Assembly (NCBI GenBank): GCA_037576195.1
Contig: CM075102.1
Span: forward strand, 13,636,745 to 13,700,744
DNA: 64,000 nt
Origin: Phytoseiulus persimilis
Taxonomy: Eukaryota > Arthropoda > Arachnida > Mesostigmata > Phytoseiidae
Direction of reading: 5' to 3'
The notes under the pieces were generated by a model. That model was not told the origin of the DNA. It ran no database searches and saw only the letters and a list, made by a program, of their open reading frames with translations. Shown one piece after another: positions 1 through 64,000 of this stretch. The translations under genes and the position numbers were made by a program. Position 1 is the stretch's first letter. Each line of letters opens with the position of its first letter.

Positions 1-594
1 GATCACCGGCACCGAGACCGGCGTGATCGTCGTCTTGCGACGTCTAACTTTCTTCGCAACGTGGACGGTACCCCCTTCATCCTCCGAGGAGCTCGACGTC
101 CCGTAGACGTCTTCAGTTGGGTTTTCTGTCGTGGTTGCTGCGGTGGTTCGGTGCCGATGCGATGCCCGTCTGGTCGGTTTGTAATGCTCGGGCGTCTCTT
201 CCTCGACCGAGGTATTGCGGACGGGGTCTCGTCTGCATTGCGGCTCGTTGCATTCGTTCACGCAGCACGATTGTCCATAAGGACACGGGAACCTCGAGCA
301 TCCGTGAACGTTGGTCAAACATTTCACCGCTGAGTGAGCTTCGATGGAAGGCGAGCACTTGGGGAATCTCCTCCTGATCGGAATGCACACGGGGTTGAGG
401 ATAGGATCCAAGCAGCACAGTTCTCCGTTCCGGCAAGTTGACGAGCTACACTTATTAATCACTGTGGAGCAATACGTGCGCAGTTCACTAGAACGGTACA
501 GAATCGCAATGTGAGAACCCCAGCCAGAGCTGATATGTTTCGCGACATCAAAGAGAACATCTCGATCTCCAGTCTCATCGGAATCACTCTTGAG
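1..594 (-). CDS. Cysteine-rich secreted-type protein, partial (runs off the left edge)
   Basis: An open frame of about 198 codons runs leftward from a possible splice acceptor (cttcag, 600-595) to base 1 without a stop. The first part is polar (a stretch reading SDSDETGDRDVLFD). It is followed by two similar cysteine clusters: one begins NKCSSSTCRNGELCC, the other reads CSRFPCPYGQSCCVNEC. The tail is low-complexity Thr/Ser/Glu/Arg. Paired CC motifs with this spacing resemble small disulfide-rich (WAP- or granulin-like) extracellular modules, but I do not recognise the family. A signal-peptide ORF lies directly upstream, one base out of frame. No ATG was found in this frame, so the start is uncertain. 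It lies downstream of eIF2D on the same strand. Confidence 0.5.
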
Positions 595-718
595 CTGAAG
601 CCACGTACACGACCGGACACGCATTGTGGGGTTGCGGAACGTGCTTCGTGATGTAGGCTGAGATTTCGGCGCGAGTTGCCACCGCGAAGGTAAGCGCTAG
701 GCACATGCGCACCCACAT
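584..718 (-). other. Signal-peptide-like short ORF upstream of the Cys-rich frame
   Basis: An ATG at 718 opens a 44-residue ORF. It starts with a typical secretory leader (MWVRMCLALTFAVATRAEI) with a plausible cleavage site after TRA, and stops at 584. It sits where the N-terminus of the neighbouring Cys-rich protein would be expected, but it is one base out of frame and there is no room for an intron between them. It may be that gene's first exon with a base error or frameshift, or a chance ORF. Confidence 0.35.
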
Positions 719-1458
719 CGCTCGTGGGCGATCTCTCCGAGCATATTAGAATCAGAACCCGCGGCGAGACGGGACGAAGAGCTCATCGGGCGTTCGTGGG
801 CTCGCGGAATTGAGGAGAACCGGAAACGAGCAACGCCGCCCCGATTTACAAAGTTTTTCCGCCCTCTTGAGGGATCGTCTGCTTGGTCACTCACGAGAGG
901 TGTAGATCACACTCATTCAAGTGATGATTGATCCATCCCGTCGCTTGACAACTCGACAAAAGCGTCGCCCGGTTAGCTCCGAACACTCCGACGGATCGAA
1001 CGACGCGGGCCGTTCGTCCAGCGCCATCGATCACGCCTGAAAGCCAATGACCCCACGCCGAGTTCCGCCCACAAGGCGTCGCAAGCCAGATTAGGTGCAA
1101 GATTATGGCAACGTGATTGAGTGCTTAAATCCTCCTTGGACCTTTCTGAGACCCGAGTTAGCCTCCGCTGGAGAGATACAGTATTCCCGCACATAGACGC
1201 GAAAGGAAGAAGTGAGTTCGCCTCTGAAACGGCCAACTCGGACTCTGTGTCTGATTGAGTTGTCTCATTGGGTTGGTCGGACAACCTGAATTGTTTTCAA
1301 TTGTTCACTTTTTCGGACCAGTTGCGTGGCACAATCCGCTGCAGCGAAGTGAACCGCAGCTCATAAGAACCGCTTACGCCAGCAAAGAATCGATGACGAT
1401 GGACTTCAGATTTGGAGGGACTCTCGAATTCACGTTCCCTAGTTCCGTAAATACTCAC

Positions 1459-3023
1459 GCATATCCTTTGAGCAGAGGCAACACTTCAGCTGTCACTAGG
1501 AAGACTTGTCGAATCTCGGGCATCTGATACGTGAAGGCATCTTTCGTTTCGTTCAAGGAGTCCTTGATCTTCGGGAAAAATTCCGGTCGCACCTGTGTGA
1601 AGACGCGGGCAATCAATTTGAGCGCTGCGGTCGGTGAGCCGGAACAAACATTTAAATTCCTCGGAGACCACATCCTGACCTTGAAAAGAGGAAGTCTCTC
1701 GACCCTGAGTTCCGTGATTTGCTCAACGCCCTTCTTCTCTTCCTTGATGTCAATGTATCCCAGTGCCTTCATCTCTGACAGGAAAGTGGAAACTTTTTTG
1801 TACGAACTCTTCTTGATCTCCACGCCCTGTACAGAGAAATCCATTAGCGAGGAAACATCCGGACTGGTATCGAACTTGTGCGTGTGTACGGAACTTCTAT
1901 CGAACTCACATGGCCTTCAGGCGCACACGCCTGCACATATTTGGAGTAGAACACGTTGCTCAAGATGGGCAATTCTATATTCTTGTGCGAAGTTTTGATG
2001 GCAGAGAGGAAGCACTCTTTGAGAAGGTCGTCCATTTTTTCCTGAGGGCTCCGAGGATCCTCGTCCTCGACAGTCATTTCTCTGACGGCTTTCTCCAGCT
2101 CTGCGTTGTCCTCGTCCGTTAATGTTGTGCGTCCCTGCTGCAAGTTCAACAGTCGAAGCACGTCCCCTGATCGAACGCGGACTTCATCCCGCCGCTCCGA
2201 AATTGATACCCGAGGGTCACTTTCTGGATGATCGAAATGCATTGTGCAATTGAAGAGCTCAGATTCAAAATGTCGTGATACCTAATCCCTCAAAGCCGAG
2301 TTTTGGGTCGGAAATTCATCGAGCTGAATCCTGACAACGTCTGCTTCCGCTTTCCCCGGAACGCAAAAAGTGGAGAGGGAATGGAGTGACGAGGTTTCGA
2401 GGATTGCGAAGAATAACGTTGTCGGAAATCGGCTTGATGAATATCTTGCTGAAAACTCGATCACTGTGGGAGCCTACCTCTTCCAAGCTCTCTGTTGAGT
2501 CCTCATCGTCATCCAGGCTTTCATCGTTTGCATCTTTTCGGCTGAATTGGACTTCTCTTTTCGACCCCATCTCCCAGAGATGGTCTCCGTACAATTGCAA
2601 AACTTGCACGGCTTTTCCCGATTTCTTCGAGACTACATCAGAGCCATCCATTATCATGATACCGACACCCAGCGCCTGCGCGCACCCAACCACGCGAATT
2701 TGGACATGATCACCCGCCTAGAAAGATAAGATGTCTGCTTAGACCATCTCTCGAACCCAATTCGATCGAATGAAGGTCGGGATTTTGAAATATGCCTTGG
2801 ATGACTCGATTCCCACCTTGAGTTGCGAGTAGGCGGCTTCGTTTTCTTCACGGACCACCACCCCTGGTGCCATCAGATCAGCACCGTTGGCTAGTTTTCG
2901 AATCACGGCCCCCCACGTCAATACCATGGGTAGCGCTTCGGGAGCGCTCCATAAGCCATAAATTGTCAGGAACCATTTTGTTCTTGACTCGTAGGCGATG
3001 GGTTCTCCGTTTATCGAATAGAC
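1459..3023 (-). CDS. EIF2D: Eukaryotic translation initiation factor 2D (ligatin), conserved exons; both termini unresolved
   Basis: eIF2D delivers tRNA to the ribosomal P site and helps recycle 40S subunits. Five exons join in phase: 3023-2817, 2717-2478, 2137-1910, 1826-1680 and 1592-1459. The first carries the PUA region, with the hallmark stretch LANGADLMAPGVVV. The second continues it (AGDHVQIRVVGC, then LYGDHLW) into an acidic linker. The third contains KMDDLLKECFLSAIK and the fourth GVEIKKSSYKKVSTFL, both matching the SWIB/MDM2-like middle of ligatin. The fifth ends near YQMPEIRQVF. Introns are about 90-340 bases. The N-terminal exon is not identified. The SUI1 domain exons that should follow 1459 are not visible; an in-phase exon could begin at 1285 but does not resemble SUI1. 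The family assignment is firm; the gene model is partial. Confidence 0.85.
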
Positions 3024-3029
3024 CTGTGA

Positions 3030-4250
3030 CGATGAAAGACATTTCAGGAAACTCGGGAACGCTATATCTCGAAGACTTCGCACTATGCAGCTTCGATACG
3101 GAGCGCCGAGCTCGTGAGAGTCCGTCCAAGGGGGACGCGAGGGGTTGACGCCTGTCGGATGTTTCGCATCAACAAACCTGGATTATTTCACCGTTATGAC
3201 ACACAGCTTTCGCTTGAGACACCTGATCCTCTTTCGAAGTTAGAGGGAAAGCGGAGGCTTCCACTATTGGAGGAAAACACCGTTCGAGAGCACTCCGGAA
3301 TTTCTTCCTGGAAGCGAATCGTAGAATTAAGGGAAACTCGGGTCACGATTCAGTGAGCTGAAAGAGAGCCTGCCGCGAGCCCAATATCGATGTCTCTGAT
3401 AAATTGCTGAGCTTTTCAGCATTAAGCCAGCGTGAGTTCCTCTCTCGCTTTTCGTGAACATGTTCACCTCATCTCGGGCTAAAGGAGTTTGAGCTCACCA
3501 GGGAACCTCCTGCAGTAGTTGAAGCCATCGTTATAATTTAGGCTCGGGAAAAGCACGCTCCGATCTGCCACCTAGTCGTAAACGCTGCGCGCTAAAGAGT
3601 TGAGTGCACGGTGCACGCAGCGTTCGAAAACTGATCAAGGCTCTCCATAATCCCGAAACGGCTCCCTTGTTCTGCCGTCACAAGCTACAATCCACACGCA
3701 CATTCAGCAACTATCATCTCTTAAATCTGTCCGTGAACATTTCTGCATCTTCCACCTGTCTATATCGGTAGATGGATGAGTGAGTATTCGATTTCTGAAT
3801 TATTCAACTCCCTCGGCAATAAGACATTCGTCCTTTCGTTCGTTTATCCATGGAGCGATGTGGGATGATCAGGAATAATGCCTCAACTTTTGGGCTCCGC
3901 TCATAACTTAGTCAATCTGTTAATTCGAGTCAGAATGGCTCGTTTGTTCTCGGAGATCCATCCAGGGACTAGAAATCCGCATCGACGTGAGATTCTCGAA
4001 GAAGAAATACCCAAGAAGAGAGATGTTTTGTTCAGAGACCCAATCGCTCCATGGGTACTCAAAAAAAAAAATATATATATATATGACATGAGGCTCAAGA
4101 GAATTCCCCAAGTGCACGTCGTTCAGAAACGTCTGACGGATCTCTCAAAGTATAGCACGTCATCAGATGAGCTCATTGAACAACCGAATTAGTGAAAGTC
4201 TCACCTGTCCGAACCCTTGAGCTGAGAGTTTGTCTTGATTTTGAAAGGCT
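3030..4250. other. Gap: upstream region of eIF2D, no assigned gene
   Basis: No frame resembles a protein I know. The missing first eIF2D exon may lie in 3030-3400. A short A-run followed by (AT)n sits at about 4062-4083. The rest looks like unique intergenic DNA. Confidence 0.5.
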
Positions 4251-4258
4251 TGAGGAAC

Positions 4259-4880
4259 ATGCTCGCTCACAACCCAGATGTATCTGCAGAGCTTCCAGCT
4301 GCACGCTCCAAGATCAAGGCTCAACTACTTGCTAACCCACGGCAAGCGTATCAACTGGTACACCGATGAAACTGGAGTCTTCCCAAGTTTCACTCACGGC
4401 GGACGGATGATAATGACCTTCAACAAACGTTCAACTTGTTTTAGCTCTCTTCTTGGACTTCCCAGGAACGAAATCAAGGAAACCCCGAGCTCTTCTCTTG
4501 TCACAGCCTGCCTGGACAGATACTGTTCGATGTTTCAAAAAAACCCGCCGTCGAGGGCCAATGGCACACGGCAGAATTCCTCGAGATGTGGGTTCTATTG
4601 GATTGGCAGCATCCAATGTTGTTTCCGACCAGACCGAGAACGACATACTTTTCGTGGGAATTTTTTTCGGCCTGTCTTCAGAGACTCATCTCAGTCCACG
4701 GATGGCGCACTCATTTCGTTCCCGTTGGAAGTCGTCTGCCTTGGAAAGGGACGACGACGACACAGCATCAGCAGGGGCGGCGGACAGGTGTCTTCTTGAG
4801 AGAGGGACATAACAACATCAGGCAGAGCCATCTCAGCTGGCATATCGTGAATTGGCGTATGATGTGGAATTCGCAATTTG
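4259..4880 (+). CDS. Possible two-exon protein, unrecognised
   Basis: An ATG at 4259 opens MLAHNPDVSAELPAARSK and runs about 35 codons to a possible donor (GTACAC). A phase-0 acceptor at about 4461 (cttcccag) leads into some 140 open codons, containing VEGQWHTAEFLEMWVLLDW, that end with TAA near 4888. A second frame over the same DNA is also open for about 120 codons, so coding use is not established. I do not recognise either product. It lies just upstream of BDP1 on the same strand. Confidence 0.25.
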
Positions 4881-4927
4881 TGACATAAAGTAATTAAACT
4901 CAGAGCTGGGCTACCTTAAAACCGGGC

Positions 4928-7900
4928 ATGATGAGGCGAGCTAAAATGATGCTGAAGCCCAAGTTGGGTCCTTCTGTGAAACAAAACCAACCCCAGCAAG
5001 TTCAGCCGCAAACTCCGAAAACAATCGAACGTAAGTCACTGGGAACCTAATAAACTCTTGAACGCAGAGCATTCCTTCGACAACTGCTCCAATGGTGTTT
5101 ACATGAGAATGACTCCATGATCACATTCGACTGTACCGGTTGTTCGCACGCACGTGCCATGATTGAGCTCTCCCGGAAACAGCCGTGGCTCCATCCACAT
5201 TTCCTAAGGTTATTCTGACGGCTCGTGAGAAAGGCTCTTGGAAACCGGAAAACCTTCATTGAGTGTATTCATCGAATGTGTTCCCTCGATATGAATCCTC
5301 GAGTAGAGCGATGCATTACACAGTCCAGGGGAGAACCAAATCTGCATAACAGCTTGTCAAAACCTCCGGAATCAGAAAAAGCGAGCTTCATTGCTGGAAC
5401 TTTTCCAGATGATGCACAAGTGGAAACCCCACCTGAAGAGGTGTCAATGCCACCTCCTCCACTGGAAGAGCAATGTGCGCAGGAGCAGTCGCCGAAGCAT
5501 GTTGAGCCGAAGACAGCTTCGGCGGTTGACAACGTCGTTCAGAGCGCGACTTCTGAAGAGGAAATCGTAGAGCAGATTGCTCCGTCGAAGGAAATGGTCC
5601 TTAGCAACCAGAGCAATAAGAAAGCTATCGTTGGCAGGCCCAGGGCCGCTAAGGTCAACGTCGAACCGGAATCCGCAGCTCCGCTTCCAGCTCGACGGGA
5701 GAGGAAACCAACGAAAAAAGCCGACGAGTTTCGGGAAATGCTGATGGCCTCACGTAGGAGGTTTGGAAAAGTCAGAGAGCCCATCGATACCTCGAAGTTG
5801 ACAATGCTCGATCTGATTTATTACAATCCTCCGGGGGCACCGATGAGGAGGAAAGCGGTTGAGGTAAGAGGAGTGTCTCGACAAGCCTGCAAAAGATCGG
5901 AATTCCCCATCGAGGTCTTTCGCGGCCCTAAAGGATCCCATCGTTCGTTTGTATCTCAGGCAGAAAAACTCGTTGAAAAACTCGAGCAACAGTCGTTGGA
6001 GCCAGAGCTGGAGGAAGAGTCGAACACGGCCGACTCAACGAGAGGAACAGCGGAAGACGAAGTGATGGGTCCCCGAGTCGTGGTCGGTCCGGATGGCGAA
6101 ATTCAAATCGACGAGACATCTTTGGTAATCCGACGGCCAAATCCTCTGGAGAGTAAACACAAATTGAAGGTAATCGAACTTGTGAGCTTCCATACACTGC
6201 TGGATACCGGTCGACGAACTTACTGCGGAACGCCTTCCTCTTGGGAGGCGATTCGAACATGAAGGAGGACCTTGATTCCATCTGTTTCCAGGTCACAGTC
6301 GAAGAGGCTGGTAAGGCGCGGTACAACTCGTTCAAGACACGAAAAATGAAGAAATGCACTTGGACGACGAAAGGTACATGGGGAACATTTTATGGAGGAG
6401 ACACACATCAAGAGAGAAGATGTTTGCAGTTCTAAATGATGTTACCATGTGGAGAGCGAAATTTCCTCGAAATTCAATTCATACTCGATTCTAGAGACGT
6501 CGAAGTTCTACCAAGCGTTGAGTATTTGTGGGACAGATTTCACTCTGATGACTCAGTTCTTCCCGACGAGATCACGTCAGGATCTGAAGAATAAATTCAA
6601 ACGCGAAGAAAAATCAAACGCTGCACTCATCGACAAAGCAATCCGTAAGTTCGCTAGTGGGTTATCTCCCTTTCCTCACTGGATACTCCGCCGATTCGTC
6701 GCTCCGCAGGAATGACTCTATCTCCCTCTTCTCCAGATCATCCAACGCAGTTTGAGTACACAGATTTCGAGCTGGAGGACATCGCGAAAGATGATACCGA
6801 GCCGCAGAGAACAAAAAGCCCGAGGAGCGGCTCCAAGGGCAAGCGGAAGAGAAAGCCCAAAGCAATGGAGTCGGTTGACAAAGAAGTCGTGAGTATCGAG
6901 AATCTCCCCTCCCCCCTGTCTTGCCCGAGCGTGTGGCAGTATTTGAATGTAACAGAAATGCCGCCGGCTATTTATTCCGATCAAGATGTCTATGTGGTTC
7001 AATATACGTCTCCAGTTTCTTCGGGGTGTGCAGGCTGCTGAAAGCCGGGCTCCGTGAGGATATCCAAAGCGAAGGGTGCACGAATCCGTTTCCATTTCTC
7101 TCTCTATGCCACAGTCGATGGTCGCTGACAGGCCGGCGAACGAGGAATTGGTCAGTCTCGGCGTTTCAAGACCGAAAAGGAATCGAGCCCGAGTCGACTA
7201 CGCTGGATTGCACGAATCAGCAAACGATCACGAGGACGCAATCTCGTTGGTTGAAGAACGAGAGGAGGTGTGTCGTTTTTCCGATTCTCAAAACGTGGCA
7301 TGTGACCAGCTCTGCCTGGAAAAAGAATCAAGCACCTCTGGTTCTGATTCGAATTCCGAAAACTCTCAAATCCACAGAGAGGAGTTGATGACGGATCGAC
7401 AGGGGGCATAGTCGTTGAGCTGAGAACCAATGTGGCTGAGGCGACTGGCGATCAACCGAGTTCAGCAAGACGCGTGAGCTGTCTGCAAAGTGAAAGCTCG
7501 GCCAGATCTGGGACTGAGACCTCTGGAAGTTGCGATGTCCCACCAGAGGCTCCAGGTGAGCTGTCGGAGATCGCGGAGCAATCACCACAGCGAGGTATGT
7601 GAGGGTTGGTTTCGAACTCCTGCATCATTGCTCTTAGAAGTATCGGCATGCCTCACATCCGGAATCCTCCCTAGAGCAACCGATCGCGAACACCGAGCCA
7701 TGTGGAGAAAGAACCGAAGCTCCAGCAATGGGAAAACCATCACAGACCGTACCTGCACTCCCTTCGCGTAAGATTCGCCCACCCGTTTTCAAACCTCGAC
7801 ATCGGAAAGGTGAGACAAGGGGTCGACGAAGTCCATTCGTTCATCCTCGTAATATCCTCGGAAGGATCCGAGAGGAAGCATTCGATGAAAAACTTATTAA

Positions 7901-8565
7901 ACTTCATTAAAGCAGCCGAGATCGGGTCCGATGGCTTCAAGTGCAACAGCGGCAAGAAAAGTTTGCGGAGCGCTGATCTCCCGGCAGCGACTCTCCTGGG
8001 TGCAACGAACTCTAGCCAGAGAAGCAGCACGGTGGGAGTGGAGGAAGAGAAACGTTCCGACGCTGCTTCCGGAACCGGTAACTCCAAGATGGATACGGTA
8101 TCCGGTTCTGACGCGGCAGACAAGGAATCGAATTCCGACGAAGTCGATGTCGACAAGCTCCCGACAATCACAGCCCACCCTGACGCCTCGGACCAGGTTT
8201 CAGGACCCGGCGCATCATCGTCTCCCCCGGCTCGACACCGGACGATTTCAGGCCCCAGTGAACCGGCTCAGGATCCGTTCTCCTCGAAAGTGCCTACTGC
8301 AGCCTCGGAGCCCGACAAAGCATTGACTGAGAGCCATGAAGAAGCGGAATCCGGAACCCGCATCGAGGACAGTTTGGCGAACGAAATACAGCGATTTGAG
8401 GGGAACTCCACGGCAACAAAATCTACGACGTTACCGAAATTAGTTCTCCCAAGTAGACCCATCACGAACAGAATCATTCGCCCCATAGGAGCCGCGAAGA
8501 CGAGAGGAACCGTCCTGAGTCCAGTGACGAAAAGGCGTTCCGAGTCGAGCCAACAGGACCAATAA
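4928..8565 (+). CDS. BDP1: Transcription factor TFIIIB component B'' (BDP1), complete in ten exons
   Basis: BDP1, together with TBP and BRF1, forms TFIIIB, which recruits RNA polymerase III. Exons that close in phase are 4928-5030, about 5307-5863, 5960-6169, 6292-6373, 6495-6644, 6737-6888, 7115-7267, 7378-7594, 7675-7809 and 7916-8565. They total 2409 bases, or 802 residues. The start MMRRAKMMLKPKLGPSV aligns with the vertebrate N-terminus (MFRRARLSVKP). The linker motif LTMLDLIYYNPP matches the vertebrate MTMRDFIYYLPD. The SANT domain spans exons 4-5, with FYQALSICGTDFTLMTQFFP followed by LKNKFKREEKSN, the family signature. The remainder is polar Ser/Glu/Lys-rich and poorly conserved. The exon 2 acceptor is the least certain boundary. 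The protein is shorter than vertebrate BDP1 and closer to yeast and fly lengths. Confidence 0.9.
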
Positions 8566-8579
8566 GACTACATACATAT

Positions 8580-11500
8580 TGGGAAATGACAGTTTTCTAC
8601 GAAGAACTCGGCTCTCGGACGCTGAATTGGGACATGCGAAGAGACGTGTTCTACCGACTTGAGAGAGCTGAGAGAGAATTTCGCCAAGAAGGGTGGTTGT
8701 CAGATCAGACTTCAATTGAGACTTAATGGTTGTATCTTTATCTTGAACTTGAATCAAGTTCTGCATGAGATCGATGAGAACCAGACCCAATTGATACGAA
8801 CATTTGTGAGCAGGAGTAGGCCCCAACGTTACGGGTGTCGTTGTGGAACAGTCCATTTATATCGAGCGGAAGAAATGTCTAGGAACGGAAGGATGAAACC
8901 CACCATGGACTCCTGCTTGTCAGTATTCGCTTCACTGAATGCAGTAATTTGTAAGACGCATGAAAATTGTTCGTACTCTGTTCCGTGAGTTTCCATCCGC
9001 TCATAACGTCGGATCTCACGAGTTCGACCTGCTCAAGTTTTTGGCTGGGTCATTTGCGGGTGATCGGTGGACATGGAAGGATCAAAATCCTCGCTCTCAA
9101 GAAATCGTACGTGTGTTTGTGTGTTCACCGCCTATGTAAATGAATGAGAGGAATAAACGAGGAAATCCAAGGCAATCTACAAGTTCTGTCCTTCGAGTAC
9201 CAGGACGAGCGCGGCATCCCTCATCCCGCGATGGGATCATGCCACATGAAGAACCGTTCTTTCGGTTCTCTCCGTCTCGGAGGCTTTGTGAGCCTCATTA
9301 TATATGCACATAGAGCTTACAAACGGGGCGATTGCTGCTGAAACTTGAAATTTTCGGTGGTTGCGGAAGCGGTTCCCAGAATGTCCAAATTGAGCTCCGT
9401 GCAGCTCAGGAAGCCAGCTCGGATTAGGAAGTCCTCGCCGTAGAACAGAGTTGGGTGCGTTCGAGTTCTCGAGTATGAATAGGAATTCATGCACTCTCAG
9501 AGAATGCTGGGGATACGAATATGGATAGTTATTATTCAGATTCGATATAATAACCATATACGGGCAACGACTAAAGTGGATGTGTTCGAAGGTTTTCGGA
9601 GTTGCTGGACTTCTATTGTAGAGGATTTCAGCCATGTCCAGTTCTCACCATCGATACACTTCCAGTGATGTCTGGGAACAGCGCGCTTGCGAAAGTACTG
9701 TGGGGGCATTTGATGAAGTCCACTGCACTCAAAGTGGGGTACGCAGGCTGTAAACTTCGTCGAAACTAGAACATCGAACTCGGTTACAGAGCGGTGATTC
9801 TCAACCAGGTTCTACCTGAGCACTAAGGATTCCAGGGATTCTTTTCAACCCGCAGATCTACTCACCGCGTTGGGTGCCGATGCCTAGAAGTAACGAATTT
9901 CAAGTGCCACCTAACTACAGATGATAATAGATGGCTCTCAGCTCCCCGACTGACCTTTCCGAGTGACTGAACACAGAATTCCGCGGTTCCGACACAATAT
10001 TGGCGCGAGAATACAAGATTATACAATTTGTAGGCCTGCTCGACACTTGTGCGATGCGATGTCATGATGGACGCCAGTGCTCAATCATTTTCAATGGTCG
10101 AAAGCTTGTTGCAAGCCCGGTATTTGGTAACTTTCAAGATGCGGCCTACGAAAAAACTCCGACTCGAGAACTCCGAAATAGGTGATTGGGAGCTAGAGCC
10201 GATGGAGGCGATTCATCCGAGCCAGGGAGCTCTGGCATCACTCATCAAACAGAAACAAAGAACCCGCCATGAAGCACTCATCATCTCATCGGACCCCCAT
10301 TCATTTCCGCAACATGAGACACTCATTTCTCCCTAGCTTCGCTTACCTTGTCTGGAGCTTGTGGATCACGAAGTTGAGCGCTAACGGACAATCAGGTTCC
10401 TCATTGAATAACTGAGCGTCCGCGATACAGATCCGCGGCCATATTTGCGATGGAGACCTGAGTCGTTCCACTCCGAGGGAATTCTCAGCATTCGTTAGAT
10501 CGTCTTCCCAATAGTTTAACCCTTCTCAATTTTGTGTCCCACTCGGTTCCGGTATCCAACGTCTTGGGATCGACGGTAATACCGCGGTTCAGAGCTTATT
10601 GGAAGAGGAGAGAATCCATGGTGTTTCTCAGGAGAGAAAAGGAACCTCCCGATCGGAGAGCGGCTAAATTTCAACCAAATCTAGTACACAAACGAGTGTT
10701 TCGGATATCTGCTGCCGATTGAAGAGCAACTTTAGCGCCCTGCGGAGGATTCACTCCCCCTCCCCTCAGTGGAAGTAGCAAGCCTCGTGAAAAAAAGAGC
10801 TGGCTACGCTCCCGCAGAGAGAACGTCGAGAGCAATCGGTGTTGGTTCAAGCAGATAGAGTATAGGTAGAGATTCCCTCTAGAGATTCTCGTCTCAAGGG
10901 GAGACCTTGTAAGATTCTCGCAAAGTTTCGGAATATCTGGCTTCCTCTTTCGAAACTCCGCGAAAAGAGCGAAAGGAATCGTTTTTTGAATTCATGGATC
11001 TCGGGTTCGCCGTTGGTGTGAACACAATAATATCAATATTCGTGGATAATGCCATGTCTGCTGCCGATTCTGAGAGGTCTTTCAAGTGCTTGGTTTCCTC
11101 AATCTGGAAACTTGGTCTCAAAAACGTTGTATTAGTGTTACAGCGAAGGAACTCTGCCGTTGATGAATCGGAGCTCTGTAGCACGCTGCACATTCAACGC
11201 TGATGTTCAACTGTGACGTTCAAACCTCACGATTGGTTCGTTTCTTGTCTCCTCTCCTCTGTCGCACACCGGAACAGTATTTCGCGCGTCGAATTGAGCC
11301 GGAGACGCCGGTACAGTAACTAGATGGCGCCACCATTCTCGACTCTGAGGGTCTGTGTCGGAGTCGCGGTTGAATCGGATGGATTTGTACGGACGAATGA
11401 TTGCAAATAAAATGCTGCTTGAAAGTGGAATGATACCAAGTTTCCGTTGTGTAGGAGGAGCTGCTGTCGCGTCCGTTTGTCGATCTCACAATGGAGCCGC

Positions 11501-12400
11501 ATTGGCGCGGAGTTAGCCCGGTATCTTATCGTGAAGTATGAATGATCTTAAGAATCAGACTTCGAAGCGAAGTCATACCCGTTCCAGTTGCCATCATGGT
11601 GCTCACCGGCGCGGCATCCGTAAAATTTCCTGGTGGAGAATTCGAGTCCTGCGTGTCTCTTCGGGTTTCCCTCTCTCTAAAGCAGAGGTTCTTCCGATCC
11701 ATGGTCTCCGCCGATAGGCTCCGATGTAATCCAGAGACCCCTGAAAGTAGACATGGACACCGGCACAGGGGATCCAAGATACCATTGGTTCGAGCCCTTG
11801 GGAGATGACACATTTTCCTCTCAAGAAAGTACCTTCCCTTAGAGAACCGAGTCCTCTATGAGGTATGAACTCAGCTCATATGCCGCGGCTGTTTTTTCGC
11901 ATTTTCCGATGGGACTACGAGCAGACTGCTGAGCATTATTGTCCGGTCAGATCAAGTTCATCCCGACACTTGGTTTCTCCTACGAATCAGTTGGAATCAG
12001 ACAATCATGTCGAGGGAGAAGGACATTGGTGCTATGAATGATGTTCGTAATAGTTCATGGCATAAAATCAATTTTGGAACGCAGATCAAACTCGTACTGC
12101 TCAGTCACTGAGGAGGCCGTCAACCTTAGGCACTCCTGTCGCGATTTTGATACTCTGAATCAGATCTTCTCCCATAGTCTCTGAACCGCCGTCGTCCGAT
12201 CGGGCGCATGCACGAAAGTGAGCTCTCATGACGATAACGTCTCCATCGGAACAAAATGACAGCTCTTGAAGCATGTGCGTTTGCTACCCTCCGTCTCTAT
12301 TTGTGTTTTCTACTCGGTTTCGGCGCTGGTTTCTCGTCCGCTTAGCTGTGGTCTTGAGCCTGGTCCTGCATGAGCGCCGGCGAGGAATCGTGCCGCCAGT
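8580..12400. other. Gap: no confident gene
   Basis: Scattered ORFs of 60-140 codons occur on both strands (for example 8580-8856 minus, 9237-9635 minus, 10049-10336 plus, 11220-11489 minus). They overlap one another in several frames and match nothing I recognise. The minus frame at 8580-8856 has a coiled-coil-like stretch (QNLIQVQDKDTTIKSQLK) and could be the 3' exon of an unidentified gene convergent with BDP1, but no partner exon was found. Confidence 0.4.
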
Positions 12401-12409
12401 GCTGTGGTG

Positions 12410-12486
12410 GCGGTTGTTGCTGTTGTTGCCGCTGTGGTCGTCGTCGTCGTCATCGTCGTTGTTGGTGCTGCTGCTGTTGTTAGTGT
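12410..12486. repeat. GTT/GTC/GCT triplet-rich microsatellite
   Basis: Imperfect triplet repeats (GTTGTTGCTGTTGTT, then GTCGTCGTCGTC, then GCTGCTGCTGTT) cover about 75 bases. They explain the poly-Val and poly-Thr ORFs predicted on the two strands here. Confidence 0.85.
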
Positions 12487-12503
12487 TGAAGTCCTTTCTC
12501 TAA

Positions 12504-12565
12504 TATGGCGGCCGGCGACCAATGGCAGGCGCTGTACAAGTCACGTGACTCGCTCGTTGTCCAAT
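12504..12565 (+). promoter_or_regulatory. Promoter-like block: YY1-type ATGGCGGCC, two CCAAT boxes, palindromic E-box
   Basis: Within 62 bases are ATGGCGGCC (12504-12512), CCAAT (12519-12523), the perfect 10-base palindrome GTCACGTGAC (12540-12549) and a second CCAAT (12561-12565). CACGTG flanked by GT and AC is the USF/TFE-type E-box, called CLEAR when TFEB binds it. The cluster is typical of housekeeping promoters, but the transcript it would drive is not identified. The ATG opens only 23 codons. Confidence 0.5.
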
Positions 12566-15079
12566 GGAAAGAATGAAGGTTTTGAACCGGAGACAGCAGC
12601 AGTTCTATCGCCAGTGGGGAGATCTACCACTCGCAACGAAAAACAGCAGAATTTCGCGGGGAATTCGCGACAATTTCTCCAATAGCAGTGCTCGTAGAAT
12701 TAAGTCATCGATAGCTTGGCCAGGCTGTCCTTGCTCCGCACCACGACATCAACGGTAAGTCGACTAAAATTTCAGGTTTCGCGCGTAGAAACTCTCCGCT
12801 CGCGGACAACTTTGACCGCCGATCGGCGCACAAGCGCACGGTTTTGGAAGAATTGCGCGTATTTCCATAAATGACAGCTTTCCGTATCGACTCTGTGGTA
12901 GTTCAGACGCTCCCGACTCGCGATGACAACCGTCGGAACCTTCGAGACCAGTGACCATCGCCTATCTCGGCGCGATCCGGTAGTTCGCCGTGTAGTTCGG
13001 AACCGACAGTGAACCTTCTTGCGGAACCGATCGAATGCCGACCGCAAGTTCCTGGCTGCGCGAAACCCCGGCTTGCTTTCGCTGCTTTTTACCAAACGTG
13101 AACTCGTCGAACGATTGTCACTCTTCGAATGTCAGCTGCGAGTGACAGTCGATGGCCAACCTAGCGAACCTGAAGAGGTTAGGGCTAAGGGCGGCTTTGA
13201 ATTTCAATTTTATTTAGGCTCGTTTCGCGGCCATGTTGAGAAGTAAAACATGCGAATTTGAATCTGAAATCCAATCACATGCCTATGTTAAGAATTCCCG
13301 CTCGAGGCGCGCGCCGGAAAATCGCCAGAGGAGGACACTATGCGAAAATTGTTGGATGTCTTGCGGCGCCGCTAGATGGGCTGGGAACCGTTGTGGCAGA
13401 ACCCCTGCACCGAGCAAGAGTCAGGCTTGTTCAGAGAAACTTCCGAGTCGAACTCAAAAATGATTCTGCGACGCGGTTTTGACGTCCGTCTCGGCAGAGA
13501 ACAACGTTCGTTTGAACAGCGCTGCCGTGCTCCGGTACCCGGTGCAGTCCGGAGGCCCAACCTGAGGGCCGACTTCTGTCGTTCGTTTATTCAAGTCCAC
13601 GTTCAACAGTTAGTTAGCCGAGCTTTCGCAGCTGACCGTAGAAATTTGCTGCTCTGGTACGCATGACGTGAATTTGAGAACAACGAAGTTCTCTCGGGCT
13701 GGTCCTCAACGTTCGGATGATGAGAGACTTCGATTTGAGACGTTACTCCAATGCAGATGCCATTGGAAAGGAATCAGCGAACATTTGAGAACTAGGCTTT
13801 TGTTGACGTGAGTTTTTTCCATTTCGCTCGGTGAAGATCGAAAACTCGTTCTCTGATCCGCGGGCGATGCTGTCATTGACTTCCGCGCCAGCGCGAACCT
13901 TGAAAACCGTTGGTGAATTATTTGAGATCCCCTATCCTTCCCTCCGCGACCTTCTGAAAGCCGGTTAAACTCAGCTGTTTGGACCAGCTGTTTCATAAAA
14001 AAAAGTACCTCCTCCCATCTACCATCGCAACTGGCGAATTCTCTCTTTCCGTGATGAGCCGGCCTTACGAGATTTAAGCCCAGCCACAGCTGATTGTTGG
14101 GTTTAAGCTTCGTTCCGGAGAGGACAGCCACGATTTTTTGAAGCCCGGTCGCTTCGCAATGACACGGTGTGTGGCACGAGCTCTGTCGGACTGTCTACCC
14201 TTCCAAGCTTGATTTAGAACTTCAGATTTTCCATTTTTTCTTCTTTCGGGTTCGAAATATTCGATGAAGAGAACCATGACTCGGGCGACTCACGACTATT
14301 GCTATGTGATCTTGAGAAATGACTCACGACGGCGTGGAAGACGGTTCGAATCTCATCCGAGTTTTTCAAGCGAAGTAATGATCATAATCGAACACAATTT
14401 ACGACTGTTTGGATCTTCGCGGGCAGAGAACAATCTGACGAGACTAATTAGAACTTGAGCCATATGAAGCGACGTGCGCGAGATGGGAACGAACAGTGGC
14501 TCGGTATAAACAAACTACTGACGGTCGACTAGTTCGGGGAGCTGAGACTGATGGGTGTGATCGAGCATATTCATCGACTCCCTGAAGGCTGGACGCCCGA
14601 CGACTGGGGGTGTTCGTCAACTGGCGGCTGACGTACCCCCTGAAGATTTACAACCTCGTTTCCTCTTCCAACTCAACTCCTCGAGGGAGGCAAGGGAGGA
14701 TACCTTTGAAACCCTTTCCAAAGTCCAATCGTCGGCCGATTCCTGAGCTTTTTTCCGCCATCATGCTGTCGGCTCCGGTGGAATCCACCTTTTTGGTGAT
14801 GAGGAGTCCGAGCTCGAGGATCCCGAGGCCAGGCTTCACGTCTATGTCTTCGACGCTGACTTCGGAGAGCCCAGAGCCTGGGGAAAAAGTTCCGGGGAAA
14901 ATCCTCGGGGATTTTTCCACTGTTCGCGCATGAAGTACTCTCTGCGTTCTAGCACCTTTGATTCGGAATCATCAGGTCGATTGATCAGAATACAAAGCTT
15001 CGAACGGAATCGAGGATGTTGACCGCGCGGAGTTTGTTACAAAGTGCTGCGCTGCTTGCTCGCTCGGTCGAGCAAGCGT

Positions 15080-15114
15080 GCTGGCTGGCTGACAGACTGG
15101 CTGGCTGGCTGGCT
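15080..15114. repeat. (GGCT)n tetranucleotide repeat
   Basis: CTGGCTGGCTGA followed by CTGGCTGGCTGGCTGGCT. This is one of several GGCT/GGCA/GGCC tracts between 15 and 29 kb. Confidence 0.85.
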
Positions 15115-15721
15115 ATAGGTCATGCACGATGACTCATACAATTAGAAGAAAGAATGGATCTCTTCTCCAGATGATGAGAACTTACGGAGGAGCGATTGAA
15201 GACAAGCTGTATCGATTGGTCGCCCAGCACTGGGTAGTGGCTGATAGGTGTTATGCACATTGAACGTACGAGCGACCAGGCGGCCAGCCAGTCACTCTGC
15301 GATTCGTCGTCAAGTCCTGATCCCATCGGAATATCTCAGGGCGACAACCTCTTGTTTTCTGTTGTAGCGGTGATGGTGGTGGCAGCGGGTCGCAACAGCG
15401 CTATTCTTTGTTCTGCATTTTGAATGGCATGCCTAATTCCGTCGACGGTGGGTCCACTTGTTTGCCGTGAACTCACTGTCTTCTCGATGTGGACTGTCGA
15501 CGCTCTTGTCTACTGGATCCTTCTCCAGAGCGAATTTTCTCGTGGCTCAAACTCCAGCGCTCTGTCCCCATCCCGGATTTCCCCCGACCCTCGAATCGGC
15601 CCTGCTCACTGTGGTCGTCCCCTCTGCCATAGAAGTCTCCCTGAGTATTAAACCTAGTCAATGCACGGGTTTCGGTTTGTGGTGCGTTTGTGCTTGAATT
15701 CACCGTCCGCCAACCCGTGGT

Positions 15722-15736
15722 TTCTATCTATCTATC
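15722..15736. repeat. (TCTA)n microsatellite
   Basis: A short run of about three and a half TCTA units. Confidence 0.7.
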
Positions 15737-16525
15737 GTTTGGCAAGCTCCTGCTGCTAAGGGTTTGGGTCACGGACCAGGAGGAGGAGGTTTTGTGAACG
15801 ACCGAACCCGGAGACTGTGGGTGAACGAACCAACGAACAAGACCAGAGGATCGTGAGAGCGACCATATGTTGAACGGACTAAGAATGAAAAAGCCGTCGG
15901 GTGTTCTCTGTACCCCTAGAGCTCAAGCCTTGTGGAATCATCGTGGGCTATTCAGGCGGTGCGGTGATTCGCCTGAGAGTAGCCGGAGACGAATCGCGAA
16001 CGAGAGAATACAGAGTCGTTTCCCGATAGAATGAAATATGGCGCAGATCCCCAATGGCTCTTGCTGGTGCCGGGGATGCGCGGCTTTCCGGGGCCCTTCC
16101 CAGTACGGTTCTGGTGACGAGTACGTCGGAAATACAAAGCAAGACCGGAGCGAGTTCACTTGAGTCTCTCCGGAGTCTCTGGCACCGATCGTGTTCGAGC
16201 ATACGACGACGAGTAAGTAGAATGCTGACGTTTCCGTGAAAGTCAAGTGTTCTCGAAGGATGAACAATGATGCGCAGGTAGCCGATTCCGTGCACGACCG
16301 TATGTTTACAGTATTTCTTTTCGCATTCAAAATTCGCCACAACTTGTGGTGCCGCTGATGGTGATGGTGCTGTTGGTGGCAGTCATCGTCGTCGTCCGAA
16401 ATTCACTGAATCGGTTCGGCTCCTCTGGCTCGACGCTCGGCCGCCTGTGGATGTTTTTCGCTCTAAGGTATCCCTATCCACGAAGAACACTCTGGTCGAA
16501 CCCCGAAGGAGCCTCTTTCGGGGGA

Positions 16526-16559
16526 TGGCTGGCTGGCAGGCAGGCAGGCCGGCCGGCTG
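16526..16559. repeat. (GGCT)n-(GGCA)n-(GGCC)n compound repeat
   Basis: GGCT units pass into GGCA and then GGCC units over about 34 bases. The change looks like stepwise mutation of one tetranucleotide tract. Confidence 0.8.
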
Positions 16560-19500
16560 GGAGGGAGGGGAAGGTGGGGAGGAAGCTGACGGACTGCCTG
16601 CCGACCTACCTAGCAGCCCTGTACCTGAGCGAGAGGAACGGTGGTGGTAGTAGAGTCAGCGGACAGCGACGACGACTCCAGAAGCTTAGTGAAGGAAGCT
16701 GGGCTGCGTGGATGGGTCTCCTCTCTTGCTCAGTCAGTTGGGGGTTCGGGATTTCATTCGTTGTTCGGTTGCTTCGTTCATTCGGTCGACCGGCTAGCCG
16801 AGCGGTCCGACGGTCAAGCGAGCATACCGTGGGTGAAACAGTCAGTTCATCAGTCAGCGTCAGTTAGGGTGGCTGCTCGGTCCCGACATGGAAGCATCAG
16901 CGCCAAAATGAAGTCGCCGATAATTCATCCGTCCTGTGTCCTATCTGCTCTTCGGTTATCGCTCCCTCTATAGATACGCGCTTCGTGAATCGATTGACCT
17001 CCGAGTATTCCTCTGTGCGATTGCTCATTTGGTGCGGCATCCTGAAAGTAGAGGATTGCCACCTTCGTCGACGTCGGACGAGAGCCAAGCAGTGAGCTTG
17101 AGGATATTTGCATAACCGAACGACTGTCATCCATTTCTTCAACTGCGCGAATGCGATTCCGAAAGCTCGCCGAGAAAAGTTGTCGCTTACTCGCCTACTA
17201 CCGGTGTGGGCGAATGACAGCTTCCCTCCGTGTGCCAGGGGATCGCGATTCGCTATGTTTCTCTTTGGGACACCTTCTTGGCGGATGCGAAAGATCTCCG
17301 AGGTTTCTCTTCTGGATGATATCTCACGATCCTTGCTGACGGAGTTCATGTACGTCGTCGAGCTCCGCCGTCGGAATCGCTGTAGAACAGCTCGGTTTTC
17401 TTTACAAAAGCTGTCATTCCTGATGTGAAGACGCTACAAAGACTCTACTCGATGCCTCTGTTCCGGAAGAAAGTTTTGCCCTCCAGCTCCGAGATCCATT
17501 TCAGGAATTTCTAAGGGTGCATTTCGCTGAGGACCCCTCACAGGGAGCGTGGAGAAGGGAACTCAACGTCTCCTTCCAAGTTCTCGTCAGCCAGCTTGAG
17601 CTTGGTCACCTCCTACGTGTGGTGAGAGAGAGAAAACAATCGATGGCTACTGAAAACAGGGTTTTCACGAGGGGAATCGGAGCAATGAGAGAGTGCATAA
17701 TTAGAGATTTGACTCAGTGCAATCCTGGCGGCGATAAAGGCGGCGGCAGCAGTAGAAGCTACGAGGCATGGAAGAGCGCCCCCTAGGCCGGCTCGAATTG
17801 GTCGTCTGCCTCCTCCTTTTTTCCTCCTTGTTCTCTTCTCCCTTTCGTCCCCTTGTCTCCTCCTCATTCTCCCCACTGGGTGGGGTGTTGGTTCGCTTTG
17901 CACTCTATATCTGTATGTGAGTCAGGAATGGGAGAGGAGGTCATGGAGATAGGGTACGAGTAAGGACGAAAGAGGGAGAGAGGGCAGGATGAACGAGGGA
18001 GAGGGTGAGTTTCGCTGGTTCGGTGAGAACGGTTGCTGTAACTGAATTCCTCCCGTCAGCCCGAATTTCGAAAGCGTTCAGTCCAGACGCGACTCGCTAT
18101 TTACGACGGAATTCCACCTGCACTTCCCCGTCTGTGATCTCAACAACTCCTCCGGTCCCCCACGGCTCCATTCTCTCCATCCTTCTCCTCTTTCTCGCTG
18201 TTCCCCCTTTTCTCCCCATCCTCCTCCTCCTCTTTTTATCCTCCATCGGCGAGGCGGTTTTTGACTGCAAGAGCCATCTGCAGCCTCCGCTGCGTGTATT
18301 TCTTGTTGTTGTTGTTCGCCAGCTGGTTCTTCTCTCGCCTGTTTCCATCTCTTCATCCGAGGGATCACCATCATCAGCAGAACGTGCTACCGAACGGCGC
18401 ACAACACGAAGTCTCGCGCTTCCTCTCTCTCGGAGCTCCGCTCACTCAAATTCGAGGAGGGAGAAAGTACGGACGTAAATACTGGCCAGCGGAATCGGTC
18501 ACTTGGGGCTTCTGCGCGAGCGTTCATCACTTCTTGAAGCCGACACATCGTCACATTCCACTTCGTGTGCAAAACGGCAGTTGTCCGAGAGCGGGCTCGT
18601 TTTTTCTGCCCGTCGTACGGTCTTCCGAGTCGTGGAACACCAACCTGATGCTTCCCATGTTTCTCGCGGCGTTTCAGCCTAAACCTTGATTGAAGTCAGT
18701 GTCATCACTTGCAAAATGTGAATGGTGCTCAAAATATTCCGGACAGCCATCAAAGCGTGATTCACACCGACGTTCCCACGGGCTTTGCCAGTAAGTGCCA
18801 CTCTTGCCACACTCGTATCTTCCGCTGTTATCGTAGCGCTCTTAGATTAGGTGGCTATCGGAGATTCGGATCTCAATGCTTGTCAGTGAGAGCAGTGGAC
18901 AATGGGTCGCGCAAAGACATCAGTTGTAACCATATACACCGGCCGTTCACTCATAGTGGAGAAGATCCTCAAAAACGGTAGTCGGTGGTAAATCTACCAC
19001 CCAGCTGATGGCTCACAGATTGCCGTCATCAACTCTACGAATCCACTCAGATCGGAACGCAGTTGGCTTCATCTCGAAATCACTCAGTGATATCGTGGAA
19101 TCGGGAATATTCCGAAGAACTTTGTACAGGAGATAATCCGATCCTAGAGCAAGCCGTAGCTTACATTACATGGTCATCGACGAACATCAAATTGCCTGTG
19201 AGCGTACTGATTGTCGGCTCAGACTCCCGGGTTTGGTTTGCTGCCGCGGCGAGCGACAGGAATCGAAAGGAACAGATATACTGCTCGCTCTGGTGAAAAC
19301 GACAATCGCGTCGTCAGAACGGAATGTTCAAACGAGAGACCGAGTGTCCACTGATCAAGCCCGAGCGAATCTGGCACCCGCGGAGTTATCGCAGCCCTGT
19401 AACCATCGGCCCAAGCCTCTGTTAGAGGAATCGTATGAGTTTGAACATTCGCAGCGATAGTCTGAATTGTTCCTGATCGCAGGCAAACGAAATGCTGATC

Positions 19501-22158
19501 GGACTGGGTGCTACTACTTTGTACTCTCTGAGGAAGAGCTCCCTTAACAAGGGACCCTGGAAATGGAGGGTTCTATCCGTCATGAGACTCCACTGATACT
19601 GGAGGTCCAAACGCTCTCGTCACTCTTTCGCAATTCGCAAGAGCCGTTGCAAAGTTGGCCGAATCTGTACGCGTCAGAGTAAGGTTCCCCTATTCGGGTG
19701 GCAGGCGAAAAGCGGAAAATACCGGGAATCATGAGAACGTCCTCGGTATCGATAGGAGAAGAATGGAGTGAAACCGAACGAAAGAAAATAGAACGGAGGA
19801 ATCCTTGCTTCCCAGCGTTTCACGTCATCCGTGGCGAGTTTCGTTACCGTCACAGAAAGTCGAATGAACTTTCACGGCCATATGATTTTGCCATGGTATG
19901 CCGATTCGGTCGGCGATGCTGTCGCTGCCGCCGAACGGAACGAGTCGAACAGAAAATGAGCTCGACTGTCCTAAACTATCGGTTTCGCTGCTCCGGTTGC
20001 TGTTCTTAACCCAGGATGAGATCCTCCGCCAGAAGCTCCTGAGCTATATCTGAGCTGACCGAGAACCACCTGAAGCGTAGAATCTCGGCGGATTCGAAAC
20101 CTTCCCCGTTCCCTTATCGGAAGCCCGACCGGAACGTGCAAACCTTCACGCACGGGAGCAAGGCAGTGACTTCCAGATGGAATCCCCAATGGCTACGAAG
20201 TTGCCCTGATCTGAGCCCGTGGTCTTCGTGTCGGCGGATTGCGACGACATGCCAAGCCGTCTCAGCTGACCTGTCGACGACGATGCTCTCCTTGTCCGCT
20301 CCAGTTGGATCAGATGGCGATGAAAAGGTCGATAAGAGCATTTGAACAGTGTTCCAGCGATGGGGAATCATCCGAAAATCATCGGGGTTCTCGGCAACCT
20401 CCATCACCGAAGCGGGTCCGTTGTTTTTCTGTTTCCCTTTCCGGCAAAAAGTTCCACGATTCTCGTCTTATAATTGTTGGTCAAAGAGGACCCGCTAATC
20501 TCCCGAAAACCGCTATCGCCACCAACCACGGTTGTAACAGTTGTAGAAGAGCTCGGGAGCCCTCGTTTTTCTTGCCCTATGTCACCGCCGCGGCCGTCGT
20601 TCCGTAGGAGAAACTAAAAGTTGTTCGCTTTCTCTACGGCCCGCTGCCGCGACTTCGCGTGAGACTTCTGACATCGGCTCGAGCAGCCCACTGCCGCCGC
20701 TGCCGTCGAGCAGAAGCCCCACACAACAGACATCGTCTTCTACAGAAAATGGATGCGGCCCCACTTCTGTCTAGTGAGACGGCATCTTCTGGCTCGCTCG
20801 GCCGCCTGTTGCCCGCTTGGCCGGCGAGCCGAGTGGAGACACGGTTGCCCTGATAGGATCCCGTGTTCTGGTATTGGCCTGCCGCCTCGCTCGCTGGGTC
20901 AGCTAGCGACGTACCCGGCTAACTAAAGTTCCATGACGAACAATCTCGAGCGGCCCGACAGTGACCCACGAGAAGAGAACTCGGAGAAAGCAAAGAGGGC
21001 AAGCCGGGAAGGCCAAAGGGCAAGAGCGGCGGGACGGGTCGGGCTCAGCCGTCGCAGAAGAAGAAACGGCGGCAAAAAAATGAAAGAGCTTTTTGACGAA
21101 GTCCCCTCTGGTCGGAGGAGTTCGCCAGAAAAGCCAGAATCAGAAAAGAACAATGCAAGAAGAGAAATTTCACAGAAACTGGACACAGAGGACCGAGGCG
21201 AATGAACTGTCCAAGGACAGCCGATCTTAGAACGAGCGCCAGAAAAAAAAATCTTGCGATCTTTGCGCTAACGCACTCGCGGAGTCAGTCACTCTCATTC
21301 ATTCACAAGTTCGTTGATTCTCCCAGCCAGCGACGGAAGAGATGGACGTACGTTCCAAGTCACGTTCACCGCCACGAGTTTTCGGGTGTCATCGGCTGAG
21401 ACGCTTCGTGTAGATTGATTCTGGTCCGACACGCTTCACGGGAGCGGCAGCAGTGGCATAGATACTCGCAGGACTTTCAATGCGTCTCCTCAGCGAGTTG
21501 ACACCTTAGTACAACAACACGCTCAAGAATTGAGATGTCGGCGAAAGCCGGTGGAATGTCGACAGTTGTCCAAACACAAAACACGATGCTGGACCATCTG
21601 ATCCGTGCTTTATCGTGTCGACCGACGACAGTGGTCGACGTCTGCTTGTCGACGTGGTTCGTGTCCTGACGGCAAGCTGTCCGAGAGCGGTGACGCCGTT
21701 CCTCCGCAATGGTTTTAGGTGTTGTCAAAACTATTGAGTCTCGAAGCGTTCTCGGTGAACTCGTCCCAGTCTCATTTCAATGACTTATTAGCGAGTCGCA
21801 GCGCTGCCGGGAGCTCGGGTTCGGATTTTTCCACGCGGTCAGGCGGTTCACTAACGGGCGAGCGGCCGGGCTCATTAGCGAATTATTGAAAGGAATGTCG
21901 GGCACAGTCTAGCGGACTCTTTTCGGGCCCTGCTGCTCAGTTGTCGCTCTCGTCCTCATCCACAGATCGAATGGAGGTGGGAGATTCTATTCAGAGGCGG
22001 CGGTTTCCAATCGAGACCCGCAGCACGGCGTCTCCCATTCAGTGGAACCACATGGATTCCGGACATGTGCTCGTGCTCCTCCCTTTCGTTTGTTCTGGGG
22101 AGTCATCGGCCTCTAGTGGTCCCTCTGACGGCGACGGCGGCGGCCTATCCGAGTAACC

Positions 22159-22203
22159 AAGCTGGCCAGCTAGCTAGCCACCAACCAACCGGCCAACCAA
22201 CGG
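22159..22203. repeat. Degenerate AGCT/CCAA/GGCC tetranucleotide repeat
   Basis: CTAGCTAGCC runs into CCAACCAACC and GGCCAACCAACGG over about 45 bases. It is related in unit length to the GGCT tracts elsewhere in this interval. Confidence 0.65.
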
Positions 22204-24580
22204 AGAGAGGTTGAATGACGCAAACGACGTGCAATTTACGTGGTTCTGTGCGGAGACACCCGAAGTCAACGTCGACTGCTCACGGCGGTGATCTGGCTCA
22301 CCGCAACGAGTCGTGTGCGTCGGAGCGAAAGACCTAGCGGATGACCGTGACTTTGACAATGAACTCTCGTCGGTGGACGACACTTTTCAAATTTGGCGCC
22401 AGCTGTTCCTCGTTTCCAACGCGCCTCACGTTGCCACTCAGATGATCCGGCCGCTGTTCATTAATTACAACGCTCTAAAGTAGTCGATTGATGCCTCGAT
22501 ATGCGATCGCCGGTCCTTGTTGAGTCTCCGAGCCCCCCTCAACCGCCACCACCACACCACCATCACGATACTCGACGAAGCCCCGTGTAGTGTAGTCCCG
22601 GGTGCGGCCCAACTAGAAGAAGCCCGCGCTCTCGAATGCGGTTCACGTCCGTCTCGGATAACAAATATTTCGGGGAGATCTCTTCAAAGTCCGTATCGCA
22701 TTCTTGCAATGGAGAATCGTGGTGAAACACTTCGTTACTTTCGCCTGTTTGGAGATGGCTCAGCGAGGCGGTCTCTGGCGACGATGGCTGAGCATCAATT
22801 AATCTAGAGTGAACGAAATCGCGTCGCGGATGCTCGCTCAATCGAGCCGTTCGGGCCCGGTATCGCATTCGAGCGATCCAGATGTATTGTCGCTTCTCTC
22901 CATCTTTCGAACTCCGGCCAGCAATGGATTTTCTGCGAATGATGAGCTCAGATGGTTTCTGAGAGCTGCTGGACCCCATCTGATCGCACCCCACCCGTGC
23001 TCAGATCAGTTGAACAGACATCGGGCACTCGAACAAACACGAACTCTGAACGAATGGGTCCGAGGGCAGAACCGCCCACTGCAAACTCGAAACCGGCAAA
23101 AACTCGGCTCCGGAGCTCGGTTCCATTTGAATTTCGGCTCTTTGCCCCTTCTCTTCCCCACAATTGTGCTCCTTGATCTGCGTGAAGAGTACTGAGAGCT
23201 CTGACGCTGCAGCAGAGGCGAATCGTTCGGAGCTCAACGGAAAATGATTTTCGAGTGAGTTGAGTTCCCGACCGTTCGTTCTCGAGATGTTTACCAAAAA
23301 GATCGTTTCGTCACGTTCGATGGCGAGGGTTCCAGATCGGATTCCTTTCGGCCCGCTCTTGTTGGAGCCCACGCGGTGTTCCGCAGATGTATGTGTGCTC
23401 AAATTAACTCTACTCGCCGCAAGAGCGACCCGAGTTTCGGCTAGTAACGGCCTTCTACGCGGTCATTACGGAAATCGAAATACCGAGAAACACGAAATGG
23501 AGAGAGAGAGATCGAGCGAGAGCTCGCGGTGCAGTTCGCCGCCGGAGTTCACATCGGAGCACTCGAACTCGCGGAGCTTTTCAGTAATCCTCGAGGCTCG
23601 CTGGGTGAAGAACAAACTCGGTGCACGGTCTCACTCACCAGCAATCATCAGTGTTCGAATCTGATTTACGATCGAGAAGGCACCCGACGGAATCTCGAAC
23701 GAACCCGAACACGAGACGTCCTCGACAGTTTTTCTCCTGTGAGTGAGCGGCGTGAGGATTCTTTCCCAGTCAGAAACTTGTGAGAGTTCAAAGCTTGCAG
23801 GTCGATCGGAAGGCGGGCGATCGAAACAGTGCTCCCACTACGCTCCGATGAAAGAAGGACTCCAGAGCGGAACCCTCGAGTTGTGCTCCCTGCGGGTGTC
23901 GGCCTCTGGTTAGATATCCATCATTCAAGAGTGGATTCAAGGATTTTCGGATCCCCCGCTCCACTCGTAGCGAGAGCTAGAAATCCGCGATCGGATTCGA
24001 CAGCCTGCAGGAGTGTGCCTCAACGGTGTAGCGGAGTGTTCTCCGTTAACTTAACGGTTCGTCCCGCCTGCGTCGAGCAACGGTTTTATTGCGACTCGTC
24101 GAGCCCGATCTGTAGCCGAATCGGCTCTTTGAGCGCTGAGTGAGAATTATTTATCAGCCAGAAATCAGGGAGGAGAAAGCAGTGTGGATTTTCGTTGGCT
24201 TGTGCAAGCCTGTGCGGATCTTGATTGATTCAGTTTCCCTGAGAAGTTTTAGACAGAGAGATAGCTGTAAACTTGTTGATGCATCCACCCTCGTTCTCGA
24301 GTTCCATGATGATCGTGCAGGGGCTCAGAAACCAGAGTGCCACCATGTCGGCCTGGAGGAATTGGGAGTGTTGGGTTCACGAATCCGCGCCCGCTCCTTG
24401 AAAAGACGCACAGAAATCTGATGGAGGACAGGAATCCATGGAATCGCTATAACGCTCAATGCTTCACCAAACCTCTAACCTCAGTCTTCATTGCTCTCTT
24501 TCCAGGAATTCAGCTTCAGCTTGAGGAGTTAGGAGCTAGTGATCACTGGCTCCTTTTGCCATTTTTATGCACAATTATTG

Positions 24581-27500
24581 ATGATGGATCTCTACTACCC
24601 ATGCCTTCTGCCCGACATGATCGAGAGCGATTTGCAAACCGATCTGGGCTGTGGAGTGGAGCTAGGGTCGTCCAATCTTCCTCCACTAGAAGGCATGGGA
24701 GCTTTGGACACGCTCGACCCAGCGTGGCTCACCGATTCGCAAGGACCTCTCCACAATGATCTCGACAGTTTGGACGTGGGCCTCATGGTCAACCCTCAAA
24801 CTGGACTGCCTTCCCTGAGTGAGTATTTCTGATTTTCGGGCGCCATAACTTCCGCGCTGGTTTTCGGCTACTGTAGCGCTAAGTATGTAAGACACTGCCT
24901 GATCGCCTCCAGGCCTATTATCCGCTCGTCTGGATGTCCTTCGAAAATCGATTTGCAGCTTGCTGGCGACCGGTGGAGGGCTCCGCAAACAGTTGTTATC
25001 AGAAAACTTTTCACTTGTGCCGAAAACGTAGTCAGAAACCCCGAATTTCTTCATTCGATAAATCACCCGTTCCTGATTCGGGAGTATTCTGTTTCGGACA
25101 GAATGCTCCTGTAATCGCGAGGCATTTGGCTCCAGATTCCGAACATGATCGCAAAGAGACGAACCCGTCGAGAACTCGTTCGGAGTCGGGGATCTTTCCC
25201 TCACTCGAGTCTAGACTTCAATTCCCGTAATACGGAGTACGGTAATTCTTAGCCTCGGAAGCATTGACGATAGAGCACAAAGACCTTGAGTGAAATTGTT
25301 CACCGCGATGAGCTTTAAAACATCGCTTCGTCGTTTTCACTTTTTCCTCCAACTCCCTCACGGTGCTAGATAGATGAAAATGATGAAGAGCTTTTTTGTC
25401 TGCCTCACTTTTCTGAACGATTTCGGTCATGACAATTTTCCGTCTATTCGCAACGATTCTGCCGGAAACTCGAAAAAACGTGGGCTCCACAACTGGGCTC
25501 ATAAGACTAAGTGCGATAATCGGACTTGGGATTTTTGAGAACTCTCGCGAGAGTTTCCCTCATTTGTATCGGAACGAGTTGAGATAGACGGAAAAGTCTC
25601 ATAACCGAAATTGTTCAGCACGAAGAGGTGGACAAAGAAGCTCTTCATCGTTTTCCCCTATCTAGCACCGTAAGGGATGGAGAGGAAAAAGTGAAAACAA
25701 CGAAGCAATGTTTTAAAGCTCATTGCGGTGAACAATTTCACTCAAAGACTTTTTCGTCTATATTCAATGCTTCTAAGGCTAAGAATTTCCGTACTCCGTA
25801 ATACGGAAATTGATGTCTGCTCGAGTCCGAATGCTGATGTACGTTCGAGCGTGTTCTGATCAAAACCGTTGGTTTGGGGCTCTTTTCCTCTTTGTTTCGG
25901 GGATGCTTCTGATGAATGCATCCCTTTTCAGAGGAACATTCCGCTGAATTGTCAGTTTGTGGGTGTCTGTCGCTGTTAAATAACTTTTGGCGGATCTGTT
26001 GGGGCCTCGTTGTCTTTCCGGCTGGGCTGGCTGACGTTGGCTCGAATCTATCTACCAGTTGTCGAATCGTCGTTGTTACCCTTAGCTGCTTCAGAAATGT
26101 TTGCGGGCTCGATTGATGCACTGTTGGCTGCTTGGTAGGCGCCGCCGTTAGCAAGTGAGCCAGGCGGTCGGTCGGGCGGGCAGGCAAGAAGAAAAGTTTT
26201 CTGCTACAGAAGGGCCTCAGAATACGTGGGACGTGCGGCTACTGTCGTGTACCGTTGCTCCGAAAATTTCTCAGGGCTGGGTGTTTTCGCGAATTCTTTT
26301 CTTTCCTCTCGAAGATATTCGAGTGTTTTCCGGGTCCATAGTGCGAGCCGGAGCAGATGGTAGAGGCGCGCTCCGCTGTTTACATTGGCGACGGGTGTTG
26401 CTTGAGCGACGACCTGGATCCGAGTGCGCGATCCGCTGCCGCGTTCGATAGCTTGAAACTGCTCGGAGCGCGATGTCGTTTGATCCTCGCCAGGGACCGG
26501 GGCGGTTTGGATCCATGGCTCGGTCTCGATGGAGATATACAGACGGAGGGATCGCTGCTCCGCGAGAGATGAATGAGACACAGGATACCAGGGACTCGTT
26601 CGCTCGAACCAACGGATCAATCACAGTACTATTCCCTTAATCGCAGCATTCTCGTCATCATTGGCGACAACGGCGAGCAATAGCGTATCGGAAGCACCCA
26701 GCACATCGGTGAGCAACAGTATTTCAAGTGATGTCATACACTCGACGAAGAAAAGTGTCGGGAGTTTCAACCTGCTTGCCGGTTCTTCAACTACGCACAA
26801 TTCGTCCCAATCTTCGCTGTCGATCGGTGAGTTAACTTCTGAAATCGTATTTCTGAAAATCTTCCACTAGGGAACATCTGTCCCGCGCAGAGGGTCGACG
26901 TCGGTTTCCGTTGCTTGGCGGCAGATGGTGGCCGAGAACTCCCGGCGGATTTTCGGGGCTGCTGTCTGAAAAGAAAGATATCGGGTCCGATTCACGTTCG
27001 GAACAGTTCATTCTGCCCGGTTACCTTCTCGGATCGGGCCCTGCCAGTCATCAACGGGAGGTCCCGTAGCCTGGAGCATCAGTGAAATATTCTGATTAAT
27101 GGAGGCAGAACCTCACGAGCCGTCGGTAGCATGGAAAGAAGAATCTGAAACTCGGTTCTCTTCCAGGAAACTCAGCGTCGGCAGCCACTCCGATCGTGGC
27201 GACTGCGGCATTAGGAGGTTTGATCCACAATCAGGGTACCATAGCACCGCAGCCGCTCACTGCATCAAATGTTCAAGCTCTACTCGGACAATCTAACTCT
27301 GTGAGTTTCGGTCGGGAGCTCTCCGTCGCTCGCTAGAACGGTTCGAATCGGCGAACATGCTGAGGCCTGACGGAGTCGGTGACTCGTCACGGAAACGGTT
27401 GTCGCCCGCGATCAGACACCCCAGTTAACCGACTTCGGACACAATTTGCTAACATTTATTCCACGTGTTTCCAGACGGGTCAACACTCGCAGCCGGCGGC

Positions 27501-30500
27501 CAAAAAGTCGAGACTGAATGATCACCCCGACCATGAGTCTTCCTCTGCACCCGAGCCGGCAGCCACGAGCACCGACGGAGTCAAATCGGCGTTCCCCAAA
27601 CCGGCGTATTCGTATTCTTGTCTCATCGCCATGGCCCTGAAAAACTCCAAGACTGGATCGTTGCCAGTGAACGAAATCTACAACTTCATGATGTAAGTTT
27701 GCTTCGATTTCCGCCTTTCTCGGTGATGCCCGCTGACGCCCCGGGCGCGATGACTCTCCGCCGCCTCGAATCCTCGACGATTCCCTGCATGTTCGCATTT
27801 ACAACCACTGTTCAAGATTTCCGCTGTTTCGCCCCTCGGATCCCTCCGTTTCGGTGCTCTCTGGCCGGAGTTTTCCACCCTGATCGCGGTTTTGGCGAAT
27901 ATAGCGCTTGGTTATGCTGATGTGGGAGGTCTCACTCCGGCCAGTGCTACCCAGAAGACCAGGTTCAAGGCCAGTCGTCGGAGTGGCCGCCGGCAGCAAC
28001 GGGTTGAGCGGCGGAAAGGGTTCCAATGGGGAGAAAGAGAGAGGCCAACCATGGGAACACGAGGTGGCTCGGCGGGCGGATTCCAATGGAAGGTTCCAAG
28101 CCATTCAAGGACACAAACGCGCGCGATTGCTTACCGGCTGCCTGGTTGGCACTTGCTTGCCTCGCTGCTAGGTCGCTCGGAGATGGACAGACCGAATTTC
28201 GGTCGCCTCGTTTAATATTTAAAGTTCAGTGATCCTCTTCACAATTATTTTATATCCGATCTTCGTGAGCTTTTGCCTGCGGCGGGAGAAACCGAACCAG
28301 CGGCTCAATCAGGGACCGAGTCCCAATCCTCCGATTGAGATTTCAACAAAGGTCTTTCGAGTGCAGAATCCATGCGCAGTTACCGAAGCTTCAGAACACC
28401 TCGTCAAACCCCTCTCATTGCGTCTCAGTCCTGAGATGGAGGAGTAATCCATTCATGGGAACTGCCGTGCCAATCGGACGATCGACAGATAAACCTCCGC
28501 CCCCCCCCCCCCCCCCACCGCCTCTGCTTTCTTCAACAGAAATCTGACTCTCGTTTTCTCCCGCAGCGAGAATTTCCCGTACTTCAAGACCGCCCCGAAC
28601 GGCTGGAAGAACAGTGTCCGCCACAATCTCTCATTGAACAAATGTTTCGAGAAAATCGAGAAGCCCACCACCGGACCCAACGGTTCTCAGCGGAAAGGCT
28701 GCCTGTGGGCAATGAATCCGTCGAAAGTGGGTAAGATGGACGAAGAAGTTCAGAAATGGTCGAAGAAGGACCCCGCGAACATTCGTCGAAGTATGGCTCA
28801 GCCCGACCGACTCGAACTGCTTGAGAAAGGCTTTCTGAAAGATCTCTACACCGAACTTGATGGAGTCGAAGACGAGGAAGAGGAGGAAGTCGAAGACACA
28901 GTTTCCTCGGTCGAAGAAGACATTGAGGCCATGTTGCCAGACACTCCACCGACGTCTCAGGACGAAAACGCCGTCAAGGTCAAAGTGATGGATAGTGCTT
29001 TAGATAAGGTGAGCTTTCAGATCTACAATTAGACGGTCGCGTCGCTCTGTAGGTCTGGAAACCGTAAGCTCTTTTTATGCATTACTGCTCTGTGGACAAT
29101 GAATTGGCCTATGCCGACCAGCATCGTATTGTAACAACATCGTATACACACAACGAAGTGTCATTCACTCGGCCCGCCAATATTGTGAAGGGAAAAGGGT
29201 GGAACAACTCCTGTGCTCAGAGGGAGAAGGGTAAGCGGGCAGGTAGAAGGCCAGCCGGCCGGCCGGCCGTGAAACTAAGGGGTCGACGGCGGAAACCATG
29301 AGGGTACTTGAAGGAAGCTGGGCGGTTCTGAGACTTGTCACTGTGTGCTCGAATTATGCGGTTTCTGCTCGTGAGATCGGGAACTGAACACCGGGTCAGG
29401 ACACTGTTGAAGAAGGCGTCTGCTACAGCCGGACGGCTGCCTTGTTTTTTTCTGTTTTTGATATTTTGCTACTTTTGTGATCAGTTTCCTTATATGAAAG
29501 TTTTCTCAGTCAGCTTTCGTATAACGAGTTAATGTGGTCTCATAGTTAGAGGGGAAGGAATGGAAAAGAGATCGGATGCGATAGACAAAGTGAAAGAAGG
29601 AAGGGAGGATCTCCGAGGTCCCTTGTGCCGGAAGATGGTTCAAAACCAAGCGCTCGTCAGATACAGGCGAAGAGGTTACGAGGTTCGCCGATCGACTGAG
29701 TTCTCACCTCTGGGGTAGAAGTTTGCCAGGCTACAAGTTTCTAGAGAGAACACGGAAACGCCGTCATATTCGGCGTGTTTCTCCAAAGGTGCAGCTGGAG
29801 CTCAAACCGTCGAGGAGCTACATCAAGAGGAACCTTGTTTCGATCGGGTTCTTGAGGCTCTGCTCCGGTTTTTAGGGAGCGTAATTGTCCAACCCCGCGA
29901 ACCGTAAGCGATTTATGAGCTAGAGAATTCTTGATGAATCTAGAAAGACGCCGCAGAGTCTCTGTGACCGCGATGTTATTGAAACTGGTTTCGTTCGGTT
30001 GATTAACTTCGGATTACCCGCATTCGAAGTACCTTGGAATATCGACCCGATCACATCATTTTCGAGAACACCCTGCGCATCTCATTGCTGGAGACCGAGC
30101 GGCCTTCGGAACATAACTCGTCGATTAGCGAACTTCCAGCAGATCCAATTCAAGCACAGAAAGTGATGTACACAGGGTGAAAAATCCCGGAAAACGAATG
30201 TTTGAAAAGCAACATTCGGTGATCTCAATCCCGGAGTATCACCGGAATCCGGACGATGGTTCTGCAAGTTCTGCGTGGCTTGAGGGGTGTGAGGGCTGAG
30301 TAATGCAACTACTACCTACTATTACAGCTACTGCTATCACTATCATCATTATTATTATTACGACTGCTACTACTTTAACTTGGACGAAACGAGGTTCCGT
30401 GAGGGCCAGACTTGACAAATGTATGATTGGCTCGCATTGAGGGCGTTTCACTCAGGAGTGGACTCAATTGTTGTTTTGTTAATATATTCTCCTTGTTTGA

Positions 30501-31701
30501 GTTCATTTTCTTTCGTTGAGCGAACGTACGTATGGCCAGTCACAAGATTTGTTAAATATACTTTTGTGAATAAGTGAAATGCAGAGAGACAGACAATCGC
30601 TCTTGCACACGCGTCTACGGCCGCAACGATACGTCGACGACTCTGCCGCTGTCTCGGGGGCTTTCGAGCCGTGATCTGAACAAACTAATCGTTTTTCCTG
30701 CGAATTCCCACAAGGCGCTCGGGATCGCAACCGATTTCATCTCTCTCGGACTTGTAGAAGTTCGCCCGAGCTCGTCGTTCAGTACCCGACCCCCGAGTAA
30801 TCCTGAAGATAGGAGAAACAACGTTTTACAACAAACTGGAGCTCTCTGCTTGACTCGAAGACACAGTGACAAACTTCTGACTTCGTCGACTTGGTCCTAT
30901 GTATTTACTAGTGTAACTAGTACTATGTACTAGTCTAGTGTTTCTCTACACGAATAACCATAACATGAAATATCAACCACAAGACAAAGATGAACGTGGA
31001 ACGTTTTACGAGGAGAATAAAAACCTGATGACAACGATGATGATGATGATGATAACGATAACGGTGACCATGGTACGACGACTGATACGAAGACAAAAAC
31101 GAACAGACGAACTAGGCCGAGTATTTGGGCGAGTAGACATGAAGTTGAGAGTGAAAGATGTGGCTGTATATTTTTTATACTGTAAAGTGAAAATCATCCA
31201 TCGCCAGCAGCTGCAGTGAAAAACCACCACCACAACAAAAATACATGGAGCCCATAGATAGCGTGTAAGTGAAACATATGGAACATCCCTCAACCGAGCA
31301 TCTACTGAACATTCTGTACCAAGACACACATTCACTGCGGCGCATCCTCCCCATAGTGTCGAATAAATGACTTGTGTATAGACTATTCAAAAAAATAACC
31401 GCCGTCATTAATCGTTGTCGAACTGAACGTGACTCTGAAGAGCAGGGAAACCATTTGCCATTTTCAGAGAACTTTCGTTCTTCAGATTGCTACTACGCTT
31501 CCTAACTACCCGCAACCCGGAGAACCGCCGCTTTGCGAGTATTCAAAGTCCGTGAGGAAAAAACGCGGTGATCCCTTAGATGGCTCCGGCAGATACTGTG
31601 TGGAGGAAAAAATTTGCGACAATTCGCGGGAACTGTTGGGGGCGACTCCCGGCCTCATGTATGCGGCGCTTGATCGGGACAAGAAACGTTCCGTATTTTA
31701 G
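24581..31701 (+). CDS. Forkhead transcription factor, FoxN1/FoxN4 type
   Basis: Exons that join in phase are 24581-24818, 26647-26826, 27167-27300, 27475-27692 and 28567-29008. From there the message either reads on to TAG at 29032 (411 residues) or splices to a phase-0 exon at about 31468 or 31486 ending with TAG at 31701. The forkhead domain is split between exons 4 and 5: [19 protein letters not shown], then [20 protein letters not shown] and [11 protein letters not shown]. These are diagnostic of the FoxN1/4 branch rather than FoxN2/3. Exon 1 encodes an acidic N-terminus ([18 protein letters not shown]). Exons 2 and 3 are Ser/Thr- and Ala-rich, and the post-domain region is strongly acidic, as in an activation domain. 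In vertebrates these nuclear factors control epithelial and neural progenitor fate. Intron 1 is about 1.8 kb and holds a foldback element. Confidence 0.85.
25203..25828. mobile_element. Foldback (long inverted repeat) element, non-coding
   Basis: The left arm (about 25203-25475) and right arm (about 25545-25828) are imperfect reverse complements, with a spacer of about 70 bases. Matching landmarks include CGTAATACGGAGTACGG on the left against its complement near 25790, GTGAAATTGTTCACCGC, TTTTCACTTTTTCC and TTTTCCGTCTAT. No long ORF is present. This is the structure of a foldback or MITE-type element. It lies in intron 1 of the FoxN gene. I could not define a target-site duplication. Confidence 0.75.
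26160..26186. repeat. Short GGCG/GGCA/GGTC repeat
   Basis: Degenerate tetranucleotide units (GGCGGTCGGTCGGGCGGGCAGGCA) of the same kind as the GGCT tracts. Confidence 0.55.
28500..28516. repeat. C17 homopolymer in FoxN intron 4
   Basis: A run of 17 cytosines ends about 50 bases upstream of the exon 5 acceptor at 28566, next to further CCGCC sequence. Length error in sequencing is likely. Confidence 0.9.
29250..29268. repeat. (GGCC)n repeat
   Basis: CCAGCCGGCCGGCCGGCCG, another member of the local GC-rich tetranucleotide family. Confidence 0.75.
30306..30376. repeat. Triplet microsatellite (CTA/CTG/ATT)
   Basis: Imperfect CTACTACC, GCTACTGCTATCA and CATTATTATTATTA units over about 70 bases. 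Confidence 0.7.
31025..31054. repeat. (GAT)n microsatellite
   Basis: A run of five to six GAT units (ACGATGATGATGATGATGATAACG) flanked by degenerate copies. Confidence 0.75.
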
Positions 31702-31827
31702 GAACTTGCGCCAACTCCTCGATTAGAATGAGGCAGGGCGGCCATTTTAGAAAACTTGGGGGTTCTTGAGCTGAGAACTTCGTTTCACACTTCCACGCTC
31801 GCATTCGTTTCAACAGGTTGAGTGCCA

Positions 31828-31849
31828 TGAGGGACGCCGGCGTCCCTCA
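31828..31849. repeat. Left subterminal 22-base palindrome of the piggyBac
   Basis: The half-site TGAGGGACGCC is followed by its exact reverse complement. The same 22 bases occur at the right end. It is a candidate transposase-binding or hairpin site. Confidence 0.9.
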
Positions 31850-32100
31850 CAATGATCCTCGATTGTAGTCGCCGTGAGAGTCGGGCATTCGCCGTGGTTC
31901 CGATCCGCGGGTTTCGCGGGATCGCCAGAGCTTCACTTTATTCACAATTGCAATGGCCTGAGGGTGGCGCTCTTGGAGGGACAGGGAATCTAATCATCTT
32001 CTAGTACTAGTTATTCTCAACCCACCATGCCGCTGCTCGCAGTCTTCTGTGGATTCACAGCGCTTGTAACTTCGGCGTTCTCATCCGAGAAAGACTGATT

Positions 32101-33960
32101 ATGATGTTGACGCAGGCGACGTTCCTTGCTCGTGGCGTGGAACTGTCTTTCGAGAGCTGTGTCGGACCTGAATCAGAGAATCCGGAAGTTTTCAAGTGCA
32201 CTAGCCGCCCGTTCTGGGATTGTTCAAATGGGAGAGGCGAGCTGCAGCGGTCCTGCGGTCGCTGCCTTCGACCGTCTAGGAAGAGGAAGAGTTTGGCAGA
32301 GCGAGACAAGAACATATACGAATTTTCAGACTATACAACTGAGAGTGAGTGTTACTGCGATTCTGGTTCAGTATTCTCAGGGGGTGCGCCAACCTCCGAT
32401 GCTGATGAATCCGATGACCCGCGGCCCCCCGATCAGAAGGAATCTCGGTGACGTCGAACGCTCCAGCTCTCTGGAAGGGTTTAGGCCAACAATATCTCCG
32501 CAAAATCGATTGCTCTGCGCGTGGGGCTGTCCATCACCACGCAACCTTCCCTCCGGAGATCGATAATTTGCAACCAGCGCAAGTGTACGAGATCGTTTTC
32601 AACAAGGACCTTCTCGACTTCGCTGCGGAAACCAAGCGGAACGCGAGAAAGTACATCAGCACTGAGAAGTTAGCTCCGAAGAGCAGAGCAAGGTCTTGGA
32701 GAGGAACGTGCTCAGAAGAGCTGAGGAATTTTTTTGGCATTGTTCTGTATACTGGAATCGTGAGGTATCCGTGCATGTACGATTACTGGAGCAGAAACTC
32801 TCTGTATGGGAATGATCTCATCACCTTCTGCATGAGCCGAAACAGGTTCCAATCACTGCTCCGTTTCGTGCATTTCTCAGACAACAGCGAAGGTGACCAC
32901 GCTGATAAGTCGAGAAAGTTCATCAAGGTGCTCAACAAGCTCCAAGACAAAATCAGCGAAGTTTTCACACCGGGAGAAAAACTGACGGTAGATGAGACCA
33001 TGATCCCGTTCAGTGGCCGGCTTTCGTTCCGCCACTATATACCTAGTAAAAGTCACAACTATGGCGTCAAAATGTTCAAACTCTGCAATCCCGGGGGATG
33101 CACGCTTCGAATGCAGATATTCACGGAAAAAAAGGCCGTTTTTAGGAGTCTTCCGGCCGACATCGTAATGGACCTTTCTGAACCATACCAAGATGAGGGA
33201 AGGACAGTGGCTACTGACAACTACTTCACTTCCGTGCCCCTCGCGAGAGAATTACTGCGACGGCGAACCCATCTTGTTGGAACGCTGCGGGGAAACCCGA
33301 AAACGTCTGCCGCAATACGTTGTGAACACGCGGTTACAGCGGAATCAAATCGTTGGAAGGTTGTCAAGCGATGGAATCGTTGTCGGCAAATGGAGAGACA
33401 AACGCGACGTGTTTTTCCTCAGTACAAAAAACGATCTCCGGATGGTGGAATCAGGGAAGTTGAGGAGCGATGGCTTTCGAAAAATCACACCAGCCGTAAT
33501 CCTTGACTACAACATAACTAAACAAGGCGTCGACATGTCGGATCATATAGCGAGCTATCATTCTCCATTGAGGCGAAGTATCCGATGGTATCACAAAGTT
33601 GTTTTCGAAATCGTCTTGAATACTGCCATTGTCAATTCTAGATTCAGCAAACTGACGAAGAAAAACGTATCGATGACGAGTTTCCGCGAAGCAATCATCC
33701 GGTATCTTCTTGGCATTGACAAGCCTCCGTTCCAGAACAGGGAACGCTCCTCTCGCTCGGAACAGGGCCATAACTTTGGTTCCATCGATGTCAACGATGC
33801 TAGGTATCGGAAAATGAGAGAGAAATGCCAAGACTGTTATTCTGAGACCGCGAGCCCTCAGGGTAGGCTGGCGGCTCAGAACACAGTGAAAAAAGTGAAT
33901 ACAAGGTGCCGAGAATGTGAGAAATGGCTGTGCACGGGCTGTTTCATCAAGTCTCATTAG
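32101..33960 (+). pseudogene. piggyBac transposase, interrupted by two frameshifts
   Basis: The frame from 32101 gives an acidic N-terminus (SDADESDDPRPP). Near the C6 run at about 32425-32430 the homology moves to the frame that runs to about 33290, then to a third segment ending with TAG at 33960. The core carries the three catalytic aspartates of the piggyBac DDD triad: LTVDETMIPFSGR, TVATDNYFTSVPL and GVDMSDHIASY. The C-terminus has a Cys-rich zinc-binding finger (CQDC, then CRECEKWLCTGC). All hallmark motifs are intact, so inactivation is recent or the shifts are assembly errors. The protein would cut and paste the element between its terminal repeats. Confidence 0.85.
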
Positions 33961-34107
33961 AGCTCTCCTCGGGCAGAATCCATCTATTTTGAATGCTCGG
34001 TTGCCTTATATATGGATATTTTCCTCCTTCCTGTACCATCTGGATGTGTTTTCATTTGAAATTTTACAGCAGCAGCTCTCAGAACGTTTTCAGCTCCCCA
34101 GGTGCCG

Positions 34108-34129
34108 TGAGGGACGCCGGCGTCCCTCA
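34108..34129. repeat. Right subterminal 22-base palindrome of the piggyBac
   Basis: Identical to the left copy. It is preceded by AGGTGCC, whose complement GGCACCT lies about 20 bases downstream of the palindrome, so a larger stem is possible. Confidence 0.9.
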
Positions 34130-34494
34130 AGCCCATACACATAGGCGGCACCTGGCATATGCGGTTTCGTTCAACAAGGATGGCACTCAACAGGTCAAAC
34201 TCGATCGTGTGGAATCCTGAAGATCCGCTTCTTAGCTCTCCCCGGAGACGTATAAGTCATCGAGCATTTCGCTGTCGAGCGCTGCGCGATGGTCTGCTAG
34301 CAATTGGCGCACCGTGATGAAATGGATGCAGAATTTATCCAGAGTCCGCGACTTGTATCCCGAAAGAACGAAGCCTCTTCCATAACGTGACAAACACCGT
34401 CGCGAAGAGAAACGGAAGATGACTCGCGCTCCGATCGAGCGGGCTCTCGGCATACTGCTTCCAAGCCCGTAACCTTCTTGGTCCGCCGGAAAGC

Positions 34495-34723
34495 GATGAC
34501 GCACCGGCCGCCGCGAACCTCCGGACCGGTCGGTGAATACGGCGGTCTGAATCCTAATCTCAACAGAATGAATATTCCTCGTTCTGCAGGCGAGTCGATG
34601 AACTGCGAGGAGGCGTTTGATCCTATGACGGGATCCCGAAGATTGGGTCTCGCGCAGAGTCAACTGATGAAGTTCCTGAACGATCCGAATTCGCGAAGTT
34701 TCGAGGAAGTATCGCCGCTGTGA
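34495..34723 (+). CDS. Small acidic protein or 3' coding exon, unrecognised
   Basis: The ATG at 34495 opens a 75-residue frame ending TGA at 34723. The frame is open further upstream to about 34395, so this may instead be the last exon of a longer gene. The product contains GGLNPNLNRMNIPR and LAQSQLMKFLNDPNSRSFEE and looks like real protein sequence, but I cannot name a family. It begins about 300 bases outside the right end of the piggyBac, so an upstream exon could lie across the transposon. Confidence 0.4.
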
Positions 34724-34734
34724 ACGAACAATTC

Positions 34735-35700
34735 GATGATCACCGCCGCGACAGGGAGCAAAATAACATTCATTATTACCGACAATGTTCTCCCGGGAGT
34801 TCTGACATGTACAGAAATGTGATGCTGTACGGGGTTGGCGGTGTTTTCGATATCATTTTGCCGCATTAGCATTGCAACTCGTTCCCATCGACTGTCGAGC
34901 TCGTAGTCCTTGTATTGAGCCCATACGAAAAGATGCGCAGACGGTAATGGAATGCAAATTAGATGTACCTCGCAGGAGTCCGAATTTAAACGATGCAGAC
35001 TCTCTCCTGCCTCGAAGTGCGAGCCGCCGTGGCAAATGCCTGGTGGGTGTGTTTGAGAAACATTCCGCTGGGATTTGTGCGTAGAATATTCAGGTCGAAC
35101 TCGGGTAAATTGGATATCGACGGCGCAAGCCAGCAAGTTACCCGGGTCTTCATGCTGGGAGAGTCACGTACAAACTGTCAACGATTCCCGGGTGTTCGTT
35201 CCTCGCTTCTCTGGAAGTGCCTTCGTCAACCTTCCGGAGTGGGGCTGCTCCGCGGGGAGCGAATGCCTGTTCTCCTTGATCGAAGATGCCGAGTCGCGCC
35301 GGTTCAATCGCCATTCGCCCCGGTTCCGAAAGCTTCGAGTAGAGTTGAGCCTTCGCTTGCCAAAAGGCGTTGCTGTCTCGGGGACCATTGAGTGGAAATT
35401 CGCAGCTTTCTACGTTGGATGTTCCTTCTCTTCTTCTCGCGTCTGAATTTCGCCAAAGACGTTTGGTTCCTCATGATTGACTTGAGGGCTGTCGGTAAGC
35501 AGATGTGACGTAGCCATCCAGGCAGCAAGCGAGCGAGCGCGCGTGCCGCTGGGCTGCTTGTCGGTCGAAGGAACGGATGTGGTATTACAGAAAACGAGGG
35601 AGAAAATACGAGTGTTTTTTCCGGAGCCGGCTATTGTTCGAGAAAAGCATTGGAGGCAACTGCCGCCCGAATCTCAAGATTCACCAAGTGCATCGCTTGT
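34735..35700. other. Gap: no assigned gene
   Basis: A plus-strand frame (35075-35446) and a minus-strand frame (34660-35136, with one hydrophobic stretch) are open but conflict with neighbouring frames and match nothing I know. Confidence 0.4.
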
Positions 35701-35713
35701 CTGATAAACCGGA

Positions 35714-36208
35714 ATGCAGTGCTCCGCCGCGGCAGTGACCGTCGTTTCGGTCGTGTTCTCGTCAATGTGGTCCACCTCAGACGCTCAGAGTCCTATCCCT
35801 CTGTTTCCGACGAACGAGCGCGAGCTTCGAGGAACTCTCAACGACATCTCATACTCCGTCAACAGGATCACCAGCCCGAACACAAAGGTTCGTCCAAGAT
35901 CCTCTCGCTTGAGATCAAGTGCTCACGTTTTCGGATCAGTGAATTCGTGGAGATGATTCGGAACTTTCCCGTTTCAGATAAGCTCAGCCTTTCTGGAACG
36001 TTTGCTGCGGAGCCTAGAGAAGCCGAGCCTCAACCGGTCCGGTCCCACGCAGGAGCCCTTCGGTTTGGGTCGCTTGGTGTTTAACATCATCAACTGGTCG
36101 TTGAATTTGGCGAAAGACATAAAGAACAGAAATATCACGATCGATACGGTCAGCAATGAGACCTCCAGTGTGGTCATCGTAGATTCAAAAACCACGCCAG
36201 AACCATGA
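35714..36208 (+). CDS. Small secreted N-glycoprotein, two exons
   Basis: Exon 1 (35714-35887) and exon 2 (35978-36208) join in phase 0 across a 90-base GT-AG intron, giving 134 residues. The N-terminus is a signal peptide (MQCSAAAVTVVSVVFSSMWS), with cleavage likely after TSDA. The mature part has four possible N-glycosylation sites (NRS, NWS, NIT, NET) and no cysteine, transmembrane segment or GPI signal. A moderately hydrophobic, amphipathic stretch (LGRLVFNIINWSLNLAKDI) could form a helix. I do not recognise the family. The composition suggests an extracellular or hemolymph protein. Confidence 0.6.
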
Positions 36209-36255
36209 ACCGGCCGAATGGAGGCATTCAACATTTATTCACTCGATGACTCTTA

Positions 36256-38880
36256 TTGGGTATTTTTTTGTTCCGATCGCATAATGTCAATGGTCAGTTC
36301 TTTCTCCAGGAATGGGTTTCTCGGAGGCGGAATGCGTTTCCAGGCATAAATAAGTCAGATTATCAAAACTCGATTCTTCCCGCTGAGTCTTCATTTCGCA
36401 GAATCATGTGGATCTCCTCCAGACTGCTGACTGCTCACTCAGGCGTTGAGACGGAACCTGGACCAAAAACGACGAAAGACCGTCTGCAAGCCTTTCTGCG
36501 ATGCATAACTATGAGATCTCTAGAAAAAGTTTATTCTGAGGCTGTCGTGTCCCTCACGCGAATTACGATATGTGTTCCTCGGGGACATCCCCGAAGAAAG
36601 CACTGATATCGTGGTCGGCCACCATGAATTGGCTCCACTCTTAATGCTTCTCCCATTCAGCGAGCAATGAAGTGGGATTACCACCGAAAATTTTCTCGTG
36701 AGACTTGCATAGAGCAATAAAACTGAGCACCATTCCGAAGACGACGCGGCGAGCAGGAGTGTCAGCTCAGGAATCGGCGCATTGTGGACGTATTCTGGGC
36801 GGGAGTTTTGAAGGGAGGAGGAAACTCGACTGATGTGGGATGAATCAACTTATTGGTCCAATCATCACGCCATGCGTTATCGATACACATACTCCAGTAA
36901 TTATACAAACGTAGTCGATATACAGTGACCTTCGCCTGAGCGGTACACATCGGGACCGGACCGTCCTGATCCGATTGAGCGAAGGATCAGGTGAAGTGGA
37001 AAATAGAGGAAGCGTCATCCTGATGGAGGTTTTGCGGCACTGATCAATCTACTTTTGTTACAAGATCACGAGGGAAGTCGCTGAGGGCCTAGTTTCCAGG
37101 GCGCAACACCTAATCCAGGACAATGCGGCTCTCTCGATGTCCGAATGCCTTTGTGGAGGGCATTCCCCAAAATTTCGCCTGGAAAAGTGCTGAAGTAGCT
37201 CTTCACTGAAGCATCCCTACTGCACTGATATCCGTTTCCTGAATCAGATTCCCCTGGTGGGAGTCGACCGAGGAGTAGCTCTGGACATCATCACCAACTG
37301 ACAAGATTTGATGCAAAGCAGGACGAAGCAGGAGTTGCCGATTCGGACCAACACAATTGGTGAGACGAGGATCACTTGCGTCGGAGAGCAAACTCGGCAC
37401 GCGAGTTCCGACGCCGTCGTCAGCATGCCAATTCCCAGTCCTGTGGATTCGCGAGTCCACCAAGCAAGCGAGTGCTCTTCGTTTCTCGCTGCGGGAACTC
37501 CTTGATATCTCATCATGATGATCTGATTAAGCAGAGTAATGGACCGATAAACCAGAGCGATTCCCATCGAGGAAATCGGAGACTTTTGATCCCAATAAGC
37601 GGATGATACAATTATCCGGTGTTCTCCTTGATTATAACTCCTTTAGCACCCGCAAACTCTATATGACTCCTTGACGCGATGCTTGAAATTCTTTTCCAAG
37701 TTCTGCCATTCTACTGCACCCCAGACACTGGATTTTGGTCAGAAGTTCAGACCTTGCTGGATGTTCCGAAAGATCGGGAAGAGTAATGAGAATTAGGGCT
37801 GGGAGTTTGGCGCGGGGGAATTCACGGCCGAGATTCACGGCCTCCGTGAGACCTCTAAGGCGTCGTGGCTTCCGACTTTCAACCTTCAGGAACGAGAAGG
37901 GGAGCCAGGCTTCTGGAGTATTCCGCTGCCGGGGGTGGCGGAACCGGCACGACGATATTGGAGATTGAATGCAACAAGAGCAAATTCGAAATTCTCCGCC
38001 GATATTCATTTTCTACACTCACGTCGAATGACTGATACCGTGAGATGTTGAGTTACTGTGATAGCTGGCAGCGAAGAGCTCAGGAAGCTTCCCGAATGCG
38101 AGGTTTACCTCGTGATCGATCTGATTGCCGGAGATATTCAAGACTCAAACTCCCAGCCCTAATGAGAATAAGTGAAGTTCGGATCTTCTGATTCCTTCAG
38201 TTTTGAGATCTACAGAGACTCAGCTGCGTGAGCCGGATGCGTTTCATTAGTGCTCGAGCGGGACTTCCGCGGCGCTCCAGATTGGTTGATCCCCCTAAAC
38301 TCACTAACACTCATTGATAGATGATTACATCGCTTCCTACAGTCCTCGATCCCATCTGAAGACTCAATTCAATCGAACCCTCCTAATCTGGAATCCAAGC
38401 GATCGATGTGCCTTTGGGAGTGCTCGATTCGCCTCTTCCCGAGACAGCGGAGTCATTTCGAAAAGCTTCAGGTATAGCACCTTCCTGAGGTCTTTTCTGA
38501 CTACGCCGTCCCCTGGATCAGTCGCTGAGAAAGAACCAGGCGCTCAGAAAGGAGATCACCCATAGCACGGGGTCTACGTCAACTCTGTAGGATTGGTGGA
38601 GAGGTAATCTCCCTCATGGAAACCGAGTTTCTGCGGTCCTCCGCGTGAAAGGTCGGCTTGCTGGTTGGCGATATGCCATTCTGTTACTTCCGTTTGACTC
38701 AGGTTGTCGTTCCCGCATATGATAGCGCTCGACCGTTTGCATATGAGGTTGGGTAAACAAATAGCGTTATTTATTCCAAGATATCGGTGATACAGTATAT
38801 ACAGTGCATAGGCGAGCAGATCATCCAGAATGTAGCGTACAGTTTCAGTTGCGAGCTTAGATTGTATCCGAGTCGTTGAG
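36256..38880. other. Gap: no assigned gene
   Basis: ORFs of 60-120 codons on both strands (for example 36256-36606 plus, 37244-37567 minus, 37659-38009 minus) overlap one another and show no recognised domain. Confidence 0.45.
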
Positions 38881-38885
38881 CGGAC

Positions 38886-39781
38886 TCACTTAATATATTT
38901 ATCCATAAACTTTTTATGGAACTCCGAGCGGAGGGTGTCGTTGATGAATCCTTTTTTGGCGCTATCGGGCTCGCCCTTGGCGCAGTTCTTGAAGACTACA
39001 TCGTCATCCCAGCGTCTCTTCACCTGAAATCCGAGAAGTTATCAACAGAGTTCACTCTGCCGGGGATAAGAGTAGCGAACGCGTGGGTAAATAACCACGT
39101 ATTCAGACAGGCACGCCGATGAGAGAAATCGGAATCACCTTGAAGTCTTTGCTCGACGAAGCTCCTCCCTGGAGTAAGGGATTCCCAGACAGGATGTTTT
39201 CCATTCGAATTTTCTCTTCCTGTTGGCGCTTCTCTTCTTCGCGTCGCTCCTCTTCCTCCTGACGTTGTTTTTTGATACGATTCAATTCTGCCTGGAGCTC
39301 TGCTGCATCGTCCTCGTCATCACTTTCGTCCTCCTCCGACGAGCTCTGCAGAGGCTCGTCAGCATCGAGATTCGAACTCTGGGGCAAGGCTTTCACCTCA
39401 CGGCCATCCGAGGCTCCGTCACGACGACGCTTCCCAGAACGCTCTTCGAGCTCTCTAGAAGGGCAAAGAAGGATTGTCAGCTGCGTTCGACCTGTAGTCT
39501 TGGTTTTCGGAATTCTTCGCGGGAAAGTTCCCAAACACAATACTGATAAGTAACAACTGCGTCTCCCCGTCAACGGCCAGGTCGATTATGAACATGCTTC
39601 ACTCAACTCACCTCTTGAAGTCACGACCGCGGTTATCCTCTTGGGATCCTTGGCCGCTCTGGCGATATTTGAGCTTCGTGTGGCCAGGCAGATCCCTCGA
39701 CGAATATTGTTTCGAAAGCGCACCGAGATCCTTCTCCCGACCCCTAGCCGGCTCGAACGTGGGTCTGGCAGCTGTGGTCAT
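38886..39781 (-). CDS. CWC15: Spliceosome-associated protein CWC15
   Basis: CWC15 is a small component of the Prp19/CDC5L-associated complex in activated spliceosomes. Three exons (39781-39612, 39454-39139, 39023-38886) join in phase, giving 207 residues, close to the usual 225-230. The N-terminus [18 protein letters not shown] and [19 protein letters not shown] are family signatures. The middle has NLDADEPL, an acidic Ser/Asp/Glu run and a charged coiled coil ([13 protein letters not shown]). The [13 protein letters not shown] motif precedes the C-terminal block [17 protein letters not shown], ending [12 protein letters not shown]. All conserved blocks are present, so this is an intact ortholog. 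It faces a plus-strand gene whose first codon is at 40391. Confidence 0.95.
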
Positions 39782-40390
39782 CTTGAACCTATGGATGCAA
39801 GGCGGTTTCCAGGTTTCGAGTTGTGGTTGTGGTCGAGGTGGTGTTGTGAGAAGATCCCTTTCGGTCCGAATTTCGACAGTGTTTTGCTTCCGTAGCAGAC
39901 GAAGGGTTCAGCGCGCTTATTGAAATCACGCCATGAGCCTCACGCGTCCGCAGCACCAGCGCAGTTCGGTTGGATTTCCATTCCCAAATACGGGGGATCT
40001 GCCTCTCCGAATTGGGAGGAGAGGAGTGCCCGATATTCTCGAGCTCTGCGAGGAAATTCACGTCTGAACACACCACCAGGGAGCGCCTCGGAGGGAGCGC
40101 CATGACACTGATCACCACCAGACAGCTCGAGCTTTATGTTTATCAACACACGACCCGAAAGATTCAAATTGGGGAGGTGATTCGAAGCTCTCCCGAATGA
40201 TGACATTTTTCTCGCAAGTTTTCAAGATTTACACAGTCGAGGCGGTTAAATCCCGTGAGAAACGCTCCGATTGCTCATGACACCAACATGTTCAGCGACC
40301 AACGTCGCGTGAGCAACGTTTCATAATTTTCTGACAGACACTCAGCTCGCCGGGTTTCATGCTGACAGTGAACCGCGGCATGAGCTCAGG
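39782..40390. promoter_or_regulatory. Probable bidirectional promoter between CWC15 and the coiled-coil gene
   Basis: The 609 bases between divergent start codons hold no convincing exon. I see no clear TATA box on either side. An ORF covering 39970-40200 on the plus strand has no recognised similarity. Confidence 0.4.
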
Positions 40391-41796
40391 ATGAACAAAA
40401 CTCTGGAACGTGAATTGGAGAAATGTGTTTGGCTCGTGAAGGAGGAAAGGTTGTACAGCCGCCGATGATTTCTAGAAGTGTCCTGTCCGACTCCCATCGC
40501 TATGATCAAATTTCCCTACTCTCGATCGTTTCCTCTCAGCTGTTGTTGGAAGATACCTCGAGCTAACGACTTACGATGATTCAGGTTGAGGCTCGGGGCC
40601 AACGAACTGAGTGAGAGGCATCGGAACAACATCGGAGAGCTCGTTAATCAGCTACAAATCAACTGCCGAGAGTATGCCAAACTCGACGGGAGGGGGGACT
40701 CGGATCGTCGGAAGACCGCCGTGAGGTAGATTTTCCCACCGCTATGAGGATGAGGGAAACCACGCAGGATCGGATTATTCGAGATGCGTTCTGTTGTGAC
40801 TCCCCGGATCTTTCCTCGTGGAGTGATCTCTCAAAGAGGTGGGCTCCTTCCTTCCAGGTACTCCCGTCTTTTCCAGAAAGCCATCGACGACTATGTCACC
40901 ACCACTCGAATGTCGAAACCCACCTCAGAATACATCAACGCTCTCGAACGATTGCAGGACAACATTGTAGAAGTGCTGCGGTTCCAGCAGCGCAGGCAGT
41001 GTGCGATCCGCAACGCAGAGCCCGCTCCGTGCGAATGTTTTGCGCAAGACAAAAGGAAGGCTGAAGTTTCGGCGCTTGTCGAAGAGGTCGCTGAGCGTCG
41101 AAATCTCAGGAGATGCGAAGGAACTCAAACCGGGATCGAACTTGAAGCCAAGGGAGTTCAAGCATGCTTGGAAACGGTGAGTTGGGCTTCAGCTCCGCTT
41201 GTATTTTCTCAAGAGATCGCCCGCGACGATCGTGTGGCGGACCAATTAGATTTGGGTGAGACCCCATGATTACCAATCCCTTTGGAACTCGATCCTGTAA
41301 GCCGCAACTCGAGTTTCAGGCGGATGAGAGCGTTCAAGCTTCGATAACCCTGAAATCTGTTGGAATCGGAGATGGGATTCTCATCAACAACTTACCTCAT
41401 CAATCATCATCTACCATCTCAACTGAACCATCGTCGATTGACCTCTCCTTGGGTGATTTACTCCTGCAGTTCCGTCGAGTTATGCAAGACGAACCATGTG
41501 AGCGAATGGTCTTTCCTACTCGCTGTTTGAGGCTACTTACCATAGTTGTTGTCAGCGGCGCCCACTTCCCTCCATTCGCAATCTATTCTGGAACTTCCCG
41601 CAGATAGAGCACCTAGCGGACTATCGATTTGTTTCATCCGATGAGCCATTTCGAAGAATTCTTCATTCCAGCAGGTGGAAAAGGAGCCAAAGAGCTACCG
41701 AAATCGGCACGGAACCGGTTTGAGAAACTGCATCGCATTCTCGATGAGTCGGGTTTGTCAGCCGCATCGGATTTGGAGACGAGCGAGCGTCGATAG
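40391..41796 (+). CDS. Coiled-coil protein, five exons, unrecognised
   Basis: Exons 40391-40449, 40585-40725, 40858-41176, 41320-41497 and 41672-41796 close in phase at every junction. They give 273 residues from MNKTLERELEKCVWLVKEER to DLETSERR. The N-terminal 110 residues are charged and helical (ELSERHRNNIGELVNQLQ, then YINALERLQDNIVEVLRFQQ) and should form a coiled coil. A cysteine pair (CECF) and an acidic helical stretch follow, then a Ser-rich linker and a final helix (SARNRFEKLHRILDESG). No domain is recognised. An alternative last splice (weak GTTTGT donor at 41753 to an acceptor before 41830) would extend the protein into a Pro/Ser-rich tail. It is divergent to CWC15. Confidence 0.6.
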
Positions 41797-42687
41797 CGTA
41801 CTGATGCCACCATTCACTCTCATTTCTAGCTCTCAGGGAATATTCTCCGCCGACCGATGGATTGCAAGCACAATGGCTAGATATATCGACCCCGGAATCA
41901 ACTCTCCAAATCGATGGTGGGGCGTCGGAGGTCCAGCCTCGGATACCCGGGTCCGGAACCGGTTACCCGCTTCTGCGACCCCTCATCAGGTCGCTCGCAG
42001 CATGTTGTGCAGTGGGTTTCAGGGGAGGACACAGACTGTCCACCCTCTCCCCTCTGCCGAACGGTTATTGGCCTGATGTATCTAGGTCTCTCAATCTCTC
42101 TCTAGATCGAGCCGGCGTCGCCTATCACCGAGAGAGGACGAACTTTACCTTTATATTTATCGACGAATATCGATAAATATGCATTGAGGCAGCTTTCCTT
42201 TACTGGGGAAACGTCGGCCTGCTCACTCGCGCACGTCGACGCGAGTGATTCGGATTCTTGCGCAGTCTATGCAGAGTTTTGAGCCGTTGGAATGAGCTTC
42301 ATCTTCTCAGGATGATGAGTTCCGTGTGCATCCGGAACGGTTGAAAAATCTATTCCGAGACGGATATTCGGTGGCGGAGGCTGCGAGCAGAGCGCACCGC
42401 AGGCAATCGAGAATCCTGATCCGCACTTGATTCAAACTCAACAAACTTGAGTGGCCGCGATGAGAACAGGAGAATGATGTGTTCAAGGATAAAAATTTGA
42501 GGTCTTGGCGTGAACCGTGCGCGGTCGCCATTCAGGAAGTGCGTAGAGGCACGCTCCTGGGCGTGTGTCTATTTGGAGGTGTGACCGAATTTCCGTTGCT
42601 CCGATTGTTCATCAGAAAATAACTCCGAATAAATGAGGAAAATCATCAGGAAAAATTGGTCATTTTGGGAGTCGAGGGAGGAAGTTT

Positions 42688-42966
42688 ATGATGGACTCGA
42701 CCGCTGTGAGCCAACAAGGAGTGCGCATTATCTCACCGTGCGGGCGAGGATTGTCACGAGTGTCGATCGAAAAGCGTCCATCAGAGGTTCCGGATGTGAG
42801 CATGTCGAACGCCTCCGGGACGTGCTACTCGAAGAGAGAAATCCCCGAGAAAACTCGCAGAGAGCGGAACTGTGTCGACATTGCCCCCGTTGGGCCATCG
42901 AGGAACATCGTCGATGTTACATCAAGCATACCTGATGATTCAAGGAATGATCAAACTCGAGCGTAG
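42688..42966 (+). CDS. Doubtful 92-residue ORF
   Basis: It begins ATGATG and encodes a polar protein with several Ser/Arg stretches and no known domain. A second frame over the same bases is open for 100 codons, so this may be chance. Confidence 0.2.
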   Translation: MMDSTAVSQQGVRIISPCGRGLSRVSIEKRPSEVPDVSMSNASGTCYSKREIPEKTRRERNCVDIAPVGPSRNIVDVTSSIPDDSRNDQTRA

Positions 42967-43089
42967 TAACGGAATTATAGGAATTTACTGTCAACTGCAA
43001 AGGCAACTAAGCTCAATCGGATAACAGACGTCGGCCGAAAACAGCGCGAGCCGAGGGACCAAGAATTTGACTGAGGCTGACCGATTCCA

Positions 43090-44411
43090 TCACAGGGACG
43101 GCTTCCAAGAGAGCAATCCAGTGTCTGGAGCACTTGTCATTATGAGTTTCTGAACTTCTTTGAACTTCGGATGAGAGGATCCTCCGAGGAGAGACAGAAT
43201 CGCCGATTCACTCGTCGTAATGAAGGCTCCTGACATCTTCATTCGGTCGAACGCGATGAATCTGGAGAGTAATTCCTGAACTTTGAAGAAATTGGGCGAG
43301 AGTTTGGACAGTTATTCATGGCATTTCTCCAGCGACGCGGAGGGTACACGTATCTGCTTGTAATCTTTTTGGATCTTCCTGCTACGATAGGACGGTCTTC
43401 GAAAACCTAGAAGCGATGGAAGGAGCGAACTCCAGCCGAGTAAACATCCGCTGTAGAATAGTTTTTGTGGGCTCGTGGTCGGTTGTGCTGTCGGAGACAT
43501 TTTCCAAGGCCTCTTCGAGAGCACACATCTTGGATGTAGATTCCAAGCGGATCGATTTATCGTCCAAACTGTCATCTGCTATTTCCCGACAGAATTCTGT
43601 GTGATCTCTCGAGTGAAACAGAACACTCCAGAACCTTAGCTGGGGAAACACCTAGTCGTGCTGGTTCTAGAAGATAACTCACCTGTCAACGAGAGTTCGC
43701 GAAGAACAAGCATCGGCTACTATATGGACTGTGTAGCCATTCTCGAGAAGATTCAACGCTGTGTTCTGTACACAAACTTGTGTCTCGAGACCACACAATA
43801 TGACCGAATCCACCTGCAAATGGTATCCGTGCGTCACACGGATTCAGAATCAGGGTTCTAGTTCGACGCTGATGTCGATTCGGAGCCACCGAAAATCAAG
43901 CTCCGTATTTCGATGGAATTCGATCCCGAGGTCTCGACATTAATGGACGCTCCTTCAGGATGGCAGCTCCGCATGAAGACGCTGTCGGCGGCTACTCACA
44001 TTTGGGTATTTTGACTTCATCATCTCGATTATTTCAGGTGTACACATAGAAAATTGGGTTTTGGCCACAGGGTTAATTTCCGGGAACTTGTCGATGCCCA
44101 ACTCTGCGACTGTCGAACCGAGACCTTGAAAGGGACGGGAATTGAGGTGGAACTCCTCGCGAAAAGGAGATGACGAAGACCAAGAACTACATTGGTTTTC
44201 TGGATCGAGCTCGTTGTGTTTCTTTACCTTTTGGATACTGTTCTGTGACAATGACAGGCATGTCGAGAGCCTTGGCAGCCATCAGCATCCGATTGGAAAC
44301 TTCAACTATCTCAGGGAAATACTGGATCATTCTCCGGAATTTCTCTTGGAGGTCGCACAGAAATAGAGCTGTCCGACCCGGTACGAGTCTACCAATGCTT
44401 CGAGCGGCCAT
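43090..44411 (-). CDS. ISOC2: Isochorismatase domain-containing protein, ISOC2 type
   Basis: Four exons (44411-44228, 44124-44000, 43813-43683, 43261-43090) join in phase to 203 residues, the same size as human ISOC2. Recognisable blocks are [69 protein letters not shown] and [14 protein letters not shown]. The cysteine-hydrolase triad is intact: Asp20 in FLCD, Lys83 in VAK and Cys117 in QVC. The family has an isochorismatase fold, but the animal substrate is not established. No signal peptide is seen. The longest intron (43262-43682) holds only a chance ORF. Confidence 0.93.
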
Positions 44412-47400
44412 GCTGAAATCTGAATCGGAGGCCTGGAGTGAATGCCCAGAGATCGGTTGGTTGTGACCCTGGGATGAGTAGGCAGTTCTCCAATAAATCA
44501 GAGCAGATACCCCGATCCATAAATGAAGCAAGTTTTCCCTGGATCAGCATGAGGACACAGCCACGAAATGAAGTACCTGGCATGGATCACCGACCCAGTG
44601 CATGGTGCAGATAGTTCATGATATGGATAAACCACAGCCTGAGCTACCACTCCTTCGGGAAAACATACGCGACACGAGAGCTTCGTCTCCTCCACCTCTC
44701 GTATTTGCATCTCTATCCTCGAGACGGGGGCTTTGCAGAAACAGATAGAGTAAGGACACCAGCGGGGATGAATATTCCTGCATCTGATACGAGGAAGTTC
44801 CTGTGATCAGAGGCAAGATATTGTGCTCGTCCACTCTTCAGCTTCCATTCGTCGTGGAGTCAGCAATCATCAAGTGAGCTATGTTGTCGCTGAACCCCGG
44901 TCTCGCTAAGCAGGTCTCGCGCAGATAAATAATCGCTGGCGCGAAAAACATCTATCACAGGAATTCGACAGAGACTTTCATCGTTAAGGAAAACAAACGA
45001 TGGACTTGGTTCTCCAGTCGGTAAGCCGAACGTGGACTCCAAAGGAGATGTTATGTCTCGGCAGTTGCGAGGCGGACCTTCACTTTTACTTCTTGCCGCC
45101 GCTCCTCTAGTTGGTCACCATCCCCGCACGAAAGTCCGAGAAACATCCCCACAGAACTAGAGCTGGCGGGAGCACCCCTGATGTCGCGGTTCGCGGTTGT
45201 CTCATTCGTAGTTCCTTGTCAGGTCCGTGATTTCCGGCGTCCGTCATTGGGGAAAAATAGTTCGGTGTCGCTCCGAAGCAGAACCCAAAAGCTCACCCGG
45301 TCGTTCTGAAGCGCTGATCACTACGGCTTTCTCGATGGCTATGGTAGCTATCAACGAATCTCCTGACCTTTAAGAACTGAAGCGAGGGCACGTGTCACAG
45401 TAGGAAATAATCGACTTCCACTGGTTTCCAAAAATTTTGATCTGTTATCTGATATCTGTAAGAGAATCCGAGAACCACCCGGCTCCTCTCTCGTGTGTCC
45501 AGTAAAGCAGAACAGATGGTGCGCGAACGGACCGAATAAATAAACCCAGCGAAATTTCGGGTGACCGACTCAGTGTAGACTTCCTCAGATTTGTTGACGC
45601 CGGAATCGGTCCCAACTGAACGGTACTGTGCTCAGGCCAAGTTAACAGTCCGGATGTTACCTACCGTTCCGCAGAATATGTAATAGGACCCTTAGACAAG
45701 CGGACGCAGAAACCGTCTCTATCGAAGCGAGCCGCTTTGGGCCATGTTTTCCAGACACCGGCTAACTAAAATTTTCGATCCCGTTGTCCGGTTCAGTTTG
45801 CCCTCCGGGGACTACTCAATCAAGAACTGTGCTGTTCCGTCCACAGATGCAGATTCTTTCGCGTCTGGGAGGATTGCTTTCGTATGCCAGCTCCGTGGCC
45901 CAGCATAACCCATTGTTCCTAATACCTGTCAGGAACCACATGAGGAAACATTTCCCCAGACCCTCTGAGCACAAAAGAGTCACTAAACACGGGTAAGGAC
46001 CTTCCCGATCAGAGCTACGTATCCGTTCCGACCAGCAGTCCTATATTGCCTCCACTGCGATCTTTTTCCGGAACTATTTGGAACACTGGCCCGAGATTTA
46101 TCGATGAAGATCCTATCGTATTTGGCCAGTGATTGAAGTCCATTCGCCTCTTGTCACCAATCCATGGTTTCTCCATCATTCCAGATACTTCACTCGCTTG
46201 AAGACAAAAGGAGGACGTCTCATTCTCATGAGAAGATTTCTCAAGGGTCGCCATGTGCTTTCGCATTGATTATCTGTCCGTTCTCATCTCTAGAATTGCC
46301 GAATAAATCATTCATTCTCAACGGCTCGCGTATGTTCGTCTTAGCGCAGTTGGAAGGCTTCCGCGGAACATTTGATCATATCGCCCATGGAAGTGAAACT
46401 GCCAGGGGACATTCTCTCCCCGCGTTCCATCAAGAAACGACGGATGTGTTGGTAGAAGTCGAAATTCTCCGGAAACGATAACTCTTACTGCTGTTGTTGC
46501 GTGAGGAAGCAGCGAAGGCGTCCGAGAGACATGAGAGTTTTGCACGCTGCCTGCTGGGAACCACGAAGGCTGTAGTTGGCCCGAAAAAATTACCAAATCA
46601 CAGGGCGGGCCAGAGGATTCGTCGATAGAGGGCACTCCCGATGAGAGGCGGGACTGTCACATGATAATCAAGATGAGCGCACTCTCCTAATTAGGGAATT
46701 AATATGTCGTGGTAGTCCTTTCAATTTATAACAATGAGTCGAACGAGGAAGTCATTGTTCAAGAGAAGCTCGGCTGAGCCGGTTGATGTCGTATCGACAG
46801 CACATCGTGAAGATCACCCTCAGAGTTCTGTGTGCTCGTGAGCGAATCCGGATGCAGGAAGTGACGCCCATTGGCTGAAGAAGTTTCGATTATGGCGGAC
46901 TGCCGTCCTCTACCGAAACGAAGCAGCCCGGCCGTCGCCAGCGAGAATCTGCCGCTTGAGGCTGAAACCTCGTTCTTGTCAGGGGGCGAACCTGCCACTG
47001 CTCGTAAATTATCGAGCCAGCTCAAGCTTCGAGTATCATGGCGCTTTCGTCGCATTCGATTCAATACCTCGCTCCGGAATTCTGTGAATCGCTTCCAGGT
47101 CCGAGTACATATATGAGGGTTCTCTTTCCGTGGAATATCTGCATTCTCAGTGCTGACATCCGCGGAGCGTCCGTCAACGAGAAGATCCCAATGATCTGTC
47201 GGTCTGCCTCTGACCGTTGAGACTTCGAGCGCACTGAAAACCCATAATTCATTCATCCCAGCCCGATGAATATGAACCGAGACGAGACCACAGGCACCAG
47301 AGAAGAGCCGAGCCCAATGTAGGTTGCGCACGCCGGGAGAAGTGGCTTGGAGCCGGCACACGTTATCTGACATCATCAAACCTCATGCATTGGTGGGAGC

Positions 47401-49600
47401 GAACGAACTTATCTGGTACGTACGTGGTCTGAACCGCAAGTCTCGTTTGGAGCTACATACATAAGTTTCCCGATCATGCAGGTTTAACCCTCTTCTCAAG
47501 ATGAGTGTCAAACCTCGCTGAGTTTGCTCCTACGGTATCACTCGATCAAGATCATCCCCTTCAACTGGAACTGAGGAGGCTGACCGAAGATTTCTTCGAT
47601 TACTAGTTCTTCCGATTTCATCTACTCTGGAGAAAGTTCTGTATATGAACGTACCCGAATAAGATTGCATGGCGGGATTGCTGAGCATTCCGTACTTCCA
47701 CACGGAGCTGAGAAGCAACACCGTCCAATCTCACTAGTTTGCGCAACGCATACACCTCCTCCAAGTGAAACCGATATCTCTGCTTGAAAAGATGTAATCA
47801 AGATCCGCGGTGGAATCAGCCGGAGGAATATGGGTCGCTTGCTTGGGTCCGGTAACGGCACTATGCCCCCCAATAACGCGCCGATCTCTTGACCGACGAG
47901 AACAAGGTCAGTATGCACTCGAAAGGAAGCTCTCTTATTTCAGCACGATACAGCGATGATGAAATCTTTGCGTGGTCCAAAGTCGAAGGCTATAAATACA
48001 TCTTAATTACCTTCATGGGTGCTTATTGAATGCAGTGACTTCCGGTACACGTTCCGACATTTATCCGATTTGATCGACCTAATAAGTCGCTGAGCCTGAG
48101 GATTACCTCCCTGGAATCTCGACGAACTTCAATTAGCCCTCTCGAAAAGTAAGCGGCGAGAATCAAGTCGCGGAAAGGCCGAAAGATGGACTTTGAGCGG
48201 TGTAGAGGTTGCTTCGAGGCATCGACGACAGGCACTCAGCTCCATGCACACCTAACCGTTTCATCTCGAGCTCAGGGTCGTCAAAGTCGATCTTCTCACG
48301 TCTCGAAAAAGAGACGTGGTCGGCGATCAGAATGAGCAAGTGAAGTTGAAGCACAATCCGGTCCCGATCCTCAAAGCGGAGCCCCTTCCACGCTCTTGGA
48401 AAAAAGAGCCGGAGGAAACGCTCCAAGGCGATTATTGAGAATGGTTTCCCTCATCTGAGGAACTTTTGGCTGGGACCGCAACACGCGCACAAGTTGATCG
48501 TGAACGTGAAAATCGGTCCCTTTACAGAGAGAAAGTGAGGCTCAAGGCAATTCAACTGCATTCTTCCAGCATCCTCGACGTGATGAGGCAAAGACCAAGG
48601 GAAAGATAGCGAGCCAAATATAGAAACAGCTCGTGTATCTTGTTGTCGTTCTGTTTTCGGGGCGTTCGTGACTAGGAGGCAGACTAGATGGACTGGGATT
48701 ATCGGGGCGCGCCAAGTCCACAGGTCTGGTGGCAGTACACTTAACTGCTCGAAGAGAATTCCAACTTCCGCGGTTTCTGGACGAAAGTATTCGATCCCGC
48801 GTGTCCCGGAGAGCGGAGTTTTTCTCGCAAGTCATCGCCGCTGGGCTTCCAAGCGGGTTCCGTGGTTTCGGCCCGGTCTCGATGACGCCTTGTGCAAGAA
48901 ATCGGTTTTCAGACTTCCGAATACGCCGACGCACTCGTCGTGAATGCGCTCACAATGTTACCTTCGCTGGCCGATGCCAGTCACGCTTCGACCGTCGAAG
49001 CGAAGAGCTCCGACTTTCCAGTGATGGTGAGAACCGTACATGAGTCTGAAAATCGAGAAAATCCGTTCCGGATTCGAGTTTGTGATAAAGTCGGATCGGG
49101 ATGTGGCGACGCTCATTCATGCAAGTTTCGAAAGCGCCCCAGCGCACTCTCGGCACACTTTCCGCGAGGGATCCGTAATTTCATGGATAGGACGAGGTTG
49201 TGGATGTCCTGCGCCCTGAACTAATTATGAGCGTCACCATGTAACTATATCATCAGAACCCTCAACAGCTGCGCCTTGCCGATCGAGCCTACCGCGCTCT
49301 CACTCTGGTTGGTTACCTCTCTCATTTTCCGTTTGAGTTTCCATTCCCTTCTTTGAAGCAGCGAACGCGCGGACAAAAACACCCAACACCACATGGGTAC
49401 TGCTCATTCGAAGAAGATTCCAACAACGTTTCCTCGTCGGTTTCCATATTCAGAAGTTCGGAACGTGTTCTGAACACGTCGACGGAATGTGCCCGCTCTC
49501 CTAGCTTCAGTGTTATCGCCGCACAACGGCTCCTGTAGTCGCCGTCCTTGCTGCTCTCTTTGTTGTTGTTTTTATCAGCCCTGGGCAGAGAACTCGACCA
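44412..49600. other. Gap: 5 kb without a confident gene
   Basis: Many overlapping ORFs occur and none has a recognised domain. A minus-strand ORF at 46759-47379 is 206 codons long. On the opposite strand an ATGGCGGAC start (about 46892) with an inverted CCAAT box just upstream opens about 75 codons (MADCRPLPKRSSPAVASENL) up to a possible donor near 47098. This could be a first exon, but no continuation was found. An ATG at 49040 opens a 59-residue frame (MSLKIEKIRSGFEFVIKSD) that looks protein-like but unassigned. Confidence 0.4.
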
Positions 49601-49660
49601 CCACCGTTGTGACTGTTCAAGAACTCCGGACGTTTGTAATAGCTTCTCGCGAGCAAACAT
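49322..49660 (-). CDS. Possible divergent 112-residue ORF at the dehydrogenase start
   Basis: The ATG at 49660 on the minus strand overlaps the plus-strand dehydrogenase ATG (49659-49661). The frame is open for 112 codons, with a polar N-terminal half, a glutamate-rich stretch and a CGVGCFCPRVRC cysteine cluster near the end. No family is recognised. It may be chance. Confidence 0.25.
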   Translation of the reverse strand: MFAREKLLQTSGVLEQSQRWWSSSLPRADKNNNKESSKDGDYRSRCAAITLKLGERAHSVDVFRTRSELLNMETDEETLLESSSNEQYPCGVGCFCPRVRCFKEGNGNSNGK

Positions 49661-52600
49661 GGGCTACATGTTGGTGTTGTTCAACTGGATCATATACATA
49701 GTGGAAATGTCACGGATGGTATCGGAATTCATCCGAGCCATCCTCAACAGCTTCCTGACTGTGTTCCGTCCGCCGCCGCCGAAAGATGTCAGAGACAGAG
49801 TTGTGGTAGTAGCAGGGGCCGCGTCCGGTCTCGGGAGCGAGATTTCTCATCGGTTCGCCCGACTTGGAGCTCAAGTCATCATGCTTGACATCGACGAGGT
49901 AAGCGCTTCCCGGAACAGGTTCTGCTCTGACTGCGCAAATCGATGACCAACGTGAACCGCCTCGACTCTCAATTGAGCACCACTCAATTGAGGCGAACCT
50001 CTCGTAGGAGTCGCAAACGACAGGAGTCAGTAGACGGAGTCCATAGCAGTAGATGAAAACGTTGCTGCAGCGTGTCGTCATCGTAATCACTCGCTCAGCT
50101 ATAATTTCCACCCGAGATCACGCAAAAACGATGGAGCAGTCCCAGAGATTGAAAGTGATTCAGTAGTGACATCGCGTGGTCTCATTATAACTCCGTCTCG
50201 GGAGGAGGCAGCTTCGTTCGTTTGGAATCGTCAGAGGAGTCAAGGATGCGTTCAGGCCTCTCTGTTCTGAAAACTCCGGGACTCGCTCTTCGACGTTGGA
50301 GATGCAGTTTCGAATTCGCGCTGGGGGCAGTCGGATGCGGTTTCGATATCAGAGGCTTTGACGGCTGCCGGAATGGACGAGCCAAAGGTGGAAGGTTGAA
50401 ATTTTTGCCTTGAGAGACGACCGGGTATCAATTGTTAGATGGCCACACAACAATCTCGACAAATCCCTGGAATTCAACTCGCTAGAGATCCCATCCAGGG
50501 AAACGAGTGTCATGGAGCGGAGGAGAGCTGTCCAGAGGTGGAAGCGTTCCGTTCCGCAAGTGAGCGGGAGCACCTCATGCCCGCGCGCCGGACTCCGTGC
50601 GCCATGCGATTCGAAAGAATCTCATTTTTCGCTCTGCTCCTGATCGCCGGAGAGAATCGCGCTAAATTCGCAACGATGGGAAGTAGTCTCCCGCAGTTCG
50701 TGACGCAAACCGGTCTGCCGCCCAGCTTGCAAGCAAGCAGCATCAAGGGGCTTTTCGAAGTACCGTTTCATCCCCATCTCTTTTTCGTTGGAGGGATCCT
50801 CTATTACGCGCGGCTTTTCGAGAGCAAAAAGCTTGCTCTCTACAAAGGTCAACAACCTGAGAGGGGGCGCTGCCAAAAAATGACACAGGGCATCTAATGG
50901 AGCGACGTATTGTCCTCCCGTGGACGGTTAGAATTTCAGGGTTGTTGCACTGGACTGCCGATAGTGGTGCTTTCTCTCGGGTTCATTCGAATCCGGCTGC
51001 TCCATGAGGTCATACTCCTGGCCATCAACCCTGGGAGCTTATAGATTCCTGGACGAGCTGTGCGAAACTCCGATCGATACCCTCTCATGATGATCTAGGA
51101 CTCGCTCCAATGACAGAGGTCCTACATCCCGACCTCCGGATATGACACTGATTGATCTGAGTTCCTCAATGTGATCTTTCACGTTTTCAGCATGCCAACT
51201 TGCAAGCCGCGAATGAGTTGCGACGCATGGGCGATGTCAAAGTTTTCTCGTTCCCTTGTGACGTGTCGGTCGAGTCGCAAGTAAACCAGGTCGCGGCGAA
51301 AATCCTCAAATTTTTTGGCAAAGTTGACATTCTGGTGAACAATGCAACTTGGTGCGAGCCGCTCTCCGCCTCGCCCCTCATCAGGAGTCCCTCGGAGAGC
51401 ATCCAAAAAACGTTGACTGTTAATCTTTTGTCGCACTTTTGGGTGAGTTAGGAGCGCGCGCTCGGATCGCGACCGGGCGAATTACGATGAATCATGGAAT
51501 ATGCGAAAATATGCTCTATAGTTCTCCTGAAAATTTTCTCCGCAGATCACACGAGCATTCTTGCCGTCAATGATAGAGAAGAAATCTGGACACATCGTGG
51601 CTATATCGTCGTTATCAGGGCTGATGGGTACCTCGAAGTACTCTTCGTTTTGGTGAGTTTACGAATCAGATCGCGATTCGGAGCACATTGCTCGGACGGA
51701 GAGTCAGCTCCGGGAGTCTGTATTTTCCTCTGAATTTTTCCGCGGGACGGATGGACGGCCCTTGTCTGAGCGTTTCAAAAAAAAAAACAGGAAGGAAAAA
51801 ATGCTCTTTCCAGCGCCTCACAATACGGGGTGATGGGCGCCATGTCGGCCATGGCCTCTGAGCTCGAAGAATATCCGGGTATCTATGTGAGCACAGCCTG
51901 CCCTGTGGTTGAAGGTCCCAGCGTCATCGAGAGCGTCCTACCTCCCGCTCTGAGGAAACTCCTCGATCTCGAACTTCCTTCAGTACGAGAAACCGCTGCC
52001 TTGATCGTCGACGCAGTTTTGAGGAATCGCGAATTCGTCATTGTGCCCAGAGGCTTCGCAATCCTACGATGGATCGATCAGTGAGTTCTTTCTCCGCCGA
52101 TCTCCAAATGAAATATCCAGTTAAAAGTAACCAAAACTCTTCCTTGGCGTGCTCGTCTGCGACAACAGCGTGAGATACTGGTTGTTGTTTTGCCTCAGTT
52201 CACGGTCACCATACCCAGCGCAATCTCTGCACAAAGGTCACTTACGAGGTTATCGTATAAACGTAATCTGCCACTGATTAGTAGAAACAGGCGGGCAGAC
52301 GCATGAACCTCCCGACGTAAATAACAGTCTCTTCGGACTCATCGGAGCCTGAAGCCTGGAATCGCAGACGAGCTCTGTCAATACGACGGGTCTGAAACGG
52401 CCGAGCTTCGCTGAGGTTCCAGTCTTCCTGGACTTGGGGAGAAACAGCAGCGATTTTCTCCAGTTTTCCCCGGGCCTCGTGCAGCGCTTTCGATCGCTTG
52501 AACAGGGAGTGCGGAAGAGTGCGATAACGACTCGGAAACTAAGATGAACGTTTCCCTCCCCTTTCGCAGGTTATTGCCGCAGAAACTCTATAAGTTCGCG

Positions 52601-52693
52601 CAGGAAGCATTCATCAGAGAGAACCTGCAATCACCGACGCCTGGCTTCCGAGAGTCCACGGGACGCATCACGAACGGCAACTCGTGCCATTGA
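49659..52693 (+). CDS. Membrane-anchored short-chain dehydrogenase/reductase, predicted catalytically dead
   Basis: Exons 49659-49898, 51191-51442, 51546-51652, 51814-52080 and 52570-52693 join in phase, giving 329 residues. An N-terminal hydrophobic helix (MLVLFNWIIYIV) is followed by the Rossmann fold. The layout resembles the SDR16C retinol/17-beta-hydroxysteroid dehydrogenase group. The cofactor motif reads AGAASGLG at about 52-59 (usually TGxxxGxG), and NNAT at 130-133 replaces NNAG. The active site reads SSFCASQYG: Phe199 and Gln203 stand where YxxxK has Tyr and Lys. The serine-containing ISSLSG and VNLLSHFW helix are kept. The fold and spacing are intact with no stop or frameshift, so it is probably an expressed pseudoenzyme. 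Intron 1 is about 1.3 kb. Confidence 0.85.
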
Positions 52694-52830
52694 GCTGCCG
52701 CTCTCCACCGACAGCTCTGTAAAATGTATTTTCCGACTTGTATATGGTGACGCCATCAACATTTGCATTTCTGGTGTCTGTACAGATTTGATCCATCATA
52801 TTCACTCAAAATCATTTGACGTCCTTGCCC

Positions 52831-52836
52831 AATAAA
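52831..52836 (+). terminator. Poly(A) signal of the dehydrogenase gene
   Basis: AATAAA lies 138 bases after the stop codon. Confidence 0.7.
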
Positions 52837-52839
52837 AGT

Positions 52840-54810
52840 AGTCGTCGACTCCCCGAATTATGGTTGAACTTAAGCAGTTTCCTCGTAGAATGAAAAACAC
52901 CTCCGAACCTCCGAAAGAAATGTGGCTAGAGCCTGGGTTCGCCGGGAGCGATGCAATCGTTGGGAGCTCGTTATGGATTCTGCTCGCTGCCCCGTTCCTC
53001 CTCTGATCTCATATTTTGATCGAACATGACGACCATATTGCCGGAGAGGGGAGGAGTTCAGCTTCCCTAAGCACGTCTCAACATTGATCCGCATGGATCG
53101 GTTATCGATCACAAGCGCGGCCGAGTGGAGCGTCTTGCGATCCGTTCCGCATCAATGGGGTCTCATTTTACACGGGCAGTCTCGTCTCGAAAAGTAGTGA
53201 CTGACTAGTTGACCTTGAGATATTCAGCCTGTCATTAGGCGCATATTCAAACCATTACTGAGAGTGCGAGTGAATCAACGAGGCTTCTAATGAATCGTTT
53301 CCGTTGACGGAGGAGAGATAGACGTCCGATGCGAGTGCACGAACACGAAACACTTTCCAAAGGATTTAACTCCCAGAGAGAGGGAGAGAACGAAAGCTTA
53401 ACCCTCTGAGAATTGGACGGGTGGGAACGATCATTGACCGGTCAGGGGCAGGTTGTGCCATCGATGACCCGGAGTCATGTACTCGAACACAGCTTTTCGC
53501 ATGAGGGACAAACGCATCCGATACCCGGGCTGGTCATCACTGGAACACAGGGTTCGGGCAATGGGCTTATTAGCGGAGACAATGAGGGGTACACAGCGCC
53601 GGTTCCCGATGCACAATACCGAGTACACGATGTTCACCAATACTACGAGCGAAGAATCGGTCAGAAAATCAGTTTGGTGCCCTCGTCAAGTACCAGGATG
53701 ATCCCATGGCGCGACGTTCTTGACAACTACATCATCTCGGAGATCACTATCATGTAACGATCAGATCCATGGAATCAGGTCAATTGAGAAGTTTGTACAA
53801 CCACCCGGAACCACAAAAACAACTATATGAGCTCGTCAATCGAATATCGATGCCCTAGAAGTGGAGGGCGACGAGCCAGTGCATGAACGAAGCTCCCGAG
53901 GAGCCATTCAACAAGAGATAGATACCGCAAACGAGTGCGAAGACTTCGCTCAGCTCGCAAAGAGGGTCCTCTCCGGGAGTCATTGAGGAACGTGACTCTG
54001 GTGATCCGAACGATCGAACGGGAACCTCGACTCTGACTTCTCATTCCTGTCGAGGTGTGCATCTCGAATGGCGGACACCCACCATCAGCTCACTCGGCCC
54101 TGAGTCCACATTAACCCGCGTGATCACGTACGAGGGGCACAACAATCAGGCGACGATTCCGTTCCGCAAACTTCCCGTGAATAGGACCTTGAACCCGCGG
54201 GACCTCGCGTAAAGAAGACTAAGCGCGTGCGGGAAATCCTCAATGCGCAGGATTCCCTTAACGGCGAGGTTTTCCGCGAGAAAAGTCGCCATCACACGGC
54301 GTTCCAGGAACATTGGTAAACTAGAGCGCAGTGAATGCACTGATTCTATTGGTTGAAATTTGAATTTGCACTCATCGTTGTCTATCCAGAACCCGACATT
54401 TCACGGCTAGGCCGAATGTTGAACTCTATATCATGGTGACATTCAATATTCTCCTGGATGCGTTACAAGCTGATGCATATCCAGTCTGCCGAATCCCATT
54501 CTTTCCGTAGACAGTGATTCCTGACTCTTGTGCTTTTAGTGAAACCTGACTAAGCTGCACTTATCAATCTGATGAGTGTACGCGAATCCTACAACCGTGG
54601 ACTCGTCTAAGTCGGCGGAAGCCTGGAGTTCCTACAGCGAATTCATCATTCCCCTCGACACAGGAACAGAGTTGGAACTTGGATCAACCCGATATGCGCC
54701 GTACGATAGACACCGTGTGGCCTGCGTCTAGACCGTGCCCTATTCTTCTCTGGACAGAATGACGCTGAGCGAGCCGCGAGCCGATAGGGAAAAAGCACTG
54801 TCAGCAACTT
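52840..54810. other. Gap: no assigned gene
   Basis: Around 53413-53757 two plus frames and one minus frame are open together for 70-114 codons, with no recognised domain. The rest has only short ORFs. This is probably intergenic DNA and vitellogenin upstream control sequence. Confidence 0.45.
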
Positions 54811-54815
54811 GCTAC

Positions 54816-54820
54816 TATAA
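54816..54820 (+). promoter_or_regulatory. TATA box of vitellogenin
   Basis: TATAA lies 58-62 bases before the start codon, leaving a 5' leader of roughly 30 bases if transcription begins at the usual distance. Confidence 0.65.
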
Positions 54821-54877
54821 GAACCTGCGCCGACTGAGCAGAGGCATAGGTGTATTCTTTCGGATACACATTTCACC

Positions 54878-57800
54878 ATGAAGGTCTTTTTCGCCCTTGC
54901 GGCTCTCGTGGCTCTTGCCGGTGAGTGATCGTGCGTCGTGATGTCGTGTTCTCCTCAGCGATGGATTTCAATGCGGTGCAGGGTCCCACGAGTGGCTCCT
55001 GCGCAGAAGACGGATCGAAGAGAATCACAATTTAATGCACTCATTCGATTCCAGCTGCCCAGCACGGTGGTTACCACGGCGATAAGGAGATCGTCCCTGA
55101 CCGTGAGTGTGACGTCTCTCGAACAGACGCTTCATGCTAGATTTTAATGATTTCTTTCTTACAATCAGTCACCTAACGCGTGTGTTCCACTCCCCGTCGC
55201 AGTTTTCGAGGGTCAGCGCGAATACGTTTACAACTACCGTTCTCTTGTCGCCACTGGACTTCCCCGTCAATCCCAGCGTTATTCCGGTCTCGAGAAGTAT
55301 GGTGTCCTCACTGTTCAGGTCCACGAGCAGCAGGGCAACACCAAGGTCCTCGGCCTTCGTCTTCGCCACATGATGTCCGGCTCCTTCGACAAGGAGGTCG
55401 AAGATATCGAGAACCGTCGCATCGAGGGTGTCGCTCACTCCGCTGAGGACACCATCGAGAAGTACGGTCCCGTCTTCGTCAAGATTCAGGACAACGAGGT
55501 CCAGAAGCTCAAGACCCCCGAGAACATGCCCGAAGAGGTCATCAACATCTACCGTGGTATCGCCGCCATCTTCACCGTCGGCAAGCCCGAGACTCTCGAG
55601 GGTGACGACCATCCCTTCATGCCTCAGGAGAAGCGTTACGGCGGAGAGCAGCAGCCCATCGTCTACCGTCGTCAGGAGGAAGGTATCGCTGGTAACTTCG
55701 AAACCATCTACGAGATCCTCTCCAGCCCTGAACAATGGCAGAACCAGCAGCTCAACCTCACCAAGACCAGGAACTACATGAAGCAGATCGGCGCCGACGG
55801 TCGCATGCTTCAGAACGGTCACGAGCGTCGTGGTTGCCAAAACGTTTGCCGCACTCACAAGCCCGAACAGCTCGACAAGAACATGCAGCCCGAGCTCTCC
55901 GACTGGATGAAGCCCACCGCTGAAGGCTGCCCCGTCAACTTCCACCCCAAGACCGATCTTGTCGAGACCTTCACCACCTACAACTACAACATGACCGTTG
56001 AGCGCGATGGCAAGTTCGCTCTCATCCACGAGGCTCAGGCTCTTGACAAGAAGGTCATCCCCCTCCGCAAGCAGCAGATCAAGACCGTTTCTCTCATCAA
56101 GCTCCACCTCATCGAGGAGCGTCCCCAGACTGAGAACTGGAACGAGCAGCAGGCGACCAAGTCCTACGACGAGATCACCTATCGTTTCCCCGAGGGCCAC
56201 CAAACCGATCTTCAGTACCTCTCCCTCTTTAACAAGGGCGACACCGCTGAGGTTGTCAAGGACCAGATCATCCCCATGATCAAGGCTCTCTCCAAGATCA
56301 TTGTTTCCGAGAACGTCGAACTCAAGGGTCAGACCGGCGACAAGATCATCCAGCTCACCATGGTTCTCGGAAGCCTCCCCAAGTCCCAGCTCCAGTCCCT
56401 CTGGCTGGTTCTCGGCGAGACCGCCACCGGCAAATCGACCTCCGAGCTCGACAAGGTTCAGCGTAAGGTCCTCATCGACACCGTCGCTCTCTCTGGCTCC
56501 AACAACGCCACCGAGTTCCTCCTTGACCTCATCACCGAGGAGAAGCTCACCACCCTCGAGACCCTCGACACCCTTACCACTTTCCAGCAGAACCTGGTCA
56601 AGCCTTCCATGAAGATCATGCAGCAGCTCCAACAAATCCTGACCACTCCCAAGTTCCAGGAGAAGCGCACCATCCTCGGCGCTGCCTCGATCGCGTTCGC
56701 TGAGGTCGTCCGTGCCAACTGTGCCACCCAGACCCACAAGCACAACGGTCATTACCAGCACTTGAACTCCGAGCAGGGCCAGCGTTGCGGCGAACAGGAG
56801 TACAAACAGTTTGTTGAAGCCATCCGCGGCCAACTCCACTCTGCCAAGAACTTCGCTCAGCTTACCATCTACATCCAGACTCTCGGTCGTCTTGCCCACC
56901 CCAAGGCTGTCGAGGCTCTCGTCCCCTACGTTTACGGCGGACAGGAGGTCATTGGACAGCTCCGTCAGATGAACAAGGACTCCGAAGATGATTCCGAGTA
57001 CGTTCAGTTCATCCGCCAGGTCGCTATCTACGCTCTCCACCCCGCCGCCCAGAAGCACGGCGAAGCTGTTCAACCCATCGTCCAGGGTATCTACTTCGAT
57101 AAGCAGCAGGACTACGAACTCCGTACCGCCGCTCTCTCCGTCCTCCTCGCCACTGAGCCCACCGAAGCCACCTTCGGCCGCATTGTCCTCGAGCTCGGAC
57201 AGGAACAAGACCTCGAAGTCGCCTCCTACGCCTACTCCGCTCTCAACCATCTCGCCAACTCAACTCTCCCCTGCATGCAGAGGACCGCTCGTCGTGTCCA
57301 GAACGTCCTCGGTGGACTTCCCGACCAGACTTTCGGTTACCACCACTCCAAGTGGGGAAGCAAGACCCTCTACCAGCAGCTCACCAACGTCGGTCTTAAG
57401 GGCCAATGGGAGGTCACCCAGTCGAATGTTTCCGCCATTCCCCGCGCCTTCTACGCCTCCCTCACCGGAAACAAGGGCCCCTATATTTCCACCGTCGCTG
57501 ACTTCAGCATGGTGACCAAGGGTCTCGAGAACCTCTACCAGTTCATCCACCAGAAGGGCGGTATGAGCCAGATCGTCGAAAACGTCATGCAGCGCATCCG
57601 TCGTGACACCCGTCACGCTGTCGGCGACCAGTCCGTCGAACAAGTTCTCCAACAGATCGAACAGGCCATGAAGTTCAACACCGATGAGAACACCGAGCAG
57701 CCCCGCGCCGTTGTCTCCGGTTCCTTCCTTGGCAACGAGGCTTACCTCCCCATCGACAAGGAGTACATGACCAAGGTCGGCCAGAAGGTCGCAGAGAAGA

Positions 57801-60754
57801 TCGTCCAGCTCCTCAGCAAGGAGGGCGCTGACAAGACCTACCACTACGTCCGCATCCTCATGCCCCGCACCTACGTCCACGTTGCTCCCGCTGTCAACGG
57901 TTTCCCCGTCATCCTTAGCAACCGCAACCCCATCGTTGTCTCGGTTTCTCTCAAGGACTTCCAGACCCGCTTCGGAGCCGAGAAGGGCCAGATGAAGCTC
58001 AACCCCTTCACCCTCGCTCTTTCTGGTCTCATCAAACCCACCGTCTACCACACCTCCATCCACTCTGCTCTGACCATCAACCCTCTCCAGAACACCCGCT
58101 ACGCCCACGGTGTTCGTGCTGTCGAACAGACCTACGTCACTCTCCCCGTCGACGCTTCTGTTCAGTACACACACCAGACCAAGACTTTCGCCTTCACCCT
58201 CCGTCCCCGCTTCGAGACCGTCTTCCTCCACAAGACTCGTGCCATGACTTTCAAGACTGAGGCTCTCCTCATCCGCGGCGTTGACAGGCCCCTCATCGAG
58301 CGTTACAGCGTTGTCAAGACCCAGCAGAAACCTTTCGTCTTCGACCAAACTCTTGGTCAGAAGCTCGGTATGGCTATCCGCGTTCAGGGTATGTCCGAGA
58401 ACGAGGAGTTCGCCGTCAACTTCATGAAACACCGCTTGTCTTTCGAGACCAACCCCCTGACCTCCCTCATCAAGCAGCTCTCCAACGAATGGTTCGTTCC
58501 CCGTGCCTGGACCGTCCGCTTCGAGCAGAACCAGCAGTGGCCCGCGCAGGAGATCAAGATGGTCCTCCGTCTCGGCAAGAACCTCTTCCAGCAGCGTATG
58601 CAGCAGGAGAACGGCATCAAGGAGCACGAACAGGAGCAGCACATGCGCCTCTCCCAGCAACAGATGCAGAAGGAGCGCACCGAGTACCCCGAGCATCTGC
58701 GCATGATCTCTTACGAACACGAATTCGAAAAGATCACCGGTCGCAAGCCCCAGACTCAGCAGCTCGAACAGTCCCTCCAGCATCTTGTCCAGAAGACCGA
58801 GAAGTTCTGGTCGCAGGTTGATCGTGAACTCGGCCAGCAGCTCCAGAAGGAGAACACTCAGGTCCGCTCGATCGAGTACATCATCTCCGCCAAGGGCGAG
58901 AAGATGCCCGTCGCCGTCCACGGTCACGTCATCGTCGCCGCTCTCCCCTCCAAGCAGGCCAAGCTCGCTGAGCTCAAGATGAAGGTTGAGCAGAAGCCCA
59001 TCTCATTCGAGGTTCAGACCGTTTCCGCCACCACCAAGGTCCCCCAGCCCTTCGAGACTGAGATCCGTGAGCAGGACCAGCGCGGCATCATCGGTTTCGT
59101 CGCCGAACTCGAAACTCGCCAAACTGGCAAGCAGCAGTACTCCGGCAAGATCGAGATGAACAAGTCCGAAGAGCAGAAGAAGCTCATGAACGCCCCTAAG
59201 GAGCAGAAACCCTGGTTCTACTCCCAGTGCGAGGAAGACAAGAAGGAGCACAAGTCCGAGATGACCACCGCTTGCGAGAAGGTCCGTTACCACAAGACCG
59301 CTCTCAACCAGCTCCGTTTCGAGATCGAGCTCCCTCAGCAGGTCCACCAGAGCATCGTCAACGCTTCCCACCAGATCCGTGAGACCCTCAAGGTCCGCCT
59401 CTACAGGAACCTCCGCGCCAACTACGTCGCCCACCAGACTACTCAGGAGAACAAGATCCAGGGTGAGCTCATCTACTCTGAGCAGTACCCCGAAATGCGC
59501 ATGGCCAACCTTACCATCCGCACTCCCGACCATGAAGAGCTCCACTTCGAGCGCATCGCTCTCCCCAAGGCTCTCCGCCCCAGCACCATGTGGACCCTCA
59601 AGCAGCAGGTCAAGGCCTTCATGAGGCTCGACAGCCCCGAACGTGAGTTCCGAATCTTCTCGTTCTTTCCTCCATTACTTCGATGAGCACCGACAGATGC
59701 GAATTGAGTTTACGTTGTTGTTAACATCATTGTGACCCGAATGATCTGAATTTCAGCCGTCTGCATCTACAACGGCCAGAACCTCCGCACTTTCGACAAC
59801 GTCACCATTTCCCTCAAGAACATGAAGGAAGGCGAGAAGTACATCATTGCTCGTGACAACAGCCAGAAGCCCCGTTTCACCATCCTCGGCGAGAAGAAGC
59901 AGGCTGGCCAGAAGTCTGAGATCGAGATCGTCCTCCGTGACGCCACTCTCCTCAAGCTTACCCCTCCCACTCAGCAGAGCGGTGCTACCTACAAGGTCCG
60001 CGTCAACTCTACCACCATCGATGTTGTTCCCAAGAAGACCGAAGTCCGCCAGTACGGTCCCGAGAGCAAGCACATGATCACCTTCCACGTCGAAGAGCAC
60101 AAGGAGGGTCAGGACACTCTCGTCATCAAGGTCCGTGACCAGCGCATGCGCATCGTCTACGACGGCAAGAACCTCAAGGTCGAGAACGCCAAGAGGATGC
60201 TCAAGGGCAAGCTCACCGGTCTCTGCGGTGACATGAACAACCAGCACCTCAACGAGTTCACCGGTCCCGAGGGATGCAACTACGAACGCGAAGAGGACTT
60301 TGTCCGTTCTTTCGGTCTTTCCAAGGAGAACCACTCTTTCCAGGGTAAGTGGATGTGCCCCGAAGGTGTCCACCCTCGCAGCGCCTCCCACCAGGACATC
60401 CAGAAGCACCAACAGAACAAGCAGATGCGTCACGAGCTCATGCAGCAGAAGTACCAGCAGCGTCAGAACCTCCACGAGCAGGAGGGTCACATGACCGAGG
60501 AGACTAAGATGATCCCCCACAAGGGAAAGCTCTGCTTCTCGACTGAGCCTGTTGCCGCCTGCGAGCACGGCCGTCGCCAGCTCGACTCCCAAACTCAGAC
60601 TGTCCAGTTCGTCTGCCTGAACCAGAACCACGAGCGCACCAAGCAGCTCCAGCGCGAGGTTCAGACCCAGAAGATCGCCACCGACCTGCCTTATGCCGGT
60701 CACTCGGCTCTCGTCCACCACGAGATCGAGATCCCCACTCGTTGCGGCCACTAA
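54878..60754 (+). CDS. Vg: Vitellogenin (yolk protein precursor), complete
   Basis: Vitellogenin is a large secreted lipid-transfer protein taken up by oocytes as yolk. Exons 54878-54920, 55055-55102, 55203-59642 and 59757-60754 join in phase to 1842 residues. Residues 1-14 are the signal peptide (MKVFFALAALVALA). The N-terminal lipid-transfer module starts at about residue 31 (LFEGQREYVYNYRSL), followed by the DUF1943-type region. Exon 4 holds the von Willebrand D domain (about 1511-1690) with the GLCGD motif as GLCGDMN, and a Cys-containing C-terminus. The basic RIRR near residue 830 is a candidate processing site. No polyserine tract is present. Codons almost all end in C or G, unlike its neighbours. 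Met, Gln, Glu and Lys are abundant. Confidence 0.96.
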
Positions 60755-60764
60755 TTTGACCATG

Positions 60765-60770
60765 AATAAA
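60765..60770 (+). terminator. Poly(A) signal of vitellogenin
   Basis: AATAAA lies 10 bases after the TAA stop, so the 3' untranslated region is very short. Confidence 0.8.
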
Positions 60771-60779
60771 TCCGTTCAA

Positions 60780-63700
60780 ATTCGAAAACCGGTCTCATTG
60801 TTTTTTCATTTGAGATTCCATTCCTCAATTCCATCGGTGCCGCCAACCGCTAGTGCGGTACCATCCGAACTTTTTTCGGCTGCGACACCCGTGTGGACAG
60901 CACAGGTGGCTTCAACATGAACAACTGTCGCTAAAGAAGACAAAGAGGAGCGAGCCGAGTAACAGGAGTCAACATGAAGCCCCCAAGGACGGAAAGGAAC
61001 CTTGAAGGAGAAGATAGGAATCCTCGACAAAGTTAGGCCTTGAGTGCTCTGGAAGTATTACCAACACCCTCCTGAGTTCCCAGACACCAATGGACAGTTC
61101 ATTGGGGTGTCCTTGCAGGCGCCTGGTGCGTGCGTTAGGCATTCCTTTCTCCTCTATATGGAATAAAATCATCAAGCCTTTGACCCTAGTACCTCTGAAC
61201 GATTCATTGCTGTTGGGTTCTAAGATGAACTCTTCTTTGTTGCTGTTCTGATTCCATGACAGGGATAGCAAGGAGCTCACCTAGATCTCCTCCGTTGAGA
61301 GGGCTGGGCCGCAACCGCTTTAGTCGCAGTGATTCCACTTCTAGTCCTCTCAAAAAACAGGCTCATCATCCCCGAGGACGGCCTTCAGGAATCTATGCAT
61401 GCCTTCCTTCCAAGCAAATCACTCAAATCAATCCGACTCTTCAATCTATCATCGGACATTGAGGAAGCAGACGTTGCAGGCATACGGCGCTGCCTCTCCA
61501 TCTCTTTCCACGGAGCGTTCCGAATCGATTCCGTATTTTTCCAGAGAGGAAGAAGACGGAATCTGGAGAGGTCTCGAGCACACACGATGGGGGACGGTAT
61601 CGAGATTCATTTCCTGTGGAACAAGGTGCGCAGTATCTTCGGGGGAAAGTTTCTCCGTTCTCGTAGCTTCGCGCGTTTCAGCCCGTTTTGGGTTACAATT
61701 TACAATCGCTCGTGTTCAGCTCGATAGCGGCGGCCATCCCAGACCCGCATCTTTTCCCTGGCGAACTCGGCGAGATTCTCGAACCTGTTCGACCATGCCA
61801 TTAAATCGCGCACTCGATCGGAAGGGCTCCGATCGAGCCATGGCGAATGGGCTCCGATCGGGAATAGTTTCAACATCAGTTTGGAACAGCTCCCACTCCC
61901 TCACACGAGTTGGAAAGATCACGGAGCGATGACCTTGGTGCGCTCTCTGAACCGCGAATCCAAATGGTGGATCGTTCAGCAACTCGGTTCACTCGTAACG
62001 TGTCATTCAACGGCGCTTTTCCTCAAAATTTCGACTCTTGGAGGGGATGGAAAGAAACAGGATAACCGGCGGTGGCAGAACCAGACTTTCTGAAACATCG
62101 TTTGCGTTCAGCGGAGCGGGATCAGGATCCTCTCCCGCCGTCGCTCGCCGGAACGACGTGCTCCCAATGAGATAACGTGGGCGGCCCCCAGGGCACAAAA
62201 TGCGCTCCCAGCCGTCACAGGAAATGAGTCTCACTTCAGCCTTCGTTTGCCCCATCTCGTCTCGTGGCTCATTCCCTGAGCTCTCCCACACCCCAATGTG
62301 GTCATTAGCCAGCCAGCCACCCGCGTTCATCCTTTCCGCTCGTCTCGTTGTGCTCCGTTCAACCTACAATGTTCTCCGTCCTCCAACTCCGAAATTATGG
62401 ATCGTTCATCCGCGATCCGAGCGTCCCCCTCAGACAATTCAACGCAGGAGCCTCGTTCTGAGAGCACATGATCACTCGATTCGCACTGGACGCTCTGCAA
62501 GTCAGAAAAAAGGATGAAGATCCTCGTGAAAACGTCCGCCACGAGGAACGATGTTGGAGGGCTCGGATATTCCGACAGAAAAGGCTTCCAGACAGGCCTC
62601 CAATAGCTATCAAGTGCTCTCGATATAAACGAAGCTTTGAAATGTAGCTCATAGAACGAGAAGGCTCGCTAGAAATCCGCATAACGTGTGAGATTTCACG
62701 ATCGCCCTCGGAGGAGATCTCCGTCATTTTCAGATGAGGTGAGCTTGGAATGAAACGGATCGACTCCCACGAAAAACTGTAGTTCACGGTCTTATGGAGA
62801 ATATCTCCCGAGAGAGAATTTCGGCAGCGAGTTGTAATTCTTGACGGACCCAAATATTGGATCGCGCTGAGCCCGCCGACTCTCATAGCACCATCATTCC
62901 ATTTTACGAACCTCATTTTCCGCCGACCATATAAAGAGCAGACGAGATTCCCATTTTCGAATTCCCACCAAGGGCGGGGAGAGGAAGCGAAATTCCATTG
63001 TTGCGGATCTTGTCTCTCGGAACCTCATATGTGATCAAATGAAAGCGGTAGAACGAGCAGTAAAAGCAACGCCTAAAGTAGAGTCTCGGGAAGATAACGA
63101 AGTAAATTGCGGTGCGGGGTTTTCAACGCTCGTCTTCGCTGGGGGAAGCTCGCCTCTATTGAAATTCACCATGCGGGTGAAAAATAGCTGCAACGACGGA
63201 TTCCGCCTCTGCTCGAGAGCTTCCTCAGAAACTGTGTATCCATTCCCGCGGCTCGAAGAGGCCTTCGCAGTAAGGACCTCTTTGAGGTTCTGTGTTCTGA
63301 GGGAGGCCTTCGCCGCCTTTGTTCCGGCTCTGTCGATCGCAGGGTTCCTATTTCATATCGCTCCCATTCCGACCCCGACGCGGCTCAAGCTGAGAGGTTA
63401 AAGGAGCTATTGACTGTGGAGTTGCCCCGCCCGGGTATCTGCGTTGAATTCTCCCCGTTCCAACCCGCTCCGAACAGACGCCACCAGCCAAGCTCTCAAC
63501 GGGGAAATTATCCAAGTGCTGTGGAGGCTCATCATCGCAGTGGATTTTCCGAATAAACGTTCTGCATGATTAATCATCCCGAAGAAGCTTTGCCCCTGCT
63601 TATAAGTTCTCGCTTACATTCTCACAGCTCTGAGAAAACCCGCTCCGGGACCATGGGATAATCCGATCATCATTCCAGGGAGAAGAACAATGGAAGTTGG

Positions 63701-64000
63701 TGTCCATTCTCCGCTACATGGCCTCTTCCTAGCGCACTCCCGGGTGTGACTTGACCCATCTCGTCCTCCAGTGATACAGAACAGATACGCGGTCATGAAT
63801 GTTTCCGGGGCCGGGATCGCCTCCGGCTGCGTGGTTCCCGGGGTCTGTTTCGTTTTGAGCGTAGGGACTTCGAGAGAGCCCTGAGAAGAATATCCTCCAT
63901 CGGGGACTTGGCGGTCTGGAAGGGAATGCCTTCGCTGCATATTCGCCACTGGCCGCGTCGACGTCTCTGGGAGAATTCAAACGAGCCAACGCCGAGGAAT
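60780..64000. other. Gap: no assigned gene
   Basis: The longest frames are 61399-61932 plus (177 codons, overlapping a 132-codon frame), 62395-62916 minus (173 codons, with a TTTATATGG sequence just upstream of its ATG) and 63039-63401 plus (120 codons, ATG start). None contains a domain I recognise. Near 63765-63860 a plus frame after a good acceptor reads like a membrane segment (VSGAGIASGCVVPGVCFVL) and might be an exon continuing past the right edge. Confidence 0.4.

Follow-up and report, generated by a model that had tools for sequence, protein, structure and literature searches.

An SDR16C-family short-chain dehydrogenase from Phytoseiulus persimilis with Phe and Gln at the catalytic Tyr and Lys positions

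What might a short-chain dehydrogenase (SDR) do once both its catalytic Tyr and its catalytic Lys have been replaced? The question is raised by a gene on the + strand (49659-52693) of the window, the whole stretch of 64,000 nucleotides from Phytoseiulus persimilis that was analysed. As the preliminary description had it, five exons join cleanly into a full-length SDR. The joined frame is intact, with 329 codons plus TGA, and all four introns are GT-AG (donor GTAAGC in intron 1, GTGAGT in the other three). The ATG is preceded by an in-frame stop at 49536, and an AATAAA polyadenylation signal (52831-52836, +) follows 138 nt 3' of the stop. Exon 1 (49659-49898, +) encodes an N-terminal hydrophobic/amphipathic helix, P38, D43, β1 and the glycine motif AGAASGLG, and runs until Asp77. 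Exon 2 (51191-51442, +) carries NNAT and the VN158 of the tetrad, and exon 3 (51546-51652, +; 107 nt) Ser186 and, as its final whole codon, Phe199. Exon 4 (51814-52080, +) holds C200-A-S-Q203, the αF helix and the CPVVEGP loop including Pro235, and exon 5 (52570-52693, +) P292, the C-terminal tail and the stop. The gene adjoins a vitellogenin gene.

On the strength of homology and introns the gene, which is of the membrane-bound retinol/steroid dehydrogenase type, is a member of the SDR16C family, in a comparison that drew on solved structures and on paralogs of the same genome. The protein matches Pfam adh_short (PF00106) over residues 47-230 with 147.3 bits (cut-off 26.6), and its six best matches among solved structures include four chains of HSD17B13 as well as HSD17B11, with 2et6 scoring highest. 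HSD17B11 and HSD17B13 are proteins that we take to belong to SDR16C. Two homologues in the same genome are likewise SDR16C paralogs: L023 (C1:38.33 Mb; 33.0% identity) and L019 (C2:45.79 Mb; 30.8% identity). Three of the four introns agree in position and phase with L023, among them the phase-0 intron 1, and one, the phase-0 intron 2 after W164, is common to L023 and L019. The tree pairs the gene with L023 at a support of 84/89, which is below the tool's star. Exon matches at C3:27.85 Mb and C3:3.52 Mb had been candidates for further SDR16C copies; they aligned, in our judgement, as other SDR classes, and both carry YxxxK.

The replacement of the catalytic residues, claimed from the first reading of the sequence, is borne out. 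Phe (codon 199, TTT, 51648-51650, +) stands at the position of HSD17B13 Y185 and Gln (codon 203, CAA, 51821-51823, +) at that of K189; N158 and S186 complete what is left of the N-S-Y-K tetrad. This placement is backed by L023, in which an exon of the same 107 nt ends in the same codon phase at the Tyr, the junction falling between Y and C of YCASK. A further change, absent from the preliminary description, is Pro235 (CCC, 51917-51919, +) in the nicotinamide/substrate loop, at a position held by Thr in both paralogs and in HSD17B11/13 (T223 of HSD17B13 by our alignment). Of the four changes first described, two carry less weight than was given to them, and the four may not be independent of one another. 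The two at cofactor sites read as described: Ala52 (GCA, 49812-49814, +) replaces the first Thr of TGxxxGxG, the GxxxGxG core being kept, and Thr133 (ACT, 51347-51349, +) turns NNAG into NNAT (130-133), NNA being kept. The fourth position of the latter motif is not fixed in the family, since L023, the closest active-type paralog, itself reads NNAA. Thr was found in none of the best 80 of at least 551 prokaryotic relatives at this position (76 G, 3 A, 1 V). Asp77, Asp104 and the prolines that bound the membrane anchors are also kept. The sequence lends good support to the view that hydride-transfer chemistry has been lost.

How unusual this active site is can be judged from its relatives. The alignment with same-genome paralogs that had been proposed as a check finds Tyr and Lys in L023 (YCASK) and in L019 (YCGTK), together with the glycine-motif and loop Thr, and both catalytic residues are kept in 80 of the best 80 of at least 551 prokaryotic relatives. 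Across the 26 other SDR copies that were read in the genome, 25 have YxxxK, one has FxxxK and all 26 retain the Lys. The exception reads FARSK; it is the leading gene of a pair in L027 and belongs to another SDR class; Phe at the Tyr position is thus not unique in the genome, and the Lys loss and the SDR16C comparison are left untouched. Among the best candidates there is no close duplicate with YxxxK, the other matches being 25-40% identical. An SDR16C protein with FxxxQ is not described in the titles and abstract openings of the papers that searches on SDR pseudoenzymes listed.

Inactive SDRs as such have precedents. HSDL1 is said to be an SDR protein that is an inactive enzyme conserved among species, an account attributed to Meier and co-workers in 2009. 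In HSDL1, which is part of the HSD17B12/B3 branch, Phe stands in place of the catalytic Tyr while the Lys is retained; the window SDR likewise has Phe, but its Lys is also lost and its branch is SDR16C. Identical N-S-Y-K tetrads are stated for the human members of SDR16C and for their orthologues in invertebrates (excerpts of PMC9859523), a statement to which the double loss is an exception if the gene counts as such an orthologue.

Which role would such a protein retain? We consider it quite probable that the gene has been retained as a protein-coding one and that its product lacks classical SDR activity. A binding role rather than an enzymatic one is probable because the residues of the chemistry are lost and the rest of the fold is kept, and our main reading, to which we give a probability of about 0.5, is that of a retained, catalytically dead SDR16C member that works by protein or lipid binding. 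Such a protein would sit at a membrane surface, its amphipathic helix at the N-terminus and its core between HSD17B13-like prolines. Its Rossmann fold may still bind the adenine half of NAD; SDR hydride transfer would be impossible with Tyr, Lys and the nicotinamide-side Thr gone. The preliminary description had offered a regulatory partner of an active paralog or a lipid-binding membrane protein; both have family precedents, and neither is favoured by the present data.

As a non-catalytic subunit, the protein might dimerise through its αE/αF face with an active SDR16C paralog, for which L023 on contig C1 would be our guess at a first candidate. The nearest comparison is the complex of DHRS3 and RDH10, both SDR16C members, in which the dead DHRS3 Y188A no longer reduces retinaldehyde yet still binds and activates RDH10 (PMC7022914, in the passages drawn on here). 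The likeness is one of description, and natural DHRS3, unlike the window SDR, has its catalytic Tyr (Y188). In the same passages RDH10-DHRS3 binding is reported to be highly specific and DHRS3 not to be activated by RDHE2 (PMC7022914), which counts against our main reading. Extra conservation of the dimer face was not seen, identity to L023 being 23 of 64 at interface peptides and 59 of 165 in the core. Action through a paralog is a tentative option, on the unlikely side.

Slightly less likely still is the other option, a lipid-surface adaptor, and we judge the same of the reading in which it would work without any SDR paralog and catalysis would be dispensable. The models here are the pairing of HSD17B13 with ATGL, which it is reported to bind (PMC9630536, in part), and HSD17B11, which is described as interacting with PLIN5 and aiding PLIN5-ATGL association (excerpts of PMC12743511); a scaffolding role has been raised for HSD17B13 as well (PMC10449848, in part). 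The window SDR resembles HSD17B13 and HSD17B11 (PDB 8g9v, 8g93, 1yb1, the last a structure without both membrane parts) in fold, in length and in an N-terminal helix that ends at P28/P38. The NAD-selecting Asp (D67/D77), Ser172/Ser186 and the prolines P260/P278 and P274/P292 also correspond. In HSD17B13 it is P28, P260 and P274 that are said to bound the membrane-anchoring peptides (PMC10449848, in part); the last of them is no family constant, as L023 has Ser there. The differences from HSD17B13 are Y185 to F, K189 to Q, T223 to P and S33 to D, and the alignment with both proteins further shows an extra C-terminal tail and insertions of 3 residues that follow NNAT and interrupt the substrate loop. 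The N-terminal helix is amphipathic, with E16, R19, E23 and R26 on one face (uH 0.60), and from these features we infer a membrane location. Its mean hydropathy of 1.10, against 1.84 in HSD17B13, speaks against the adaptor: the helix is the less hydrophobic one, and an ER or cytosolic location is therefore possible.

The stakes of this comparison lie in the family, whose enzymes have their place in retinoid metabolism and at lipid droplets. For HSD17B13, the choice between importance as an enzyme and importance as a scaffold is described as an open point of medical weight (PMC10449848, in part), and a natural member without Tyr and Lys that keeps the fold and the boundary prolines would allow the two roles to be told apart with no need for engineered mutants.

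Selection for a non-enzymatic role, as initially proposed, is the part of the argument on which the evidence divides. We find purifying selection on the gene indirectly supported. The competing reading is a young, decaying pseudogene in which constraint was lost recently and the catalytic residues drifted before a stop or frameshift was fixed. It is helped by a long branch (2.52 changes per column against 0.95 for L023), a sign of fast evolution, and by the loss of 15 of 51 family-invariant residues throughout the protein, beyond the active site, the other 36 being kept. An enrichment of these losses at functional sites is unsupported: by our own list of such sites, 4 of 14 are lost there and 11 of 37 among the remaining invariants. 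Loss does occur in the family, since SDR16C6 counts as a pseudogene in humans (PMC7022914, in part). Against decay stand the intact frame, start, stop, introns and polyadenylation signal, and a neutral-decay simulation of 20000 runs each from L023 or L019. An intact frame with both Y and K changed arose in at most 7/20000 runs from L023 and at most 6/20000 from L019, and one with changes at four sites in at most 1/20000, figures to be read knowing that the sites were picked after the loss was seen and that some changes may predate loss of function. At 0.03 neutral changes per site, about 5% of frames are still intact. A recent pseudogene is unlikely, given how rarely neutral drift produces the double loss while the frame stays open.

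Codon use bears on both sides of this question. By a modest test, the synonymous codon use of the gene exceeds that of 1994 of 2000 random codings (6/2000 score as high), a signal weaker than in the YxxxK paralogs, for each of which 0/500 random codings score as high. The log-ratios themselves fall below zero for each of the three genes (-73.6, -78.3, -42.3), probably because vitellogenin, with its strong bias, makes up most of the codon reference, and inform only against random codings. GC3 is 0.64, against 0.52 in introns.

Somewhat less probable than decay is an enzyme with altered chemistry, in which Gln203 would hold the ribose, Ser186/Asn158 or Tyr196 would substitute for the lost residues, or the reaction would be a non-redox one, of which some proteins with an SDR fold are capable. 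The retained Asn158, Ser186, glycine motif, Asp77 and Asp104 are consistent with this, as is Tyr196, only three residues N-terminal of Phe199, and 6f9q, a nepetalactol cyclase with an SDR fold, is among the PDB matches of L023. Yet neither Tyr nor Lys nor the loop Thr is left, and HSD17B13 is reported to use a Ser-Tyr-Lys triad and the P218-T239 loop for the nicotinamide half of NAD (PMC10449848, in part).

There is very little room for a gene-model artefact in which another splice or an assembly error conceals YxxxK: a wrong splice was the chief concern because the Phe199 codon is the last whole codon ahead of intron 3, yet L023 has the same exon junction and, among 78 in-frame donor/acceptor pairs tried around that intron, none of the 24 that are stop-free restores YxxxK in the catalytic region, which rules out such splicing among the pairs tried and leaves the alternative transcript envisaged in the preliminary description without a counterpart there. 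An assembly or sequencing error is unlikely, the changes Y to F, K to Q, T to P, T to A and G to T being separate ones in five codons over four exons.

A minor observation concerns codon 43 (49785-49787, +), whose Asp aligns with Ser33 of HSD17B13. According to PMC9630536 (in part), PKA phosphorylates Ser33, and this modification promotes ATGL-dependent lipolysis. A phospho-mimicking Asp combined with Y to F, K to Q and T to P could be imagined to yield an always-on lipolysis adaptor on lipid droplets, a notion that we regard as highly improbable. The position is variable in the best 80 of at least 551 prokaryotic relatives (D in 5, S in 11, unaligned in 44), and Asp43 is therefore perhaps due to chance.

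The short-chain dehydrogenase (SDR) gene at 49659-52693 on the plus strand is complete. Its five exons (49659-49898, 51191-51442, 51546-51652, 51814-52080 and 52570-52693) join in frame across introns that are all GT-AG into 329 codons plus a stop. The ATG is preceded by an in-frame stop, the stop codon is followed 138 nt on by an AATAAA, and residues 47-230 of the product match Pfam adh_short at 147.3 bits. Reading the joined exons recovered the unusual residues named in the preliminary description, namely A52 in AGAASGLG, NNAT at 130-133, F199 and Q203. The Phe199 codon is the final complete one in exon 3, so a wrongly placed junction had to be ruled out first. A different splice restoring YxxxK at the catalytic region, which the preliminary description had set against its own reading, was obtained from 0/24 of the stop-free donor/acceptor pairs among the 78 in-frame pairs tested around intron 3. 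In the closest paralog, L023 (contig C1, ~38.33 Mb), the corresponding exon matches in length (107 nt) and in the phase at its end, with the reading Tyr|Cys-Ala-Ser-Lys; by this equality of length and phase the intron-3 junction looks inherited, placing F199 and Q203 exactly on Tyr and Lys.

The top solved structures by sequence were the two-domain hydroxyacyl-CoA dehydrogenase 2et6, four HSD17B13 chains and HSD17B11. Two SDR16C-type paralogs were found in the genome, L023 with YCASK and L019 (contig C2, ~45.79 Mb) with YCGTK, the model of the latter ending short of the C terminus. Identity of the protein amounts to 33.0% with L023 (96/291), 30.8% with L019 (86/279), 29.6% with HSD17B13 (82/277) and 28.9% with HSD17B11 (69/239). 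Three of four introns are common to the gene and L023 by alignment column and phase, one of these three also occurring in L019, and a nine-row tree pairs the protein with L023 at a support of 84/89, short of the level that the tool takes as firm. These comparisons place it, by descent, in the SDR16C family.

Mapped by alignment, the HSD17B13 tetrad N144-S172-Y185-K189 becomes N158-S186-F199-Q203; with Asn and Ser kept and Tyr and Lys lost, the predicted protein does not qualify as an active SDR16C oxidoreductase. A52 takes the place of the first Thr in the glycine motif, and P235, absent from the preliminary list, replaces HSD17B13 T223 in the loop contacting the nicotinamide half of NAD. All four changes originally claimed are present, that of HSD17B13 G122 to T133 in NNAT counting for less because L023 has Ala there. 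Kept are G53, G57, G59, D77 (HSD17B13 D67, which selects NAD), D104 (HSD17B13 D93), N130, N131 and A132. On the HSD17B13 map the nicotinamide side is thus predicted to be broken and the adenine side largely intact.

The N-S-Y-K tetrad is described as identical in the human SDR16C proteins and in their orthologues from invertebrates (PMC9859523). Among 80 loci kept of at least 551 prokaryote relatives found, catalytic Tyr and Lys were each present in 80/80, Asn at the N158 position in 71 and Ser at the S186 position in 78; position 52 held T (79 loci) or S (1), position 133 G (76), A (3) or V (1), and position 235 T (69), S (3) or V, D and P (one locus each), 5 loci being unaligned there. Read by eye, 25/26 other SDR copies in the genome have YxxxK and 26/26 the Lys, these copies being loci from Pfam and protein searches that scored the best candidates only and form no full census; part of the reading took only motifs starting with Tyr and may miss further exceptions. 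Retinol dehydrogenase 11-type proteins carry AYxxSK at the catalytic site, and in our judgement the one exception, the first of two genes at locus L027 (contig C3, ~29.933 Mb), belongs to a retinol-dehydrogenase-11-like class. It is a 357-codon open frame (2829-3899 of the locus, C3:29932828-29933898) reading AFARSK, with FARSK in place of YxxxK and the Lys kept. Phe for Tyr therefore occurs twice in the genome, in different SDR classes, and loss of Lys only in the gene studied here, among the copies read. Another SDR class shows YAAAK and YSTAK in L036, YATAK in L037, and YCTAK and YTTAK in L021; these copies cluster at C1:30.80-30.81 Mb and C2:46.60 Mb, which suggests tandem expansion.

Decay was weighed by neutral simulation of substitutions and indels on the L023 and L019 coding sequences (kappa 2; indels 10% of substitutions, 75% of them frameshifting; for each gene, 20000 runs at each of six distances). 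The share of runs whose frame survived was 37-38% at 0.01 changes per site, ~5% at 0.03 and <1% at 0.05. Tyr and Lys had both changed while the frame stayed intact in at most 7/20000 runs for L023 and 6/20000 for L019, and Tyr, Lys and both Thr together in at most 1/20000, figures to be read as orders of magnitude and not p-values, because the sites were picked after they had been seen lost and some changes may pre-date inactivity. In a modest codon test, with vitellogenin and the two paralogs as coding reference (each paralog left out for its own test), the synonymous codon score exceeded 1994/2000 random synonymous codings generated with the base composition of introns, and those of L023 and L019 each exceeded 500/500; only this comparison counts, since the log-ratio itself falls below zero in each of the three genes (-73.6, -78.3 and -42.3). 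The protein also keeps 36/51 positions that are invariant across the four YxxxK members, L023, L019, HSD17B13 and HSD17B11. Against retention or a specific role we counted the branch length, 2.52 changes per column versus 0.95 for L023, which marks the gene as fast-evolving. Nor are the losses concentrated at the active site, with 4/14 positions taken as functional lost versus 11/37 others within the 51 invariants, and extra conservation of the dimer-interface peptides listed in PMC10449848 was not seen (23/64 identical to L023, core 59/165).

We consider the protein most likely kept for binding. It would be retained as a binding protein, with L023 as a candidate partner only, because the RDH10-DHRS3 pairing is reported as highly specific and RDHE2 as not activating DHRS3 (PMC7022914). 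Precedents within the family include catalytically inactive DHRS3 Y188A, which continues to bind RDH10 and activates it, so raising the synthesis of retinoic acid (PMC7022914), HSD17B13, which binds ATGL (PMC9630536), and HSD17B11, whose interaction with PLIN5 helps PLIN5-ATGL association (PMC12743511). The N-terminal stretch is hydrophobic (mean hydropathy 1.10 versus 1.84 in HSD17B13; best 18-mer moment 0.60), with E16, R19, E23 and R26 spaced for one helical face. P28, P260 and P274, which bound the membrane-anchoring peptides of HSD17B13 (PMC10449848), align with P38, P278 and P292; L023 has Ser at the P274 position, which the L019 and HSD17B11 sequences compared do not reach. These features would fit a membrane-surface protein, equally of ER or lipid droplet. 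D43 occupies the position of HSD17B13 S33, a reported PKA site (PMC9630536) that is Ser in all four YxxxK members aligned; we put little weight on a phosphomimic, since the position is variable in the prokaryote relatives (D 5, S 11, unaligned 44 among the 80 of at least 551).

Inactive SDRs are already known. HSDL1, reportedly inactive but conserved, has Phe at the catalytic Tyr position and keeps the Lys, whereas the present gene differs in belonging to the SDR16C branch and in having lost Tyr, Lys and loop Thr jointly. An SDR16C protein with this joint loss was not found among the titles and abstract openings listed in literature searches.

About 2.5 kb downstream, on the same strand, starts a vitellogenin gene (55151-59686 and 59750-60754, plus strand) with Vitellogenin_N, open beta-sheet and VWD domains; its two open frames share a phase, and the short gap between them is perhaps a small intron. 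Long open frames on the minus strand opposite it (55169-57259, 57260-59002, 59003-59674 and 59753-60775; 696, 580, 223 and 340 aa) are probably not genes but a by-product of its high third-position GC (0.79). A DDE_Tnp_1_7 transposase, presumably piggyBac-type, lies at 32418-33957 on the plus strand and is probably broken, as it is split over two overlapping frames (32418-33503 and 33169-33957). An open frame at 44187-44543 on the minus strand carries the start of an isochorismatase domain and may belong, as an exon, to a neighbouring gene on that strand.
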